Source: Chloroflexota bacterium (GTDB taxonomy: Bacteria; Chloroflexota; Anaerolineae; Anaerolineales; DRMV01). From it: 64,000 bases of DNA. The position numbers and the translations under genes are program-made. Below the pieces are notes generated by a model. It was not told the DNA's origin and did no database searches. It saw only the letters and a list, made by a program, of their open reading frames with translations. Of this stretch, positions 1 through 64,000 are shown one piece after another. Position 1 is the first letter of the stretch; each line of letters starts with the position of its first letter. The stretch is from NCBI GenBank assembly GCA_011322445.1, contig DRMV01000041.1, forward strand, positions 1 through 64,000, read 5' to 3'.

Positions 1-50
1 ACACGAAAATAGTCCGGGCTGGCTGGTTTTGTGTTAGGATTTCTGCGCAT

Positions 51-110
51 GGCGTAACCTCGCTAAAGTGGTTTTGGGACACCCTTTTTAGCAGGTTACG
101 CCTTCTTTTT
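51..110 (+). terminator. Intrinsic terminator of an upstream gene
   Basis: A 10-bp perfect stem (GGCGTAACCT at 51-60 with AGGTTACGCC at 93-102) is followed by TTCTTTTT. The long loop can pair further (GCTAAA with TTTAGC). It sits before the first gene on the plus strand, so it probably ends a transcript that begins outside the window. Confidence 0.65.
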
Positions 111-180
111 CAACTCCTTTCCGATTTTTCGGATAGAGTCTAAAGGAGAAAGCCCCTATGCCCCGCAGAAGGAGCACGGC

Positions 181-1602
181 ATGAGCGTTTATGTGATCAA
201 TGGTCAGGCAGTGCATGTGGTCGAAGAAGGCCCGCCTCAATATCAAACGGCACTGCTGGTGCATGGTTGGTGTAGTTCCTGGTATGCCCTCTCGCCGCTC
301 ATCGGCATGTTGAGCCAGCGTTTCCATTGCCTGGCTGTTGATTTGCCAGGGTATGGTAAATCGCCGCCCTTCCCGCACCGGGCTACCATTACGGCCTATG
401 CTGACCTGCTTGCCGAGCTCATCCGCCAGACCAGCGATGGACCTGTGGTGTATGTCGGCCATTCCATGGGCGGGATGATCGGCCTGACGCTGGCGCTCAA
501 GTACCCTATGCTGCTGGAGCGCATGGTGCTGATTGACCCCACTGTGACGGGCAAACTTTCGACTTTTATCAACCTCTTCGTTTCGCCGGTAACGATGTTA
601 GAGCGGTTTGGGCTGGGGCAGTTGATCGTCTGGCTGGTCGAGCGGATGTTCGTCGGTGTGACCGACCGGTTGATGCGGCCGGCTTCCTTTGCCGAGCGGT
701 CGGGGATTACCGAGCGCGATTACCTGCGCTTGCGGGAAGACGCCCGGCGTCCAGGCCAGGGGCGGGTGCGCGCCGAATGCTTCCTTGCCATGCGGGAAAA
801 CGACCTTACCGGTCGTCTGAAAGCGTTGCGCGTTCCCGGGCTGGTGCTTTGGGGGGCCGAAGATAATACCGTGCCCTTGCGCGATGCGGGGGTGGTGGCC
901 GACGAATGGTCCGAGGCCGACTTGCGCATTTTGCCCAAAGCGGGGCACTGGCCGCATTTCGAGCGCCCCGACCAGGTGCGCCGGCTTGTGGCGGCTTACC
1001 TGGGGTTGCCGCGCAGCAGCCCCTGGTTGCTGCCGCTGGGCCCTCAAGAGGCCACTCGCCTGGAAGAAGTTGCACGCTTTCTGCAGCGTGCCGATTTGGG
1101 GCGGGGCTTGAGCGATACCCAGCGGCTGCGGCTGGCAGGGCAACTGGACGTGCGTCGCCTGCAACCGGGTGAAGCGCTGGCGTATGCCGGCACGCCAGGT
1201 GATGAACTCTTCATTGTTTGGGAGGGCACGGTGGAAGTGTGGTCTGAGGAAGAGCAGGGGCGGCGGGAGCGGATGGCTGTGCTGCCCCCTGGCCGCATGA
1301 CGGGCGAATTGGCCGTGCTGGATCAAGAGCCGCGCACCGCCGACCTGATCGCTGGGCCGGAAGGTGCGACCGTGTTGGCGCTTTCCCGAGCACGGCTGCT
1401 CTCGTTGGCCGAGGACGACGCCGTGCTCGGCACCCATTTGCTTCTCAACCTGGCAACCGCCATGTCGCAGCGGGCGCGCTATATTCTGTGGCAACTCGAA
1501 CAGGCACGACGGGAAGGCGAGCGGTCTGCTTTCGAAGGTGTGTTGTTGCCGGGAAAAGAGCGTCCCCCTTCCGGCTTGCGCCCCCCGCAGGTCATGATGT
1601 GA
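181..1602 (+). CDS. Alpha/beta hydrolase fused to a cyclic-nucleotide-binding domain
   Basis: 473 aa, no signal peptide, so probably cytoplasmic. Residues 1-275 are an alpha/beta hydrolase: oxyanion HGW at 28-30, nucleophile elbow GHSMGG with Ser95, acid Asp228 (GAEDNT) and His256 (AGHWPHF). After a helical linker, residues about 300-440 form a cNMP-binding jelly roll (PGDELFIVWEGTVEV, then the phosphate-binding-cassette-like GELAVLDQEPRTA). The likely role is an esterase or lipase-type hydrolase gated by a small ligand; neither substrate nor nucleotide can be read from sequence. The ATG is preceded by AAGGAG. It stands alone, ahead of a convergent operon. The fold calls are firm and the ligand is inference. 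Confidence 0.85.
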   Translation: MSVYVINGQAVHVVEEGPPQYQTALLVHGWCSSWYALSPLIGMLSQRFHCLAVDLPGYGKSPPFPHRATITAYADLLAELIRQTSDGPVVYVGHSMGGMIGLTLALKYPMLLERMVLIDPTVTGKLSTFINLFVSPVTMLERFGLGQLIVWLVERMFVGVTDRLMRPASFAERSGITERDYLRLREDARRPGQGRVRAECFLAMRENDLTGRLKALRVPGLVLWGAEDNTVPLRDAGVVADEWSEADLRILPKAGHWPHFERPDQVRRLVAAYLGLPRSSPWLLPLGPQEATRLEEVARFLQRADLGRGLSDTQRLRLAGQLDVRRLQPGEALAYAGTPGDELFIVWEGTVEVWSEEEQGRRERMAVLPPGRMTGELAVLDQEPRTADLIAGPEGATVLALSRARLLSLAEDDAVLGTHLLLNLATAMSQRARYILWQLEQARREGERSAFEGVLLPGKERPPSGLRPPQVMM

Positions 1603-1615
1603 GGGTGGCGCTTAA

Positions 1616-1660
1616 AGCGTCAGACGCCTGAGTGAGGGGGGCACCCAGGCGTCCGACGCT
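1616..1660. repeat. Hairpin repeat copy 1 with invariant G-rich core
   Basis: A 15-bp stem (1616-1630 with 1646-1660, one G-U pair) encloses a 15-nt loop. The central 21 nt (1628-1648, beginning CTGAGTGAGG) is identical to that of the second hairpin at 1736-1782, while the outer stems differ in sequence. There is no T-run on the plus side, so it is not a classical terminator for the hydrolase gene. Confidence 0.8.
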
Positions 1661-1735
1661 CACTATTATACACGAAAACCGCCGAAAAAACGTTGCAATT
1701 TCGTTGCAAAACGAAAGGCCAGGGAAGGCCGTTAA

Positions 1736-1782
1736 AAGCGCAAGCGCACTGAGTGAGGGGGGCACCCAGCACGCTTGCGCTT
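1736..1782. repeat. Hairpin repeat copy 2 with the same core
   Basis: An 11-bp perfect stem (AAGCGCAAGCG at 1736-1746 with CGCTTGCGCTT at 1772-1782) surrounds the 21-nt core (1749-1769) seen in copy 1. Read on the minus strand, the stem is followed by CTTTTAAC, so this copy could also help terminate the minus-strand operon that ends at 1835. Confidence 0.8.
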
Positions 1783-1834
1783 GTATTGTAGCACAAATTG
1801 TACAAAAATGCAATTTTAGACTTGCGAAATTCGT

Positions 1835-2806
1835 TTAGCGTTGGATGGTGTAGGTGTCGATCACTTTCCCATTGATGGTCACAAACTGAAAGGTCAGGTG
1901 CTGCGCGTCGGCCTCGACTTTGAGCGCCCCGTAGTTGGCGTTGTAGCGGAGTACACTACCAGGGATCGGCGTCTTGTTGGGAAAGGGATAGCGGCTGACG
2001 CCCCCCAGGCCGTTCACAATGTAGACGATGCCGTCGCGCATAATGCGTTCATAATCGTGGTCATGGCCGGTAAGCACCGCGGTTGCGCCCCACTGGGCGA
2101 AAGGCCAACGCATGCGCTTGGTGCTGCCGTGGCGGCCAGAAGAGTAAGGGGGATGGTGAAAGACAACGATTTTCCATGGTTCGGTAGCCGCGGCCAGTTG
2201 TTCCTGCAGCCATTGGGCTTGTTTGCCGTCGGGTACTGCGCCGTCGGGCTCGTGGTAGTCGCTGTCGAGGACGAAAATGTGCACCGGCCCGCGTGCGAAC
2301 TGATAGTACCGCCCGTTGCCAAGGGGGCGCAGGTAGCGAAGATAAGCATCAATTTTACCGGTGCCCCAATCGTGGTTACCCAGGGCGGGGAAAAAGTGCC
2401 CGGCGGCGATGTCTTCCCCATAGTATTGGAGGACGTTCCGCTGCATCGTGTTGGCGCCGCCGACGGGGTAGTCGTTGTCGCCCAGGGAAAGGATGAAGTC
2501 GGGGTGCCAGGAATGTACCAGGGCAGCCACGGCGGCCTCGGCCTGGCCGCTTTCGCCGAAGTCGCCGATGACGGCAAAGTGCACCTCAGGAGGCGAAAAG
2601 AGGGGTGCCGCGGCGCCAGGGGCTGGGGTGGGCGAAGGCGGCAGCGGGGTGGCAGAAGCAGGGGCAAAAGGCGTGGCGGTATCTGTAGGGGCGAGGACGG
2701 TGGTTTGGAAAACGACCGTGGGGGTGGGGGAAGGGGCCGCGGCACAGGCGCCGAGCGCACCGGCCGCGATGAGGGCGAGCAACCAGATCAAGCGACGAAG
2801 GCGCAT
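1835..2806 (-). CDS. Lipoprotein metallophosphoesterase
   Basis: 323 aa. The N-terminus has a basic start, a hydrophobic stretch and a lipobox (LGAC, Cys21), followed by a short Thr/Pro linker, so it is probably a lipid-anchored exported protein. The calcineurin-like phosphoesterase motifs occur in order: GDFGE, GDNDY, GNHDW, HHPPYSSG and GHDHDYER, which bind a dinuclear metal centre. The pattern is closest to purple-acid-phosphatase-like enzymes, and the substrate is unknown. It is the last gene of the minus-strand operon that begins with ssb, 31 nt after the NAD kinase gene. The ATG has a GGAGAG ribosome site. Confidence 0.85.
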   Translation of the reverse strand: MRLRRLIWLLALIAAGALGACAAAPSPTPTVVFQTTVLAPTDTATPFAPASATPLPPSPTPAPGAAAPLFSPPEVHFAVIGDFGESGQAEAAVAALVHSWHPDFILSLGDNDYPVGGANTMQRNVLQYYGEDIAAGHFFPALGNHDWGTGKIDAYLRYLRPLGNGRYYQFARGPVHIFVLDSDYHEPDGAVPDGKQAQWLQEQLAAATEPWKIVVFHHPPYSSGRHGSTKRMRWPFAQWGATAVLTGHDHDYERIMRDGIVYIVNGLGGVSRYPFPNKTPIPGSVLRYNANYGALKVEADAQHLTFQFVTINGKVIDTYTIQR

Positions 2807-2837
2807 GAGAGACTCTCCTGGTGCCTGGCAGGTGGTT

Positions 2838-3731
2838 TTATCGATCTTCCGGGCGAGGGGTATCTTTGCCCACCGTGGGGTTCCAGTTCATGTAAGAAGT
2901 CAGGTTGCGGTAGAAGTAGCCGCGCCCGCGAAAGCGCACGAATTTGAGGGGATAGCGATTGGCGCGCACGTGAATGCGGTCGCCGTCTTCCAGGGCTACG
3001 GGGTCGTGGCCGTCAACGCTCACCACAGCCTCATGGGTCACGCCAACTTCCAGCGTGACCGTGCTGCCTTCGGAAAGCACCACTGCCCGGTCTACCGAAA
3101 GGTGCGGCGCGACCGGCATCAGCAAAATGTTCCGCAGTTCGGGTGGCAAAATAGGCCCCCCCGCGGCTAAAGCATAGGCCGTCGAGCCGGTGGGAGTGGC
3201 TGCAATCAACCCATCGGCGACGTAGCGCGCCAGCAACAGGTCGTCGACAAACGCGGTCACTTTGATGGGCCGCACGTACTGCCCCCGGCTGACCACCACT
3301 TCGTTGACCACATCCCAGCGGTGCACCAACGTTTCCCCGCGGTAGAGATGGGCTTCCAGCATCATCCGTTCTTCCAGCCAGGCTTCACCAAGCAGCAACT
3401 GCCGCAGCGTGTTCGGCCATTCGCTGCGTTCCACTTCGATGAGGAAGCCGAAGTGCCCCATGTTGATGCCGAGGACCGGCACGCCGTGAGGGGCGCACAG
3501 GTGGCCGGCGCGCAGCATGGTGCCGTCGCCGCCCAGGGCTATCAGCAAATCGGCCTGACCTTCTTCCACGCGCTGGCGCAGTTCGTCTTCGTAAAGCAGG
3601 CCGGCATAGGCTTCCACCCCGTGGCGTTTCAGGAAAGCCGCGACTTTGTGCCCTTCGGCCAGGGCTTCGGGCACCTGAGGGTGGGCTGCGATCACAATGT
3701 GCTGAAAGGGTGAGGCATTCGAGGGCGTCAT
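2838..3731 (-). CDS. nadK: NAD kinase
   Basis: 297 aa, cytoplasmic. Phosphorylates NAD to NADP with ATP or polyphosphate. The diagnostic GGDGT is at residues 67-71. NEVVVSRG and the substrate loop DGLIAATPTGSTAYALAAGG follow, then the C-terminal beta-sandwich (VSVDG). Length is typical of the family. The ATG is preceded by GAGGAGAT. It lies 18 nt after the Cas4-like nuclease piece in the ssb operon; the link is probably transcriptional rather than functional. Confidence 0.93.
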   Translation of the reverse strand: MTPSNASPFQHIVIAAHPQVPEALAEGHKVAAFLKRHGVEAYAGLLYEDELRQRVEEGQADLLIALGGDGTMLRAGHLCAPHGVPVLGINMGHFGFLIEVERSEWPNTLRQLLLGEAWLEERMMLEAHLYRGETLVHRWDVVNEVVVSRGQYVRPIKVTAFVDDLLLARYVADGLIAATPTGSTAYALAAGGPILPPELRNILLMPVAPHLSVDRAVVLSEGSTVTLEVGVTHEAVVSVDGHDPVALEDGDRIHVRANRYPLKFVRFRGRGYFYRNLTSYMNWNPTVGKDTPRPEDR

Positions 3732-3749
3732 GGGTATCTCCTCGCAGCG

Positions 3750-4271
3750 TCAGGTCAGGCGCTGGTCGCAAATTTCTCGGAAGCCGCAAGCGCGGCAGCG
3801 GGCGGCAGAAGTGTGGGAGCGCTCGGGCAATCCCCCCCGGCGCTCGGCCCGCCGGATTTCGGCCAGAAGATCGAGCAGGCGCTCTTCGGCTTCGAAGGTA
3901 AAGTCGATGCGGAATTCGCGGTCATCGTACCGCAGCAGGCCGTAGGCCGGGCGGATGCCCATTTGCCGCTCGACCAGCAGGCAATAAGCCAGTACCTGGA
4001 AGACGTGGCTATCGTAAGGCACAGGCGGCGCCGCAGCCGATTTGACCTCGACCGGGATCAGCCGTTTTCCCTGACGAATGAGATAGTCGGGACGGCCAGT
4101 GAGGCCCAGGGCGCGGTCGTAAAGGGGCTTTTCCAGTTCCTGGCGAATGCCCGTATCGCTGTAAACCACCGTGCCTGCAGGAAGCCCCAACTGTTTGCGG
4201 CGGCGGGCGCTGAGCCATACCAGGAGCAGCCCCACCACCCCCAGCAGAACGGCCACCAGGAGCACGAGCAC
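3750..4271 (-). CDS. Cas4/RecB-like nuclease, membrane-anchored, C-terminal piece
   Basis: 173 aa from a GTG start. An N-terminal transmembrane helix (about residues 2-20) leads into a PD-(D/E)XK nuclease core: GRPDYLIRQG, then VEVKSA (the D...ExK site) and QVLAYCLLVE (the usual Q-rich helix). The C-terminal RCRACGFREICDQ holds three Cys, as in the iron-sulfur cluster of Cas4/AddB-type nucleases. The fourth Cys and the Cas4 N-terminus lie in the preceding gene (4275-4517), which is in the same reading frame and separated only by one TGA. GGAGG sits 7 nt before the GTG, so coupled re-initiation to give two subunits is plausible. No other cas gene is present. Confidence 0.75.
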   Translation of the reverse strand: MLVLLVAVLLGVVGLLLVWLSARRRKQLGLPAGTVVYSDTGIRQELEKPLYDRALGLTGRPDYLIRQGKRLIPVEVKSAAAPPVPYDSHVFQVLAYCLLVERQMGIRPAYGLLRYDDREFRIDFTFEAEERLLDLLAEIRRAERRGGLPERSHTSAARCRACGFREICDQRLT

Positions 4272-4274
4272 GGC

Positions 4275-4517
4275 TCAGCCTCCGCTCAATTGCCATGCCC
4301 ACCACGCGGCCACGGCCACGAGAGCCAGCAGCACGAGTGCCCAGCCTGCCAGGCGCAGCACAGTAACAAAAACCACCGCTTCGCCGTGGCGGTGGTGGTA
4401 TTCAGTCCCGGCCTGCATGGCCGGGGCGTTGGCCGAGGGGTGCCCTTGCCGGGCATAGCCCCACGCGCGGGCGCAATAGAGGTAAGTGCCAATTTCGGAA
4501 ACGCGAAGAGTGCGCAT
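4275..4517 (-). CDS. Cas4-like nuclease, N-terminal piece with membrane helix
   Basis: 80 aa. The start (RVSEIGTYLYCARAWGYAR, then GTEYHHRHG) matches the N-terminal Cas4/Dna2-type region, with one Cys that would complete the iron-sulfur cluster. One transmembrane helix follows (about residues 48-77). The reading frame stops at TGA (4275-4277) and continues in the same frame as the 173-aa nuclease piece, which also starts with a membrane helix. Together they would be a roughly 255-aa protein with a helical hairpin in the membrane. Either two translationally coupled subunits, a nonsense mutation, or a base error explains it. It starts 3 nt after the translin gene ends. Confidence 0.65.
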   Translation of the reverse strand: MRTLRVSEIGTYLYCARAWGYARQGHPSANAPAMQAGTEYHHRHGEAVVFVTVLRLAGWALVLLALVAVAAWWAWQLSGG

Positions 4518-4520
4518 AGG

Positions 4521-5156
4521 TCAGTCGGGAGAGAGGCGGTCTTCCAGACGGCGCAAGGAACGTTCCAGCGCATCTTGCCGCAGGCTGAGGGTGACGTCGC
4601 CGCGAGTGCGTTCCAGCAGGCTGCGGGCGATGTCGGTCAGGCGTCGCAGGCCGTAGGTTACCGCGTCGGGGTAATCCATCGTGACCAGCACGGCGTAGAT
4701 GTCGTCCATCAGGCCGAGCAGGCGCTCGGTTTCGGGGGAATAGCCGTGGCGCAGCAAGTCGAGGACGCGGCGGCGCAGTTCGCCCACGGCTTCGGCCAGG
4801 CCGCGGACGTAAGCCGAGGCCGGAATGCCCAGGTCCTCGGGCGTAGGCAGGTCGCCGCCGTTGACCAGCGCGTGCACGATGCTGGCCTCGGCAAACTCTT
4901 TGAGGGCGTCCTGGGTATAGCCTGCAAAGTAGAGGTCGGGGAAGGCCGCCAGGTCGCGACGCAGGGTATCGGCCAGGGTGCGGGCGGCTTCCAGCCGCTC
5001 GGCGGCCTGGGTGTGGTCGTCGCGATGCACGGCGCGGATGGCATGGGCGCAAGCGCGCACCAGTTGCCGTGCCTGGCTCAGGGCGCGGTCTCGGGCGTGA
5101 GTCCGTGCTTCCAGGTCGTGATGCACGGCGTCGGCGATGGCTTCCAGGGCTGGCAC
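4521..5156 (-). CDS. Translin-family protein
   Basis: 211 aa, nearly all helical. The C-terminal two-thirds carry the translin/TRAX pattern: FPDLYFAGYTQDALKEFAEA, PTPEDLGIPASAYVRGLAEA, and MDDIYAVLVTMDYPDA followed by DIARSLLERTRGDVTL. Eukaryotic translin and TRAX bind single-stranded RNA/DNA and form the C3PO ribonuclease, and archaeal homologues are octameric rings. The acidic KEFAEA residues (about 85-91) align with the TRAX catalytic region, so RNase activity is possible but not shown. GTG start with GAGGAG upstream. It sits between DUF3467 and the Cas4-like gene with gaps of 6 and 3 nt. Confidence 0.82.
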   Translation of the reverse strand: MPALEAIADAVHHDLEARTHARDRALSQARQLVRACAHAIRAVHRDDHTQAAERLEAARTLADTLRRDLAAFPDLYFAGYTQDALKEFAEASIVHALVNGGDLPTPEDLGIPASAYVRGLAEAVGELRRRVLDLLRHGYSPETERLLGLMDDIYAVLVTMDYPDAVTYGLRRLTDIARSLLERTRGDVTLSLRQDALERSLRRLEDRLSPD

Positions 5157-5162
5157 GGATGG

Positions 5163-5474
5163 TTACTCCTCTGATGGTGGGGTGGTGGGAGGGCGAAAGA
5201 GCATGTCGGCGAGGCTGGGCGAGCCGGGGATGGGGATTTCCCCGTACGCGGCCTCGTAACGAGAGATGCTTTGTTCAAGCGCCCGGGCGAGCAGTTTCGC
5301 GCTGAGGGGAGTGAGCAGCACCCGCGCTTGCACTACCGCTTCGGCGTCGCCGGGAAGGTAGCGCGCCAGATCAATCAGGAACTCTGTCCGGCTGTGGGCG
5401 ATACGCGCCATGTTGGTGTAAATCAGCGGCACCTGGGCAGGGAGCCGCACCCGAGGCGGCTTGTTTTCGCTCAT
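5163..5474 (-). CDS. DUF3467 family protein
   Basis: 103 aa, soluble. It matches the small DUF3467 family: PLIYTNMARIAHSRTEFLID, then ARVLLTPLSAKLLARALEQS and a Pro-rich tail. Function is unknown in the family. It starts 12 nt after ssb and ends 6 nt before the translin gene, so it is co-transcribed with single-strand nucleic acid proteins. Confidence 0.75.
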   Translation of the reverse strand: MSENKPPRVRLPAQVPLIYTNMARIAHSRTEFLIDLARYLPGDAEAVVQARVLLTPLSAKLLARALEQSISRYEAAYGEIPIPGSPSLADMLFRPPTTPPSEE

Positions 5475-5486
5475 GGCGTGTTTCGT

Positions 5487-5918
5487 TTAGAAGGGAATTT
5501 CGTCTTCTTCGGCGGGGAGGTCGTCCACAGGGGCGGCGTCGCCCATGGCGCGTGCAGCGTTTTCGGTCTCTTCGCGGCTGCTGAGGAAGCGCACCGTGAG
5601 GGCGTGCACCTCGAAAGATGCCGCTGCCGTGCCATCCTGCCGGGTCCAGATGCGGGGGCCACCGGTGGTGGGGTCGGCGATCAACCGCCCTTCGACCAGC
5701 ACCCGCGAGCCTTTCCGCAGGTATTGATTCGTGGTTTCCGCTTGTTTGCCCCAGGCCGAGACCCGGAACCAGATGGTTTCCTTGACCTGTTCGCCGTTGG
5801 CGTTGGTGTAGGTGCGGTTCGTGGCGACCGAGAAGTTCGTAACTGGTGTGCCGCTGGTGGTGTAACGCATTTCAGGATCGCGGCCCAGATTACCGACGAT
5901 GATGATACGGTGGAACAT
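5487..5918 (-). CDS. ssb: Single-stranded DNA-binding protein
   Basis: 143 aa. An OB fold (RIIIVGNLGRDPEMRYTTSG, WFRVSAWGKQAE, YLRKGSRVLVEGRL) is followed by a short acidic tail ending in EDEIPF, the partner-recruiting tip. It coats single-stranded DNA in replication, repair and recombination. The tail linker is shorter than in E. coli. First gene of the seven-cistron minus-strand operon, with a GGAGGATATC ribosome site and its own extended -10 box at 5954-5962, inside the end of rarA. Confidence 0.95.
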   Translation of the reverse strand: MFHRIIIVGNLGRDPEMRYTTSGTPVTNFSVATNRTYTNANGEQVKETIWFRVSAWGKQAETTNQYLRKGSRVLVEGRLIADPTTGGPRIWTRQDGTAAASFEVHALTVRFLSSREETENAARAMGDAAPVDDLPAEEDEIPF

Positions 5919-5953
5919 GATATCCTCCTTTCAAAGGAAAAGCGGTCAGAAAA

Positions 5954-5962
5954 ATTGTACCA
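5954..5962 (-). promoter_or_regulatory. Extended -10 promoter of the ssb operon
   Basis: Minus-strand TGGTACAAT, about 36 nt before the ssb start codon. No clear -35 box; the TG dinucleotide may compensate. It overlaps the end of rarA, so ssb can be read from here or by read-through. Confidence 0.55.
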
Positions 5963-5970
5963 CGTGGGGG

Positions 5971-7290
5971 CTATTTCTTTCGCCAGTGGGCCAGCCGGGC
6001 GGCGACCTCGCGCTCGTAGCCCTGGTCGGAAGGCTGGTAGAAGCGCACCCCCTGGAGTGCATCGGGGAGGTATTGCTGGCGCACGAAGTGGCCGGGTGCA
6101 TTGTGCGGGTAGCGGTAGCCTTTACCGTGCCCGGTGGCTTTGCCATCGCGGCTGGGGTCTTTCAGGTGGCTGGGGACGTCGTCAGGGTTGGCGTTCTGGC
6201 GCACGGCGTCGCGGGCGGCGAAGTAGGCTTTCGTGCTGTTGGATTTGGGTGCGGTGGCGAGGTAAAGGGTGGCTTCTGCGAGGTGGTACACGCCTTCGGG
6301 AAGCCCCACCCATTCGAAGGCCTGGGCGGCGGCGTTGACCACCACCAGCGCCTGCGGGTCGGCCAGGCCGATGTCTTCCGCTGCGAGGATGAGCAGCCGC
6401 CGCAGGATGAAGCGCGGGTCTTCTCCGGCTTCCACCATTTTGGCGAGCCAGTAGAGCGCGGCGTCGGGGTCAGAGCCGCGCACCGACTTGATGAAGGCGG
6501 AAATCGTGTCGTAGTGGGCGTCGCCGTTCTTGTCGTAGAGCACGGCGCGCTGCTGGATGGCTTCCTGAATGGCCTGCAAGGTGATGGTGCGGCTGCCGTC
6601 GGGTGCGGGCGGGGTGGTTTCCACCGCCAGTTCCAGCGCGTTGAGGGCGCTGCGAGCGTCGCCGCGGGCGGCCTGGGTGAGGAAATCCAGCGCCTCGGGC
6701 GCGAGCACCACGTGGCGGTTGCCGTAGCCGCGTTCGGGGTCGGTGAGGGCGGCTTCCACGATGCGGCGGATGTGCTGGGGCTCTAATGGCCGCAACTGGA
6801 AGACGCGCGAGCGGGAAACCAGCGCCGAGATGACTTCAAAGTAGGGGTTTTCGGTGGTCGCGCCGATGAGGGTGATGGTGCCGTTTTCTACATGGGGCAG
6901 CAGGGCGTCTTGCTGGGCCTTGTTCCAGCGGTGAACCTCGTCGATGAAGAGGATGGTGCGCTGGCGGTGGTATTTGCGGCGTTCCTGCGCGTCGGCGATG
7001 ATCTTGCGCAGGTCGGCTTTGCCGGCCAGCACCGCCGAGAGGGTGACGAAGTGCGCGCGGGTGTGGCGGGCAATCAGGCGGGCGAGGGTGGTCTTGCCGC
7101 ACCCCGGCGGTCCCCACAGGATGATGGAAGAGAACAGCCGGTCGCTTTCGATGGCGCGGCGGAGCATTTTGCCTGGGCCGAGGATGTGCTCCTGCCCGAC
7201 GAACTCGTCGAGGGTGCGGGGGCGCATCCGCTCGGCGAGGGGCTGGCTGGCGGTATCGTGGGCGAGGGCGTGGTCGAAGAGGTCGGTCAT
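5971..7290 (-). CDS. rarA: Replication-associated recombination protein A (AAA+ ATPase)
   Basis: 439 aa. RarA/MgsA/WRNIP1 family, clamp-loader-like AAA+ ATPase that works at stalled forks and interacts with SSB. Walker A GPPGCGKT is at 60-67, Walker B LFIDEVHRWNKAQQDALL near 112, then sensor and lid regions. The C-terminal tetramerisation domain begins near DPDAALYWLAKM and includes VGLPEGVYHLAEA. It lies just upstream of ssb on the same strand, which fits the known SSB connection. Only 6 nt separate its -10 box from the ATG, so translation may be leaderless. Confidence 0.94.
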   Translation of the reverse strand: MTDLFDHALAHDTASQPLAERMRPRTLDEFVGQEHILGPGKMLRRAIESDRLFSSIILWGPPGCGKTTLARLIARHTRAHFVTLSAVLAGKADLRKIIADAQERRKYHRQRTILFIDEVHRWNKAQQDALLPHVENGTITLIGATTENPYFEVISALVSRSRVFQLRPLEPQHIRRIVEAALTDPERGYGNRHVVLAPEALDFLTQAARGDARSALNALELAVETTPPAPDGSRTITLQAIQEAIQQRAVLYDKNGDAHYDTISAFIKSVRGSDPDAALYWLAKMVEAGEDPRFILRRLLILAAEDIGLADPQALVVVNAAAQAFEWVGLPEGVYHLAEATLYLATAPKSNSTKAYFAARDAVRQNANPDDVPSHLKDPSRDGKATGHGKGYRYPHNAPGHFVRQQYLPDALQGVRFYQPSDQGYEREVAARLAHWRKK

Positions 7291-7296
7291 GTTTCC

Positions 7297-7305
7297 ATTG
7301 TAGCA
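7297..7305 (-). promoter_or_regulatory. Extended -10 promoter of rarA, probably leaderless
   Basis: Minus-strand TGCTACAAT, then six bases (GGAAAC), then the rarA ATG. Transcription would begin at or next to the start codon, and there is no Shine-Dalgarno sequence. Confidence 0.5.
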
Positions 7306-7343
7306 CGGGTTGGCGGAGATGGTGCGGCGGTGGGGGTGGGCGA

Positions 7344-7370
7344 CAAAAAAGGGCAGGCTGCTGCCTGCCC
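7344..7370 (-). terminator. Intrinsic terminator of glyQS
   Basis: On the minus strand GGGCAGGC-AGCA-GCCTGCCC is followed by TTTTTT: an 8-bp GC-rich perfect stem, tetraloop and T-run. It lies 25 nt past the glyQS stop codon. Confidence 0.9.
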
Positions 7371-7394
7371 TGAGCGGTTTTGGGGAAATACGGC

Positions 7395-10300
7395 CTAAAA
7401 ACCTTCCAGTTTGCTGAAATCAGCCACGCCGTCGGCTAAGGCGGCGATGCGCTGCAGCAGCCCTAAGCGGTTGCGGCGCAGGGTTTCGTCTTCGGCCATC
7501 ACCAGCACGTCTTCAAAGAAGCGTTCAATGGCCGGTTTCATGGGCAGGAAGGCGGCGAAGAAGTCGTCCACGCTGCCAGGGCAGCGCGGGGTCGCTTCGG
7601 CTTGTTGCAGGGCTTGCCAGAGAGAGCGCTCGGCGTCTTCTACGAACGCGTCGGGGTTGACCTCGTAGCGCGGCTGGCCGCGGGTGATGCGCACGCAGCG
7701 GGCGTAGGCGGGCAAAATCTGCGGCCAGTCTTTCCGCTGCACCCAGGCGTTCAGTTCGCGCACGGCCTGGGCGGCGCGGGCGGGGTTGTGCCCCTGGGCG
7801 GCCAGCACGGCATCCACCACATCGTAGCGGTAGCCTTGCTCCAGCAGCAGGTTGCGCAGGCGCTCCACGATGAAGGCCAGCACGGCCTGTTTGGCTGCGG
7901 CGGTGGCCTCAATGGGCAGGTGCTGCGCCGCGGCTTCCAGCCCCTGCCGCAGGTCAAAGTCCAGATTCCATGCCATCAGGGCTTGCACCAGGCCGAGGGC
8001 GGCGCGGCGCTGGGCGAAGGGGTCTTTGGCGCCGGAAGGCGCCAGCCCGGCTGCGAAAAGCCCCATCAGGGTATCCAGCCGGTCGGCGATGCCCACGGTG
8101 AGGCCGATTTTGCTCTTGGGCACTTCGTCGCCGGTGAAGCGGGGCAGGTAGTGCTCGTAAATGGCGTCGGCCACCGCGGGGGCTTCGCCGCCCCAGAGGG
8201 CGTAGTAACGCCCCATGATGCCCTGCAGGGAGGTCATCTCGACCACCATGTTGGTGGCGAGGTCGGCCTTGCAGAGTTCGGCCGCGCGGCGGGTGGCCTG
8301 CAGTTCGGCGTCGTTCAGGCCGAGCATGGGGGCGAGGTCGTCCACCAGGGTGCGGATGCGTTGGGTTTTATCCCACATGGAACCCAAGTCGGCCTGGAAG
8401 GTCAGGGTTTTCAGTTTGGGCAGGAAGTCTTCCAATTTGTGCCTGCGGTCTTCGCGGATGAAGTAGGCCGCGTCGGCGAAGCGGGCGCGGATGACGTCTT
8501 CGTTGCCCTGGACGATTTCGGGGAAGATCTCACCCCTCCCCCGCTGCGCCTCGCCCGGCCTTCGACTTCGCTCAGGCCAGGTGCTCGGCGCAGCCACCCC
8601 CTCCCCTCCCTTAGCAAGGGAGGGGAGGGGGCCGGGGGGTGGGGTGAGATCCGGCTTGTTCGCCACGGTGATGAAGTAGGGCAGCAAGTCGCCGTCCTTT
8701 TCCACCGGGAAGTAGCGCTGGTGCTTCTTCATCACGGCAATCAGCACTTCGCGGGGCAGTTCCAGGTATTCTTCCTCGAAGGTGCCGCGCAGCGCGGTGG
8801 GGGCTTCCACAAGGTGGGTGACTTCGTTGATGAGGGCCTCGTCGTCCGGCACGGTGCCGCCAACTTCGGCCGCGAGGGCTTTCACCTGCGCGAGGATGCG
8901 CTCACGGCGCTCGGCGGGGTCGAGCACGATGCCTTGGGCTTCCAGGGCGGCGAAATAGTCGGCGGGGGTGGCGACGGCGATGGTTTCGGGTTCCAAAAAG
9001 CGCAGGCCGCGGGTGGCCTTGCCGCTGACTAAGCCGGCGTAGGCAAAGGGCACTTCGCGGTCGCCTAACAGCGCCAGCAGCCAGCGCACCGGGCGGGAAA
9101 ACGCGGTGCGGGCGGCGTTCCAGCGCATGGTCTGGGCAAAGCGCAGGCCGGCGATAAGGTCGGGCAGGGCTTCGGCCAGCACTTCGGTGGCCGGGCGGCC
9201 TTCCTCGCGCACCACGGCGACCACATAGCGCCCGCCGCCGATTTCCCGCACTTCCAGATCTTCCACGGCCACGCCCTTGCTGCGGGCAAAGCCCTGCGCG
9301 GCCTTGGTGGGGTTGCCGTCGGCGTCGTAGGCACGGTCGGCGGGCGGGCCTTTCACCACCTGCTCGCGGTCGGGCTGGCGGGGGGCCAGGTCGCGGACGT
9401 GCACCACTAAGCGGCGGGGGGTGCCCAAAATGCGCACTTCGCCGTGGGCTAAGCGCAGGCGTTCCAGCAGCGCGGGCACGGCTTCCTGCAATTGCGCCAG
9501 CGCGGTGTCCAGTTCGGCGGGGGGCAGTTCCTCGGTGCCCACTTCCAGCAGGAAATCAGCGGGGGCGTCGGGCGGTGGGGGCGGCGCGGGCACTTCGGGC
9601 GGGGTGTAAACCGCCTTGCTGTCGGCGCGCCCCCACGGGAAGCCCAGTTCCTCCCGCTGGGCGATGTAGGCTTCGGCCACCTGCCGGGCTTGGTCGCGCA
9701 TCCGGCCGAAGAAGTGCTGCCGCTCGGTGACGCCGATGGCGCCGCGGGTATCCAAAATATTGAAAATGTGCGAGCACTTGAGCACATAGTCGTGCGCGGG
9801 CATCACCAGCCCTTCGGCAATGCATCGGGCGGCTTCGGCTTCGTAAATGCGGTAGAGCTCGTGCAGGCGTTCCACATCCGCAAGTTCAAAACTGTATTTG
9901 CTGAATTCCTGCTCGTTTTGCAGGTGCAGGTCGCCGTAGGTGCGCTGCTCGTTCCACTGAATGGCTTTGAAATCGCGCACCCGCTGCAGCGCCATGGCGA
10001 TGCGTTCCAGGCCATAGGTGATTTCCACGGCCACGGGGTCCAGGTTTTGGCCGCCCGCCTGCTGGAAGTAGGTGAACTGGGTGATTTCCAGGCCGTTCAG
10101 CCACACTTCCCAGCCCAGCCCCCACGCGCCCAAGGCGGGGCTTTTCCAGTTGTCTTCCACAAAGCGGATGTCGTGGATTTTGGGGTCAATGCCCAACGCC
10201 TCAAGGGATTTGAGGTAGAGTTCCTGCGGGTTGCCCGGGTCGGGCTTCAAAATGACCTGGAACTGGTAGTGCATCTGCAGGCGGTTGGGGTTTTCGCCAT

Positions 10301-10502
10301 AGCGCCCGTCGTCGGGGCGGATGGAAGGCTCAACATAAGCCACGTTCCACGGCTCAGGGCCGAGGACGCGCAGCACGGTGGCAGGGTTCATGGTGCCCGC
10401 GCCCACTTCGGTGTGGTAAGGCTGCCAGATGAGGCAGCCCTGCTCTGCCCAGTAGCGTTGCAGGGTGAAGATAATCGATTGGAAGTCGAGGGATTGCGGC
10501 AT
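7395..10502 (-). CDS. glyQS: Glycyl-tRNA synthetase, fused alpha and beta chains
   Basis: 1035 aa. Charges tRNA-Gly with glycine. Residues 1-300 are the class II catalytic alpha chain ([38 protein letters not shown]); a Pro-rich linker (about 303-315) leads to the beta chain ([16 protein letters not shown]), ending in the DALR-type tRNA-binding domain. Bacterial GlyRS of this type is usually two proteins; single-chain forms are known, for example in Chlamydia. Residues 618-659 are a 42-residue foreign insert encoded by a palindromic repeat (8526-8651) between FITVANKP and [11 protein letters not shown]. All flanking motifs are intact, so the enzyme is probably functional. GGAGGG ribosome site; terminator downstream. 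Confidence 0.95.
8526..8651. mobile_element. Palindromic element inserted in frame within glyQS
   Basis: 126 bp bounded by perfect 11-bp inverted ends (GATCTCACCCC / GGGGTGAGATC), which extend imperfectly into C/G runs. Inside are a strong hairpin around TTAGCAAG (CCCCTCCCCTCCC with its complement) and the motif CCTTCGACTTCGCTCAGG. Length is 42 codons exactly and the ends coincide with codon boundaries (residues 618-659 of GlyQS). No clear target duplication is visible. It behaves like a short non-autonomous palindromic repeat comparable to the in-gene Rickettsia palindromic elements. Confidence 0.82.
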
Positions 10503-10544
10503 GGGAAGCCCTCCTGAAAAGCGTTGGCTTGCACAACAAGAGGT

Positions 10545-10553
10545 ATTGTACCA
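10545..10553 (-). promoter_or_regulatory. Extended -10 promoter of glyQS
   Basis: Minus-strand TGGTACAAT about 42 nt before the glyQS ATG, in the divergent lysS-glyQS gap. Confidence 0.55.
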
Positions 10554-10611
10554 AAAGGAAAGCGCGTGCCCCAGGAAAGCGTCGATTTTGCCGCTTGCTT
10601 TTCCTCACCAA

Positions 10612-10620
10612 TGTTATAAT
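10612..10620 (+). promoter_or_regulatory. Extended -10 promoter of lysS
   Basis: TGTTATAAT, a perfect extended -10, 29 nt before the lysS ATG. No good -35 at standard spacing. Confidence 0.6.
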
Positions 10621-10649
10621 CGACACAAACCTATTGCATCGAGGCCGTT

Positions 10650-12215
10650 ATGCCCCACGAGTTCAACAAGTTAGAGCAAACCCGTTTAGCGAAACTGGAA
10701 CGCCTGCGCGAAATGGGAATAGAGCCTTACCCCAACCGCGCAGAGCGCACGCATACTGCTGCCGAGGCCAAAGCAGTGCTGGAAACCGCGGAGGCCGCCG
10801 GCGATGCCGAAGCCCCGCGCGTCACCGTTGCAGGAAGGCTGCGCGCCATGCGCCCGATGGGAAAAATTACCTTTGCCCACATTGAAGACGAAAGCGGGCG
10901 CATTCAGTTGTTCTTCCAGGCCAACACCTTGGGCAAAGAGCGCCTCAAGACCTTCAACAAGCTCTTTGATTTGGGCGACTTCGTTCAGGCCAGTGGCTTC
11001 CTCTTCCGTACCCGCACCGGCGAAATCACGGTGCACGTGGAAGATTTTCGTATGTTGGCGAAGGCCATCACCCCGTTGCCGCCCGCCAAGGACGAAGTGG
11101 CCGAAGACGGCACCATTGTGCGCCACGCGGTGCTGGCCGACCCGGAAACCCGCTATCGCCAGCGCTATGCCGATTTGGCCGTCAACCCTGAAGTGCGCGA
11201 GATTTTCCGCACGCGCGCCAAAATCGTGCGCGCCTTGCGGGAGTTCCTGGATGCGCGCGGTTTCCTGGAAGTGGAAACCCCCATTTTGCAGCCGATTTAC
11301 GGCGGCGCTGCAGCCCGGCCTTTTGTGACCTATCACAATCAACTGAAGCAGAAACTTTACCTGCGCATTTCTTTTGAACTTTACCTCAAGCGCTTGCTGG
11401 TGGGCATGTTCGAAAAGGTTTACGAAATCGGCCGCGATTTCCGCAACGAGGGCATTTCCTTCAAGCACAACCCCGAATTTACCCAGTTGGAGTTTTACTG
11501 GGCTTATGCCGATTACCAGAAGGTGATGGCGCTGACCGAGGAAATGCTGGCCTACGTGGCCGATACGGTGCTCGGCACGCGCAAAATCACCTGGCAGGGG
11601 CACGAAATTGACCTCAACCCGCCGTGGAAACGGATGGAACTGCGTCAGGGCCTGCTGGAAGCCACTGGCGTGGATATTGCTGCTTATCCCGACGCCGAGA
11701 GCCTGGCGGCGGCGATGAAGGCGCAGGGGTTGGAACCCAAGCCCGGCGCGCCGCGCGGCAAACTCATTGACCAGATGGTGGGCGATTTCCTCGAGCCTAC
11801 TTTTATCCAGCCTACCTTTCTCTACGACTACCCGCGCGATATTTCCCCTCTGGCGAAAGCCAAGCCTGGCGACCCCACCACGGTGGAGCGTTTCGAGGGC
11901 TTCATTGGCGGCATGGAATTGTGCAACGCGTTCACCGAACTCAACGACCCCCTCGACCAGGAAGCCCGTTTTCTGGAAATGGGGCGTACTTATGCTGCTG
12001 ACGACGAGGAACGCCACCCGATTGACGAAGATTACCTGCGCGCCATGCGTTACGGGATGCCGCCCAACGGTGGCTTTGGCATGGGCATCGACCGTTTGAC
12101 CATGCTTTTTACGGATAAGCACAGCATTCGCGAAGTCATCCTGTTCCCGCACCTGCGCGAGCGCGGTGAAAGCGGCAACGCAGCCGAAGCAGAGCCGCCA
12201 GAAGCGCTTTCCTGA
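10650..12215 (+). CDS. lysS: Lysyl-tRNA synthetase, class II
   Basis: 521 aa. Charges tRNA-Lys. An N-terminal OB-fold anticodon domain (VTVAGRLRAMRPMGKITFAH) precedes the class II core: motif 1 around FLEVETPILQPIYGGAAARP, motif 2 FRNEGISFKHNPEFTQLEFY, motif 3 GMGIDRLTMLFTD. Length is typical. Runs divergently from glyQS with its own extended -10 box. It is followed after 29 nt by a small signalling gene, so it may share a transcript with the kinase genes. Confidence 0.96.
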   Translation: MPHEFNKLEQTRLAKLERLREMGIEPYPNRAERTHTAAEAKAVLETAEAAGDAEAPRVTVAGRLRAMRPMGKITFAHIEDESGRIQLFFQANTLGKERLKTFNKLFDLGDFVQASGFLFRTRTGEITVHVEDFRMLAKAITPLPPAKDEVAEDGTIVRHAVLADPETRYRQRYADLAVNPEVREIFRTRAKIVRALREFLDARGFLEVETPILQPIYGGAAARPFVTYHNQLKQKLYLRISFELYLKRLLVGMFEKVYEIGRDFRNEGISFKHNPEFTQLEFYWAYADYQKVMALTEEMLAYVADTVLGTRKITWQGHEIDLNPPWKRMELRQGLLEATGVDIAAYPDAESLAAAMKAQGLEPKPGAPRGKLIDQMVGDFLEPTFIQPTFLYDYPRDISPLAKAKPGDPTTVERFEGFIGGMELCNAFTELNDPLDQEARFLEMGRTYAADDEERHPIDEDYLRAMRYGMPPNGGFGMGIDRLTMLFTDKHSIREVILFPHLRERGESGNAAEAEPPEALS

Positions 12216-12244
12216 ACGCCCGCCGCCACTTTGAGGAGGCAGCC

Positions 12245-12541
12245 GTGGAAACCCAGGGGCAAGCCAATGTGTGGCAGGAACTGGCAGAGCTGGTCAATGC
12301 CCTGCCTTTGGAAGAGCGTCGGCGTTTGCGCGACGCCTTGCGCCGCTGGACGCATGACCTCGGCCACAATATCGGCCTGGTGCGCACCAGCGAGGGGCTG
12401 ATGCGGCGAGAAATGGAGCAGGCGGCGTTGGTGGTTGACACCGAATTGCTGGATATTATCGGGGGGGCTGCTCGTAGCCTGATGGAATTGTTGGCGGAGG
12501 TGCGCCAATTGCCGGAACACATTGACGATAAAACACCGTGA
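12245..12541 (+). CDS. Small helical protein resembling a stand-alone histidine-kinase dimerisation/phosphoacceptor domain
   Basis: 98 aa, GTG start preceded by GAGGAGG. Predicted to be almost all helix. RRWTHDLGHNIGLVRTSEGL resembles the H-box helix of HisKA domains (compare HELRTPL), with His37 and His41 as candidate phosphoacceptors. It has no ATPase domain. Its position directly before two histidine kinases supports a role as a phosphotransfer or heterodimerisation partner, which is inference. It could also be an unrelated coiled coil. Confidence 0.6.
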   Translation: METQGQANVWQELAELVNALPLEERRRLRDALRRWTHDLGHNIGLVRTSEGLMRREMEQAALVVDTELLDIIGGAARSLMELLAEVRQLPEHIDDKTP

Positions 12542-12553
12542 AAGCAGCGCGTC

Positions 12554-12569
12554 TGGCACGATTCGTGCT
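12554..12569 (+). promoter_or_regulatory. Sigma-54-like -24/-12 motif
   Basis: TGGCACG-ATTC-GTGCT matches the sigma-54 consensus except for one base of the -12 half. It lies 57 nt before the first kinase gene. Use depends on whether the organism has RpoN, which cannot be seen here. An overlapping TGC-TATGGT (12566-12574) could act as an ordinary extended -10. Confidence 0.3.
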
Positions 12570-12625
12570 ATGGTAGCCAGGGGGCACGGGGCTGCGTGGC
12601 CGTGTAGCGATGGCGAGGGTATGTT

Positions 12626-14305
12626 ATGAGCAGAACACAACCGCGTGAACGCATTCTGGTGGTGGAGCCTGATCCCGAAATTGCCGATGTGGTGGCGCGG
12701 CAAAGCCTGCAACCGCTGCATTACCGCGTGCGGGTGGTAGGCGACGCGGGGGCGGCGTTGCAAGAAAGCCTGCGGTTTGCGCCGCACCTCATCATTACCG
12801 ACCTGCACCTGCCCGATTTGAGCGGCAAGGACCTGCTGGCGGCCTTGAGTTCCCAGAGCAGCGATGCCCCCATCATCGTAATTGCCGATGCCGGCGAAGA
12901 GCACGACATCGTGCAGGCTTTTCGGCTGGGCGCGGCCGATTTCCTGCTTTGGCCCATGCAGGAAACCGAGGTGGTCTCGGCCGTTGAGCGTGTGCTCACC
13001 CAGGTGCGGGAACGGCAGGCCAAATTGCACCTTGCCCAGCAGTTGGAGAAGGCCAACAAGGAACTCCAGCGCCGGGTGCGGGAACTCACCACCCTCTTCG
13101 ACCTCGCCAAAACCATGGCCTCAGCCACCAACATGCAGGTGCTGTTTCAGCATGTTGTGGAGGGGGCAGTCCACTTGAGCGAAGCCGATAAAGGCTGGCT
13201 CTTTTTGCGCGATGCCACCAGCAAGCGGCTGACGCTAATGGCGCAAAAGGGGTTGCCCCGCACCCTCGCCGCCCGGGTGGGTAAACCGTGGGATGACGGC
13301 CTTAGCGGCCTGGTGGCGCTCTCCGGGGAGCCACTCAACATCTACGGCGAACCGCTGCGGCGCTTCAAAGTTGCCCAGTTGGGGCAGGCAGCGCTGGTTG
13401 TGCCTATCAAGGTCAAAAAAGAGGTCGTCGCTTTGCTGGCTGTGATGCGTAAAGAAGCGCGGCCTTTTTCTTCTGATGAGCAAGCCCTGTTGGTGGCGCT
13501 GGCCGATTATGCTTCCATCGCCCTGGTCAACGCGCAGTTGTTCCGCACCCTGCAAGAGCACGTTCAGGCCATGCAGCGCACCGCCAAGGCCGCGCGCGAG
13601 GGCGAAAACCTGAAAAACGAATTGCTTCAGAATGTCAGCCATGAACTCCGGACGCCGTTGGGCGTTGCCAAGGGGTATGTGGACATGCTCCTCGCCGGGC
13701 AAATGGGGGAACTGACGCCCGAGCAAAAGCAAACCATCGAAACGGTGCAAAAGCAACTGGCGCAGATTGCCGATATTGTGACTTCGATGACGGCCTTGCA
13801 GGCGGTTTCGCTGGCCCCGGCGCAGTGGGCGCGGGTCAACATCGGCGACCTGGCGCGATTAGCCGTTGCCCGCCAAAAGCCGTATGCCCGGAAGAAGAAA
13901 CTGGTGCTCGATGCCCACATTGTCTCGCAAGATACGGCCGTGCGAGGAGACCCTGACCAGTTGAGCCTGGTCTTCGACCATTTGCTCGACAACGCCATCA
14001 AATTTACCCCCGAGGGCGGCCACATTACCTTGCAAGTGCAGCGCAAGCATGACGAATTTGTCGAAGTGAGTGTGAAGGATACCGGCATTGGCATCCCGCC
14101 GCAACACCTGGAACATATTTTTGAGCGTTTTTACCAGGGCGATGGTTCGACCACGCGCCGCTTTGGGGGGCTGGGGTTAGGGCTTTCGGTCGTCAAGGAA
14201 ATTATCGAGGCCCACAACGGCAAAGTATGGGCTGAGAGCAAAGAAGGCCAGGGTACCACCGTACGGTTCGTGCTGCCTTTGGCGGGTCAGGAAGGGAGTG
14301 GCTGA
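12626..14305 (+). CDS. Histidine kinase with N-terminal receiver and GAF domains
   Basis: 559 aa, no membrane segment, so a cytoplasmic sensor. Receiver domain at 1-125 with phosphoacceptor Asp59 (LIITDLHLPD) but Trp in place of the conserved beta-5 Lys (DFLLWPMQ). Then a coiled linker and a GAF domain (about 150-310). HisKA has NVSHELRTPLG with His339, and the ATPase domain shows DNAIKFTPEGG, DTGIGIP and GLGLSVV. The receiver-first layout suggests it is controlled by another kinase rather than by a membrane signal. Its stop codon overlaps the start of the next kinase by 1 nt, so the two are translationally coupled. Confidence 0.88.
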   Translation: MSRTQPRERILVVEPDPEIADVVARQSLQPLHYRVRVVGDAGAALQESLRFAPHLIITDLHLPDLSGKDLLAALSSQSSDAPIIVIADAGEEHDIVQAFRLGAADFLLWPMQETEVVSAVERVLTQVRERQAKLHLAQQLEKANKELQRRVRELTTLFDLAKTMASATNMQVLFQHVVEGAVHLSEADKGWLFLRDATSKRLTLMAQKGLPRTLAARVGKPWDDGLSGLVALSGEPLNIYGEPLRRFKVAQLGQAALVVPIKVKKEVVALLAVMRKEARPFSSDEQALLVALADYASIALVNAQLFRTLQEHVQAMQRTAKAAREGENLKNELLQNVSHELRTPLGVAKGYVDMLLAGQMGELTPEQKQTIETVQKQLAQIADIVTSMTALQAVSLAPAQWARVNIGDLARLAVARQKPYARKKKLVLDAHIVSQDTAVRGDPDQLSLVFDHLLDNAIKFTPEGGHITLQVQRKHDEFVEVSVKDTGIGIPPQHLEHIFERFYQGDGSTTRRFGGLGLGLSVVKEIIEAHNGKVWAESKEGQGTTVRFVLPLAGQEGSG

Positions 14306-16248
14306 TGGCCTCGGCGACAGTTTTACTCATCATGCTGGATGAAGACGCCCGCCGCCTGGTTGGCAAGGCGTTGCAGGCCGCGGGCTTTGAGGCCAAAGTG
14401 CCGACCGAGGTGGGGGAAGATGGTTTGCCGCGCTTTTCCGAAAGCGTGGAAGCCGATGCCATTCTCGTTGACGAGAAGGCCCTGGCTTTGCCTGCGTTGG
14501 GCGCCTGGCTCGATGGCGTGCCCTATTTGCCGGTGTTGCTCTTCGCGGCGCAGGCTTCGCGTGAAACTTTGCTGCGCGCGGTGCAGGTTGGGGCGATTGA
14601 CATCATCACCCCGCCGGTGCGCTACGAAGACCTTGTGCAGGCCATCCAGCGGGCGTTGACCCGGCAAGAGGCGGTGCGGCGGTGGGTGCGCGAACAAACC
14701 CGTCGGCACACTCAGGAGTTGCAGGGACACATCGACGAATTGCAAACCCTTTTGGAAGTGGGGCGCATTCTCGCTTCGGAATTGGACCCCGATAAAGTGC
14801 TCACGGCCGTGGTCAATGCCGCTGTTGATTTTACCGACGCCGAGGAGAGCACCCTCTTTTTGCTGGATGAGCACACGGGGGAACTTTACCTGCGTGCCTC
14901 GCGCGACCTCCGCTCTGGCGCGGCCAACACACTGCGCTTGAAGGTGAACGATTCCCTCGCCGGCCAGGTAGTGCGCTCCGGCCAGCCGGTGATTTTGGAC
15001 AGCGACTCTCCCGAAAAAATCAAAACGGCTTACCTGGTCCACGCTCTGATTTACGTGCCACTGTTGCTCCACGGGCGAGTGATTGGGGTGCTGGGGGTGG
15101 ACAATCGGGAAAAGCGGGGCGGCTTTACTGAGCGCCACGTGGCCCGCCTGAACGCCCTCGCCGATTACGCCGCCATCGCGCTGGATAACGCGCAATTGTT
15201 TACGGCCACCATCCACGAGCGTCGCAAGTTGGAAACCGTGCTGCGGCACGTCAAAGAAGGTGTGCTGGTGCTGGATGAAAGCGGCGAGGTGGTGCTCATC
15301 AACGATTTGGCCCGCCTGGTGATGGACATCCCCGGCGATACGCAAATCATTGGGCGAACTTTTATTGACCTTTGCCGCAATGCCGAGGTAGAAAAAGGCA
15401 TTCAGCAGGCGTTGGGGGGCAAGGAATACCGCACGGAAATCACCGCGCCCGATGGGCGGGTGTTTAGCCTCCAGGCCATTCCCATCCCCGGCGTGGGCGC
15501 TGCCGTCACCTTCCACGACGTGACCCACTTCAAGGAACTGGACCGCATCAAGAGCGAGTTTGTCAGCGCGGTTTCCCACGATTTGCGCTCGCCTTTGACT
15601 GCCATTTTGGGGTATGTGGAACTCCTGGAGCGGGCGGGCCCTCTGACGCCCATGCAGCAGCACTTCGTGGCGCGCGTCCGCACCAGCGTGCAGAATATCA
15701 CGGCGCTGATCAACGACCTGCTCGACCTGGGGCGCATCGAGGCTGGCTTCGAGGTGGAAAAGGAAGTGCTTTCCATTGCCACGGTTGTGCGTTATGCCGT
15801 TGATGGGCTGTTGCCCCAGGCCGAAGCCAAGCATCAGCACCTGGTGGCCCGTGTTGCCGAGGCGTTACCGCCGGTGCTGGGCAACGCTGTCCGTCTGCGG
15901 CAGATGCTCGATAACATTATCGGCAACGCCATCAAATATACGCCGAAAGGCGGCCTGATTGAGGTGGAAGTCGAGAGCCGCGGTAATCAGGTCATCCTGC
16001 GGGTGCGCGATAATGGGCCGGGCATTCCTCCCAGCGAGCAGCCTTACATTTTCAACAAGTTTTTCCGGGGCAGCAATGTAGCCTCCGAACAGCCGGGCAC
16101 GGGCCTTGGGCTGGCGATTGTCAAGTCCATTGTAGAAAGCCACCACGGACGGGTGTGGGTAAAATCGGAAGTGGGCAAAGGCACCGAGTTTACCGTGGTG
16201 CTGCCGGGGATGGAAAATGGGGGTGGCGCGGCGGAAGACGGCCTGTAA
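14305..16248 (+). CDS. Histidine kinase with degenerate receiver, GAF and PAS domains
   Basis: 647 aa, cytoplasmic. Residues 1-125 are a receiver-like domain with Asp56 (AILVDEKAL), but the beta-5 Lys position reads ITPPVR, so phosphorylation chemistry is probably altered. A GAF domain (about 150-305), a PAS-like domain (VLRHVKEGVLVLDESGEVVL onward), HisKA with AVSHDLRSPLT (His425), and an ATPase domain with GNAIKYTPKGG, DNGPGIPPSE and GTGLGLAIV follow. It appears to be a partner or paralogue of the preceding kinase, from which it is separated by a TGATG overlap. No dedicated response regulator is adjacent. Confidence 0.87.
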   Translation: MASATVLLIMLDEDARRLVGKALQAAGFEAKVPTEVGEDGLPRFSESVEADAILVDEKALALPALGAWLDGVPYLPVLLFAAQASRETLLRAVQVGAIDIITPPVRYEDLVQAIQRALTRQEAVRRWVREQTRRHTQELQGHIDELQTLLEVGRILASELDPDKVLTAVVNAAVDFTDAEESTLFLLDEHTGELYLRASRDLRSGAANTLRLKVNDSLAGQVVRSGQPVILDSDSPEKIKTAYLVHALIYVPLLLHGRVIGVLGVDNREKRGGFTERHVARLNALADYAAIALDNAQLFTATIHERRKLETVLRHVKEGVLVLDESGEVVLINDLARLVMDIPGDTQIIGRTFIDLCRNAEVEKGIQQALGGKEYRTEITAPDGRVFSLQAIPIPGVGAAVTFHDVTHFKELDRIKSEFVSAVSHDLRSPLTAILGYVELLERAGPLTPMQQHFVARVRTSVQNITALINDLLDLGRIEAGFEVEKEVLSIATVVRYAVDGLLPQAEAKHQHLVARVAEALPPVLGNAVRLRQMLDNIIGNAIKYTPKGGLIEVEVESRGNQVILRVRDNGPGIPPSEQPYIFNKFFRGSNVASEQPGTGLGLAIVKSIVESHHGRVWVKSEVGKGTEFTVVLPGMENGGGAAEDGL

Positions 16249-16396
16249 GCCGCGGCCGGTTCGCGTGTGCCGTGATGGCTCTTTTGCCCCTCTACGGGGT
16301 GAAGGCTTACCCCTGGCAGGCCTGCCGTGAGAAGTCTGTTGCTTTTGGCGTTTTCCCTTAACACGCGACCTGCCTCCACGTGATGATGGAAAGACT

Positions 16397-17527
16397 GTGA
16401 CCCCTCGTGATCTGACTGCGCGCTTGAAAGCCGAAGCCCGTCGTTTGGGCTTTCACCTTGTTGGTGTGACCGACTGCGCCCCGCCGACCACCTACGCGGC
16501 CTATGCGGCATGGCTGGGCGCGGGGCATCACGCGAGCATGGCCTATATGGCGCGCGAGCGCAATCGCGAGCGCCGCGCTGACCCGCGGCGCATCTTGCCG
16601 GAGTGCCGCAGCATTCTGGTGCTTGGCATCCGTTATTTCCAGCAAAGCGCCCTTCCGCCGCCGGAAAAGGGGCAGGGGCGGGTGGCTGCTTATGCCTGGG
16701 GCGCTGATTATCACGATATTGTAGTGGAGAAACTGCGCTCGCTGGTGGCCTTCCTGGAAAGCGAGGTCGGCGCGCCCGTGCCCAACCGCTATTACACCGA
16801 TACCGGCCCGGTGCTGGAACGCGAATATGCTGTGCGAGCCGGGCTGGGCTGGGTGGGCAAGAACGCCATGCTCATCAGCCCCCGCCTCGGTTCGTACCTC
16901 GTTTTGGCCGAAGTGCTGCTGGGGGTGCTGTTGGAACCCGCCCCGCCTTTTGCTACCGACCATTGCGGCACGTGCACCCGCTGCATCGAAGCCTGCCCCA
17001 CGCAGGCCATTTTACCTGGTCGCACGGTTGATGCCAATCGCTGCATCTCTTACCTCACGATTGAAAACAAGGGGAGCATTCCCGCCGACCTGCGCCCTCA
17101 GATGGGCGATTGGGTGTTCGGTTGCGATGTCTGCCAGATGGTGTGCCCCTGGAACCGCCGCGCCCCCCTGGAAGGCGACCCTGCCCTTGCGCCCCGCCCC
17201 GAGGTGCCGCGCCCTTTGCTCACCGATGAACTGCGTCTGACGCCGCAAGCCTTCAACCGCAAGTTCAAGGGCAGCCCCATCAAACGGGCCAAACGGCGCG
17301 GCTACTTGCGGAATGTAGCCGTGGCGTTGGGCAATCTGGGCGACCTCGCGGCTGTGCCGGCCTTAGTGGAAGCCCTGCACGACCCCGAGCCGCTCGTGCG
17401 CGCCCATGCCGCCTGGGCCCTGGGCCGCCTCGGCACGCCGCAAGCCTGCCAGGCCCTGGAAGCCGCGCTGACCGAGGAAGCCGACCCAGAGGTGCGCGCC
17501 GAAATCATGGCCGCGCGTTGTGGCTGA
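16397..17527 (+). CDS. queG: Epoxyqueuosine reductase with HEAT repeats
   Basis: 376 aa. Cobalamin and iron-sulfur enzyme that makes queuosine from epoxyqueuosine in tRNA, the last step of the pathway. Ferredoxin-like motifs HCGTCTRCIEACP (first Cys at 190) and FGCDVCQMVCPW bind two [4Fe-4S] clusters. The C-terminal 75 residues (AVPALVEALHDPEPLVRAHA) are HEAT repeats seen in the long form of the family. The GTG start lacks a strong ribosome site. No other queuosine genes are nearby. Confidence 0.93.
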   Translation: MTPRDLTARLKAEARRLGFHLVGVTDCAPPTTYAAYAAWLGAGHHASMAYMARERNRERRADPRRILPECRSILVLGIRYFQQSALPPPEKGQGRVAAYAWGADYHDIVVEKLRSLVAFLESEVGAPVPNRYYTDTGPVLEREYAVRAGLGWVGKNAMLISPRLGSYLVLAEVLLGVLLEPAPPFATDHCGTCTRCIEACPTQAILPGRTVDANRCISYLTIENKGSIPADLRPQMGDWVFGCDVCQMVCPWNRRAPLEGDPALAPRPEVPRPLLTDELRLTPQAFNRKFKGSPIKRAKRRGYLRNVAVALGNLGDLAAVPALVEALHDPEPLVRAHAAWALGRLGTPQACQALEAALTEEADPEVRAEIMAARCG

Positions 17528-17563
17528 TAGCCCGCTGCAGGGCGGTTTCCCCCCTTTTCTCAG

Positions 17564-17572
17564 TGGTATAAT
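17564..17572 (+). promoter_or_regulatory. Extended -10 promoter of gyrA
   Basis: TGGTATAAT, a perfect extended -10, 77 nt before the chosen gyrA ATG. Confidence 0.65.
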
Positions 17573-17579
17573 AATGAAG

Positions 17580-17603
17580 CCCGCCCGCGCAGCATCGGGC
17601 GGG
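17580..17603 (+). other. 5' end hairpin of the gyrA leader
   Basis: CCCGCCCG (17580-17587) pairs perfectly with CGGGCGGG (17596-17603) around an 8-nt loop. It begins about 7 nt after the -10 box, so it would form at the very 5' end of the mRNA. The following TTCTTGT is a poor T-run, so a stabilising hairpin is more likely than a terminator. Confidence 0.55.
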
Positions 17604-17649
17604 TTCTTGTGTATTGTCCCCAGTTTCTCCCCTCTCCGGAAACGTGCTT

Positions 17650-20091
<2,442 letters not shown>

Positions 20092-20145
20092 ACCCGGGCA
20101 GGCGCGTGGCCGCGCCCCCCTGGCGCGGCCTGCAGGCTGAACCGC

Positions 20146-22068
20146 ATGGTAGAGATGATGCGAACCACCTTTGCAAAGTGGCAAGATCGCTTTCCGCTCT
20201 GGCTGGTGCAGACTTTCTGGGCCGGTGTGTTCAGCGCGGCCCTGGCTGCGGTGGTGGTCCTGGCCGCTGTGGTGGGTTACGGGTTGGCTTACCGGGGGCG
20301 CATTTTCCCCGGCGTGCAGGTGGCAGGGGTCGATGTGGGGGGGCTTACCCCTGCGGAGGCCACCGCTCGGCTGGATATCGTGTTGACCTACCCGGCTGAG
20401 GGGCAGGTGTTGCTGACTTATGGCCAGAAAACCTGGCAGGCCAACCCCATCAACCTGGGCTTTGCATTAGATAATCGCGCCGCCGCCCAGGAAGCCTACG
20501 CCGTGGGTCGGCGCGGCGGCCTGTGGGAGCGCCTCGCGGAGCGCTGGCGTGCCCGTCAGCAAGGGGTGGACGTGCCGCCGGTGGGCGTGTTTAGCGAGCC
20601 TGTCGCGCTGCGTTACTTGAATGACATCGCGGCCTCGATTGACCAGCCGCCTGTCGAGGCAGTGCTGCGCCTGGAAGGCACCAAAGTGGTGGCGAAAAAG
20701 GGCGTCGCTGGTGCGCGTTTGGATCGCGCAGCCACCCTGGCCCGCCTGCAGGAAGCCTTCCCGCGGATGCAGAACCTGACCCTGCCGTTGGTAGTCCGCC
20801 CCCTGCCGCCGGAAATCGCCGACCCTACCCCCCAGGCCGAGTTGTTGCGGCAAATTCTGGCTGCTCCCTTGACCATCACCCTTCCTCGCGCCGCGAAAGG
20901 CGACCCGGGGCCGTGGAAGTTTTCACCGAAAACCATTGCCCCCATGTTGGAAATTCGGCGGGTGCACGACGCCGACGGCGCCCACTTTGCCATCGACCTG
21001 AACACCCGACCGCTGCTGGGCTTCCTGCAGCGGCTGGCCCCCGAATTGCAGCGCGACGCCGCCAATGCCCGTTACATCTTCAACGATGATACCCGCCAAC
21101 TGGAACTCATCCAGCACGCGGTCGAAGGGCGTACCCTGAAGGTGGAAGCCAGCCTTTCGGCGCTGCGGAAAACGATTTTGAGCGGCAAGCACTCGGTATC
21201 GCTGGTGGTGGCTTTCCAGCCGCCCGCGGTGGGCGACGATGCCACCGCGAAGGAACTGGGCATCACCGAACTGGTGGGCAAGCACACCACCTATTTTTAC
21301 GGCTCCAGCGCGGCCCGCATTCACAACATCCAACTGGCGGCCAGCCATTTCCACGGCTACCTGGTCGCGCCGGGCGAAGTGTTTTCCATGGCCAAGGTGC
21401 TGGGCGATATCAGCAAGGAGGCCGGCTACGAAGAAGGTTTGATCATCTTCGGCGACCGCACGGTGAAAGGCGTCGGCGGCGGGGTGTGCCAGGTCAGCAC
21501 CACCCTGTTCCGCACGGTGTTCTTTGCGGGTTATCCCATTGTGGAACGCCACCCGCACGCTTATCGCGTGCTTTATTACGAGCAAACCCCCAGCGGCGCC
21601 GATGACCCCAAACTCGCTGGGCTGGACGCCACCGTTTACGCGCCGGTGATTGACTTCAAGTTCAAAAACGACACCCCTTACTGGATTTTGATGGAGGTGT
21701 ACGTTTACCCGCAATATCGCTACATGACCTGGAAACTTTACAGCACTTCCGATGGGCGGAAGGTGGAATGGCACACGACCGGCTTGCAAAACATCGTTGA
21801 CCCGCCGCCGCCGAAGTACATCGAAAACCCCGATTTGAAGAAAGGCGAAATCAAGCAAACCGATTGGGCAGCGCAGGGCGCAGATGTGACTGTGACGCGC
21901 ATCGTGTGGCGCAACGGCAAGATCCTTTACAAAGACAAGTTCTTCACGCACTACGAACCCTGGCAGGCGGTGTGCGAGTATGGCCCTGGCACCCCCGGCA
22001 TGCCCCCCAAGCATCCCGACCCCAAGCACCCTTGCAAGCCCGATAAGCCCAAAAACGACGGCGGGTGA
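20146..22068 (+). CDS. VanW-family membrane-anchored envelope protein
   Basis: 640 aa. A single N-terminal transmembrane helix (about 22-45) places the rest outside. A YoaR-like putative peptidoglycan-binding region starts at GVQVAGVDVGGLTPAEATARL. A second such region follows, and the VanW domain occupies roughly 365-480 (FYGSSAARIHNIQLAASHF, GGGVCQVSTTLFRTVFFAGY, ERHPHAYRV). The tail is Lys/Pro-rich. VanW proteins are found near vancomycin-resistance genes and in cell-wall contexts, but the biochemical role is unknown; no van genes are here. A second start (20155 or 20158) is possible. A terminator follows. Confidence 0.85.
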   Translation: MVEMMRTTFAKWQDRFPLWLVQTFWAGVFSAALAAVVVLAAVVGYGLAYRGRIFPGVQVAGVDVGGLTPAEATARLDIVLTYPAEGQVLLTYGQKTWQANPINLGFALDNRAAAQEAYAVGRRGGLWERLAERWRARQQGVDVPPVGVFSEPVALRYLNDIAASIDQPPVEAVLRLEGTKVVAKKGVAGARLDRAATLARLQEAFPRMQNLTLPLVVRPLPPEIADPTPQAELLRQILAAPLTITLPRAAKGDPGPWKFSPKTIAPMLEIRRVHDADGAHFAIDLNTRPLLGFLQRLAPELQRDAANARYIFNDDTRQLELIQHAVEGRTLKVEASLSALRKTILSGKHSVSLVVAFQPPAVGDDATAKELGITELVGKHTTYFYGSSAARIHNIQLAASHFHGYLVAPGEVFSMAKVLGDISKEAGYEEGLIIFGDRTVKGVGGGVCQVSTTLFRTVFFAGYPIVERHPHAYRVLYYEQTPSGADDPKLAGLDATVYAPVIDFKFKNDTPYWILMEVYVYPQYRYMTWKLYSTSDGRKVEWHTTGLQNIVDPPPPKYIENPDLKKGEIKQTDWAAQGADVTVTRIVWRNGKILYKDKFFTHYEPWQAVCEYGPGTPGMPPKHPDPKHPCKPDKPKNDGG

Positions 22069-22101
22069 GAGCATCGCCTCGCGCCGTGGGTGCGAAAACT
22101 G

Positions 22102-22133
22102 AGCCCGGGCCGTACGCGGCCGGGGCTTTTTGT
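22102..22133 (+). terminator. Intrinsic terminator of the VanW gene
   Basis: AGCCCGGGCCG (22102-22112) pairs with CGGCCGGGGCT (22117-22127), one mismatch, around TACG, followed by TTTTTGTT. Confidence 0.88.
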
Positions 22134-22140
22134 TACCCGG

Positions 22141-22292
22141 GTTGGGAAGGGGTGCAAGCAAAATGTGTAGAAATGGCTGCCTTGCCGTGGGAAACGCCCG
22201 CACGCCCCAGGCCGCCCCCTGAGCGAAGTGAGCCAAAATGGGGTGAGGGCGAAATCACCCTTCTACAACATTTGCCTGCACCCGTTGGGAAG
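22141..22292. mobile_element. MITE-like element with 9-bp flanking direct repeats
   Basis: The 134-bp core (22150-22283) has 23-bp imperfect inverted ends (GGGTGCAAGCAAAATGTGTA... / its complement at 22261-22283; 19 of 23 match) and is flanked on both sides by GTTGGGAAG (22141-22149 and 22284-22292), the form of a target-site duplication. No coding capacity. The core contains CCTGAGCGAAGT, also present in the glyQS insert. The right end lies 8 bp from the -35 box of the DUF429 gene. Confidence 0.85.
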
Positions 22293-22299
22293 CGCGCGT

Positions 22300-22328
22300 T
22301 TGACCTGCGGCGGAACATGCGCTAAACT
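22300..22328 (+). promoter_or_regulatory. Promoter of the DUF429 gene
   Basis: TTGACC (22300-22305), 17-bp spacer, TAAACT (22323-22328), 35 nt before the ATG. Immediately downstream of the MITE-like element. Confidence 0.65.
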
Positions 22329-22363
22329 GAGGGCATCGTCCGTGCGTTTCACGGGAGGTTGCC

Positions 22364-23137
22364 ATGTGGTTGACCCAGGCGAGTTTCATCGGCGTGGTGC
22401 CGTTGGCGGGGCATCCTTTGACCTATGCTGCCCTCGATGCCGAGCGTCGGTTGCTGGCGTTGGCGCAAGGTGATTTGGCCGAAGTGGTGGCCTTTTGTGG
22501 CGGGCAACGACATGCTGTGGTGGCGCTGGCAGCGCCTGCACGCCCCAGCCAGGGCTTGCTGCAACAACCGGCCTACCGCGATGCCCTTGAAGCCCCTTTG
22601 CGGCCAGGTCGCTGGCAGGAAGGCCGGGTGGCCGAGTTTCTGTTGCGCCGCCACAACTTGAGGATGCTCCCCACCCCCGTCGACCCCGCCCGGGCTCCTT
22701 CGTGGATGCGCGTCGGCTTCCGCTTGTACGACCGCTTGCTTCAAATGGGTTATCAACCTTACCCTGCGGGGGAAAGCCCGCACCAGGTGCTGGAAACCTA
22801 CCCTTACGCGGCTTTTGCTGTTTTGCTCGGCCATTTGCCTTTTCGCAAAGACACGCTGGAAGGGCGTATTCAGCGCCAGTTGGTGCTGCAAGAGCAGGGG
22901 CTGGACTTGCCTAACCCGCTGCGCATTTTCGAGGAATTTACCCGCCACCGCTTTTTGAGCGGTGTGTTGCCCACCGATGGACTGTTTGCCCCTGCGGAAC
23001 TGGATGCCCTCGTGGCGGCGTGGACGGCGTGGAAGGCGGCTACTGCCCCCGATGAAGTGGTGGCGTTGGGCGACCCTGCCGAAGGGCAAATTGTGCTCCC
23101 TGTTGCTACGCTGCGAACCCGTTACACCACGGTGTGA
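22364..23137 (+). CDS. DUF429 protein (predicted RNase H-fold nuclease)
   Basis: 257 aa, soluble. It matches DUF429, a family with a predicted RNase H-like fold: FIGVVPLAGHPLTYAALDAE at the start, ETYPYAAFAVLLG in the middle, ELDALVAAWTAW and DEVVALGDPAEGQIVLP near the end. No activity is established. GGGAGG precedes the ATG. The DUF389 gene begins 4 nt after its stop, so the two are probably co-transcribed. Confidence 0.78.
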   Translation: MWLTQASFIGVVPLAGHPLTYAALDAERRLLALAQGDLAEVVAFCGGQRHAVVALAAPARPSQGLLQQPAYRDALEAPLRPGRWQEGRVAEFLLRRHNLRMLPTPVDPARAPSWMRVGFRLYDRLLQMGYQPYPAGESPHQVLETYPYAAFAVLLGHLPFRKDTLEGRIQRQLVLQEQGLDLPNPLRIFEEFTRHRFLSGVLPTDGLFAPAELDALVAAWTAWKAATAPDEVVALGDPAEGQIVLPVATLRTRYTTV

Positions 23138-23141
23138 GGCC

Positions 23142-24668
23142 ATGAAGCAAGATACGCTGCCCCCTGTTCCACCGGAGAAAGAAGGTGCTTCTGCAAGCAC
23201 CGAGCCGCCGCGGCTTTCGCGGCGGATGCGTGTGTTGGGGTGGTGGCGGCGGCAGATGCGCGCCGTCGACGTCAAACGCCGCGGAACCGTGATTGCCCAA
23301 TTGCGGGAAGGCTCTCACCCCGATTTCGACTATTTCCTGATGGTGCTGCTTTCCAGCATCATTGCAACTTCGGGGCTTCTCATCAACTCCGGCGCTACGG
23401 TGATTGGGGCCATGCTCGTAGCCCCGCTGATGACCCCCATCCTGGGCCTGGGTTTGTCGTCGCTGACCGGCGATGAACAACTGTTGAAGGACGCGGCCAG
23501 CGCCCTGTTGCGTGGGGCGTTGGTTGCCATTGCCACGGCGTTGGTGTTGACCCTCATCAATCGGCCGTTGCCCTTTGCCCCCTTGCAGCAACTGCCCTAT
23601 GAGGTGCTTTCCCGCACCCGGCCAGGCCCCATTGACCTGGCCATTGCCCTCGCGGGCGGCACCGCGGCGGCTTTTGCCTGGGCTTTGCCTTCGGTTTCGC
23701 CTTCCCTGCCTGGTGTGGCGATTGCCACCGCTTTGATGCCCCCGTTGGATGTGGTCGGCATTGGCATTGGCCTGGGGCGTTGGGACGTGGCCGGCGGCGC
23801 ACTGTTGCTCTTCTTGACCAACGCGATCGCAATCGCGTTTGCCTCAATGCTGGTTTTTTACGTCCTGGATTTTGGCGAGACCACGGTTTTCCAAATCCGC
23901 AGTATCCGCGATTTGCCTCGGGGTTTGCAACTTTCGGGGGTGTTGGTATTGTTGCTGCTGCTGCCGCTGGCTTATTTGAGCGCCCGGTTTGTGCGCCAGG
24001 CTGCCCGCACCAGCTGGATTGACGGCGTGGCCGCCGAGGAAGTGCAGCGCATGGGGGCGGAACTCACCAACATTCGCTTCGAAGAGCGGGATGGTGTGCT
24101 CCACATGAACCTGGAAGTGCGCACCCAACGCACCTTGCGTTACGAAGAGGTGCGCGACCTGCAAAAGCGCCTGGCCGAGCGGCTGGGGCAATCGGTTTCC
24201 ATTGTGGTTGACCAGACGATTTACACCAAACTCAGCCCGCTGATTCTCCCCACCCCAACCTTTACGCCCACGCCGGGGCCTTCCCCTACCGCGACGGCCA
24301 CGCCCACCGCGACGGCCACGCCTACCGCCACGCCCACCGCGACGGCCACGCCTACCGCGACCCCCACGGCCACCCCCACAGCCACCCCCACCCCTACCCC
24401 TGCTTTGGGCCTGGTTGCCAACACGCGCTGGCGCGGCGTGCATTTGCGGCAATCGCCCGATGGCCCTATCATTGCCACGCTGCGCGAGGGCGAAAAGTTG
24501 CAAATTACCCATCACTTGGCCGTGGTAAGCGGGCTGGTGTGGGTTGAGGTCATTGACCCGCAGGGCCGGGTGGGCTGGATGCCGTTGATTTACACCGCCA
24601 CCCTGACCCCGACGCCCACGCCGACGGCTACGCCCTCCCCGCAGCCGACGCCAACGGCCACCCCTTGA
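23142..24668 (+). CDS. DUF389 multi-pass membrane protein with Thr-Pro stalk and SH3 domain
   Basis: 508 aa from the ATG at 23142; the frame is open farther upstream but that part overlaps the DUF429 gene. The membrane region shows several helices and DUF389 motifs (IIATSGLLINSGATVIGAML, PLMTPILGLGLSSL). A soluble part with EVQRMGAELTNIRFEERDG follows, then about 45 residues of (TPTA)n, then a bacterial SH3-type domain (WRGVHLRQSPDG, LREGEKLQITH, GRVGWMPL) and a second short Thr-Pro tail. The SH3 domain suggests contact with the cell wall. The DNA encoding the stalk is a degenerate tandem repeat (about 24280-24400) and may vary in length between strains. Confidence 0.8.
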   Translation: MKQDTLPPVPPEKEGASASTEPPRLSRRMRVLGWWRRQMRAVDVKRRGTVIAQLREGSHPDFDYFLMVLLSSIIATSGLLINSGATVIGAMLVAPLMTPILGLGLSSLTGDEQLLKDAASALLRGALVAIATALVLTLINRPLPFAPLQQLPYEVLSRTRPGPIDLAIALAGGTAAAFAWALPSVSPSLPGVAIATALMPPLDVVGIGIGLGRWDVAGGALLLFLTNAIAIAFASMLVFYVLDFGETTVFQIRSIRDLPRGLQLSGVLVLLLLLPLAYLSARFVRQAARTSWIDGVAAEEVQRMGAELTNIRFEERDGVLHMNLEVRTQRTLRYEEVRDLQKRLAERLGQSVSIVVDQTIYTKLSPLILPTPTFTPTPGPSPTATATPTATATPTATPTATATPTATPTATPTATPTPTPALGLVANTRWRGVHLRQSPDGPIIATLREGEKLQITHHLAVVSGLVWVEVIDPQGRVGWMPLIYTATLTPTPTPTATPSPQPTPTATP

Positions 24669-25052
24669 GGGCAGGGGAGGGCAACTTGCCCTCTGGCGGG
24701 CGTTCTTTGAAAATCTCGGTTTTGGATAATATTTTTGGCGGCGTTTTGTGCTGAGCGGAGCGTTCTTCGACTTCAGCGCCCGCACTGAGCCATGCCGAAG
24801 TGCCCGCACTGAGCCATGCCGAAGTGCCCGCACTGAGCCATGCCGAAGTGCAAAACGCCATCAACAGCGCGTTTCAACGACGATTGCTCCGCAATCTCCG
24901 CTCAACGCGCTTATCCGCAACTCAGGTTTGAGAAGCCTTTGTGTGGAATGACGCCTTGCTCGCGAAATTGTTGCTTGCCGTGTGGGGGCGCAGTGCTTGC
25001 CGCGCCGGGCTGCCTGGGGGAAGGTTTTGGGAAGCCGAATGGTGGCGCGCGA
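24669..25052. other. Gap between the DUF389 gene and the clpC promoter
   Basis: No gene. It holds a GCTGAGCGGAGCG / CTTCGACTTCAGCGC palindrome (about 24749-24779) related to the CTGAGCGAAGT repeat family and three 24-bp tandem repeats (next entry). From about 24850 to 25052 I see no feature I can support. Confidence 0.6.
24778..24849. repeat. Three perfect 24-bp tandem repeats
   Basis: The unit starts GCCCGCACTGAGCCATGCC and ends GAAGT; copies lie at 24778-24801, 24802-24825 and 24826-24849. Each unit is itself palindromic at the ends (GCACT...AGTGC), so each can form a small hairpin. Confidence 0.9.
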
Positions 25053-25061
25053 TGATATAAT
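25053..25061 (+). promoter_or_regulatory. Extended -10 promoter of clpC
   Basis: TGATATAAT, a perfect extended -10, 39 nt before the clpC ATG. Confidence 0.65.
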
Positions 25062-25064
25062 CCA

Positions 25065-25084
25065 AAAAGAGCGTGATCTCTTTT
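25065..25084 (+). promoter_or_regulatory. Palindrome at the clpC transcription start
   Basis: AAAAGAG-CGTGAT-CTCTTTT: 7-bp perfect arms around the expected start point of the clpC transcript. It may be a repressor operator or a leader hairpin. It does not match CIRCE. Confidence 0.45.
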
Positions 25085-25100
25085 CAGGAAGGGTTTCCCC

Positions 25101-27602
25101 ATGATGCGTTTTGACCGTTTTACCGAGCGTGCTCAGGAAGTCGCCCAGCGCGCCGCGGAACTTATCCAGCGTTACGGGCACACCCAGATTGACACCGAGC
25201 ATATCTTGCTGGCATTGCTGGAACAGCCCGGCGGGGTGGTGCCCCAGTTGCTGGAGATTTTGAATGTCAATACCTCCCAATTGATTGATCAGGTTGACCA
25301 CGTTTTGCGTACCACGCCGAAGGCCAATATCTTCGGCGGCGGGGCGGGGCAGATTTTCATCACCCCGCGCGTCAAACGCATTGTGGATATGGCCAATCAG
25401 GAAGCCAACCGCTTACAAGACGAATACATCTCCACGGAGCACCTTTTTCTGGCGATTCTCAACGAGCGTAATACCCCTGCCGCCAGCCTGCTGGCTTCGG
25501 CGGGGGTGACGAAAGAGCGGGTTTATCAGGCTATCCGGCAGGTACGAGGGGGGCAACGCGTCACCGACCGCCGCGCCGAGGCCCGCTACCGCACCCTGGA
25601 AAAGTATTCCCGCGACCTCACCCAACTGGCACGAGAGGGCAAACTTGACCCCGTCATCGGGCGCGATGGCGAGATTTTGCGCGTCATTCAGGTGCTTTCC
25701 CGCCGCACGAAGAACAACCCCGTGCTCATCGGGGAGGCAGGAGTAGGGAAAACCGCCATCGTTGAGGGCCTGGCGCAGAAAATCGTCAACGGCGATGTGC
25801 CCGAAATTCTGGCGGGGCGGCGGGTGGTTTCCCTCGACCTGGGCGCAATGATTGCCGGCTCCCGTTTCCGCGGCGATTTTGAAGAGCGCCTCAAAGCGGC
25901 CATTGAAGAAGTCAAACGGTCGGAAGGTGAAATCATCCTTTTCATCGACGAATTACACACTGTGGTGGGCGCGGGGGCAGCCCAGGGAGCGATGGATGCC
26001 TCGAACATGCTCAAACCTGCCCTGGCACGTGGGGAACTCCAGTGCATTGGCGCCACGACGCTGGATGAATACCACAAATACATCGAAAAAGATGCCGCTC
26101 TGGAACGCCGCTTTGCGCCGGTGTATGTGGAAGAGCCCAGCATCGAAGATACCATCGAGATGCTGCGCGGCCTGCGCGACCGTTATGAAGCCCACCACGG
26201 GGTGCGGTTTACCGACGAGGCCTTGATTGCGGCAGCGCGGCTTTCCAGCCGTTATGTCACCGACCGTCACTTGCCCGACAAAGCCATTGACCTGATCGAC
26301 GAGGCCGCGGCTAAACTGCGCGTCGCGCTGTATTCCCTGCCGACGGATTTGAAAAAGCGCAAGGCAGAAATTGAGCGCCTGATTGCCGAGGAAGAGCAGG
26401 CCCGTGAAGCGCGCGATTACGAGCGCGCTGCTATGAAGAAGATGGAGCGCCTGCGACTGGAAGAGGAATTTCAGAAGCAGCGGGCAGCATGGGAGGCCGA
26501 AAACCAGCTCGACGAAGTCGTTGATGCGGAAGACATTGCCGAAGTCATTTCGCAGTGGACGGGCATTCCGGTGACCCAGATGATGGAAACCGAAGCCGAG
26601 CGCCTGCTGCACATGGAAGAGCGCCTGCACGAGCGCATCGTGGGGCAGCACGAGGCCATCGCGGCGATTTCCGACGCCATTCGCCGCGCCCGCTCTGGCT
26701 TGAAAGACCCGCGGCGCCCCATCGGTTCGTTTATTTTCATCGGCCCCTCGGGTGTGGGCAAAACCGAACTCGCCAAGGCGCTGGCCGAATTCCTCTTCGA
26801 CGATGAGGACGCGCTGGTGCGGGTGGATATGAGCGAATACCGCGAGCAGCACACGGTTTCCCGCCTGTTTGGCGCGCCGCCGGGCTACGTGGGGTATGAG
26901 GAAGGCGGTCAGCTCACCGAAGCCGTCCGACGCCGCCCCTATCGGGTGATTTTGTTCGACGAAATCGAAAAAGCCCACCCCGAAGTGTGGAACTCGCTGC
27001 TGCAAATTCTCGACGATGGCCGCCTGACCGATGGCCAGGGGCGCACGGTGGATTTCCGCAACACGGTCATCATCATGACTTCCAACCTGGGCACCGAATT
27101 CGTCAAGCGGGCAGGTTCGCTGGGTTTCCTGCAAGGGGAAGCCAAAGGCGAAGACCGCCGCGCGCAGGAAAAGATCGAGAAAGCCCTCAAAGCCACTTTT
27201 CGTCCCGAATTCCTCAACCGCATCGACGAAATCATCATGTTCTCGCCACTGAGCAAAGAGGAAATGCGCCAGATCGTGGATCTGCAAATGAGCGAGGTGG
27301 CCGAGCGGCTGGCCGAGCGCGATCTGACTGTACGCCTGACCGAGGCGGCGCGCGACTACCTTGCCGAAGTCGGCTACGACCCCGACTTTGGCGCGCGCCC
27401 GCTGAAACGTGCCCTGCAAAAGCACGTGGAAGGCCCGCTGGCTGTCCGGTTGCTGAGCGGCGAGTTTGCCGCTGGCGATATGATCGAGGTCGACGTGGAG
27501 GAAGACGACGCGGGCAAAAAGCACATTGTGTTCCGTAAAGTGGCGGGCGTTTCGCAGGCTGCTGAGGCTGCCGACGCTTTCAAGGCCAGTGCCGATGCCT
27601 GA
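25101..27602 (+). CDS. clpC: ATP-dependent Clp protease ATPase subunit ClpC
   Basis: 833 aa. Hexameric unfoldase that feeds substrates to ClpP. Two Clp_N repeats (1-150), first AAA+ module with GEAGVGKT near 211, a short UVR-like middle segment ([20 protein letters not shown]) rather than the long ClpB coiled coil, second AAA+ module with GPSGVGKT near 549, and the ClpP-docking tripeptide in AGSLGFLQ. This makes ClpC more likely than the ClpB disaggregase. clpP is not in the window. A second ATG follows the first directly. Confidence 0.92.
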
Positions 27603-27610
27603 ACGCCCCA

Positions 27611-27619
27611 TGATAAAAT
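27611..27619 (+). promoter_or_regulatory. Extended -10 candidate upstream of frr
   Basis: TGATAAAAT just after the clpC stop, 152 nt before the frr ATG; the leader in between has no clear structure. Confidence 0.4.
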
Positions 27620-27771
27620 ACGGGTTGGCGCGAACTTCAACACATTGACGAGCACACGGTGATTGTCATCGTTCCTCGGGTGAAGCCTGACCGGGAAGTG
27701 TGTGTACGGCAGGCGGGTCGCGTGTTGGTTGTGACTTCACCCCCCAACCACCCCTTCGGAGGAGGTTCCCC

Positions 27772-28329
27772 ATGATCAAAGATGCCCTCAAAGATGCCGA
27801 ACATCGGATGCAAGGCGCACTTCGGGCCTTGGAGGAAGACCTGGCAGGCATCCGCACCGGTCGCGCCACCCCCGCACTGGTGGAGCGGCTGGAAGTGGAG
27901 TATTACGGCACTCCGACGCCCTTGATGCAACTGGCTTCCATTAGCGTGCCGGAGCCGCGCCAGTTGCTCATCAAGCCTTTCGACCCCTCCACGCTGCGGG
28001 CTATTGAGCGCGCCATCATGACCTCTGACCTGGGTATCAACCCCAACAACGATGGCAAGAACATCCGCCTGATTTTGCCGCCGCTCACCGAAGAGCGCCG
28101 CCGCGAACTGGTGAAGGTGGTGCACCACCGCGTTGAAGAAGCGCGGGTAGCCATCCGCAACGTTCGCCGCGATGTCAAGCGGGACTTGAAAGAATTTGAG
28201 GACGAGAAACTGATTTCTGAAGACGAGCGCAAGCGGGCAGAAGACCAGTTGGATGACCTGACCAAGGAATACATCGAAAAGGCCGAAGCCCTGGGCGACC
28301 GCAAAGAAAAAGAAGTGATGGAGGTGTAG
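27772..28329 (+). CDS. frr: Ribosome recycling factor
   Basis: 185 aa, the usual length. Splits post-termination ribosomes with EF-G. Starts MIKDALKDAEHRMQGALRAL; the family core LAGIRTGRATPALVERLEVE and ISVPEPRQLLIKPFD are present, and domain I helices end EKAEALGDRKEKEVMEV. ATG 27772 is preceded by GGAGGAGG; the open frame extends upstream without support. First gene of the frr-uppS-cdsA-glpX row. Confidence 0.96.
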   Translation: MIKDALKDAEHRMQGALRALEEDLAGIRTGRATPALVERLEVEYYGTPTPLMQLASISVPEPRQLLIKPFDPSTLRAIERAIMTSDLGINPNNDGKNIRLILPPLTEERRRELVKVVHHRVEEARVAIRNVRRDVKRDLKEFEDEKLISEDERKRAEDQLDDLTKEYIEKAEALGDRKEKEVMEV

Positions 28330-28330
28330 A

Positions 28331-29077
28331 TTGTCTGCCCCTCCCCCCACGGCTTCGCAACTCGACCCTGCTTGGGAAGTCCCCGCGCATATTGCCATCA
28401 TCATGGATGGCAATGGACGCTGGGCACGGCAGCGCAACCTGCCGCGGCTGGCAGGCCATCGCGCCGGCACCGAAAACCTGCGGCGGGTGATTCGCGCCTG
28501 CGTGGAATTCGGTATCCGCTATCTGACGATCTATGCCTTCTCCACCGAAAACTGGGCGCGCCCTCGCGAAGAGGTGGAAGGGCTGATGGAAATCATGGAA
28601 GAGTTCATCGACAAGGAACTCGATGAACTGGATGCCGAAGGGGTGCAAGTTTGGCACCTTGGCAAACTGGAAGGGGTGCGGCCTGCTTTGCAGGCCAAAA
28701 TTCGGGATGCCGTCGAGCGGACCCGCCACAACCAGCGGCTGGTGCTCAATGTGGCGTTCAACTACGGCGGGCGCGACGAAATCGTGCAGGCGGTGCGGCG
28801 CATCGTGCGCGAAGGCATTCCCGCGGAAGCCATCACCGAGGAAACCATCGCCGACCGTCTCTATACCGCAGGCATGCCCGACCCCGATCTGGTCATCCGC
28901 ACTTCAGGCGAAATTCGCACCAGCAACTTCTTGCTGTGGCAATCGGCCTACGCCGAGTGGTATTTCACGCCGGTTTACTGGCCTGACTTCGGGCGCGAAA
29001 ATCTGCTGGAAGCCATTGCAGACTATAACCGCCGCGAGCGGCGCTTTGGGCGCGTGCTCGACCCGGATGAGGGATGA
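28331..29077 (+). CDS. uppS: Isoprenyl transferase (undecaprenyl diphosphate synthase)
   Basis: 248 aa. Makes the C55 lipid carrier for cell-wall and polysaccharide synthesis by cis-condensation of isopentenyl diphosphate. Catalytic Asp26 is in IAIIMDGNGRWARQR; AFSTENWARPREEV and the C-terminal VIRTSGEIRTSNFLLWQ are diagnostic. TTG start one base after the frr stop, with GGAGG at the end of frr, so translation is coupled. Confidence 0.95.
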   Translation: MSAPPPTASQLDPAWEVPAHIAIIMDGNGRWARQRNLPRLAGHRAGTENLRRVIRACVEFGIRYLTIYAFSTENWARPREEVEGLMEIMEEFIDKELDELDAEGVQVWHLGKLEGVRPALQAKIRDAVERTRHNQRLVLNVAFNYGGRDEIVQAVRRIVREGIPAEAITEETIADRLYTAGMPDPDLVIRTSGEIRTSNFLLWQSAYAEWYFTPVYWPDFGRENLLEAIADYNRRERRFGRVLDPDEG

Positions 29078-29089
29078 GAAGGAGACCTG

Positions 29090-29908
29090 ATGCTCAAACA
29101 ACGGGTGCTGGTAGCGGCTTTGCTTCTGCCGATTGGAATAGCCCTGATTTTCTTTGGCGGCCTGCCGTACCTTCTGCTGGTCGCCTTTTTTATGTTGGTG
29201 GCAGTGTGGGAATATGCCAATTTGTTTGCGGCGTTGGGGCGGCGGCCTGCGCGCGGGCTGATGATGCTGGGCGCGGCGGTGTTGCTGCTTTCCCGCTTTT
29301 TTGCCAGTTTTCGGTACGACGCGCATCTTTTGGCTGCCCTGGTGCTGCTGACGCTGGTTTACCACATGGCCGACTACGAGCGCGGGGCGCCGGAAAGCGC
29401 CACCGATTTCGCGGTTTCCCTGAGCGGCATCCTCTACGTGGGCTTTATCGGGGCTTACATGGTCTCGTTGCGGCTGGTTCCCAATGGCGCGTGGTGGGTC
29501 TTGCTGGCCCTGGCAACCATCTGGATTGCCGATAGTGGGGCCTACTTTGCCGGGCGCGCCTGGGGCAAGCACAAACTCAGCCCGCGCCTCAGCCCCAAGA
29601 AAACCTGGGAAGGCTACCTCGCGGGCGTGGTGAGCGGTACGCTCGCAGGCGCCGTGCTGGCAGCGGGCTTCCCCCTGGTGGCTGCACACCCCTTAACGGG
29701 CATGACGTGGGGCTATGGTGCCTTGCTGGGCGCGCTCATCAGCACCCTGGCGCCCCTGGGCGACCTGGGCGAAAGCCTGTTCAAGCGCCAGGCCGGTGTC
29801 AAGGATTCCGGCAATCTGCTGCCGGGGCACGGCGGCGCGTTCGACCGCGTGGATTCCTGGCTCTGGGCTGGTTTGATTGCTTACTATTTCGTTACACTGT
29901 TGACCTAA
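29090..29908 (+). CDS. cdsA: Phosphatidate cytidylyltransferase
   Basis: 272 aa, multi-pass inner-membrane enzyme that turns phosphatidate and CTP into CDP-diacylglycerol. About seven hydrophobic helices. The signature at the end reads SPKKTWEGYLAG, then KDSGNLLPGHGGAFDRVDSW. Lies 12 nt after uppS in the classical frr-uppS-cdsA order. Confidence 0.95.
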   Translation: MLKQRVLVAALLLPIGIALIFFGGLPYLLLVAFFMLVAVWEYANLFAALGRRPARGLMMLGAAVLLLSRFFASFRYDAHLLAALVLLTLVYHMADYERGAPESATDFAVSLSGILYVGFIGAYMVSLRLVPNGAWWVLLALATIWIADSGAYFAGRAWGKHKLSPRLSPKKTWEGYLAGVVSGTLAGAVLAAGFPLVAAHPLTGMTWGYGALLGALISTLAPLGDLGESLFKRQAGVKDSGNLLPGHGGAFDRVDSWLWAGLIAYYFVTLLT

Positions 29909-29920
29909 AAGGAGGTCGTG

Positions 29921-30910
29921 ATGCCACTTGATACCGCCCCCACGAGGAACCTGGCCCTGGAACTCGTGCGCGTCACCGAGGCTGCTGCGATTGCTGCAGG
30001 CCGCTTCATGGGCCGGGGCGACAAGATTGCTGCCGACCAGGCCGCGGTGGATGCCATGCGGATGGTGCTCAATACCGTGGAGATGGACGGCATCATTGTG
30101 ATTGGCGAAGGCGAGAAAGACGAAGCGCCCATGCTCTACAACGGCGAGCAGGTGGGCACCGGCGAACCGCCCAAAATGGATATTGCCGTGGACCCCATCG
30201 ACGGTACCCGGCCGGTGGCGAAAGGCTTGCCCAATGCCATTGCCACGGTGGCGTTGGCGCCGCGCGGCACCATGTTCGACCCCGGTCCCTTCGTTTACAT
30301 GCACAAAATTGCCGTGGGGCCAGAGGCTCGCGGAATGATTGACGTCAACGCGCCGGTGGAAGCCAACCTGCGCCGGATTGCCAAGGTGAAAGGGAAAGAG
30401 GTCAGCGATTTGACGGTGGTGATTTTGGACCGCCCCCGTCATGAGAAGTTGATTGCCGAAGTGCGGCGGCTGGGGGCGCGCATTCGCCTCATTCCCGACG
30501 GCGATGTGGCCGGCGCGCTGATGACCGCGTGGCCGAATTCGGGCATTGATGTGCTCATGGGCATTGGCGGCACGCCGGAAGGCGTGCTGGCAGCCTGCGC
30601 CCTGCGCGCGATGGGCGGTGAAATTCAGGGCAAACTCTATGCCCGCAACGAGGACGAATTGCGCCGTGGCAAGGAGATAGGCTATGACTTCGACAAGGTG
30701 CTGACGATGGACGACCTGGTGGCTTCCGATGATGTGTTCTTCGCGGCCACCGGCATCACCGATGGCGAACTGTTGCGGGGCGTGAAATACCGCGGCGACG
30801 TGGTACGCACCCATAGCCTGGTGGTGCGCGGCCTGACCGGCACGGTGCGTGAAATCTTTACCCGTCACCGCATTGAGAAAGCCAACGCCATTGTCGAACC
30901 CAAAATTTAG
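29921..30910 (+). CDS. glpX: Fructose-1,6-bisphosphatase class II
   Basis: 329 aa. Gluconeogenic removal of the 1-phosphate from fructose-1,6-bisphosphate. Shows the GlpX pattern GEGEKDEAPMLYNGEQVG and the metal site MDIAVDPIDGTRPVAKG, then GIGGTPEGVLAACALRAMGG. ATG 29921 has AAGGAGG at good spacing; a GTG three bases earlier is less likely. It replaces the dxr/rseP genes that usually follow cdsA. Confidence 0.94.
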   Translation: MPLDTAPTRNLALELVRVTEAAAIAAGRFMGRGDKIAADQAAVDAMRMVLNTVEMDGIIVIGEGEKDEAPMLYNGEQVGTGEPPKMDIAVDPIDGTRPVAKGLPNAIATVALAPRGTMFDPGPFVYMHKIAVGPEARGMIDVNAPVEANLRRIAKVKGKEVSDLTVVILDRPRHEKLIAEVRRLGARIRLIPDGDVAGALMTAWPNSGIDVLMGIGGTPEGVLAACALRAMGGEIQGKLYARNEDELRRGKEIGYDFDKVLTMDDLVASDDVFFAATGITDGELLRGVKYRGDVVRTHSLVVRGLTGTVREIFTRHRIEKANAIVEPKI

Positions 30911-30950
30911 GCATTCCCTCGGGAAAGCCTCGTAGGTCGGTGCACGAAAC

Positions 30951-31002
30951 CGCAGATGCCGCAGGTTACACAGGATTCTCTGTGAAATCTGCGGCATCTG
31001 CG
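30951..31002. repeat. 14-bp hairpin of a dispersed repeat
   Basis: CGCAGATGCCGCAG (30951-30964) pairs perfectly with 30989-31002; an inner CACAG/CTGTG stem extends it. The minus-strand text AGATTTCACAGA recurs in plus orientation at about 36866-36877. There is no T-run, so it is not a clear glpX terminator. Confidence 0.75.
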
Positions 31003-31020
31003 TTCTAAACGCAGAAGTGC

Positions 31021-31060
31021 GGAGAAGCGCAAAGAAGCGCAAAGAAGCGCAAAGACGCGG
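31021..31060. repeat. 10-bp minisatellite
   Basis: About four tandem copies of a decamer close to AAAGAAGCGC; two copies (31031-31050) are identical. Confidence 0.8.
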
Positions 31061-31184
31061 AGAAAATCTGTGGTTGCCTTTGGCGTGCGGCGACTCGATG
31101 CCGCACGCCGAAAAAATCGGTGTGCATCGGTGGGCGCCAAGCGGGCACAGGGCATCACCGCACGGGGCATCACCACCGAGGGCC

Positions 31185-32930
31185 TCACACTTCCACCAAA
31201 TTCTGCCGCTGCAAATCCCACAGGCGGCGATAGAGCCCCCCGCGCGCGAGCAGATCGGTGTGGGTGCCGCGCTCGGCCACTTCCCCCTTATAGAGCACCA
31301 CGATTTCGTCCATCGCCTCCAGCCCCACCAGGTTGTGCGTCACCCACAGCACGCTGCGGCCGCGGGTGGTCTCCAGCAGGGTGTCCACCAATGCCTGCTC
31401 GGTGAGCGCGTCGAGGTTGGCGGTCGGCTCGTCGAGGAGCAAAATCGGTGCGTCGCGCAGCAGGGCTCGCGCGAGCGCGAGGCGCTGGCGCTGCCCGCCG
31501 CTGAGTTGCAGGCCCTGGCCGCCCAGGTCGGTGTCGTAGCCCTGGGGCAGGGTGTGCAGCCAGTCGGCGAGGCGCACGGCTTCCATCACGGCGTCTAAGC
31601 GGGCGTCGTCGGCGTCGGGCGCGGCGAGGAGCAGGTTTTCCCGCAGGGTGCCGCTGAAAATGAAGGGCTTTTGCCGTACCACCGCGAAACGGCTGCGCAC
31701 CTCGTCGGGCAGCAACTCCCGCAGGTCGCGCCCGCCCAAAGTGATGCGCCCTTCGTCGTATTCCCAAAACCGCAGCAGCAGGGCAATCAGGGTGGATTTC
31801 CCCGCGCCGCTGGGGCCCACCACCGCGACGCGTTTGCCTTCGGGCAGGTCGAGGGAAACCTGCCGCAGCGCGGGCGGCTCATCGGGGGCGTAGCGGAAGG
31901 TGAGGGCTTCCACCCGCAGGTCGTTGGCCGCGGGCAATGCGGCGGGGTGGGCGGGCGGCTTCACGGCGGGCTCGGCGTCCACGAGTTCAAAGAGGCGGCG
32001 GGCGGCGGCGAGGTTGCTTTCCAGGAAGGCGGCCGCGGTGGGCAGGCCAAAGGCGGCTTCGTAGCCACTGAGCGCCACCAGCACCAACGCCACCCAGGTC
32101 ACGCCGCCCAGCGCGCCCGCCCGCACTAACGGCACGCCCAGCAGCAGCACCGCAAGCATCCCCAGCCCCGAGAAGAGGATTTGCAGCGCCTGCTCCGCGC
32201 CTTCCAGCGAGGCCATTGCAGCCTGCGCGCCGAGGATTTCCTCGCCTAAGCGCAGAGCCAGGCGGCGCTGGGTGGTGGCGTAGTTGTAAGCCAGGGCGTC
32301 TGCCAGCCCCTGCACATGGTCCACCAGCGCGGCGTTGAGGGCTGCCCGGCGGGAAACCAGCACCTGCCCGGCGCGGCGGGCGCGCAGCCGCGCCCATACC
32401 GGCACCGCCACTGCCGCCAGCAGGAAGAAGACCAGCCACGCCAGCCCTAAGCGGGGGGCAAAGGCCGCCAAAAAGCCGGTCAGCAGCACGGCGGTCAGCG
32501 TGGCAACCCACGGCGGGGCGAGCACCCGCACGAAGAAGTTTTCTAAGGTGCGGATGTCGGCGATGATGCGCGCCAGCAGGTCGCCGCTGCGGTAACGCTG
32601 CAGGCGGGCGGGGGCCAGGGGTTCCAGCGCGGCGTAGAACCACACCCGCAGGCGGCTGAGCACCCGAAAGGTGGTGTCGTGGGAAATCAGCCGCTCGCCA
32701 TAGCGGAACGCGCCGCGGGCGATGCCGAAGAAGCGCACGCCCACGATGGCGACGTTCAGGTCGCCGATGGGCGGATGCAGCGCGGCTTTGGCGATAATCC
32801 ACGCACCGGTGCCCAGCAGCCCCACGCTGCTCAACACGGTGGCTGCCCCCAGCAGCACCGAGGCGAGCACCATCTTCCAGAACGGCGCGACCATGCGCAA
32901 CAGGCGGTGGAAGGCTTGCCCGTTGGTCAT
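31185..32930 (-). CDS. cydC: CydC-like ABC transporter (thiol exporter half)
   Basis: 581 aa. Six-helix membrane domain plus ATPase. The N-terminal half has CydC hallmarks (LSSVGLLGTGAWIIAKAAL, FRYGERLISHDTTFRVLSRL). The ATPase has VVGPSGAGKSTL, LSGGQRQRLALARALL and ILLLDEPTANLD. CydDC exports cysteine/glutathione for cytochrome bd assembly, but no cydD or cydAB gene is adjacent, so the partner is elsewhere or the protein works as a homodimer. Its ATG overlaps the acetyltransferase stop by 4 nt. Confidence 0.83.
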   Translation of the reverse strand: MTNGQAFHRLLRMVAPFWKMVLASVLLGAATVLSSVGLLGTGAWIIAKAALHPPIGDLNVAIVGVRFFGIARGAFRYGERLISHDTTFRVLSRLRVWFYAALEPLAPARLQRYRSGDLLARIIADIRTLENFFVRVLAPPWVATLTAVLLTGFLAAFAPRLGLAWLVFFLLAAVAVPVWARLRARRAGQVLVSRRAALNAALVDHVQGLADALAYNYATTQRRLALRLGEEILGAQAAMASLEGAEQALQILFSGLGMLAVLLLGVPLVRAGALGGVTWVALVLVALSGYEAAFGLPTAAAFLESNLAAARRLFELVDAEPAVKPPAHPAALPAANDLRVEALTFRYAPDEPPALRQVSLDLPEGKRVAVVGPSGAGKSTLIALLLRFWEYDEGRITLGGRDLRELLPDEVRSRFAVVRQKPFIFSGTLRENLLLAAPDADDARLDAVMEAVRLADWLHTLPQGYDTDLGGQGLQLSGGQRQRLALARALLRDAPILLLDEPTANLDALTEQALVDTLLETTRGRSVLWVTHNLVGLEAMDEIVVLYKGEVAERGTHTDLLARGGLYRRLWDLQRQNLVEV

Positions 32931-33496
32931 GCGCGTGCCTCCTCGCCCGCGGCGCGCAGGCGCTCGTATTCCGGCTTGAGGATGGCATACATCAGCATGT
33001 CGTGGTACTGCTCCCAGCGGAAGACGGCAGCCCGCCGCGTACCTTCGTAGGTCATGCCAATTTTCTGCATCACCCGCCCTGAAGCGGGGTTGGTATGAAA
33101 GTGCTGTGCCTGAATGCGGTATAGCCCCGCTTTGCCAAAGCCATAGGCCAGCACCGCGCGGGCGGCTTCGGTGGTGTAGCCCTGCCCCCAGAAGGCTTTG
33201 CCCAGCCAGTAGGCCAGTTCGCCGACGTGGCGGGCAGTGAGGAAGCGCAATTCAATCGCACCCATCAGCTGGCCGGTGTGCGCCTCGGTGATGGCCCAAA
33301 CGAGGCGCTCGCCGCGCTCGGCCGCGGGGGCGTGGGTGGCAATCCATGCCCGCGCGTGGGCTTCGGTGTAAGGGAAAGGGATGGTGGTGGTTTTCGCCAC
33401 CGCGCGGTCGTTGGCGAGGCGCGCCAGCGTGGGAATGTCGTCCTCGGTGAAGGGGCGCAATCTCAGGCGCTCGGTGGTCAAAGGGGGAATGGTCAT
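32927..33496 (-). CDS. GNAT acetyltransferase (RimJ/RimL-like)
   Basis: 189 aa from ATG 33496 (an upstream alternative adds 18 residues). Starts LTTERLRLRPFTEDDIPTLA as in the ribosomal-protein acetyltransferase branch. The acetyl-CoA loop is FWGQGYTTEAARAVLAYGF, followed by NPASGRVMQKIGM. Substrate unknown. Overlaps cydC by 4 nt and is co-transcribed with it. Confidence 0.88.
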   Translation of the reverse strand: MTIPPLTTERLRLRPFTEDDIPTLARLANDRAVAKTTTIPFPYTEAHARAWIATHAPAAERGERLVWAITEAHTGQLMGAIELRFLTARHVGELAYWLGKAFWGQGYTTEAARAVLAYGFGKAGLYRIQAQHFHTNPASGRVMQKIGMTYEGTRRAAVFRWEQYHDMLMYAILKPEYERLRAAGEEARA

Positions 33497-33564
33497 GAGG
33501 CTCTCTGTGTTGGGTGGGGGTGAGGCTTTGCGGGTTGGGGCACATGCCACCCCGTCGCGCTGCG

Positions 33565-33570
33565 ATTATA
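33565..33570 (-). promoter_or_regulatory. -10 box of the acetyltransferase-cydC unit
   Basis: Minus-strand TATAAT 68 nt before the acetyltransferase ATG; -35 not convincing. Confidence 0.4.
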
Positions 33571-33590
33571 ACTGAATTTGGCTTTAACGC

Positions 33591-33626
33591 GAGCAGGCGG
33601 CCTGCATGGCTGCAAGCCGCCTGCTC
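33591..33626 (-). terminator. Strong hairpin after the gltD-like gene
   Basis: GAGCAGGCGG pairs with CCGCCTGCTC (10 bp), and the loop continues to pair. It lies 20 nt past the gltD-like stop codon. No T-run follows on the minus strand, so termination may be weak or factor-assisted. Confidence 0.5.
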
Positions 33627-33645
33627 CAGCGAAGGAGGAGAGGAG

Positions 33646-35142
33646 TCAAGGAGCGGGCTGCAAGGCGTCTTCGCTTTGCTGGCCCTCTGCCTTCTCCAAA
33701 CTCAGGAGGTATTCGTGGATCGCAGCAGCCGAGCGACGACCGGCGGCCACTGCAGTTACCACCAAATCTGGGCCGGTCTCGGCATCGCCGCCGGCGTAGA
33801 CGCCGGGGCGAGAGGTCGCACCGGTTTCGGGGTCGGTGACGATGAGACCCCAGTTGTAAGTCTTCAGGTCGGGCGTGGTTTTGCCGATGGTTTCATCAGG
33901 CCAGTAGCCAATCGCCAGCACGATGATGTCGGCAGGCATGGTGAAGTTGGAGCCTTCGATGGGAATCGGGCGGCGGCGGCCGCTTTCATCAGGCTCGCCC
34001 AGTTTCATGCGCACGCATTCCACGGCTTTCAGGCGGCCGTTCTCGTCGCCGATGAACTTCACCGGCTGGGTGAGGAACTGGTATTCCGCACCTTCTTCCC
34101 GCGCCCAGGTACGGTCTTTCACCCCACCGGGCATTTCGGCTTCCGAGCGGCGGTAAACGCACGTCACCTTGGCGGCGTTCAGGCGCACCGAGGTCCGCAA
34201 GCAGTCGGCGGCCGTGTCGCCACCGCCGACCACGATAACGTGCTTGCCTTCGATTTCCAGGGGGCCTTTGCCCTGATATTCCTCCGGCCAGATTTCCGGC
34301 GGCACGTTGGCGCGCACCAGATATTCGGTTGCCGGATAAACGCCTTCCAGGTCGTTGCCTTCCACCTTCATGGGGGCGTCGACATTCGCGCCCACGCCGA
34401 TGAAGACGGCTTCGAAACCTTCGGCAAACAGGTCGTCGATGGTTTTGTCGACGCCGATTTTGGTGTTGAAAACAAACTTAACGCCCGCTTGCTTTAAATC
34501 TTCAATGCGGGCGAAAACCACGTCTTTAGGCAGTTTGAAGTTGGGGATGCCGTAAACCAGCAAGCCGCCGGGTGCGGGTTTGGCGTCGAACACGGTCACA
34601 TCGTGGCCTTTTTGGCGCAATTGTTCGGCGCAGGAAAGCCCGGCAGGGCCAGCCCCCACAATGGCGACGCTGTGGCCGGTGGGCTTTCCGACCGGCACCT
34701 CGACGAGGCCGCCCTTGACCCGCCGCTCGTAGTCCACCACGAAGCGTTCCAACATGCCGGTCTGCACCGTGCCGTCGTAAGCCGAGCGCACGCACCCCCC
34801 CTGGCAGAGCACTTCGTGCGGGCACACCCGGCTGCACACTTCGGGCATGGAACTGGTTTCCCGGTAGAGCGCGGCGGCTTCCAGGAAGCGCCCTTGCTCG
34901 ATGAGCCACATGGCGGAGGGGATGTCGTTGTGGACCGGGCAGGCTTCCATGCATGGTGCAGGGTCAGGGCAGTGAATACAGCGAGACGCCTCCCGTTGGG
35001 CTTCTTCCGGCGTCAACGGAATGTGGATGTCGTCGAAGTCGCAAATGCGTTCCTGCGGATCGCGCAACGGCAGTTCCAGATAGGGGATAACCAACCGCTG
35101 CTTGCGATCGATGGGCAGGGTCTCGCTGGGCACTTTCTGCAT
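33646..35142 (-). CDS. GltD/NfnB-like NADPH oxidoreductase
   Basis: 498 aa. FAD protein with an N-terminal double [4Fe-4S] domain (SRCIHCPDPAPCMEACP, CSRVCPHEVLCQGGC), then the FAD site VAIVGAGPAGLSCAEQL and NADPH site VIVVGGGDTAADC. It matches the glutamate synthase small subunit and its relatives (homotetrameric GltA, NfnB). No gltB or nfnA neighbour allows a choice, so a stand-alone form or a partner elsewhere is likely. ATG is preceded by GGAGGTG. Confidence 0.85.
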   Translation of the reverse strand: MQKVPSETLPIDRKQRLVIPYLELPLRDPQERICDFDDIHIPLTPEEAQREASRCIHCPDPAPCMEACPVHNDIPSAMWLIEQGRFLEAAALYRETSSMPEVCSRVCPHEVLCQGGCVRSAYDGTVQTGMLERFVVDYERRVKGGLVEVPVGKPTGHSVAIVGAGPAGLSCAEQLRQKGHDVTVFDAKPAPGGLLVYGIPNFKLPKDVVFARIEDLKQAGVKFVFNTKIGVDKTIDDLFAEGFEAVFIGVGANVDAPMKVEGNDLEGVYPATEYLVRANVPPEIWPEEYQGKGPLEIEGKHVIVVGGGDTAADCLRTSVRLNAAKVTCVYRRSEAEMPGGVKDRTWAREEGAEYQFLTQPVKFIGDENGRLKAVECVRMKLGEPDESGRRRPIPIEGSNFTMPADIIVLAIGYWPDETIGKTTPDLKTYNWGLIVTDPETGATSRPGVYAGGDAETGPDLVVTAVAAGRRSAAAIHEYLLSLEKAEGQQSEDALQPAP

Positions 35143-35255
35143 TACACACCTCCTCTCCTACCTTCGCTAAGGTGGCTTAATCCATACCAGAAAATGGTTT
35201 TTTTCGCAGGTGACGGTTGTCACGAAACGCCTTGGGCGTTTTCGGTTTGCAAATT

Positions 35256-36782
35256 TTACCGCGAAAGCGAATTTTTTGCCTCTCGGCATTGGCAGGCTTC
35301 CTTGACTTGCTGGCCGCGGCGCAGGAAGCCATCGTAGGGGCGGCCTGTGCCGCTGGAAACCCAGCCATCCAGCACCCAGGGCAGGTCGCGGTCGGCGGAA
35401 ATCCACTCGCCATTGTATTTGCGGGCGATGTGGAGGTGGGTGGCATTGGCCAGGCCGCCTTCGCAAGAAGGGTGCCCGATGCGTTCCCCGGCGTGCAGGT
35501 AGGTGCCGGGCGCGACGCGGCCTTCGTCGGCAATGTGCAGGTAGAGCACATCCCAGCCGGTCTGCTCGTAGCCGTCGCCGTCCAGGTCGAGCATCACCAC
35601 GCCATCGGCTGCCCGCACCACCAGGCCGTCGGCCACGGCAACCGCCCAGGCCTTGCTGACCTGGCAGCCGCCGTTGGGGGGCAGGTCGCTGGGGGCGAAA
35701 TCCAGCGCGGCCCAGGCCGAGCCGTCGCCCCAGGCGCTGTGCGGCCCGCCGGTGAAATACCACACCACGCCGGGTTCGAAGGGCAGTTGCATGGGCGGCT
35801 GGGTCAGGCCGGGCGGCACGAGGGGGTCTACGGTGTAGTCAAAAGGATAGCCAAAGAGGCGGAGGTAGGTCGCGGCCAGGCCTTCCGGGCCGACGTCGTG
35901 CTGCCAGTCCTGCAGGTCATCCACCAGGGCAAAGAAATGCTGCACGGCCGCGGTTCCGGCGTTCACGCTGGGGTTGGGGCGCACCAGCAGGCCATCGGCC
36001 AGCACGAAAGCGCCCAGGGCATTGACCCGCCAGAGGTAGTAGCCCCGGTTGAGTTCATTGGCCGCCCAGTGGAGTTGCCGCCAAAGGCCTTCCCGTTGCG
36101 GGTCGCGCCAGCCGAAGGGGTAGGCGCGCTGCTGCTCAGGGATTTCGGTGTGCGTCACCCAGCCGCTTTGGTATTCCAGCAGCGCCAGCAGCAGCCGCGG
36201 GTTGACAGAATAATCGCGCGCCACCCGCGCCAGCATCTCGTCGCCGCGCATCGTCGTGCCGTGGACGTCTTCCTGATAGGTCGCCAGGAAACCGCCCGCT
36301 TTGGCGACGAAGGCTTTCACATCGAAAGCCGCGTTGCTGGGGCTGGCAACCAGTTCGGCATCGGGGAGGATTTTGAACGCAGGGGCTGCCGCGGCGGGAG
36401 CGGGGGCCGGGATGGTGAGCACCTGCCCTACGGAAAGGGTGTTGAGGTCGGTGAGGTGGTTGGCTTCGGCAATGGCCTGCACGCTCACCTCGAAGCGCCG
36501 TGCCAGCACGGCCAGGGTATCGCCGGGCTGCACCTGATAGCGCTGTTCCTGAGCGCGCAAGGTGGGCAGGGGACGGGGCGGGTTGGGCGTGGGGGAAGGC
36601 GGCGTTTGGCCGGGTTCCCGCACCGGTGTGGCAAAGGGGAGCGAAGAGGGTGTGGCGCCGGAAATCGGCGCGTAGGCCGCGGTAGGCGGCTGCCATGCGG
36701 GGGCGTTCCCGCCCCAGGCGCGCGTGCAGCCCCCCAACAACAACACCCCCACCAGCCAGAGCCATGCTTTGTGGCGCGACAT
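35256..36782 (-). CDS. LysM and M23 peptidase lipoprotein
   Basis: 508 aa. Lipobox LGGC (about Cys19). A Pro-rich linker leads to a LysM domain (YQVQPGDTLAVLARRFEVSV), a middle helical region (about 150-320) that resembles a muralytic or structural domain, and an M23/LytM-like C-terminus with LYLHIAD, GERIGHPSCEGG and THLHIARKYNG. The first metal motif (usual HxxxD) is replaced by a degenerate WAALDFAP, so activity is uncertain. Probably remodels or binds peptidoglycan outside the cell. The -10-like TAAAAT is 6 nt before the ATG. Confidence 0.82.
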   Translation of the reverse strand: MSRHKAWLWLVGVLLLGGCTRAWGGNAPAWQPPTAAYAPISGATPSSLPFATPVREPGQTPPSPTPNPPRPLPTLRAQEQRYQVQPGDTLAVLARRFEVSVQAIAEANHLTDLNTLSVGQVLTIPAPAPAAAAPAFKILPDAELVASPSNAAFDVKAFVAKAGGFLATYQEDVHGTTMRGDEMLARVARDYSVNPRLLLALLEYQSGWVTHTEIPEQQRAYPFGWRDPQREGLWRQLHWAANELNRGYYLWRVNALGAFVLADGLLVRPNPSVNAGTAAVQHFFALVDDLQDWQHDVGPEGLAATYLRLFGYPFDYTVDPLVPPGLTQPPMQLPFEPGVVWYFTGGPHSAWGDGSAWAALDFAPSDLPPNGGCQVSKAWAVAVADGLVVRAADGVVMLDLDGDGYEQTGWDVLYLHIADEGRVAPGTYLHAGERIGHPSCEGGLANATHLHIARKYNGEWISADRDLPWVLDGWVSSGTGRPYDGFLRRGQQVKEACQCREAKNSLSR

Positions 36783-36865
36783 GGCCCCATTTTACAATAA
36801 AACCGTCTCTTTGGCCTCGGTAAAAAGAGAAACCGTCGATTCCGTCGAAAACGCGTCCACAGAGA

Positions 36866-36877
36866 TTTCACAGATTA
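36866..36877. repeat. Second site of the AGATTTCACAGA repeat text
   Basis: The 12-mer AGATTTCACAGA in CACAGAGATTTCACAGATTACAT is shared with the hairpin repeat at 30951-31002 in the opposite orientation. It lies in the 293-bp gap before the formiminotransferase gene, which also has short ATGTAACC direct repeats near 37023-37053. Confidence 0.5.
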
Positions 36878-36943
36878 CATCGGTGGGACGAGAAACGGCA
36901 AAAGCGGGCATTCGCAATTTGCGGGCCGCCGGCTGGCCAAAGT

Positions 36944-36952
36944 GGTAAGATT
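36944..36952 (+). promoter_or_regulatory. Extended -10 candidate of the formiminotransferase gene
   Basis: TGGTAAGAT, 123 nt before the ATG. Confidence 0.35.
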
Positions 36953-37075
36953 AGGAGGCGACGCTCTTGTGGCGAAAGCCCCCCAGAGATGCCAGCCACA
37001 AAGCCGGGTAATCCGGCCGCCATGTAACCGTGTGACCATGTAACCATGTAACCACCCCCTCAACCGGAGGTTCCC

Positions 37076-38608
37076 ATGCCCATGCCCCTCGTGGAATGCA
37101 TCCCCAACTTTTCCGAAGGCCGCCGCCCCGAGGTCATCGAGGCCATCGTGAACGCCATCACTGCGGTGGACGGCGTGGTGCTGCTCGACCGTCATTCCGA
37201 CCCCGACCACAACCGCACCGTCGTCACCTTCGTGGGGCCGCCCGCGGCGGTGGAAGAGGCCGCCTTCCGCGGCATTGCCAAAGCCGCCGAACTGATCGAC
37301 CTCAACCATCACACCGGCGAGCACCCCCGCATCGGGGCGACCGATGTCGTGCCTTTCGTGCCCATCCGCGACATCACCATGACCGACTGCATTGAGATGG
37401 CCCGCCGCCTGGGCAAGCGGGTGGGCGAAGAACTCGGCATTCCGGTCTACCTCTACGAAAAGGCTGCCACCCGCCCCGAGCGGGAAAACCTGGAAAACAT
37501 CCGCCGCGGGCAGTACGAGGCGCTGAAAGAGGAAATCGGCGTCAACCCGGCCCGCGACCCCGACTTTGGCCCCAAGAAAGTTGGGCCCGCGGGCGCAACG
37601 GTCATCGGCGCGCGCGACCCGCTCATCGCTTACAACGTCTACCTCACCACCGACGACGTCAGCATTGCCAAAAAAATCGCCCGCGCGGTGCGGCATTCCT
37701 CGGGCGGGCTGCGCTATGTGAAAGCGCTGGGCATGTTGGTGGAAGGCCGCGCGCAGGTTTCCATGAACCTGACCAACTACCGCAAGACGCCCATCGCCCG
37801 CGTGGTGGAACTCATCCGGCGGGAAGCCGCCCGCTACGGCGTGGCGGTGCACCACAGCGAACTGGTCGGCCTGGCGCCCGAAGAGGCGCTGGTGAACGCC
37901 GCCCGCTGGTATCTCCAACTGGACCAGTTCGACCCCGACGAGCAGATTCTGGAACGCCGTCTCTACGCGGCCCTGGCCGAAAACCCGCCCTCGCCGCAGG
38001 GAGCCCCCGATTTCCTCGACCGCCTCGCGGCGGCTACCCCGACGCCCGGCGGCGGCTCGGCTTCCGCTTACGCTGCGGCGCAGGCGGCTGCGCTGGTGGC
38101 CATGGTCGGGCGGCTGACCGTGGGCAAGAAAAAGTACAAAGATGTGGAAGCCGAAGTGTGGCCGCTCATCGAGCAGGCCGACGCCCTGCGCCGCGACCTG
38201 ACCGCCGCGGTGGAAGAAGACGCCGCCGCCTTTGAGGCCTACATGGTCGCCCGCAAACTGCCCCGCAACACGGAAGAAGAAAAGGCGAAGCGCGCCCAGG
38301 CCATTCTGGAAGCCACCCGTACCGCCGCCGCCGTGCCGCTGAAGACCGCCCGCCTGGCGCTGCAAGTGTTGGACCTTGCCCGCCGCATCGCTGAAATCGG
38401 CAACGTCAATGCTGTCAGCGACGCAGGCACCGCGGCAGCCCTGGCCCGCGCCGCGGTGGAAGGCGCGGTGCTCAACATCCGCATCAACGCTACCGGCCTG
38501 CCGGAAGCCGAAGCCGCCGACATGACCGCCCAGGCTGACGACCTGCTGCGCCGTGCTGACGACCTCCACGCTGCGGTGATGGCCGCCGTCGCCGGGCGGA
38601 TGATGTAA
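37076..38608 (+). CDS. ftcD: Bifunctional glutamate formiminotransferase / formimino-THF cyclodeaminase
   Basis: 510 aa. Residues 1-300 transfer the formimino group from formiminoglutamate (histidine breakdown) to tetrahydrofolate: LVECIPNFSEGRRPEVIEAI, NHHTGEHPRIGATDVVPFVP. Residues about 310-500 are the cyclodeaminase helical bundle (TPTPGGGSASAYAAAQAAAL). The fused form is known from animals and some bacteria; many bacteria have separate proteins. GGAGG precedes the ATG; a second ATG lies two codons on. No hut genes are adjacent. Confidence 0.92.
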   Translation: MPMPLVECIPNFSEGRRPEVIEAIVNAITAVDGVVLLDRHSDPDHNRTVVTFVGPPAAVEEAAFRGIAKAAELIDLNHHTGEHPRIGATDVVPFVPIRDITMTDCIEMARRLGKRVGEELGIPVYLYEKAATRPERENLENIRRGQYEALKEEIGVNPARDPDFGPKKVGPAGATVIGARDPLIAYNVYLTTDDVSIAKKIARAVRHSSGGLRYVKALGMLVEGRAQVSMNLTNYRKTPIARVVELIRREAARYGVAVHHSELVGLAPEEALVNAARWYLQLDQFDPDEQILERRLYAALAENPPSPQGAPDFLDRLAAATPTPGGGSASAYAAAQAAALVAMVGRLTVGKKKYKDVEAEVWPLIEQADALRRDLTAAVEEDAAAFEAYMVARKLPRNTEEEKAKRAQAILEATRTAAAVPLKTARLALQVLDLARRIAEIGNVNAVSDAGTAAALARAAVEGAVLNIRINATGLPEAEAADMTAQADDLLRRADDLHAAVMAAVAGRMM

Positions 38609-38728
38609 TCCCGTCGGCGCGCAGCGCTGCGCCCCGACGTCCGTACTCGAGAGCCGCCCTGAGCGGAAGCGCCGCAAGGCGCTGAAGTCGAAGGGCGGGG
38701 TTTCGTTTGCTACTTTTGGGTTGGGCCA
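38609..38728. repeat. Palindromic repeat debris after ftcD
   Basis: Contains GTCGGCGCGCAGCGCTGCGCCCCGAC and CGCCCTGAGCG...CTGAAGTCGAAGGGCG, i.e. the CTGAGCG/GAAGTCGAAGG repeat text also seen in the glyQS insert, here degenerate. Two regular hairpins follow (38729-38786). Confidence 0.5.
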
Positions 38729-38786
38729 GGGGAAAGCCACGGCACGGGCATGGCTTTCCCTGCCTCACACCCCTTGCTCTGTGAGG
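38729..38786 (+). other. Two tandem hairpins in the polysaccharide cluster leader
   Basis: GGGGAAAGCCA/TGGCTTTCCCT (38729-38761, 10 bp plus one G-U) and CCTCACA/TGTGAGG (38763-38786, 7 bp) stand side by side, ending 12 nt before the first glycosyltransferase ATG. No T-run. Confidence 0.5.
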
Positions 38787-38798
38787 TCATATCGCCGC

Positions 38799-40394
38799 AT
38801 GAACCTGACTTCCAAACTTCAAGGCGCGCTGGCCCGCTGGCGGCTGAACATGGCGGCCCGTGAGGTCGCCGGGCACGCCCCCGAACCCGCCGAGGGGCCG
38901 CCCGTCGTCTTCTTCAACGCTTCCACCCGCCTGTGGGGGCTGAGCCAGAACGCGGCCTTCCAGTTGCTCACCGCCTGGAGCCTGCGCCTGCAGGGCGTGC
39001 CGGTGGTGCAGTTCGTCTGCCGCCGCGGGATGCCCCGCTGCATTTTGGGCACCGACTCCGACCGCCCCGACCCGCCCCCGCCCTGTGGCCTCTGCCAGGC
39101 GTGGTCGCGGCGGCTGTATGCCGGGATGCCGCAGCGCCCCTTTACCTATGCCGCCGACCCGGCGCTGGAAGCTGCCCTGGACGGCCTTTCGGTGGAAGCG
39201 TTGCAGGATTTCGTGCATCAGGGCGTGCCTTTGGGGGCGCTCGTGCTGCCGGGGCTGCGCTGGCGCCTGCGCCGCCACACCCTGGCCGACGACGCCCTCA
39301 CCCGCGCGCTGTATGCCGATTTCATCCGCGGCGCGTGGCAGGTGGTGCGCGACTTCGGCGCCCTGCTGGACGAAACCCGGCCGCGCGCCGCGGTGGTCTT
39401 CAACGGCCAGTTTTTCCCCGAAGCGGCGGCGCGCTGGGCTGCCCGGCAGCGCGGCGTGCGGGTCATCACCCACGAAGTCGGCCTGCGCCCCCTCACGGCC
39501 TACTTCACCGAGGGCGAAGCCACTGCCTACCCCATCGCCATCCCCGATGATTTTGACCTCACCCCCGAGCAAAACGCCCGCCTCGACGCCTACCTCAGCC
39601 GCCGCTTCCAGGGCGATTTCACCATGGCGGGCATCCGCTTCTGGCCGGAAATGCGCGGCCTGGACGAGGCTTTCCTGCGCAAGGCGGCGGGCTTCCGCCA
39701 GATTGTGCCGGTGTTTACCAACGTGATTTTCGACACCAGCCAGCCCCACGCCAACGTCGTCTTCCCGCACATGTTCGCGTGGCTGGACGCGGTGCTGGAA
39801 ATCACCCGGGCGCACCCCGAAACGCTGTTCGTGATTCGGGCGCACCCCGACGAGCAGCGCCCCGGCAAAGCGGCGCGGGAAAGCGTGCGCGAGTGGGTGC
39901 AGCGCCGCCGCGTCGCCGACCTGCCCAACGTGGTTTTCGTGGACTCGCAGGAGTTCCTCAACTCCTACGACCTGATTCGCCGCGCCAAGTTCGTCATGGT
40001 TTACAACTCCACCATTGGGCTGGAAGCCGTGCTCCTGGGCAAGGCAGTGCTCTGTGGCGGGAAGGCGCGCTTCACCCAGTATCCCATCGTGTTCTTCCCC
40101 CAGACGCCGGAAGCCTACCGCGCCCGGGCAGAGGAATTCCTGCGCGCCGACGGCGCAGAGGTGCCCGCCCCGCCGGAATTCCGCCGCAACGCCCGCCGCT
40201 TCCTCTACTACCAACTCTACAAAGTCTCGCTGCCTTTCGATGCCTTCCTGGAAGACGAACCGCGGGCGCGCGGCTATGTGCGCCTCAAGCCTTTCCGCTG
40301 GCAGGCGCTGCTGCCGGAAAACAGCCCCACCATGCGGGTGATTGCCGCAGGGCTGCTGGAAGAGCGGCCTTTCGTGATGCCGGAGGAGGTGTAA
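38799..40394 (+). CDS. Capsule-type polysaccharide glycosyltransferase
   Basis: 531 aa, soluble. The C-terminal half resembles capsule polysaccharide biosynthesis transferases of the GT-B type: TNVIFDTSQPHANVVFPHM, FVIRAHPDEQRPGKAARES and the donor-site pattern YNSTIGLEAVLLGKAVLCGG. The N-terminal half contains RAAVVFNGQFFPEAAARWAA. Substrate unknown. First gene of a five-gene plus-strand row for surface polysaccharide or glycoprotein synthesis. ATG 38799 was chosen over an upstream in-frame start that lies within the hairpins. Confidence 0.75.
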   Translation: MNLTSKLQGALARWRLNMAAREVAGHAPEPAEGPPVVFFNASTRLWGLSQNAAFQLLTAWSLRLQGVPVVQFVCRRGMPRCILGTDSDRPDPPPPCGLCQAWSRRLYAGMPQRPFTYAADPALEAALDGLSVEALQDFVHQGVPLGALVLPGLRWRLRRHTLADDALTRALYADFIRGAWQVVRDFGALLDETRPRAAVVFNGQFFPEAAARWAARQRGVRVITHEVGLRPLTAYFTEGEATAYPIAIPDDFDLTPEQNARLDAYLSRRFQGDFTMAGIRFWPEMRGLDEAFLRKAAGFRQIVPVFTNVIFDTSQPHANVVFPHMFAWLDAVLEITRAHPETLFVIRAHPDEQRPGKAARESVREWVQRRRVADLPNVVFVDSQEFLNSYDLIRRAKFVMVYNSTIGLEAVLLGKAVLCGGKARFTQYPIVFFPQTPEAYRARAEEFLRADGAEVPAPPEFRRNARRFLYYQLYKVSLPFDAFLEDEPRARGYVRLKPFRWQALLPENSPTMRVIAAGLLEERPFVMPEEV

Positions 40395-40396
40395 GC

Positions 40397-42010
40397 ATGG
40401 CGCGCTGGAAGCGGCTGCCGTGGGATGCGGCTTTGTGGGGCGTGGTGGCGGTGGTTCTGGCTGCACACCTTTACCTGGCGCTGACGCCGGCCAACAGCCT
40501 GCTCAACTGGTTCCACTTCGACGATGCGTTTTATTACTTCAAAACGGCGCAGAACATTGCCCTCGGCCACGGCGTGACTTTCGACGGCACCGGCGCGACC
40601 AACGGCTTTCATCCCCTCTGGATGGCGGTGTGTGTGCCCATCTTTGCGCTGAGCCGCTGGTTTGGGCTGCTCGTGCCGCTGCGGGTGCTGGTGGTGGTGG
40701 TCGGCGTGCTGATGGCCGCGACCGCGTGGGTGATGGGGCGCACCGGTGCGCGTGTTTTTGGCCGCCCGGTGGGGTTGTTGCTGGCGGCAGGGTGGGCTTT
40801 GTGGCCGCCGCTCTACATGACCACCGTCGCGGGCGGCATGGAAAGCAGCCTGAACGCGCTCAGCCTGGCGTGGCTGTGGACGGCCTGGGCCGCGGTCTGG
40901 CCCCAGCCCGACGATGCCGCGGCGGTGCGGCGGCTGGGCTGGGCCGCGGCCTTTGCCATGCTGAGCAGGCTGGATAACGCGCTCATCGTGGCCGGGCTGG
41001 GGTTGTGGCTGCTGGGCCGCTGGTGGTGGGAGAGGAAAGTGCCTTTCCGCCGCCTGCTGCGGCTGGCGTGGCGGTTCGGCGCGCCGGGGCTGTTTGGTGT
41101 GGGGGCGTTTTTGCTGTGGAGCCGCCTGGTGGTGGGGGTGTGGATGCCCATCAGTTCGCTGGTCAAGCACTGGTGGGGCGGCCTGGATGGCACGGTGTAC
41201 GGTCGCATGGCCGTGCGCTTTCGGCTGGAACATGCTATCGCACGGCTGCTGGCTTCTCCTGCTGCTTTCTGGCAGCGTTACCACCTTTGGTTGCTCGCGG
41301 CGCTGGTCGGTGGGGTGGCGGCGCTGGCGGCCGGGTGGCTGCTGTGGCGGTTTGCCCGCCGTGCCTCCCTGCCGGAAGCATGGACTGCGCCTTTCCGCCG
41401 CGGCGTAGTGCTGCCCTGGGCGCTGCTCGCCGGCGGCCACTGGCTTTACATGAAGGTGCTCTCGGGCATGTTGCCGTTACGGGATTGGTATTGGCTGCCT
41501 GAAGAAATGGCGGTGGCGCTTGTTGGGGCGGCTTTTCTTGCGGGCGCTGGGGCGTGGGCGGCGCGCCAATGGCCTGCGCTGCGGCGAGCGGGTTTCCCCG
41601 TGGCCGCGGTGTTGAGTGCCGCGTTGGCGGTGTTTTTTCTCGGCTGGATGGGGCGCACTTTCCCCCGCCACAACGACCACCTGCACCCCTACCTTGCCCA
41701 GGCTCGCTGGGTGGAAGCCCACACGCCTCCCGGCGCCGTGATTGCCGCCCCCGGCGCGGGCGCGTTAGGGTATTTCGTGCAAGGGAGGCGCATCGTCAAC
41801 ATGGACGGCCTCATCAGCACCCCGGCCTACCTGCGCGCCTGGCAGGCAGGAAAACAGCGCGCTTACCTTCGCCGCCTGGGCGTGCGTTACATTTTTGCCG
41901 GTTTTTGGATAAAATGGGCGCGCCCTTATGCCGCCATCAACCCCTACATTGGCACCGCGGCGACCTTCCGCTATGATGGCGAGGTGTTTGGGCTGTTCGA
42001 CCTCAATTGA
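40397..42010 (+). CDS. Multi-pass GT-C type glycosyltransferase
   Basis: 537 aa with about 10 transmembrane helices. After the first helix comes FHFDDAFYYFKTAQNIALGH, the acidic first loop typical of lipid-phosphate-sugar-dependent GT-C enzymes, then NGFHPLWM. The C-terminal periplasmic part contains TPPGAVIAAPGAGALGYF. It probably transfers a sugar from a polyprenyl carrier to glycan or protein. ATG at 40397 has GGAGGAGG 2 nt after the previous stop; the longer open frame upstream runs through the previous gene in another frame. Confidence 0.75.
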   Translation: MARWKRLPWDAALWGVVAVVLAAHLYLALTPANSLLNWFHFDDAFYYFKTAQNIALGHGVTFDGTGATNGFHPLWMAVCVPIFALSRWFGLLVPLRVLVVVVGVLMAATAWVMGRTGARVFGRPVGLLLAAGWALWPPLYMTTVAGGMESSLNALSLAWLWTAWAAVWPQPDDAAAVRRLGWAAAFAMLSRLDNALIVAGLGLWLLGRWWWERKVPFRRLLRLAWRFGAPGLFGVGAFLLWSRLVVGVWMPISSLVKHWWGGLDGTVYGRMAVRFRLEHAIARLLASPAAFWQRYHLWLLAALVGGVAALAAGWLLWRFARRASLPEAWTAPFRRGVVLPWALLAGGHWLYMKVLSGMLPLRDWYWLPEEMAVALVGAAFLAGAGAWAARQWPALRRAGFPVAAVLSAALAVFFLGWMGRTFPRHNDHLHPYLAQARWVEAHTPPGAVIAAPGAGALGYFVQGRRIVNMDGLISTPAYLRAWQAGKQRAYLRRLGVRYIFAGFWIKWARPYAAINPYIGTAATFRYDGEVFGLFDLN

Positions 42011-42014
42011 AGCG

Positions 42015-42968
42015 ATGAATGCTATGAAAACGCCCCTTTGCTCGCTCGTGATTCGCGCCTACAACGAAGAAAAGCATATCGGCCGTTTGCTGGAAGGCGT
42101 GATGCAGCAGACGGTGAAGGATTGCGAAATCATCCTGGTGGATTCGGGTTCTACTGATGCCACCGTGGCCATCGCCCGCCGCTACCCCGTGCAGGTGGTG
42201 CACATTGCGCCGCAGGAATTCACCTTTGGGCGCTCGCTCAACCTGGGCATTCAGCACGCCCGCGGGGAATTCATCGTCATCGCCAGCGCGCACGTCTATC
42301 CGGTGTACCCCGACTGGCTGGAACGCCTGCTGGCGCCCTTTGCCGACCCGCAGGTGGCGCTCACTTACGGCAAGCAGCGCGGCGACCACCGCACGAAGTT
42401 TTCCGAGCACCAGATCTTCGCCCGCTGGTTCCCCGAAACCACGAATTTGCGCCAGCGGCACCCCTTCTGCAACAATGCCAACGCGGCCATCCGCCGGGCG
42501 CTGTGGGAACAGCACCCCTACGACGAAACCCTCACCGGCCTGGAAGACTTGGCCTGGGCGCAGTGGGCCATCGCGCAGGGCTATGTCCTGGCCTATGTGG
42601 CCGAGGCAGAAATCGTGCATGTTCACGAAGAGACGCCCCGCAAGGTGCTCAACCGCTACCGCCGCGAAGCGATGGCCTTCAAGCGCATTTATCCCGAAGC
42701 CCGCTTTTCGCTGTGGGATTTCGTGCGCCTTTCCACGGCCAACATCGCCAGCGACCTGTATCACGCTGCCCGTCAGGGGGTGTTGTGGCGCAACCTGGGC
42801 AGCATTTTCTGGTTCCGGCTGATGCAGTTTTGGGGCACTTACCGCGGCTACCGCACCGCCCAGGCCCCGCTGACCGACCACTTGCGGCAGACTTTTTATT
42901 ACCCGCGCGGTTTGCGGCGGGAACCCTCTCGCGCCCGCGAGGGTGTGGAGCCGATTCGCTATGAATAA
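42015..42968 (+). CDS. Glycosyltransferase family 2
   Basis: 317 aa. GT-A fold: CSLVIRAYNEEKHIGRLLEG, IILVDSGSTDATVAIARRY, and instead of a plain DxD the stretch VIASAHVYPVYPDW, then NNANAAIRRALWEQHPYDET and GLEDLAWAQWA. This matches family 2 enzymes that extend surface glycans, often rhamnosyltransferase-like. It starts 4 nt after the GT-C gene and overlaps the parvulin gene by 8 nt. Confidence 0.85.
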   Translation: MNAMKTPLCSLVIRAYNEEKHIGRLLEGVMQQTVKDCEIILVDSGSTDATVAIARRYPVQVVHIAPQEFTFGRSLNLGIQHARGEFIVIASAHVYPVYPDWLERLLAPFADPQVALTYGKQRGDHRTKFSEHQIFARWFPETTNLRQRHPFCNNANAAIRRALWEQHPYDETLTGLEDLAWAQWAIAQGYVLAYVAEAEIVHVHEETPRKVLNRYRREAMAFKRIYPEARFSLWDFVRLSTANIASDLYHAARQGVLWRNLGSIFWFRLMQFWGTYRGYRTAQAPLTDHLRQTFYYPRGLRREPSRAREGVEPIRYE

Positions 42969-43854
42969 ATCCATGCGCACGCTTTGGCTTTGGGGGGCCG
43001 TGTTGATGCTGGGGCTGGCTTCCTGCGGGAAGGCCGCACCGGCATCGCCTTCCCCTTCCCCCTCGCCGAGCGCCACGCCTTTTCAGCCTTCGCCCACGCC
43101 GGTGCCTCTTGCCGCGGTGGTGAACGGAACGCCGATTCCCCTTGCCGAGTTCCAGGCCGAAATGGCGCGCTTCCGCGCCGCTGAGGCCGAAGTTGGCACG
43201 AAACTCGCACCGCAGGAAAGCGCCACGCGGGTGCTGAACGACATGATCGACCGCATGTTGCTCGCCGAGGCCGCTTACCGGGAAGGCTTCCAGCCGCCCA
43301 GTGATGAAACCCTGTGGCAGCAGGCCGTGCAGGAAGCAGGCGGTGAGGATGCTTTGCAAACCTTTTTGCAAAAGCAGGGTTACACCCGGGCAAGTTTTTT
43401 GCAGGCGCTGCGACAGGCCCAGGCTGCAGCCTGGATGGTGCAGCACATTGCTGCCCAGGTGCCTGCGGAAGCGGAACAGGTGCATGCCCGGCAGATTTTA
43501 GTTTATAATAAACAAGAGGCTGAAAATATTTTGACCCGCCTGAATCAGGGCGAGAAGTTTGCAGCCCTGGCGGCGGCCTACGACCCCGAAGGGCGGGGCG
43601 ACTTGGGTTGGTTCCCGCGGGGTTATTTGACCCAACCGGCAGTGGAAGCCGCCGCGTTTTCGCTGAAGGTGGGGCAGGTGAGCGGCATTATTGAGACACC
43701 GTTGGGCTACCACATCATTCAAGTGGAAGGCCGCGAAACCCGCCCGCTTTCCCCTGATGCCCGACGAAAGTTGCAAATGGCCGCGGTGCAGGCCTGGCTG
43801 CAGCAACAACGGAAGAACAGCACCTTGCGTATTTTGCTCACCCCTTCGCCTTAG
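42961..43854 (+). CDS. Parvulin-type peptidyl-prolyl isomerase lipoprotein
   Basis: 297 aa. Lipobox LASC, then a Ser/Pro stalk. A SurA/PrsA-like N-terminal chaperone region (VVNGTPIPLAEFQAEMARFR) is followed by a parvulin domain from about 185 (VHARQILVYNKQEAENILTR, DLGWFPRGYL, IIETPLGYHIIQVEGRE). It helps fold exported proteins at the outer face of the membrane. ATG 42961 overlaps the previous gene; the frame upstream is not needed. Confidence 0.87.
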   Translation: MNKSMRTLWLWGAVLMLGLASCGKAAPASPSPSPSPSATPFQPSPTPVPLAAVVNGTPIPLAEFQAEMARFRAAEAEVGTKLAPQESATRVLNDMIDRMLLAEAAYREGFQPPSDETLWQQAVQEAGGEDALQTFLQKQGYTRASFLQALRQAQAAAWMVQHIAAQVPAEAEQVHARQILVYNKQEAENILTRLNQGEKFAALAAAYDPEGRGDLGWFPRGYLTQPAVEAAAFSLKVGQVSGIIETPLGYHIIQVEGRETRPLSPDARRKLQMAAVQAWLQQQRKNSTLRILLTPSP

Positions 43855-43868
43855 CAGAGAGGGCGCTC

Positions 43869-44591
43869 ATGTCTTTGGAATTTATCGACGAACCCCAACG
43901 CAAGAAAAAATCTTCGGGCTGGATCTGGAACTTGCTCACGGTGCTGATCGTGGTGGCGACGCTGTGCATGTTGAGCGGCTTCATGTTGGTCTTCATCAAC
44001 CCTTATGTGCCGTTCAACCCCTTTCCCCCGCCCACGCTGCCGCCGACGCTCAGTTTCCCGAGCCCCACAGCCACCCTGCCGGTGGTCACGCTTCCCCCTA
44101 CCTGGACGCCAACGCCTACCATTACCCCCAGTCCGACGAGCACGCCCACGCCGGCGCCGACGCTGACACCTACCCCGACGGTGCCGCCCACCCCAACCCT
44201 TTCGCCTACGCCATACCCCTATGAACTCCAGCCCGGCACCCCGACGTACAGCACCAGCAAGGTGTTCCACAGCGCCGAGGGTTGTAATTGGCTGAGTGTG
44301 GCCGGCCAGGTACTGGATGCCAGCGGCAAGCCGGTGGTCATCAACGTCATGGTGCGAGGGGAACTGGCAGGCACGCCGGTGGAACTCTACACCATCAGCG
44401 GCACGGCCACCAACTTCGGGCCGGGTGGTTACGAAATTCAACTGGCAGACCATCCCATTGCGAGCAGCCACACCCTTTACATTCAGTTGGTGGACCCCAA
44501 CGGTTTGCCGGTTTCCCCGCAGATTTACTTTGATACCCACGACTCGTGTGAGGAGAACATTACCCTCATCAACTTCCGCCTGAGGCCGTAA
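43869..44591 (+). CDS. Membrane-anchored protein with Thr-Pro stalk and beta domain
   Basis: 240 aa, not recognised as a named family. Cytoplasmic basic tail (PQRKKKSSGW), one transmembrane helix (about 19-43), roughly 70 residues of Thr/Pro stalk, then a 115-residue beta-rich domain beginning FHSAEGCNWLSVAGQVLDAS with two Cys (Cys-Asn-Trp and DSCEEN) that may pair. The domain resembles carboxypeptidase-regulatory or Ig-like modules. Last gene of the polysaccharide row; ends at a strong terminator. A surface-exposed structural role is inference. Confidence 0.65.
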   Translation: MSLEFIDEPQRKKKSSGWIWNLLTVLIVVATLCMLSGFMLVFINPYVPFNPFPPPTLPPTLSFPSPTATLPVVTLPPTWTPTPTITPSPTSTPTPAPTLTPTPTVPPTPTLSPTPYPYELQPGTPTYSTSKVFHSAEGCNWLSVAGQVLDASGKPVVINVMVRGELAGTPVELYTISGTATNFGPGGYEIQLADHPIASSHTLYIQLVDPNGLPVSPQIYFDTHDSCEENITLINFRLRP

Positions 44592-44621
44592 AAGGCGCTG
44601 CGCCCCGTGGGGGGCTATGAG

Positions 44622-44685
44622 ACCGCAGGTTGTTTGCTCATTCGCAGGATGTTGCAGCGAGGGGCAGGCAACCTGCGGTTTTTTT
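44622..44685 (+). terminator. Terminator of the polysaccharide row
   Basis: ACCGCAGGTTG (44622-44632) pairs perfectly with CAACCTGCGGT (44669-44679), followed by TTTTTTTA. The loop is long (36 nt). The stem ends inside the tail of the convergent DUF92 gene. Confidence 0.75.
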
Positions 44686-45487
44686 ATTGCAACCAGGCCC
44701 ACACCGCGACGGCCAGCGCCGCTCCTGCGGCGGAAGCCAGCGCGTTGACGACATCGTTGTTCATCCAGCGCCACCCCCGTTGCCGGTGCGTGGGCGTGCC
44801 GCAAGTGTGGCGCGGCGAATGTTCGGTTTCCTTTTGGCAGGCAGGGCAAAAGAACATGGCCTGCACGGTGGCCCCCAGCAGGGAATCCAGCAAGGCGCCG
44901 CCCCATCCGCCGAGGGTTACGGCCAGCGCAGTGGCCCAGGTGGGGGCGCCCCACAAAGCGCAGCCGCCAAGCAGCGCCGCGCCGCCAAAGGCTGCCGCCA
45001 GCCCCACGGGGGAGACCCCGCCCGAGGTCCCCGGCGGCACGGGATGGCCTGTGAGAATGTGGCGCGGCTTCCAGGGGGAAAGCACGCCGATTTCCGTTGC
45101 CCATGTGTCGGCGTTGACGGCGGCCAACGCCCCCGCGAAAGCCACCCACGCCCAGCGGGCTTCCGGCTGCCAGGCGTGGAACACCGCTAACGCCGCCGCC
45201 AGCCCCCCGTTGGCGGCTACCTGCCCCCAATCGCGCTGGCTGCCTTTGGCGAACTTTTCGCTCAGGGTGTGCTTGCGGTGGCGGAAAAGGTGCGAAAGCG
45301 CGCTGGAAGAGATGAAGAAAACCAGCAGCAACGCGGCCCAGGCCCAACCGCCCAGGCCAAACACCAGTCCCCCCACGACCAGGGCAGCCCACGCGCCGCT
45401 GGAAGCCAGCGCCCGCGCCCGATAAGCGCCCCACGCCACCAGCGCGGCCGCGGCGCTGCCCAGCCCCACCTGGGCGAACAGGCTCAT
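44684..45487 (-). CDS. DUF92 membrane protein
   Basis: 267 aa, about seven helices. DUF92 family: WGAYRARALASSGAWAALVV at the start, ALSHLFRHRKHTLSEKFAKG, AAVNADTWATEIGVLS and GTSGGVSPVGLAAAFGGA. Plant members (VTE6) are phytyl-phosphate kinases; the bacterial role is unknown, perhaps prenyl-phosphate metabolism. ATG overlaps the stop of the upstream gene by 4 nt. Confidence 0.8.
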   Translation of the reverse strand: MSLFAQVGLGSAAAALVAWGAYRARALASSGAWAALVVGGLVFGLGGWAWAALLLVFFISSSALSHLFRHRKHTLSEKFAKGSQRDWGQVAANGGLAAALAVFHAWQPEARWAWVAFAGALAAVNADTWATEIGVLSPWKPRHILTGHPVPPGTSGGVSPVGLAAAFGGAALLGGCALWGAPTWATALAVTLGGWGGALLDSLLGATVQAMFFCPACQKETEHSPRHTCGTPTHRQRGWRWMNNDVVNALASAAGAALAVAVWAWLQ

Positions 45488-46368
45488 CCTGCACCCCCCA
45501 GCAGCACCACGCCTACCGAGGCCAGAAAGCCCACGGCAGCCACTGCACCGACCACCCAGATGAGGTAGGCCATGGCTCGGCGGCTGGGGGATTGGTAAGC
45601 AAACAGCCCCAGCCCGGCGTTCAGGCCCTGGAAGAGCACGGCGGCTGCTGCCAGCAACACTGCCCGGTCATCGGCGACGGCGCTGCTCCCCCCTGCCAGG
45701 CTCGAGGCGGCCAGGCTGCTCCAAATCACGGCGGCGAGGGTGGCGCCCCAGGCCGTCAGCAAGAGCGCGCGGGCGAAAGCATCGCGCCAGATGGCGTTCA
45801 GCCAGCGGGTGGGGCGGTGCGAGACGGGTGCCACGGTTTCCAGCGAGCCTTCCTCGGCGGCGCGCCGCACGGCTTCCAGGAAGGCCGCAGGGTCGGCGGG
45901 TGAAATCACAAAGCGGCGATCTTCGGTAGCGATGACCACCAGCCCTTGTGGCTGGGCGGCCATGAAGGTAAAGCGCAGGTTGCCTGCCTGCCGCTCGCCC
46001 GTCAGGTTGCCCGGCCACCGCACGCGCGGCAGAGGGAGCGGCGTTTCCAGCGCCTCGGCCGTTTGCACCCACACCACGGCCTGCAAGGGCACTTCTTCCA
46101 CCCACCAGCCCCATTGCAGCACCAGCCGGTCGCGACTTACGGTGTAGGCTGCCCGCTGCAGGGCATACGCGCCGTAAAGCAGCAGCGGCAGCGGCGCGGT
46201 GAGAAGCAGCCCCAAAAGCAGGAAAGCCAGCCCGCCGCGTGCTGGCTGCGCCGCGAGGTAATAGCATACGCCCGCACCCGCCGCCAGCACGGCGGCAGCC
46301 GCGATCTGCACCGCAGTGCCGGGGTGGTGAGGAGGGGTAAAAGCAGGGGAGGTCTCGGAAGGCATCAT
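45484..46368 (-). CDS. Membrane protein with bacterial PH-like domain
   Basis: 294 aa. Two N-terminal helices (about 20-65) precede a small beta-rich region (YTVSRDRLVLQWGWWVEEVP to RRFVISPADPAAFLEAVRRA) that fits the bacterial PH (YdbT/YvbH-type) pattern; three more helices close the protein. Function unknown. It starts a two-gene unit with the DUF92 gene and has a perfect extended -10 box upstream. Confidence 0.6.
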   Translation of the reverse strand: MMPSETSPAFTPPHHPGTAVQIAAAAVLAAGAGVCYYLAAQPARGGLAFLLLGLLLTAPLPLLLYGAYALQRAAYTVSRDRLVLQWGWWVEEVPLQAVVWVQTAEALETPLPLPRVRWPGNLTGERQAGNLRFTFMAAQPQGLVVIATEDRRFVISPADPAAFLEAVRRAAEEGSLETVAPVSHRPTRWLNAIWRDAFARALLLTAWGATLAAVIWSSLAASSLAGGSSAVADDRAVLLAAAAVLFQGLNAGLGLFAYQSPSRRAMAYLIWVVGAVAAVGFLASVGVVLLGGAG

Positions 46369-46401
46369 TTTTCTGCCGCCAGGCTGAGAAAGCGTGCCGC
46401 C

Positions 46402-46410
46402 ATTATATCA
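46402..46410 (-). promoter_or_regulatory. Extended -10 promoter of the PH-like/DUF92 unit
   Basis: Minus-strand TGATATAAT, 33 nt before the start codon. Confidence 0.6.
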
Positions 46411-46439
46411 GGGGAGGGAATGGCAGCAAACGGTTCCCC

Positions 46440-46468
46440 TTGGCTTCTGCCTCGCTTTCGGCTACAAT
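46440..46468 (+). promoter_or_regulatory. Promoter of holB, probably leaderless
   Basis: TTGGCT (46440-46445), 17-bp spacer, TACAAT (46463-46468), then six bases before the ATG. Transcription would start at the start codon. Confidence 0.6.
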
Positions 46469-46474
46469 GGGGGC

Positions 46475-47470
46475 ATGGCGTGGGATTTGATCGGGCACGC
46501 GTGGGCTGAGGAACTGCTGAAGGGGCATATTCGCCGCGGGGCCGTACGCCATGCTTACCTCATCACCGGTCCCAACGGCGTAGGCCGCCGCACCCTCGCC
46601 CTGCGTTTGGCCCAGGCGCTCACCTGCGAGCAGCCCCCCGCGCCGGGGGAAGCCTGCGGCGTGTGCCGCAACTGCCGTCAGATAGCCAGCGAGCAGCACC
46701 CCGACTTGCACATTGTCCGGCGGGCGGAAGGCACGCGCGTCGTCAAGGTGGAGCAAATCCGTGCACTGGAGCGTTTGCTGGCGCTGACGCCGCGGGCGGC
46801 GCCTTATCGGGTGGCGTTGTTGCTCAACTTTGAGGAAGCCCATCCCAGCGCGGCCAATGCTTTGCTCAAAACGCTGGAAGAGCCGCCGCCTCATGTGGTG
46901 CTGTTGCTCACGGCGGAAAGCGCCGAAGCGCTTTTGCCCACGGTGGTTTCCCGCTGCGAGGTGCTGCGGCTGCGCCCCCTCAACCCCGCGGCCCTGGCCG
47001 AGGCGCTCCAGCGCTGCCACGGCATGCCGGCGGAAGAGGCTGAATTTCTGGCGCACCTTTCCGGCGGCAGGCCGGGCTATGCCCTGCGCCTGCACCAGAC
47101 CCCCGAACTGCTGGAAGCCCGCACCGAAGCCCTGGAAAACCTGCTGGCGCTGCTCCCCGCCGACCGCATCCGCCGGTTTGCCTTTGCCGAAGACGCCGCC
47201 AAAGACCGTTCTACCCTGGTGGCGTTGTTGACAGTGTGGCTTTCCTTCTGGCGGGATGTGCTCATGGTGGCTTCCGGCGCGCCCTCGGCGCTCACCAACA
47301 TTGACTATCGCGCGCATCTGGAAGCCCTGGCGGCTGTCGTTCCGCCGGAGCGCGCGCTCGCCGTGGTGCAGGCCATCCTTCAGGCCCTCGATGATGTGGA
47401 CCATTATGTCAACACCCGTCTGGTGGCTGAAAACCTGATGCTGGCCTTCCCCCTAATTCCTAATTCCTGA
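46475..47470 (+). CDS. holB: DNA polymerase III delta' subunit
   Basis: 331 aa. Clamp-loader subunit. Starts WDLIGHAWAEELLKGHIRRG; the P-loop reads GPNGVGRRT with Arg in place of the catalytic Lys, as expected for an ATPase-dead delta'. Zinc module CGVCRNC, NALLKTLEEPPPHVVLLLT and the VVSRCEV arginine-finger motif follow. ATG 46475 gives the family's usual N-terminus. First gene of a four-gene plus-strand run. Confidence 0.92.
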   Translation: MAWDLIGHAWAEELLKGHIRRGAVRHAYLITGPNGVGRRTLALRLAQALTCEQPPAPGEACGVCRNCRQIASEQHPDLHIVRRAEGTRVVKVEQIRALERLLALTPRAAPYRVALLLNFEEAHPSAANALLKTLEEPPPHVVLLLTAESAEALLPTVVSRCEVLRLRPLNPAALAEALQRCHGMPAEEAEFLAHLSGGRPGYALRLHQTPELLEARTEALENLLALLPADRIRRFAFAEDAAKDRSTLVALLTVWLSFWRDVLMVASGAPSALTNIDYRAHLEALAAVVPPERALAVVQAILQALDDVDHYVNTRLVAENLMLAFPLIPNS

Positions 47471-47491
47471 TTCCTCCCTTTTCCCATTCTG

Positions 47492-48490
47492 ATGCCTATG
47501 CACTTCGATGCTTCCCTTCCCCCTTTACCGCTTCGCGATGTGCCTCCGGTGGCGCAGGCTGCCGAGGCGACGGGGTTCGCTGCTATTTGGACGACCGAGA
47601 CGCAGCACAACCCCTTTCTGCCGCATCCGCTGATTGCCGAACACACCCGCCGTTTGCAAATGGGCACCGCGGTGGCGATTGCCTTTGCCCGCAGCCCCGC
47701 CGACCTGGCCTACACCGCGTGGGATCTGGCCGCGGTCTCCGGTGGCCGGTTCATCTTGGGGTTGGGCACCCAGGTCAAGGCACACATCACCCGCCGCTTT
47801 GGCATGGCATGGCCCGACTCGGTGGTGGGCAAACTGCGGGAAGAAATTCAAGCCATTCGTGCTTTTTGGCGCACCTGGCAACACGGTGAAAGGCTCAATT
47901 TCCGCGGCGAATATTACAAACTGACGCTGATGTCGCCGTTTTTCAACCCTGGCCCGATAGAGCACCCTGATATTCCCATTTACATCGCGGGTGTCAACAC
48001 CGGGCTGGCGCGGTTGGCGGGTGAGGCCGCCGATGGCTTCCTGGTGCATCCCTTCCACACGGTGCGCTACCTGCAGGAAGTGCTGCTCCCGGCTATCAAC
48101 GAGGGCGCGGCCAAGGCGACGCGTCCCCGCCCGCAAATTCAACTGACTGCTTTCGTGGTGACCGACGCCGAAGAGGAAAATTTCGTGCGCTCGCAGATTG
48201 CGTTCTACGCGAGCACGCCTTCTTACCGGCGGGTCATGCGCTTGCATGGCTGGGAAGATGTGGCCGAGCGGCTTTCCGCCCTCGCTGCCCGCGGCCAGTG
48301 GGAAGCCATGCCCGCGCTGGTTTCCGACGAAATGCTGCACACTTTTGCCGTCGTGGCTTCCCCCGCCGAGTTGCCGGCGGCTTTGGAAGAGCGTTACCGT
48401 GGGCTTGCCGACCGGTTGAGCCTCTATACCCCCTTCGTCCCCGGCCAGAAAGACGACCTCTGGCAACGGCTTACGCGCCACTTCAACTAA
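47492..48490 (+). CDS. Luciferase-like (LLM) flavin/F420 oxidoreductase
   Basis: 332 aa. TIM-barrel LLM family, probably using F420 or FMN: AAEATGFAAIWTTETQHNPF, MGTAVAIAFARSPADLAYTA, GRFILGLGTQVKAHI, FRGEYYKLTLMSPF, PIYIAGVNTGLARLAGEAAD. Closest by eye to the F420-dependent TIGR03617-type group. Substrate unknown. It begins 21 nt after holB; the M16-like gene starts 3 nt after its stop. Confidence 0.85.
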   Translation: MPMHFDASLPPLPLRDVPPVAQAAEATGFAAIWTTETQHNPFLPHPLIAEHTRRLQMGTAVAIAFARSPADLAYTAWDLAAVSGGRFILGLGTQVKAHITRRFGMAWPDSVVGKLREEIQAIRAFWRTWQHGERLNFRGEYYKLTLMSPFFNPGPIEHPDIPIYIAGVNTGLARLAGEAADGFLVHPFHTVRYLQEVLLPAINEGAAKATRPRPQIQLTAFVVTDAEEENFVRSQIAFYASTPSYRRVMRLHGWEDVAERLSALAARGQWEAMPALVSDEMLHTFAVVASPAELPAALEERYRGLADRLSLYTPFVPGQKDDLWQRLTRHFN

Positions 48491-48493
48491 ACC

Positions 48494-49768
48494 ATGACCC
48501 TCACTCGTTCCATTCCCGGCCCTGACGACATCACCCGCACCACCCTACCCAACGGCATCACCGTGCTGACGCGCCCCAACTTTCAGAGCCAGTCGGTGGT
48601 GCTGAGCGGCTTCCTGCAGGTGGGCGCGCTGTTTGACCCTGATGAGAAACTTGGCCTGGCGCGCTTCACCGCTGGCATGTTGCTGCGCGGCACCGAGCAT
48701 TACACCTTCGACGGCCTCTACGACCTGCTGGAAGCCAACGGGGCGCGCCTTGCTTTCAGCGGGCATACCCACACCACCGGCTTTAGCGGCAAGGCGTTGG
48801 CCGAAGACTTGCCCCTGTTGCTGCGCCTGCTGGATGAGGCCCTGCGCCGTCCTACCTTCCCGCCCAACGAAGTGGAGAAATTGCGCGCCCAGTGGTTGAC
48901 CTCTTTGGCGCTGCGGGCGCAAGATACCGCCGAAATGGCCGAACTGGTCTTCGCCCGTCTGGTCTACGGCGACCATCCTTACGCCCGCCCCGATGAGGGT
49001 TACCCCGAGACCATTCAGGCCATCAGCCGCGACGATGTAGCGGCTTTCCACCGGGCGCACTATGGCCCGCGCGGCATGGTGATTGCGGTGGTCGGGGCGG
49101 TTTCCCCCGAGGCGGCGGTGGAAGCCGTCGCCGCGGCCCTGGGCGAATGGCAGAACCCGGGGCAGCCTGCCCCGCCTCAACTGCCGCCCCTGCGCCCGTT
49201 GGAAAAGACCGCGCGTGCCCATGCGCCCATCCCCGGCAAGAGCCAGTGCGATGTGGTGGTGGGGGCCGCAGGCCCGGCGCGTGCCGACGCCGACTACCTG
49301 CCCGCGATGGTCGGCAACACGATTTTGGGGCGCTTTGGCCTCATGGGACGCATTGGCGACGCGGTGCGCGAGCAGGCCGGGCTGGCCTACTACGCCTACT
49401 CTGAACTGCACGGCGGCTATGGTCCCGGCCCGTGGGAGGTCAACGCCGGCGTTGCGCCGCAGCACGTGGAAAAAGCCCTCGACCTCATCATCGCTGAAAT
49501 CCGCCGCTTCGCGACCGAACCGGTGACGGCCGAGGAACTGGCCGACGCCCAGGCCGGCATTATCGGCAGCCTGCCGCTGAGTTTTGAGAGCAATCACGGC
49601 GTGGCGGGCGCACTGCTGACCATGGAGCGTTATGGCCTGGGGCTGGATTATTACCGCTGCTTTGCCGATCTGGTGCGCGCCGTGACGCCTGAAGCCATTC
49701 TGGAAACAGCCCGCCGTTACCTCGACCCCGACCGCCTGGCGGTGGCCGTGGCCGGGGAAATCGATTGA
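48494..49768 (+). CDS. M16-fold peptidase homologue lacking the zinc motif
   Basis: 424 aa, two M16 repeats: NGITVLTRPNFQSQSVVLSG onward and the second half with GNTILGRFGLMGRIGDAVRE and AGLAYYAYSELHGGYGPGP. The zinc motif HxxEH, expected in GLAHFxEHM, is replaced by GLARFTAGM (residues 54-62), so all three key residues are absent and it should be proteolytically inactive. Such subunits normally pair with an active M16 encoded next door, which is not present here. Confidence 0.85.
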   Translation: MTLTRSIPGPDDITRTTLPNGITVLTRPNFQSQSVVLSGFLQVGALFDPDEKLGLARFTAGMLLRGTEHYTFDGLYDLLEANGARLAFSGHTHTTGFSGKALAEDLPLLLRLLDEALRRPTFPPNEVEKLRAQWLTSLALRAQDTAEMAELVFARLVYGDHPYARPDEGYPETIQAISRDDVAAFHRAHYGPRGMVIAVVGAVSPEAAVEAVAAALGEWQNPGQPAPPQLPPLRPLEKTARAHAPIPGKSQCDVVVGAAGPARADADYLPAMVGNTILGRFGLMGRIGDAVREQAGLAYYAYSELHGGYGPGPWEVNAGVAPQHVEKALDLIIAEIRRFATEPVTAEELADAQAGIIGSLPLSFESNHGVAGALLTMERYGLGLDYYRCFADLVRAVTPEAILETARRYLDPDRLAVAVAGEID

Positions 49769-49805
49769 CCCGCGCGAGGCGGCGGTGATCTTTTGGAAGC
49801 CCGGT

Positions 49806-51050
49806 ATGAGCGAAACTTATGAGGTGCAACTGACAACCTGGGCTTATGGCGGTGAGGCGCTGGGGCGGCTGGAAGACGGTCGCGCTGTGTTCGTGCCGTT
49901 GGCCCTCCCCGGTGAGCGGGTGCGCGTGCGCCTGACGGAAGACAAGCCCCGTTACGCCCGCGGGGAAGTTACGGCGCTTTTGGAAGCCGCTGCCGACCGG
50001 GTTGCGCCTCGTTGTCCGCTTTATGGGCGTTGTGGCGGTTGTCATTATCAGCACGTGGCCTACGCGGCTCAATTGACCGCGAAGCGGGCTATTGTGCGCG
50101 ATCAACTCGTCCGCATTGGCAAGTTCCCCGACCCCGCGGTGGCACCCACGGTGCCTTCGCCTGCCGTGTGGGGCTATCGTAACCACATCCAGATGCACCT
50201 TTCGCCGGAGGGGCGACTGGGGTTTCGCGCCCCCCGCTCGGCAGAGGTTGTGCCCGCGGAAGATTGTCTGCTGGCAGCCCAGCCGTTGCGCGACCTCATT
50301 CCGCACCTGGTGCTGGAAGCCGGAAGCGGTGTGGAGCGTGTCCATCTGCGGGTGGGGGCGGGCGATGAGGTGTTGCTTTGGCTGCGGGGGCAGCGCCCCG
50401 CGCCGCCTGCCTTCCAGGTGGATTTCCCCCTTTCGGCGGTGTACACCAACCCGGAAGGGGCAGCCTTTGTGCTTGCGGGGCGTGGCTTCCTGCCTATGGA
50501 GGTGAAAGGAAAGGTTTTCCGCGTTTCGGCGGCTTCGTTCTTCCAGGTCAACCTCGCGGTGGCCGAAGCCATGATCGACCACCTGTTGGAACACCTGCCG
50601 CTGACGCCGCGTGCCCGGCTGCTGGAACTTTACAGTGGTGTGGGACTGTTCAGTGCTTTCCTGGCGCCGCAGGTGGGGGAACTTGTGGCGGTGGAGTCTT
50701 CGCCGGAAGCCTGCTATGATTTTGGCGCCAATTTAGATGCTTTCGACCATGTCGCGCTTTATGAAGCCCCGGCGGCGATGGCGCTGGAACACCTCGCTGC
50801 CCAGGGCTTCCAGCCGGATGTGGCGGTGCTCGACCCGCCCCGCAGCGGCCTCAGCCGCGCGGCATTGGATGGCCTGATGGCGCTTGCCCCCGCGATGGTG
50901 GCTTATGTTTCTTGCGACCCCGCGACCCTGGCTCGCGATGGCCGCCGTATGGCGCGCCACGGCTATCGTTTGGTGCATATCACGCCTTTCGATATGTTCC
51001 CCCAGACTTATCACATCGAAACCATCAGCCTTTGGGAGCGGCGCCGCTAA
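49806..51050 (+). CDS. 23S rRNA/tRNA uracil-C5 methyltransferase
   Basis: 414 aa. RlmD/RlmCD/TrmA family. N-terminal TRAM domain (TTWAYGGEALGRLEDGRAVF), a [4Fe-4S] site CPLYGRCGGCHYQ (Cys70, 76, 79 plus the later EDC), SAM site LLELYSGVGLFSAFLAPQ, VLDPPRSG and the catalytic Cys in VAYVSCDPATLARD. The exact target base cannot be read from sequence. ATG 49806 is preferred to an upstream GTG because the TRAM domain begins right after it. Confidence 0.9.
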   Translation: MSETYEVQLTTWAYGGEALGRLEDGRAVFVPLALPGERVRVRLTEDKPRYARGEVTALLEAAADRVAPRCPLYGRCGGCHYQHVAYAAQLTAKRAIVRDQLVRIGKFPDPAVAPTVPSPAVWGYRNHIQMHLSPEGRLGFRAPRSAEVVPAEDCLLAAQPLRDLIPHLVLEAGSGVERVHLRVGAGDEVLLWLRGQRPAPPAFQVDFPLSAVYTNPEGAAFVLAGRGFLPMEVKGKVFRVSAASFFQVNLAVAEAMIDHLLEHLPLTPRARLLELYSGVGLFSAFLAPQVGELVAVESSPEACYDFGANLDAFDHVALYEAPAAMALEHLAAQGFQPDVAVLDPPRSGLSRAALDGLMALAPAMVAYVSCDPATLARDGRRMARHGYRLVHITPFDMFPQTYHIETISLWERRR

Positions 51051-51090
51051 AAACGTGACAAATGCCCAAAAAAGGGGTGCCATTCATCGC

Positions 51091-51119
51091 TGGACAGCGG
51101 TGGATAAACCCCCTACAAT
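51091..51119 (+). promoter_or_regulatory. Strong promoter followed by an attenuator-like hairpin
   Basis: TGGACA (51091-51096), 17-bp spacer, TACAAT (51114-51119). The -35 overlaps an imperfect palindrome (CATCGCTG/CAGCGGTG, 51086-51103) that could bind a regulator. Confidence 0.65.
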
Positions 51120-51123
51120 GACA

Positions 51124-51153
51124 ACGGTAGCAGTAGGTGTGCTGCCGTTTTTT
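51124..51153 (+). terminator. Attenuator-like terminator in the leader of a small membrane gene
   Basis: ACGGTAGCA (51124-51132) pairs with TGCTGCCGT (51140-51148), one G-U, followed by TTTTTT. It begins about 5 nt after the -10 box and ends 24 nt before the next ribosome site. It may stop read-through from the methyltransferase gene, or attenuate the new transcript. Confidence 0.7.
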
Positions 51154-51177
51154 ATTCGTTACTTGGCGGGAGGGGCC

Positions 51178-51636
51178 ATGCTGCGCTGGTCGTTTCTTCA
51201 TGGAATTATCTTCGGCCTGCCCCTGGTGGTGCTGACGGTGCTGTGCGTCTCGTATAGCAGCAAGTTGGGCAAGGTGCGCCCGTGGCTGCGGCAACATCGG
51301 CCTTCGTTACAGCGGTGGGGGTGGGCAAGTATGCTGTTTTTTGCCTGGCTCACACCGTTGAGCGGCATGGTGGTGATGTATGTTCACCCCGAAGCGTGGA
51401 CGGCAGGGCACGCGGGGTGGCGCAGCCTGGGGTTGCCGTGGATGGCTTCCTGGGGGATGATGGTGCCTGTGGCGGCCACGACGTGCGTGTATCTGGCGCG
51501 GCGCGCCCGCCGACGCGCGTTGACCCCAACCTGGTATCGCCGCGGGTTGTGGGTTTTGATGACGGTGGCTTTGGGTAACACCTTGCTGGCTGCCCTGTTG
51601 GGTAGTATGACGGCGCAAGGCATTTTCTACCACTGA
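51178..51636 (+). CDS. Small four-helix membrane protein, unknown function
   Basis: 152 aa from ATG 51178, which has GGGAGGGG at ideal spacing; longer starts run through the terminator hairpin. Four predicted helices (about 6-24, 46-65, 82-100, 122-145). Notable residues are two His and several Trp in the second loop (MYVHPEAWTAGHAGWR). I do not recognise the family. It lies 18 nt before another small membrane gene, and both may form one membrane complex. Confidence 0.6.
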   Translation: MLRWSFLHGIIFGLPLVVLTVLCVSYSSKLGKVRPWLRQHRPSLQRWGWASMLFFAWLTPLSGMVVMYVHPEAWTAGHAGWRSLGLPWMASWGMMVPVAATTCVYLARRARRRALTPTWYRRGLWVLMTVALGNTLLAALLGSMTAQGIFYH

Positions 51637-51654
51637 GTTTGGTGAGGACAAAGC

Positions 51655-51993
51655 ATGGCATTGCCGCTTCATCAGGAAGAATTCATGGACGGGCGGGAAG
51701 CCGCTGCGATGACCGCTGCTGGCGTTGGCATTTTGGCTTTGGGGTTGGTGATGCCGGTGGGAGCATGGCTGATCACGGTGATCGGCGCCCCCTGCCAGTG
51801 GACGCGGCCGGTGTTGTCGGCGCTGGCGCTGGCGATCTGGGGTGGCACGTGGATGGGGCTGCGTTTGCGCTGGCGCGGCCGGGCGCAACCGGCGCGCCGG
51901 GTTGTTTTCGTGATGGGTGGATTGGTGCTGCTGGGGTTGATTGCGGGCTCACCCTGGCTTGTCGTGTTCTGGCATCATGCGATGTTGCCATAG
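51655..51993 (+). CDS. Small three-helix membrane protein, unknown function
   Basis: 112 aa. Predicted helices near 18-42, 50-70 and 82-105, ending in VVFWHHAMLP. Not recognised. GAGGAC precedes the ATG. Likely co-transcribed with the preceding membrane gene. Confidence 0.55.
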   Translation: MALPLHQEEFMDGREAAAMTAAGVGILALGLVMPVGAWLITVIGAPCQWTRPVLSALALAIWGGTWMGLRLRWRGRAQPARRVVFVMGGLVLLGLIAGSPWLVVFWHHAMLP

Positions 51994-52034
51994 CCTTGGG
52001 TAACGCAGGAGGTTGTGAGCAGGGCGCAGGGGGC

Positions 52035-52052
52035 TTGTACCAATTTGCACAA
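52035..52052 (+). promoter_or_regulatory. Candidate Rex operator
   Basis: An 18-bp imperfect inverted repeat TTGTACCAATTTGCACAA (14 of 18 symmetric), with the TTGT-N10-ACAA form of Rex sites, overlaps the -35 box of the rex promoter. It suggests autorepression when NADH is low. Confidence 0.5.
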
Positions 52053-52073
52053 ATGCCTGAAATCTGGTAAATT
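52045..52073 (+). promoter_or_regulatory. rex promoter
   Basis: TTGCAC (52045-52050), 17-bp spacer, TAAATT with an upstream TGG (52065-52073). Confidence 0.55.
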
Positions 52074-52109
52074 ATGCTCAAGTCATTCTGTTGCCCAGGG
52101 AGAGGGTTT

Positions 52110-52730
52110 ATGATGAGCCGCCAAATTCCCCATATTGTTGTCAGTCGTTTACCGATTTACCTGCGGGCTTTGGAACACGCGCTGGCGGAGGGGCTGACTT
52201 GCATTTCTTCGCAGGAGTTGAGCGAGCGGTTGGGTGTTTCGGCAGCCCAGATTCGGAAAGATTTGTCGATGTTTGGCGAATATGGCAAGCAAGGGCGGGG
52301 ATACCCTGTTGAAGCGTTGATTGCAGCCCTGCGCAGCCATTTGCACGTGGATAAAGTGTGGGATGTGGTGCTGGTGGGTGTGGGCGACCTGGGACACGCC
52401 TTGGCGCGCTACAAAGGCTTTGCTGAGCGCGGCTTTCGCATTGCCATGGCGTTTGACAAAGACCCCGCCAAAATCGGCAGCCAGGCGGGCGATTTGGTGG
52501 TGGAAGACATTCGCACCATGGCTCGTCGCGTGCAGGAGGCGGGCATTCAGATTGGCATGATTGCCACCCCCGCCGCGGCGGCCCAGGAAGTCGCGAACGC
52601 CCTGGTGTTTGCCGGTGTGCGGGCTATTCTCAACTATGCCCCTATCCATCTCACCCTGCCCGAAGACGTGCGGGTGGAGTATCTCGACCCCGTCATTCCG
52701 CTGCAGCGGATGACCTATTATCTGGAATGA
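52110..52730 (+). CDS. rex: Redox-sensing repressor Rex
   Basis: 206 aa. Winged-helix DNA-binding domain (VVSRLPIYLRALEHALAEGL, ISSQELSERLGVSAAQIRKD, FGEYGKQGRGYPV) followed by a Rossmann NAD(H) domain (VVLVGVGDLGHALARYKGF) and the domain-swap helix. Senses the NADH/NAD ratio and represses fermentation and respiration genes. ATG 52110 follows GGGAGAGGG; ATG 52113 is equally possible. Confidence 0.94.
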   Translation: MMSRQIPHIVVSRLPIYLRALEHALAEGLTCISSQELSERLGVSAAQIRKDLSMFGEYGKQGRGYPVEALIAALRSHLHVDKVWDVVLVGVGDLGHALARYKGFAERGFRIAMAFDKDPAKIGSQAGDLVVEDIRTMARRVQEAGIQIGMIATPAAAAQEVANALVFAGVRAILNYAPIHLTLPEDVRVEYLDPVIPLQRMTYYLE

Positions 52731-52789
52731 GGCTGGGCGGCGGGGCGCCAAGCCAGTTCGCGCCTGCTCCCGAGATTGTGCCCCTTTCG

Positions 52790-52820
52790 CCCCCAGGTGC
52801 GCTTGCGCCTGGGGGATTTT
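52790..52820 (+). terminator. rex terminator
   Basis: CCCCCAGGTGC pairs with GCGCCTGGGGG (one G-U), followed by ATTTTG. Confidence 0.75.
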
Positions 52821-52913
52821 GCTTCCGGTCAGGAAGCGACGGGCGAGGTTTCGGAAACCCAGGCGGGCGCTTAAGTAAAGAGGGGAGCCCCACCTTAGAG
52901 CGGCCGGGCGCGT

Positions 52914-52942
52914 TTGACGCCCCGCGAGGTTACAAGTATAAT
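52914..52942 (+). promoter_or_regulatory. Strong promoter of the DUF4388-GTPase unit
   Basis: TTGACG (52914-52919), 17-bp spacer, TATAAT (52937-52942): the closest match to a sigma-70 promoter in the window. The ATG is 65 nt farther on. Confidence 0.8.
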
Positions 52943-53007
52943 TCTTTTGCTTTCGCGCTCGTGGCAGGTGGTGCCGCGGGCAAAATGCTATCCATCAGGG
53001 AGCCATC

Positions 53008-53829
53008 ATGGCGCTCAAGGGAAACTTGCGTGATTTTTCCATCACGCAATTGCTTAATCTTGTCAACCTGGCCCGCAAAACAGGGATGTTATACATCCGC
53101 GGTGCAGAGGCCAAAGCGGAAATTTATTTTCGGGAAGGCAAACTGGCCTACGCCGCGATGAGCCACCAGCCTAACGACCTTGCTTCGGTGCTCTATCGCG
53201 AAAAGAAACTCAGTGCGGGGCAATATAAAGCCATCAAAGCCCGTAAAGAGCCGATGAACGACAAGGCGTTGGGGCTGTTGCTGGTCAATGCGGGCTATCT
53301 ATCCCAGGAAGAGATTTTACAATGCCTGCAAGCGGCCTATGTGGGCGTGGTCAAACGCCTTTTTGCATGGGCTGAAGGGTATTTTGAGTTCGACGGCAAA
53401 GCGCCGCCGCCCCCCGGCCGCATTCTCGTGCGGGTGGATTTGGAAAACCTCATCATTGAGGGCGCGCGCCAGTTGCGGGAATGGGAACAACTGCAAAATG
53501 AAATCCCCGACCTGGATATGGCCCTCAAATTCACCGACCGTCCCGACACCAACCTGCGCAAGCTGAGCCTGAGCGTGGAAGAGTGGCGGGTCGTTTCGTT
53601 CATTAACCCCAAGAACACCATCCGCCAAATTGCCCGCGCCACCAAGATGAACGACCTGGAAATCCGTCGCATTGTATATGGTTTGCTCCAGGCCGGGTTG
53701 GTGGAACTCGTGCGGCCTGAACACAAACCGGCGCCCCCGCGCCCCATTCATACTGCTCTGGAAGGCAAAACCAAAGACGAACAGCGCTCGCTGGTCAATC
53801 GTCTGATTTCCCGCATTCGCGGCCTCTAA
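53008..53829 (+). CDS. DUF4388 protein
   Basis: 273 aa. N-terminal DUF4388/PATAN-type domain (MALKGNLRDFSITQLLNLVN, GMLYIRGAEAKAEIYFREGK), a helical middle, and a C-terminal winged-helix-like part (NTIRQIARATKMNDLEIRRI). DUF4388 proteins accompany Ras-like GTPases and two-component systems. The GTPase gene follows after 48 nt, so this is probably its partner or effector. Confidence 0.82.
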   Translation: MALKGNLRDFSITQLLNLVNLARKTGMLYIRGAEAKAEIYFREGKLAYAAMSHQPNDLASVLYREKKLSAGQYKAIKARKEPMNDKALGLLLVNAGYLSQEEILQCLQAAYVGVVKRLFAWAEGYFEFDGKAPPPPGRILVRVDLENLIIEGARQLREWEQLQNEIPDLDMALKFTDRPDTNLRKLSLSVEEWRVVSFINPKNTIRQIARATKMNDLEIRRIVYGLLQAGLVELVRPEHKPAPPRPIHTALEGKTKDEQRSLVNRLISRIRGL

Positions 53830-53877
53830 GCACCTTGGAAGTCCCCTTTCAATGATTTTTGACCGAGGAATTATGCC

Positions 53878-54417
53878 ATGCAGACTGTAAAAATTGTGGT
53901 GACCGGCCCCTTCAACGCAGGCAAAACGGCCTTCATCCAAACAGTGAGCGAGATCGACGTGGTTGCGACGGAACGCAAAATCACCAGTGAGGCCGAAAGG
54001 GTGAAAGATACAACCACCGTCGCGATGGATTTTGGCCGCATCACCGTCGACGAAGACCTGGTGCTCTACCTCTTCGGCACCCCTGGGCAACGTCGCTTTG
54101 ATTTTATGTGGGAAATCCTCTCTGAAGGGATGTTGGGCTTTATTGTGCTGGTCGATAGCACCCGCCCCGAGACCTTCCGAGAGGCTCGTAGCATTCTGGA
54201 GACCTTCCGGGCCTACGCGCCTACGCCCTACGTGGTGGCCGCCAACAAACAAGATATGGAGGACGCCTGGGACCTGGAAGACATGCGCATTGCCCTGCGG
54301 CTGGATTCCCGCGTGAAGTTGCTGCCCTGCGTGGCAACCGACAAAGAATCGGTGAAAAAAGTGTTGCTGGAATTGTTGTTCAGCATCATGGAGGAAATTG
54401 ACGGCGGCCAGGCGTAG
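53878..54417 (+). CDS. Ras-like small GTPase (MglA-related)
   Basis: 179 aa. G1 GPFNAGKTAF, G3 LFGTPGQRRFDFMW, G4 AANKQD. The usual G3 Asp is replaced (FGTPGQ), as in several bacterial members. Bacterial GTPases of this type set cell polarity or regulate signalling. ATG preceded by GAGGAA. Coupled with the DUF4388 gene; GEF/GAP proteins are not obvious nearby. Confidence 0.85.
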   Translation: MQTVKIVVTGPFNAGKTAFIQTVSEIDVVATERKITSEAERVKDTTTVAMDFGRITVDEDLVLYLFGTPGQRRFDFMWEILSEGMLGFIVLVDSTRPETFREARSILETFRAYAPTPYVVAANKQDMEDAWDLEDMRIALRLDSRVKLLPCVATDKESVKKVLLELLFSIMEEIDGGQA

Positions 54418-54483
54418 CCTTGCCACGGCTCACGCCGCCCGGCGAGAACGGCGGCCAGCGGTCTTGTGTACCGGCGAGCAAGG

Positions 54484-54507
54484 GCGGGGCTTTCAGGCCT
54501 CGCTTTT
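54484..54507 (+). terminator. Weak terminator after the GTPase gene
   Basis: GCGGGGC pairs with GCCTCGC (one G-U), followed by TTTTCT. Confidence 0.5.
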
Positions 54508-54543
54508 CTCACCTTCCTCGGCATCCTAACCATTGAGGCCATC

Positions 54544-55365
54544 GTGTCTTCTATCACCACCGATCAGGGTGTTGTTCACTATGAGGTTTTCGGGCGCGGT
54601 AAGCCCGTCATCTTGCTGCACGGCTGGTTAGGCTCCTGGGGCGTGTGGCAGGAAACCATGACTTACCTGGGGCGCTATTACCGCGCGTATGCGTTGGATT
54701 TTTGGGGCTTCGGCGAATCGGGCAAAAAGCGCGATTCCTATGACGTTGCCGATTTCGTCAGCCTGGTGGACCAGTTCATGGAGCAACTGGGCATCAGCCG
54801 CGCCCCCCTGGTCGGCCACAGCATGGGGGGCACGGTTTCTTTGAGCGTCGCCATTCGCTACCCGCAGCGCGTCAGCCGGGTGGTGGTCATTGGCTCGCCT
54901 ATCAATGGGAATTCCCTTTCGCTCTCGTTGAAACTGGCCGGCTACCGTCCGGTGGCTTTCCTGGTCTATCACCAGATGACTTTGCTCAAACTGGGCATTC
55001 GCCTGACCTCGCCAATGATTACCAAAGACCCGCGTTGGCCTGAGATGATGGACCGCGACCTTTCTCAGACCACGCTGGAATCTTTCTTGCATAGTATTGC
55101 CTCACTGCGGCGCACCAACCTCGAAGCCTCGCTGGCGCAAATCAAAGTGCCCGTGATGGGCATGTATGGCAGCAAAGATGTCATCGTCAACCCGCGCCAG
55201 TGGATTGCGCTCAAACGGGGCGTGCCCCATGCTGAAATTGTCCGCTTCAAAGAAGCCGGGCATTTCATCATGCTCGACCAGCCCCGCGCCTTTATGGCTT
55301 ATTTGCACGCTTTTCTGGAAGGTGAGCGTCCTCCGGAACCCCTGACGGAGGTGTTGGAAGCATGA
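54544..55365 (+). CDS. Alpha/beta hydrolase
   Basis: 273 aa from GTG 54544; the open frame before it runs through the terminator. HGWLGSWGVW oxyanion region, GHSMGG nucleophile Ser93, GSKDVIVNP acid and EAGHFIM His. Substrate unknown. It starts a four-gene row (hydrolase, V4R-like, hexapeptide, acyl reductase) that looks lipid related. Its stop overlaps the next start by 4 nt. Confidence 0.85.
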   Translation: MSSITTDQGVVHYEVFGRGKPVILLHGWLGSWGVWQETMTYLGRYYRAYALDFWGFGESGKKRDSYDVADFVSLVDQFMEQLGISRAPLVGHSMGGTVSLSVAIRYPQRVSRVVVIGSPINGNSLSLSLKLAGYRPVAFLVYHQMTLLKLGIRLTSPMITKDPRWPEMMDRDLSQTTLESFLHSIASLRRTNLEASLAQIKVPVMGMYGSKDVIVNPRQWIALKRGVPHAEIVRFKEAGHFIMLDQPRAFMAYLHAFLEGERPPEPLTEVLEA

Positions 55366-55919
55366 GGCCCCAGGCCGAAGCGGTTGCCACCGACGAGGCG
55401 GTACGTCGGGCCTGGCAGACAGCAGTGCATGAAATTTTGGGGCCGGAAAGCACGCTGCCCGAGCCGGAAAGTCCCCAGCGCCCGTGGGAAAATCTGCTGC
55501 CGGCGCTCTGCGACCGTTATGGGGAAGCCGCGGGCCTGGGGGTAGGGCTGCGCATTGGGCGCGCTTTTGCCCGCCAGATGATCCCTCACATTGCTGAAGA
55601 GCCCCCTTTCCAGGCTGTGGCGTTCCGCTTTTCGCCCTGGCCGCGAAAAATGGCCGTAGGGCTTCGCCACCTGGCAGGGTTGGCTTCCGATTGGTTTGGG
55701 TTGGCTGTGGAAGTCGAATCGGCCCCGCGCGCGGTGCTTTGGCTTCCTCAGCGGTGCCCTTTTGTCCCCCCGCACGCTGAGGCTGCCTACCGTTGCACCC
55801 CGTGGGAGGGCTTTTTGCAAGAAATGCTGTACTGGTTGAGCGGCGGACGGTTGTTTACCGTGCAGACGACGGACGACCACCCCGCCGCGTTTCACATTCC
55901 CCACCGCCCCCTGCATTGA
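55362..55919 (+). CDS. V4R-like hydrocarbon-binding protein, degenerate
   Basis: 185 aa, soluble. LLPALCDRYGEAAGLGVGLR, LWLPQRCPFV and FLQEMLYWLSGGRLFTVQTT follow the pattern of V4R (4-vinyl reductase/hydrocarbon-binding) relatives, which normally end in a Cys-rich CxAxGDxxCxF segment. Here that end reads TTDDHPAAFHI, so the metal-binding Cys are mostly gone. It may bind a hydrophobic ligand. The assignment is by eye and moderate. Overlaps the hydrolase gene by 4 nt. Confidence 0.5.
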   Translation: MRPQAEAVATDEAVRRAWQTAVHEILGPESTLPEPESPQRPWENLLPALCDRYGEAAGLGVGLRIGRAFARQMIPHIAEEPPFQAVAFRFSPWPRKMAVGLRHLAGLASDWFGLAVEVESAPRAVLWLPQRCPFVPPHAEAAYRCTPWEGFLQEMLYWLSGGRLFTVQTTDDHPAAFHIPHRPLH

Positions 55920-55970
55920 TGCCGCCCTTGTGGCGGATTCCCCTTTCAGGTTGTCCTGCGAGCGCTTTCT

Positions 55971-57254
55971 ATGCTCAAAATTATTCTGCGTGACGACCGG
56001 CATATTCCGCCTTTCAATGAACCAGCACGCGACTTGCGGGTTCATAACAAACCGCTCTGGCTGGCGCAGCGCGACGTGCTCACGCCGTATGTGGAGCGGG
56101 AGATTGAAATTCGCGCCGGTCGCCGCCTTCCCCCTGTGCGCGAAGAAGCGATCGTCTATCGCGACAATCTCTTGTTCGACGAATTCTACATCCGCGCCTT
56201 CCTGGAAGCCGCTCGCAAGCGCGGCAAGCCGGTGCGGGCAGCCTTTGCTGCCGACGACCCCGCCTTTCGCGAGCACGCTTTGCCCCTTTCGGTCTCTTAC
56301 ACCCAGCAGGGCGACATTTATCTTGCCGACCTGTGGTATTACCCCCACGGCACGGCAACCGACGAAGAGCCGGAGCCGTTGGTGATTGACCTGCAGGCGC
56401 GGGAAATCGGCTATTACCACGTCCCAACCTACATGGCGACCGAGCAGGGCGACCTGGTGTTTCAGGTGCCGCTGCGCGCCCTGCTGGCGATTGATAGCTG
56501 GGTGCATATTTTCATTGCCGACGTGGTGTTTGGCGTTTTTGCTCGCGGGGCGCGTTTCGAGGCGCACCTCAACCGAGACCCGTTTTTCAAACTGAAAGTG
56601 CTTGCCAAGGCGATGTATGAGGGCAAGCAGGTGCTCTCTTCGTCGCCGCTGGTGGTGGTGGGGCGCAACGTTGTGATTGACCCCACGGCGGTCATCCACG
56701 GCCCAACCCTCATCGGCGACAATGTCACCATCGGGGCTGGCGCCGTGGTCGATAATTGCATCATCGGCGATAACGTCAACATTTCCCAGGGTTGCCAGTT
56801 GTTGCTCTCGGTCGTGGGCGATGGCGCTTTCCTGCCTTTCCGCGCGGCTTTGTTCATGACCACGTTGATGGATAACAGCATGGTCGCCCAGAACACCTGC
56901 TTGCAAATGTGTGTGGTTGGCCGCAACACCTTCATTGGTGCCGGCACCACGTTTACCGACTTCAACCTGATTTCAGCCCCCATCAAGGCGCGCGATGGGC
57001 ATGGTTTGTTGCGCGATGCCAACCGTCCGGTGTTGGGCGGCTGTGTGGGGCACAACTGCCGGCTGGGTTCCGGCTTGGTGATTTACCCCGCGCGGATGAT
57101 CGAATCGGATGTCGTGCTGGCGGCCTCGCCGGAGCGGCGAGTGATTATGAAGGACGTCCCCTACGAGGAAAGCGACCATCACCATCTGCGCGGCGGCCAC
57201 CGCCATCCTCGCCTTTACCCCCGTCCTGGGGAAGATGCTTCCCATACCTGGTGA
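55971..57254 (+). CDS. Left-handed beta-helix (hexapeptide) protein
   Basis: 427 aa. The first 210 residues are an unassigned alpha/beta region (VYRDNLLFDEFYIRAFLEAA). Residues about 215-390 are hexapeptide repeats (VVIDPTAVIHGPTLIGDNVT, IGDNVNISQ, GRNTFIGAGTTF, VGHNCRLGSGLV) as in GlmU-type acyl- or nucleotidyltransferases. The C-terminus is His-rich (ESDHHHLRGGHRH). Substrate unknown. Sits 3 nt before the acyl-reductase-like gene. Confidence 0.7.
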   Translation: MLKIILRDDRHIPPFNEPARDLRVHNKPLWLAQRDVLTPYVEREIEIRAGRRLPPVREEAIVYRDNLLFDEFYIRAFLEAARKRGKPVRAAFAADDPAFREHALPLSVSYTQQGDIYLADLWYYPHGTATDEEPEPLVIDLQAREIGYYHVPTYMATEQGDLVFQVPLRALLAIDSWVHIFIADVVFGVFARGARFEAHLNRDPFFKLKVLAKAMYEGKQVLSSSPLVVVGRNVVIDPTAVIHGPTLIGDNVTIGAGAVVDNCIIGDNVNISQGCQLLLSVVGDGAFLPFRAALFMTTLMDNSMVAQNTCLQMCVVGRNTFIGAGTTFTDFNLISAPIKARDGHGLLRDANRPVLGGCVGHNCRLGSGLVIYPARMIESDVVLAASPERRVIMKDVPYEESDHHHLRGGHRHPRLYPRPGEDASHTW

Positions 57255-57257
57255 ACC

Positions 57258-58358
57258 GTGGATACTTTCGCTTTCATCATTCATCCCATCGATCCCAAAC
57301 GCGATGTCAGCCGCAAGTTCCCGCTTTTGGGGCGCATCCTCACCGAGCGGCAGATAGACTTTTTCTCTACCTTCTTCCCGCCGGTTTATATTTCCGAGAT
57401 CACCGGCATTGTCTCTCAGGCTACCGGCAAGGAAATCAAGGGGTGGTTTGTTGCCTGCCCTTACACCCCCAGGCGAATGCTGGAACTGCCCGAGCGGATG
57501 GTATACCGCAAAATCATCCAGACCGGACGCCTGGCCGAGCGGCTGGGCGCCAAAATTTTGGGGCTGGGTGCTTTTACTTCGGTGGTTGGCGACGGCGGTT
57601 TGACGGTAGCCAAAGCGTTAGATGTGCCCGTGACCACGGGCGATTCGTACACCGTGGCGATTGCCGTCGACGCCGTGTGGGAAGCCGCCCGCTTGATGGA
57701 TATTCCCCCGGCCGAGGCGACGGCCGCGGTGGTGGGGGCTTCGGGCGCCATTGGGCGTGTGGCTGCTACGCTGATTGCCCGGCGGGTGGGTGAGGTATAC
57801 TTAATAGGGCGGCGGCGCACGGCGTTGGAAGCCGCGCGCGAGCGCATCGCCGCCAATGGCGGCCGCGCCCGCTTGCGCGTGAGCACCGATATGGGCGACC
57901 TGCGCCACGCACAACTCATTCTCACTGTGACCAGTGCCCTGGATGCCGTGGTTGAGCCGGAGCACCTTCAACCCGGCAGCGTGGTGTGCGACGTTGCCCG
58001 GCCGCGCGATGTTTCTGCCCAGGTCGCCGCAGTGCGCGACGACGTGCTGGTCATTGACGGCGGGATGGTGGAAGTGCCCGGCCCGGTAGATTTCCATTTT
58101 GATTTTGGCTTCCCGCCCGGCAAAGCCTACGCCTGCATGGCCGAGACCATGGCGCTTGCCCTGGAAGGCCGCTTTGAAGATTACACCGTAGGCAAAGAAA
58201 TTTCCCTCGCACGGGTGGAAGAAATTGCTCACATAGCAAGCAAGCACGGTTTTCGCTTGAGTGGTTTCCGGTCGTTTGAAAAGCCGGTGACCGCCGAACA
58301 CATCGCTCGGGTGCGCGCCGCAGCCCAGAAACGGCGGGCGTCGCGAGCAGGGAGGTAG
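57258..58358 (+). CDS. Acyl-ACP reductase (AAR)-like protein
   Basis: 366 aa, GTG start. It aligns end to end with cyanobacterial long-chain acyl-ACP reductase: the N-terminal domain (FFPPVYISEITGIV, GWFVACPYTPRRM, GLGAFTSVVGDGG, TTGDSYTV), the Rossmann motif VVGASGAIGR, and Cys293 in KAYACMAETMALALEGRFED, matching the catalytic Cys of AAR (Cys294 in Synechococcus), then EEIAHIASKHGFRLSGF. AAR makes fatty aldehydes from acyl-ACP or acyl-CoA with NADPH. No aldehyde-deformylating oxygenase is in the window, so the product may feed alcohols, waxes or ether lipids. Fold and motif are seen; reaction is inferred. Confidence 0.8.
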   Translation: MDTFAFIIHPIDPKRDVSRKFPLLGRILTERQIDFFSTFFPPVYISEITGIVSQATGKEIKGWFVACPYTPRRMLELPERMVYRKIIQTGRLAERLGAKILGLGAFTSVVGDGGLTVAKALDVPVTTGDSYTVAIAVDAVWEAARLMDIPPAEATAAVVGASGAIGRVAATLIARRVGEVYLIGRRRTALEAARERIAANGGRARLRVSTDMGDLRHAQLILTVTSALDAVVEPEHLQPGSVVCDVARPRDVSAQVAAVRDDVLVIDGGMVEVPGPVDFHFDFGFPPGKAYACMAETMALALEGRFEDYTVGKEISLARVEEIAHIASKHGFRLSGFRSFEKPVTAEHIARVRAAAQKRRASRAGR

Positions 58359-58361
58359 GTT

Positions 58362-59258
58362 ATGAGCAAGGCTCGCATTTTAGTGGTGGAAGACGATTTG
58401 GACATTGCCAATATGCTCCAAATCTACTTCTCCAGCCAGGGCTACGAGGTGGAACTGGCCCCTCGCGGCTCCGATGCCTTGGAGAAGACGCGCCAGAGCA
58501 TGCCGCACCTGATTGTGCTGGACATTATGCTGCCGGATATCGACGGTTATGAAGTGTGCCGCCGTCTCCGCACCAGCACCCGTACCAGCCACATTCCGGT
58601 CATCTTCCTCACCCAGAAAGACGAGCGCAGCGACCGCCTGCAGGGGCTGGAACTTGGCGCGGACGACTACATCACCAAACCTTTCGACATTGAGGAACTG
58701 CGCCTGCGGGTGCAAAATGCCATCCGCCGCGCTGAGCGGGAAAGCCTCACCGACCCGCGCTCTGGCCTTCCGGCAGGGCGTTTGATCGAAGAGCAACTGC
58801 GCCGCATCATCCGCACCGACGGCTGGGCGTTGATGGATATTCGCATCAATTACTACGACGCCTTCCGCGAGGTGTATGGCTTCGTGGCGGCTAACGATGT
58901 GTTGCGCTTCACGGCGATGTTGCTCAACGAGGTGGTGGATGAACTCGGCACGCCGGAAGACTTCATCGGTCACCCCGGCGACGAGAACTTTGTGGTCATT
59001 ACGGCCGAAGAATCCGCACCGGCCATTCGTGCCCGTTTGAAAGAACGCTTTGCCGAAGAAGTCAAAAGCCATTACAACTTCATGGATCGCGAGCAGGGCT
59101 ACATCACCGTGGAAGAAAATGGTGTTTCCAGGCAAGTCCCGCTGATGACGCTTTCCATGGGCATTGTTTCGCCTTCCCAATACCAGTTTGCCGATATTCG
59201 GGAAATCACCGAACTGGCTGCGGAAGCCCGCCGTAAAGATACGCCTACCGAGAACTGA
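58362..59258 (+). CDS. Response regulator with degenerate GGDEF-like domain
   Basis: 298 aa. Receiver domain with Asp in HLIVLDIMLPDIDG (about residue 53), acidic pair EDD and Lys in DYITKPF, so phosphorylation-competent. The output domain resembles GGDEF (SLTDPRSGLPAGRLIEEQLR, VYGFVAANDVLRF), but the active-site loop reads HPGDENF rather than GGDEF, so it is probably not a diguanylate cyclase. GGAGG before the ATG. Begins 3 nt after the acyl-reductase-like gene and precedes the multi-GAF gene. Confidence 0.8.
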   Translation: MSKARILVVEDDLDIANMLQIYFSSQGYEVELAPRGSDALEKTRQSMPHLIVLDIMLPDIDGYEVCRRLRTSTRTSHIPVIFLTQKDERSDRLQGLELGADDYITKPFDIEELRLRVQNAIRRAERESLTDPRSGLPAGRLIEEQLRRIIRTDGWALMDIRINYYDAFREVYGFVAANDVLRFTAMLLNEVVDELGTPEDFIGHPGDENFVVITAEESAPAIRARLKERFAEEVKSHYNFMDREQGYITVEENGVSRQVPLMTLSMGIVSPSQYQFADIREITELAAEARRKDTPTEN

Positions 59259-59297
59259 TCGCCGCCCCCTGATTGCCCCCTGGATTGAGGGGAAACC

Positions 59298-62200
59298 ATG
59301 TTCGGAACCGAAGCCGTTGCGCTGGGCATTACATTGACCATCATCGGCGCGGGCCTGTGGCTTGTCGCCCGCACGATGACGCGCTTGGGGGATGTGGCGA
59401 CGCGCGGGGGCATGCCCCTTACCGTTTCAGAAGGCGCGTTTGCTCACCTGCAAAACGACGACGAAGCCGTGCTGGTGGTGCTGGCAGGGGGGCGGGTGGG
59501 GTATCTCAATGCCCGGGCGCGCGAATGGTTCGGCCTGACCCTGGAAGACCAGCCGCCGCTGGAATTTCTGGCGCAGCGCATTCGCCCGGCCGACGAATTC
59601 ATCCGTTTGTGTGCTACACCGGGGCGCGCCCGCCTGACTTTGAGCACGATGGCGCTGGAAGGCGCTTCTTACGCTGTGCCTTACGCGGGGGGAGCAGCGT
59701 TGGTGGTGACCTTGCGTCCACTTCACCTGCTCGCTGCCGACGATGGTCAGGGCCAGACGCGCACGGCCCCCACCGCAGAAGCGTTGGAAGTGTTGGTTGA
59801 ATTGGGGGAGCAAATTGGCGGTCGCCTTGACCTCGACGAAGCCGTTCAAGCCGTCGCTGCTGCCGTAGACCGCTTGCTGCCCTCGGATTTGCTGGAAATT
59901 ACCCTCTGGGATGAACGCCAGGAGACGCTGGTGCCCCATCGCTACATGGCGACCGGGCAGGGCGTTGAACCTGTCTCTGCAGCGGAACGTTATGCCCCCG
60001 ACGAAGGGCTGACGGGTTATTTGGTGAGCCAGGGCCAGCCGCTTTTACTGGAAGACATCGACAAATACACCCCCGTGCCCGCGGCCATTGACCGCCGCCG
60101 TTACCCGGTGCGCGCTTACATGGGGGTGCCGTTGCAGGTGGGCGATGAGGTCGTCGGCACGTTAGAGGTGGCATCGCTGGCCCCGGCGGCTTACACCCCT
60201 GCCGACCTGGAATTCCTCTCGTTGATTGCGCGCGAAGTGGCCCTGGCGTTGCACAATGCACGCCTGTTCAGCGAAACCCGCCGCCGCTTGCAAGAACTCC
60301 GCAGCCTGGCGGGGATTGCCCGTGCTGTGGGTGGGGTGCGTCAGGTTGAGGAACTGATTGCCCGCATTTTGGAAAACATCCGCCCGTTGCTGACGGCGGA
60401 GGTGGCGGGTTTTCTGCTTTACGATGAAGTGCACCGCACCCTGGCGGCGCAGTGGCCGTTTGAAGGGCTGCCCGAGGGGTTCGTCGCGGCTTATCAAACG
60501 CGCATTGCCGCGGGCAGTGAGGCCGAAACGCTGCTCATGGCCGGCGAACCGTTGGTCACCGAAGAGGCTGCCGACGACGACCGCTGGCAGGTTTTGGGCC
60601 TGGCTGACCTCAGCCGCACGGCCGGTATTCACGCCAGCGTGCTGTATCCATTGATGGCGGGGGGGCGTTTTCTGGGCTTCCTGCAGGTGGCGAACAAGCC
60701 CAGCGGCGACGCCTTTGGCGACAACGACCTGCAAGTGCTGACCCTGATTGCCGCGCAAGTTGCCCCCTTGCTGGAAAACGCCGTGCTCTTTCAGGAAGCC
60801 CGCCAGCGTGCCCGCCGCGCCGAAGCCCTGCGCCGCATTGCCAGCCTGACGGCTTCTCCTGCCACCCTCGACGAGCTTTTCAAATTCTCGCTGGTGGAAC
60901 TTGCTCGCCTGGTGGACGCCCGCTATGCTGCCGTCTTGTTGCTCGATGAGCATCAGACCCAACTGGCTCCCCACGAGCCTTCGTTGTATGGCATCTCGCC
61001 TGAAAAAGCGCGCGCCATTGGTGTGATTCCAGCCAACGCCCCCGATTTCCACCTCACGGTGAGCCGCACCGGACGTCCCTTCCTCTCTTCCGATTTGCTG
61101 GCCGACAAGCGGGTGATCGCGGCTTACCGGCCTTTGCTGAAGGCGCTGGGTGAGGTGCGCTCGGCGATGGTGGTGCCTTTGGAAGCGCACGGCGAAAGCA
61201 TGGGCGAAATTTTGCTCGGCCACCCGCAGCCCGGCCATTTCGACCGCAACGACTTGCAACTGGCCGCAGCGACCGCCGCACAAATGGCCGTGGGGGTTGA
61301 GCGGCAGCGCCTTTTGACCCGCAGCGATGAGGCCTTGCGCACTCAGGTGCAGGAACTGAGCACCCTGACCCGCCTGAGTCGGGAACTCGCGGCATTTTCT
61401 TCGCTGGAACAACTGCTGGCCTATGCCCATAAACAAATTGTGGCGTTGACCGAAGCCGATTGCGGTCAGACGCTGGTGGTTGCTGCCAACGGGGAACACT
61501 GGGAGGTGTTGCACCATACCGGCGGCCCGTGTGAGCCGCGCCTGCACCCCTTGGACCTGGCCGCGCTGGAGCGGGGAATGCCGGAGCAGGTGGCCGATTA
61601 CCATGTGGCGTCTTACCCCCAACCTCACGAAGGGGTGCGGTCGTCGCTTTCCCTGCCTTTGCGTTACCAGGAAAGCGTGGTGGGGGTGGTGCATCTGCAC
61701 AGCCAACATCCCAACCATTTCAGCGGCCCGCGGCAGCAATTTGCCCGTCTGTTGGCCCAGCACATTGCCCTGGCCGTTGGCGGGGCGCTGCACACGCAAA
61801 CCCTCTTCCAGGAAAACCTTTCCCTCCAGCGGCAGGTGCGGGCTTTGCAATTGTTGCAGGCCTATTTGCAGAAAGCCCATCCCCTCAGCGCGCCGCAGCA
61901 GGCGCTGGATGACTTCGTGGCCCTGGTGCGCGACGCGGTCGGCTTCGATGCGGTGCTGCTGGCCCGCCTCGGGGCGGAAAACGGCCTCCTCGAGCCGGTG
62001 GCCTCGGTGGGGTTCGAGACGCTGCAACCCTTCCGATGGGACGACCTGAGCCTGTTGCTGGAAGACCGCTTCCAGCGCGGCGGGGTGTACTTCATCCCCC
62101 GTGAGGAACGCCCCCCCTTGCCGGCCAGCCTGGCCCTGCCGCGCGTGAGCCGGCCCATGCCCGCCCGTGCCGATGCGCAAACCTGGCACCCGCGGGACCT

Positions 62201-64000
62201 GTTGATGGTCCCCTTGCGCACCACGCAGGGTGAGCCGTTGGGGTTGCTTTACCTCGATGCGCCTCGCGATGCCCGCCGCCCCGATGCCCCCACGCAAGAT
62301 ATTCTGCGGCTGCTGGCTGCCACCGCGGCCTTGCTGCTCGAAATGCAGCAATTGGCCGTCGCGTGGGATGCCGAGCGTCAGCACCTCACCGGCCGGGTGG
62401 AAGAAGCCGAAGCCACCGCCCGTCAGGCGCAGAACGACATCCCCCGCTGGTTGCACAAAGATCTGCAACAAACGCTGGACCGGTATGCCCTTTCCCGCCA
62501 GGCCGAGCGCCTGCGCATTAGCCTGGAAATCACCACCCTGCTCAACCGCCAGCCCAGCCATACCAGTGTGCTGCATGCTCTGGGCCGCCAGTTGATGGAG
62601 CGTTTTGGCTTCAACTACGTTTTGATTGCCGAACCGACGCCCTTCGTGCCGGGGGGGACGGAAGAAGGCGGCGTGCGGTTGCTGCACACTTTTGGGGAAT
62701 TGCCCCCTGCGCTCAAACTCGACATGCTCTTGGGGCAACGCAACCCCCTGGCCGAAGTATTCCATCAAAAACAAGTTTTGGTCGTCCCCGACATTGACCG
62801 GGCGGCAGAATGGCAGCGTTCCCCGTTGCTGCAACGCCTGCAAGCGCAGAGTTTCGTGGCCTTCCCGGTGCTGGTCGAGCCGCAAGGTGGAAACGGCCAG
62901 GCCGCGCTGGTCAGTCACATTGTGCTGGCGACCTCCACCACGCCCACGCCTTCCTTTGCCACGCAGGACGAGATGATCTTCAGCCTGCTGGGGCGGCAGG
63001 TGGGCATTGTGCTCCAGAACCTCGATTTGCTGGCGCACACCTCCCGCCGCTTGCAAGAGGTAGACCTGCTGTTGACCTTTAGCCGCCAGTTGGGCGTGCT
63101 TGACCCCGAGCGCATTTTGCAAACCTTGATGGAAAGCACGTTGGGGGCTTTGCAACATGCCCACGCTGGTTTCATTGCCCTTTGGAACCCCGAGCGGGAA
63201 GAGTTGCAGCCCCAGGTCGCCGGTGGCTATGCCGACGCGGAGGCCATGCTCGCCATCACCTTCCCCAAAGAGAGCCTGCCCGTACAGGTGATGCTGGAAG
63301 GGCAGGCGCGGCGCATCGGCGAGTTGGATTTCGCCGCGGCCTATCCCCTTTCGCCGGAAGCCCTGACGGCTTACCGCCGTGCCACGGCCGATCGCATTCC
63401 GGTTTCCAGCATGATGGTGCCCATTCGCGCCGGTGAACGCCCCCTGGGCGTGATAGTGTTGGATAATTTTAACGCTACGGCGGCGTTTACCCGTGAAGAC
63501 CAATCGCTGGTGGTTTCGCTGGCCGGGCAAACGGCACTTTCCCTGGAAAACGCCCACCTGCTGCACACCGCGGAGCGGCGCGCTTCCCAGTTGCACGCTC
63601 TGGCCAATGCTTCGGCGGGGCTGGTGGCGCGCAGCCTGTCGCTGGAAGAGGTCGAAGCCTCGCTGCTGGAACAACTGGCGGCGGTATTGCCTTACGATGG
63701 CGGCACCCTCTGGCTGCGGGAAGGCAACCGCCTGCGGGTTCGGGATGCGCGCGGCTTCCCCAATGCCGATGAACTCATTGGCATCACGATTGCAGTGGAA
63801 GACAGCCGCTTGTTCCAGGAAATGCTGGCCTCGGGCAAGGCGCTGGCCGTGGAAGACACCCACGCCGACGATCGTTTCCCAGCCCCGGAAGCCATGCCCA
63901 ACCGTTCCTGGCTGGGGTTGCCGCTGCGGTTCAAAGACGAGGTGCTGGGCGTCATCGCTCTCGAGAAGCGCGAGCCGGGCTTCTTCACGCGCGACTGGGT
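59298..64000 (+). CDS. Giant multi-GAF signalling protein (3' end outside window)
   Basis: The frame is open from ATG 59298 (GAGGGGAA upstream) to the end of the window: at least 1567 codons. One N-terminal transmembrane helix (about 5-25), a PAS-like region (about 45-140), then at least eight GAF-type domains joined by coiled helices, starting near residues 160, 330, 510, 690, 860, 1075, 1270 and 1435. Recurrent cores include MGVPLQVGDEVVGTLEVASL, YPLMAGGRFLGFLQVANKP, VPIRAGERPLGVIVLDNF and LPLRFKDEVLGVIALEKRE. An output domain (kinase, cyclase or phosphatase) is expected downstream but not visible. The adjacent response regulator may be its partner. Confidence 0.88.
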   Translation, partial: MFGTEAVALGITLTIIGAGLWLVARTMTRLGDVATRGGMPLTVSEGAFAHLQNDDEAVLVVLAGGRVGYLNARAREWFGLTLEDQPPLEFLAQRIRPADEFIRLCATPGRARLTLSTMALEGASYAVPYAGGAALVVTLRPLHLLAADDGQGQTRTAPTAEALEVLVELGEQIGGRLDLDEAVQAVAAAVDRLLPSDLLEITLWDERQETLVPHRYMATGQGVEPVSAAERYAPDEGLTGYLVSQGQPLLLEDIDKYTPVPAAIDRRRYPVRAYMGVPLQVGDEVVGTLEVASLAPAAYTPADLEFLSLIAREVALALHNARLFSETRRRLQELRSLAGIARAVGGVRQVEELIARILENIRPLLTAEVAGFLLYDEVHRTLAAQWPFEGLPEGFVAAYQTRIAAGSEAETLLMAGEPLVTEEAADDDRWQVLGLADLSRTAGIHASVLYPLMAGGRFLGFLQVANKPSGDAFGDNDLQVLTLIAAQVAPLLENAVLFQEARQRARRAEALRRIASLTASPATLDELFKFSLVELARLVDARYAAVLLLDEHQTQLAPHEPSLYGISPEKARAIGVIPANAPDFHLTVSRTGRPFLSSDLLADKRVIAAYRPLLKALGEVRSAMVVPLEAHGESMGEILLGHPQPGHFDRNDLQLAAATAAQMAVGVERQRLLTRSDEALRTQVQELSTLTRLSRELAAFSSLEQLLAYAHKQIVALTEADCGQTLVVAANGEHWEVLHHTGGPCEPRLHPLDLAALERGMPEQVADYHVASYPQPHEGVRSSLSLPLRYQESVVGVVHLHSQHPNHFSGPRQQFARLLAQHIALAVGGALHTQTLFQENLSLQRQVRALQLLQAYLQKAHPLSAPQQALDDFVALVRDAVGFDAVLLARLGAENGLLEPVASVGFETLQPFRWDDLSLLLEDRFQRGGVYFIPREERPPLPASLALPRVSRPMPARADAQTWHPRDLLMVPLRTTQGEPLGLLYLDAPRDARRPDAPTQDILRLLAATAALLLEMQQLAVAWDAERQHLTGRVEEAEATARQAQNDIPRWLHKDLQQTLDRYALSRQAERLRISLEITTLLNRQPSHTSVLHALGRQLMERFGFNYVLIAEPTPFVPGGTEEGGVRLLHTFGELPPALKLDMLLGQRNPLAEVFHQKQVLVVPDIDRAAEWQRSPLLQRLQAQSFVAFPVLVEPQGGNGQAALVSHIVLATSTTPTPSFATQDEMIFSLLGRQVGIVLQNLDLLAHTSRRLQEVDLLLTFSRQLGVLDPERILQTLMESTLGALQHAHAGFIALWNPEREELQPQVAGGYADAEAMLAITFPKESLPVQVMLEGQARRIGELDFAAAYPLSPEALTAYRRATADRIPVSSMMVPIRAGERPLGVIVLDNFNATAAFTREDQSLVVSLAGQTALSLENAHLLHTAERRASQLHALANASAGLVARSLSLEEVEASLLEQLAAVLPYDGGTLWLREGNRLRVRDARGFPNADELIGITIAVEDSRLFQEMLASGKALAVEDTHADDRFPAPEAMPNRSWLGLPLRFKDEVLGVIALEKREPGFFTRDW

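Follow-up and report, generated by a model that had tools for sequence, protein, structure and literature searches.

What does a Cas4-like nuclease do directly behind the genes for a single-stranded DNA-binding protein and a relative of translin, and how is such an enzyme built? Cas4-type Fe-S nucleases are regarded as soluble single-chain enzymes, and a sequence-only reading of this locus had proposed one nuclease with two membrane helices at 3750-4517. The window that we analyzed, a stretch of 64,000 nucleotides from a Chloroflexota contig (DRMV01000041.1), carries it within a run of minus-strand genes, given here from the upstream side to the 3' end.

7371-7350, terminator-like hairpin upstream of rarA
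7290-5971, minus strand, rarA, AAA+ ATPase of the MgsA family, opening gene of the run
5918-5487, minus strand, ssb, single-stranded DNA-binding protein (Pfam E 4e-32)
5474-5163, minus strand, DUF3467 protein (PF11950, E 5e-17)
5156-4521, minus strand, tsn, TRAX/translin relative matching the solved Archaeoglobus TRAX, acidic residues E87, E90, E122 and E126 kept
4517-4275, minus strand, cas4N, 80 aa, N-terminal half of a Cas4-type nuclease with a C-terminal transmembrane helix
4277-4275, minus strand, in-frame TGA stop between the halves, bypassed solely for structure prediction
4271-3750, minus strand, cas4C, 173 aa, C-terminal half of a Cas4-type nuclease
3731-2838, minus strand, NAD kinase, directly behind cas4C
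2806-1835, minus strand, calcineurin-like metallophosphoesterase (purple acid phosphatase type), 3' end of the run

The gaps between the cistrons from rarA to the phosphoesterase are only 3-52 nt, which bears out the earlier description of a tightly spaced minus-strand operon of ssb, DUF3467, translin-like and Cas4-like genes just behind rarA. The order ssb-DUF3467-tsn is conserved in the Anaerolineales, the taxonomic order of the source genome. Rfam and tRNA scans of the whole window gave no matches.

The interval once read as a single nuclease is divided by the TGA at 4277-4275 into two open reading frames, 4517-4275 and 4271-3750. Each encodes one membrane helix, and the second has a ribosome-binding site of its own (GGAGG, seven bases ahead of the GTG start at 4271). 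The proposal of one protein with two helices was thus mistaken: the Cas4-like sequence here is two genes, each encoding half a nuclease together with its own membrane anchor. Because the homologues share the break, it is a conserved gene split and not an error. A single polypeptide is the usual, although not a defining, trait of Cas4, and two genes are present in all the Chloroflexota loci examined.

The residues expected of such an enzyme are distributed over both products. In cas4N, the first Fe-S cysteine (Cys15) and the RecB motif-I residues Gly37/His41 precede the transmembrane helix; in cas4C, an N-terminal transmembrane helix is followed by the PD-(D/E)XK core (D62, E75, K77, Q92) and by Cys159/162/168, the remaining three Fe-S cysteines. 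The RecB-type motifs (H, GxxD, ExK, Q) are complete only across the two halves and are invariant or nearly so among the homologues, the four cysteines are all present and invariant, and the invariant residues of one half complement those of the other. The assignment to the Cas4 family, anticipated by the sequence-only reading, held in profile searches: cas4C alone scores above the cut-offs of TIGR00372 (69 vs 65 bits) and of Pfam PF01930 (41.9 vs 22.7 bits). A Pfam search did not recognise cas4N, and a single PADLOC Cas4 profile matches cas4N with its positions 2-45 and cas4C with its positions 51-167. The family also matches solved Cas4 structures by profile. When the readthrough chain is given to AlphaFold2, the halves are modelled as one Cas4 fold (pLDDT 94.3, pTM 0.89), and since they are joined in this input by a one-residue link, that link helps to bring them together; compared with the Cas4 of 7mi4, the model gives Z 19.4 and an rmsd of 2.8 A over 179 residues. 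Thus both sequence and predicted structure place the pair in the Cas4 fold. The counts of lysine plus arginine around the helices (3.1 before vs 0.4 after in cas4N; 0.3 before vs 3.5 after in cas4C) suggest by the positive-inside rule that cas4N would have its N-terminus inside and a C-terminal anchor, and that cas4C would be held by an N-terminal anchor with its nuclease part inside.

We therefore favor, at a probability of about 0.7, the reading that cas4N and cas4C form a heterodimeric, integral-membrane Fe-S nuclease of the Cas4/RecB type that faces the cytoplasm. Two single-pass proteins would pair into one nuclease, whose Fe-S cluster would need Cys15 of cas4N and Cys159/162/168 of cas4C, and whose metal site would need His41 of the former and Asp62, Glu75 and Lys77 of the latter. 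As the residues of both sites are divided between the halves, neither half is predicted to be active alone. Such a pairing, with the assembly of the cluster and the nuclease activity that it implies, would put a DNA-processing enzyme at the membrane, on its cytoplasmic side. There it may trim or degrade DNA ends or single strands, at this locus alongside SSB and the TRAX-like protein, and its role in the cell may be to process DNA ends at the membrane or to keep surveillance there. The unreported nucleic-acid module at the membrane that had been suggested for this operon fits the evidence, but its nuclease is a split enzyme of two genes.

The strongest competitor is that the halves do pair, but form a membrane-bound DNA- or RNA-binding protein or a redox-sensing Fe-S protein rather than a nuclease. 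The core adjoins the membrane, and some divergent lineages alter single motif positions (e.g., VTLK for VEVK in L116). Against this, most lineages keep the His, Asp, Glu, Lys and Gln and the full set of four Cys with little or no variation, and we consider a protein devoid of nuclease activity improbable, if worth keeping in mind.

Somewhat less probable again is an RNA-processing unit, in which the TRAX-like protein would be an RNase and the membrane nuclease would act on the same RNA. The proposed translin identity of 4521-5156 stands in part: since tsn falls below the gathering score of Pfam PF01997 (17.1 vs 25.9 bits), we name it only a TRAX relative, but it matches the Archaeoglobus protein AfTRAX (3zc1) at E 4.6e-19 over 175 residues (15-189), which is near full length. 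E87, E90 and E126 are invariant in 54 sequences including AfTRAX, and position 122 is E or D. The adjacency of translin and Cas4-like genes does recur: tsn lies directly ahead of cas4N in ten genomes, which belong to six families; together with the conserved ssb-DUF3467-tsn order, this shows that the neighborhood is not peculiar to one genome. Moreover, tsn occurs in 112 of the 120 genomes with a split cas4 vs 220 of 401 overall, a co-occurrence that lineage effects inflate. However, in most lineages tsn and the split cas4 are unlinked, the archaeal relatives adjoin other genes, and Cas4/RecB enzymes are known to act on DNA. Other contexts of the split cas4 include rseP, nadK, an HD protein and a TPD nuclease, and at some 20 further Chloroflexota loci cas4C is likewise followed by NAD kinase. 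Hence the translin neighbor is recurrent, not universal, and the pairing with SSB and translin, once read as the sign of a module, is just one of several contexts. Since the neighbors differ between lineages, no single pathway stands out.

Could the pair serve CRISPR adaptation? The earlier statement that cas1, cas2 and CRISPR are absent holds for the operon, whose genes include no cas genes and thus no cas1/cas2 encoded with cas4N and cas4C, but outside the window the same contig carries a CRISPR locus of type I-C that includes an ordinary Cas4. That this system uses the membrane pair as an accessory is nonetheless very unlikely and we reject it, for the type I-C locus itself encodes a canonical Cas4c (302 bits), and no cas gene family recurs beside the clustered split-cas4 loci, whose contexts are housekeeping.

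The distribution of the two genes bears on the nature of the split. Their co-occurrence is obligatory: cas4N is present in 86 of 86 sampled Chloroflexota genomes with a strong cas4C. It lies upstream of cas4C on the same strand in 60 of 70 loci, and in the other 10 it is elsewhere in the genome, unlinked to its partner. The split form is also found in Planctomycetota, Acidobacteriota, Gemmatimonadota, Clostridia, Methanothrix and some Thermoplasmatota. Plasmids of Planctomycetota carry both halves, so the split cas4 can be mobile; a plasmid search with the window's cas4N gave no match, viral contigs searched with either half yielded no relatives, and neither did phages searched with cas4C. This broad and mostly chromosomal spread argues against a narrow defence island. 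Other Thermoplasmatota, whose single-ORF versions we also examined by structure, encode a single chain with an insertion of 2, 4 or 8 membrane helices, and it is exactly at this insertion that the two-gene form is divided. A tree separates the membrane type from soluble Cas4 (SH-aLRT 96), with the fused labels of L271 and L197 assigned by hand and uncertain; the automatic classification of L093 as fused was rejected, as its ORFs show the split.

The lone in-frame TGA in the window and the single-chain archaeal proteins might suggest that programmed stop readthrough or frameshifting fuses the halves, but in relatives the frames differ, genes intervene and copies are unlinked, and we set this aside as highly improbable. 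Least credible of all, and ruled out by the homologues, is a normal single membrane Cas4 gene that a nonsense mutation or a sequencing error has interrupted, a reading for which the shared frame and single TGA in the window might speak: about 60 other Chloroflexota loci are also split, mostly in other frames, with gaps of up to 250 bases, a whole intervening gene or, ten times, distant loci between the halves, and cas4C has its own ribosome-binding site.

The split design is apparently unreported; it is kept across the Chloroflexota and recurs in several more phyla and in archaea. If the proposed heterodimer is real, this natural division of both cluster and catalytic site would be a new form of nuclease control by membrane assembly, and small "hypothetical proteins" of many genomes would gain an identity that can be tested. 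A broader and more speculative idea, which we hold only tentatively, is that such pairs are widespread membrane-assembled nucleases, two single-pass proteins completing each other's Fe-S cluster and active site, that cut only where both meet in the membrane, for instance at the entry points of foreign or incoming DNA, and that in some lineages SSB and a TRAX-like RNase are their partners. The pair also offers a ready experiment on the function of Cas4 outside CRISPR, a standing question ever since the description of solo-Cas4.

Solo-Cas4 had already been noted in many Chloroflexi in a paper whose main text describes all members as having four conserved cysteines (Hudaiberdiev et al. 2017, PMC5704561); the words "split" and "transmembrane" are absent from that main text. 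A literature search whose reach excluded subscription journals and preprints found no earlier report of the Cas4 split. Solo-Cas4 shares with our pair the PD-(D/E)XK core, the four Fe-S cysteines and the fold, whereas in the split pair the cysteines and catalytic residues are spread over two membrane-anchored proteins. Among solved structures, the CRISPR Cas4 proteins (8d3l of type I-C; the Cas4/Cas1 fusion 7mi4) are the nearest both in sequence and in predicted fold; they have no membrane helices, are single-chain or fused to Cas1, and work with Cas1-Cas2. Exo5, Dna2, AddB/AdnA and ACE1, RecB-like nucleases of the same fold class in structure comparison, are single-chain or helicase-fused and lack the membrane insertion. 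The archaeal TRAX has the acidic residues of the window's tsn, Glu122 of which sits where 3zc1 has an Asp that is Ala in 3zc0; unlike AfTRAX, tsn is bacterial and lies in an ssb operon. The membrane Cas4 of Thermoplasmatota has the same nuclease family and insertion point as the split pair, yet is one polypeptide.

On the minus strand from 7290 to 1835, the genes for RarA, SSB, DUF3467, a translin-like protein, the Cas4-like sequence, NAD kinase and a phosphoesterase are closely packed, with intergenic gaps of 52, 12, 6, 3, 3, 18 and 31 bases from rarA to the phosphoesterase gene. A terminator-like hairpin (7371-7350) separates this run from the upstream glycyl-tRNA synthetase gene, and the same hairpin search found none on the minus strand within 7290-1835. 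The operon of ssb, DUF3467, translin-like and Cas4-like genes behind rarA, proposed in the sequence-only reading, is thus borne out by coordinates, gaps and family profiles, the last backing the identities of SSB, DUF3467, NAD kinase, RarA and the phosphoesterase. That reading had also placed at 3750-4517 a single nuclease with two membrane helices, and this must be revised: an in-frame TGA at 4277-4275 (in GCGGAGGCTGAGCCGTG) divides the sequence and ends translation within it. Since a GGAGG ribosome-binding site also lies seven bases 5' of a GTG start at 4271, there are two genes, with one helix each:

5156-4521, minus strand: tsn, translin-like gene, relative of TRAX
4517-4275, minus strand: cas4N, N-terminal half of the Cas4-type nuclease, 80 residues, membrane helix at its end
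4271-3750, minus strand: cas4C, C-terminal half, 173 residues, membrane helix at its start
3731-2838, minus strand: nadK, NAD kinase gene

This split is a genuine, conserved feature. Two relatives that share the window's neighbourhood have the halves in different frames. A sample of 400 Chloroflexota genomes gave 70 cas4C loci, and in 60 of them cas4N lies upstream in the same orientation, mostly at a gap of 0 to 250 bases and in some cases with a complete gene of another family in between. The genomes of the other 10 carry cas4N elsewhere, so both halves are retained even without linkage. All 86 genomes with a strong cas4C match possess cas4N, any p-value on this being inflated by common ancestry. 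Just one genome (G062, 82% complete) combines a strong cas4N match with no cas4C match, and its cas4N lies 1.5 kb from a contig end. Of the Chloroflexota ORFs inspected, just one matches cas4N and cas4C together: the ordinary soluble Cas4 from the type I-C CRISPR locus of the window's own genome, a locus situated beyond the window on its contig. That locus (L170, contig 41, 100000-110000) holds cas5c, cas8c, cas7 and the single-ORF Cas4, followed by ORFs resembling translated CRISPR repeats. In loci L053-L073 a conserved stretch, translating as ENLCYT, stops a few bases 5' of the cas4N start and is possibly a promoter -10 box.

The conserved residues are known Cas4/RecB features. Invariant are S7, C15, R17, G37 and H41 in cas4N (22 proteins) and G59, P73, K77, Q92, G111, C159, C162 and C168 in cas4C (27 proteins, with D62 and E75 almost invariant); cas4N thus holds one cysteine and the motif-I histidine, and cas4C the D/E-x-K core and three cysteines. 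A single PADLOC Cas4 profile is matched by cas4N at positions 2-45 and by cas4C at 51-167, and the cas4C profile recovers the solved Cas4 proteins 8d3l, 7mi4 and 4r5q. Mean lysine plus arginine is 3.1 before the helix versus 0.4 after it in cas4N, and 0.3 versus 3.5 in cas4C; this distribution argues that both nuclease parts are intracellular, although the tails on the outer side are short. The readthrough sequence, with the TGA set as W solely to obtain one chain, was modelled by AlphaFold2 on an alignment of 46 homologous halves and single-chain relatives (pLDDT 94.3, pTM 0.89). In the model the motif-I helix (residues 31-75) continues into the first membrane helix, the second (81-110) returns into the nuclease core, and the match to the 7mi4 Cas4 domain covers both halves (Z 19.4, rmsd 2.8 A, 179 residues). 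Judged from this anatomy, the most likely working is that cas4N and cas4C form a heterodimer in the membrane, which would complete a single Fe-S cluster and a single metal site on the cytoplasmic side. Because Cas4/RecB relatives are known to cut DNA ends and single strands, we infer that the pair processes DNA ends or surveys DNA at the membrane.

The gene neighbourhoods differ among Chloroflexota, whose lineage names are our own reading. In another family of the taxonomic order to which the window's genome belongs, nadK follows cas4C, as it does in the window, and so does a gene for a B-box membrane protein; some of its loci have a HEAT-like gene between the halves, and such a gene (weak Adaptin_N, about 210 codons) was seen there in L063, L066, L067, L070 and L072. 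A second group has rseP (M50 protease) directly before or overlapping cas4N (L104, 1047-2225, and 13 more loci), and a third an HD-domain gene directly before it. Thermoplasmatota often have a TPD-motif nuclease gene as the upstream neighbour; about ten loci place this gene (PF14811; L227, 3579-4364) immediately 5' of the single-chain form, the archaeal one-polypeptide membrane Cas4. Surroundings this varied, and for the most part chromosomal, favour a general function over a single defence island.

When genomes outside Chloroflexota were scanned, the split form turned up in Planctomycetota (rare, 2 strong matches in 149 sampled genomes), Acidobacteriota (rare, 1 strong match in 119), Gemmatimonadota, Clostridia, Methanothrix and some Thermoplasmatota, the last phylum having a member in 96 of 145 sampled genomes. 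Both halves also occur on plasmids of Planctomycetota, where the N half is annotated "hypothetical protein"; one such plasmid is conjugative and has a relaxase gene close by. On the Planctomyces sp. SH-PL62 plasmid (L173, 3150-3860) a decayed C half with a frame break adjoins an IS701 transposase. An "Alphaproteobacteria" copy clusters with Planctomycetota in the tree and may be misbinned. Other Thermoplasmatota have the single-chain form, with 2, 4 or 8 membrane helices inserted precisely where the halves join; eight are predicted in L184, L194 and L290, perhaps from duplication of a four-helix insert. One archaeal single-chain protein is likewise predicted to adopt the Cas4 fold, here interrupted by an insert of four helices (pLDDT 74, Z 19.1 to 7mi5). 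In a short tree of 137 columns, which gives no direction of change, split and single-chain forms cluster, and the membrane type stands apart from soluble Cas4 (SH-aLRT 96).

The translin-family identity of tsn held in part: the gene product is related to TRAX of archaea (AfTRAX 3zc1, E 5e-19), but scores under the Pfam cut-off and slightly under the nearest NCBIfam cut-off (263 versus 291 bits). E87, E90 and E126 are invariant in 54 sequences, and E122 aligns to the sole position, within the part aligned, at which the two AfTRAX entries disagree (Asp or Ala). The family occurs in 220 of 400 Chloroflexota genomes; with lineage effects in play, 112 of 120 split-cas4 genomes have it versus 220 of 401 overall. 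Nor is the neighbourhood unique to this genome: ssb-DUF3467-tsn is conserved across the taxonomic order to which that genome belongs, and in ten genomes from six families tsn is the gene immediately 5' of cas4N.

Solo-Cas4 is known from many Chloroflexi, and four conserved cysteines are stated for all Cas4 members (Hudaiberdiev et al. 2017, PMC5704561); the main text of that study contains neither "split" nor "transmembrane". We found no description of a split membrane Cas4 arrangement in the open-access literature, where absence is not proof. Operons that combine an archaeal TRAX gene with SepRS are on record (PMC5424206), a context different from that of the window's tsn.
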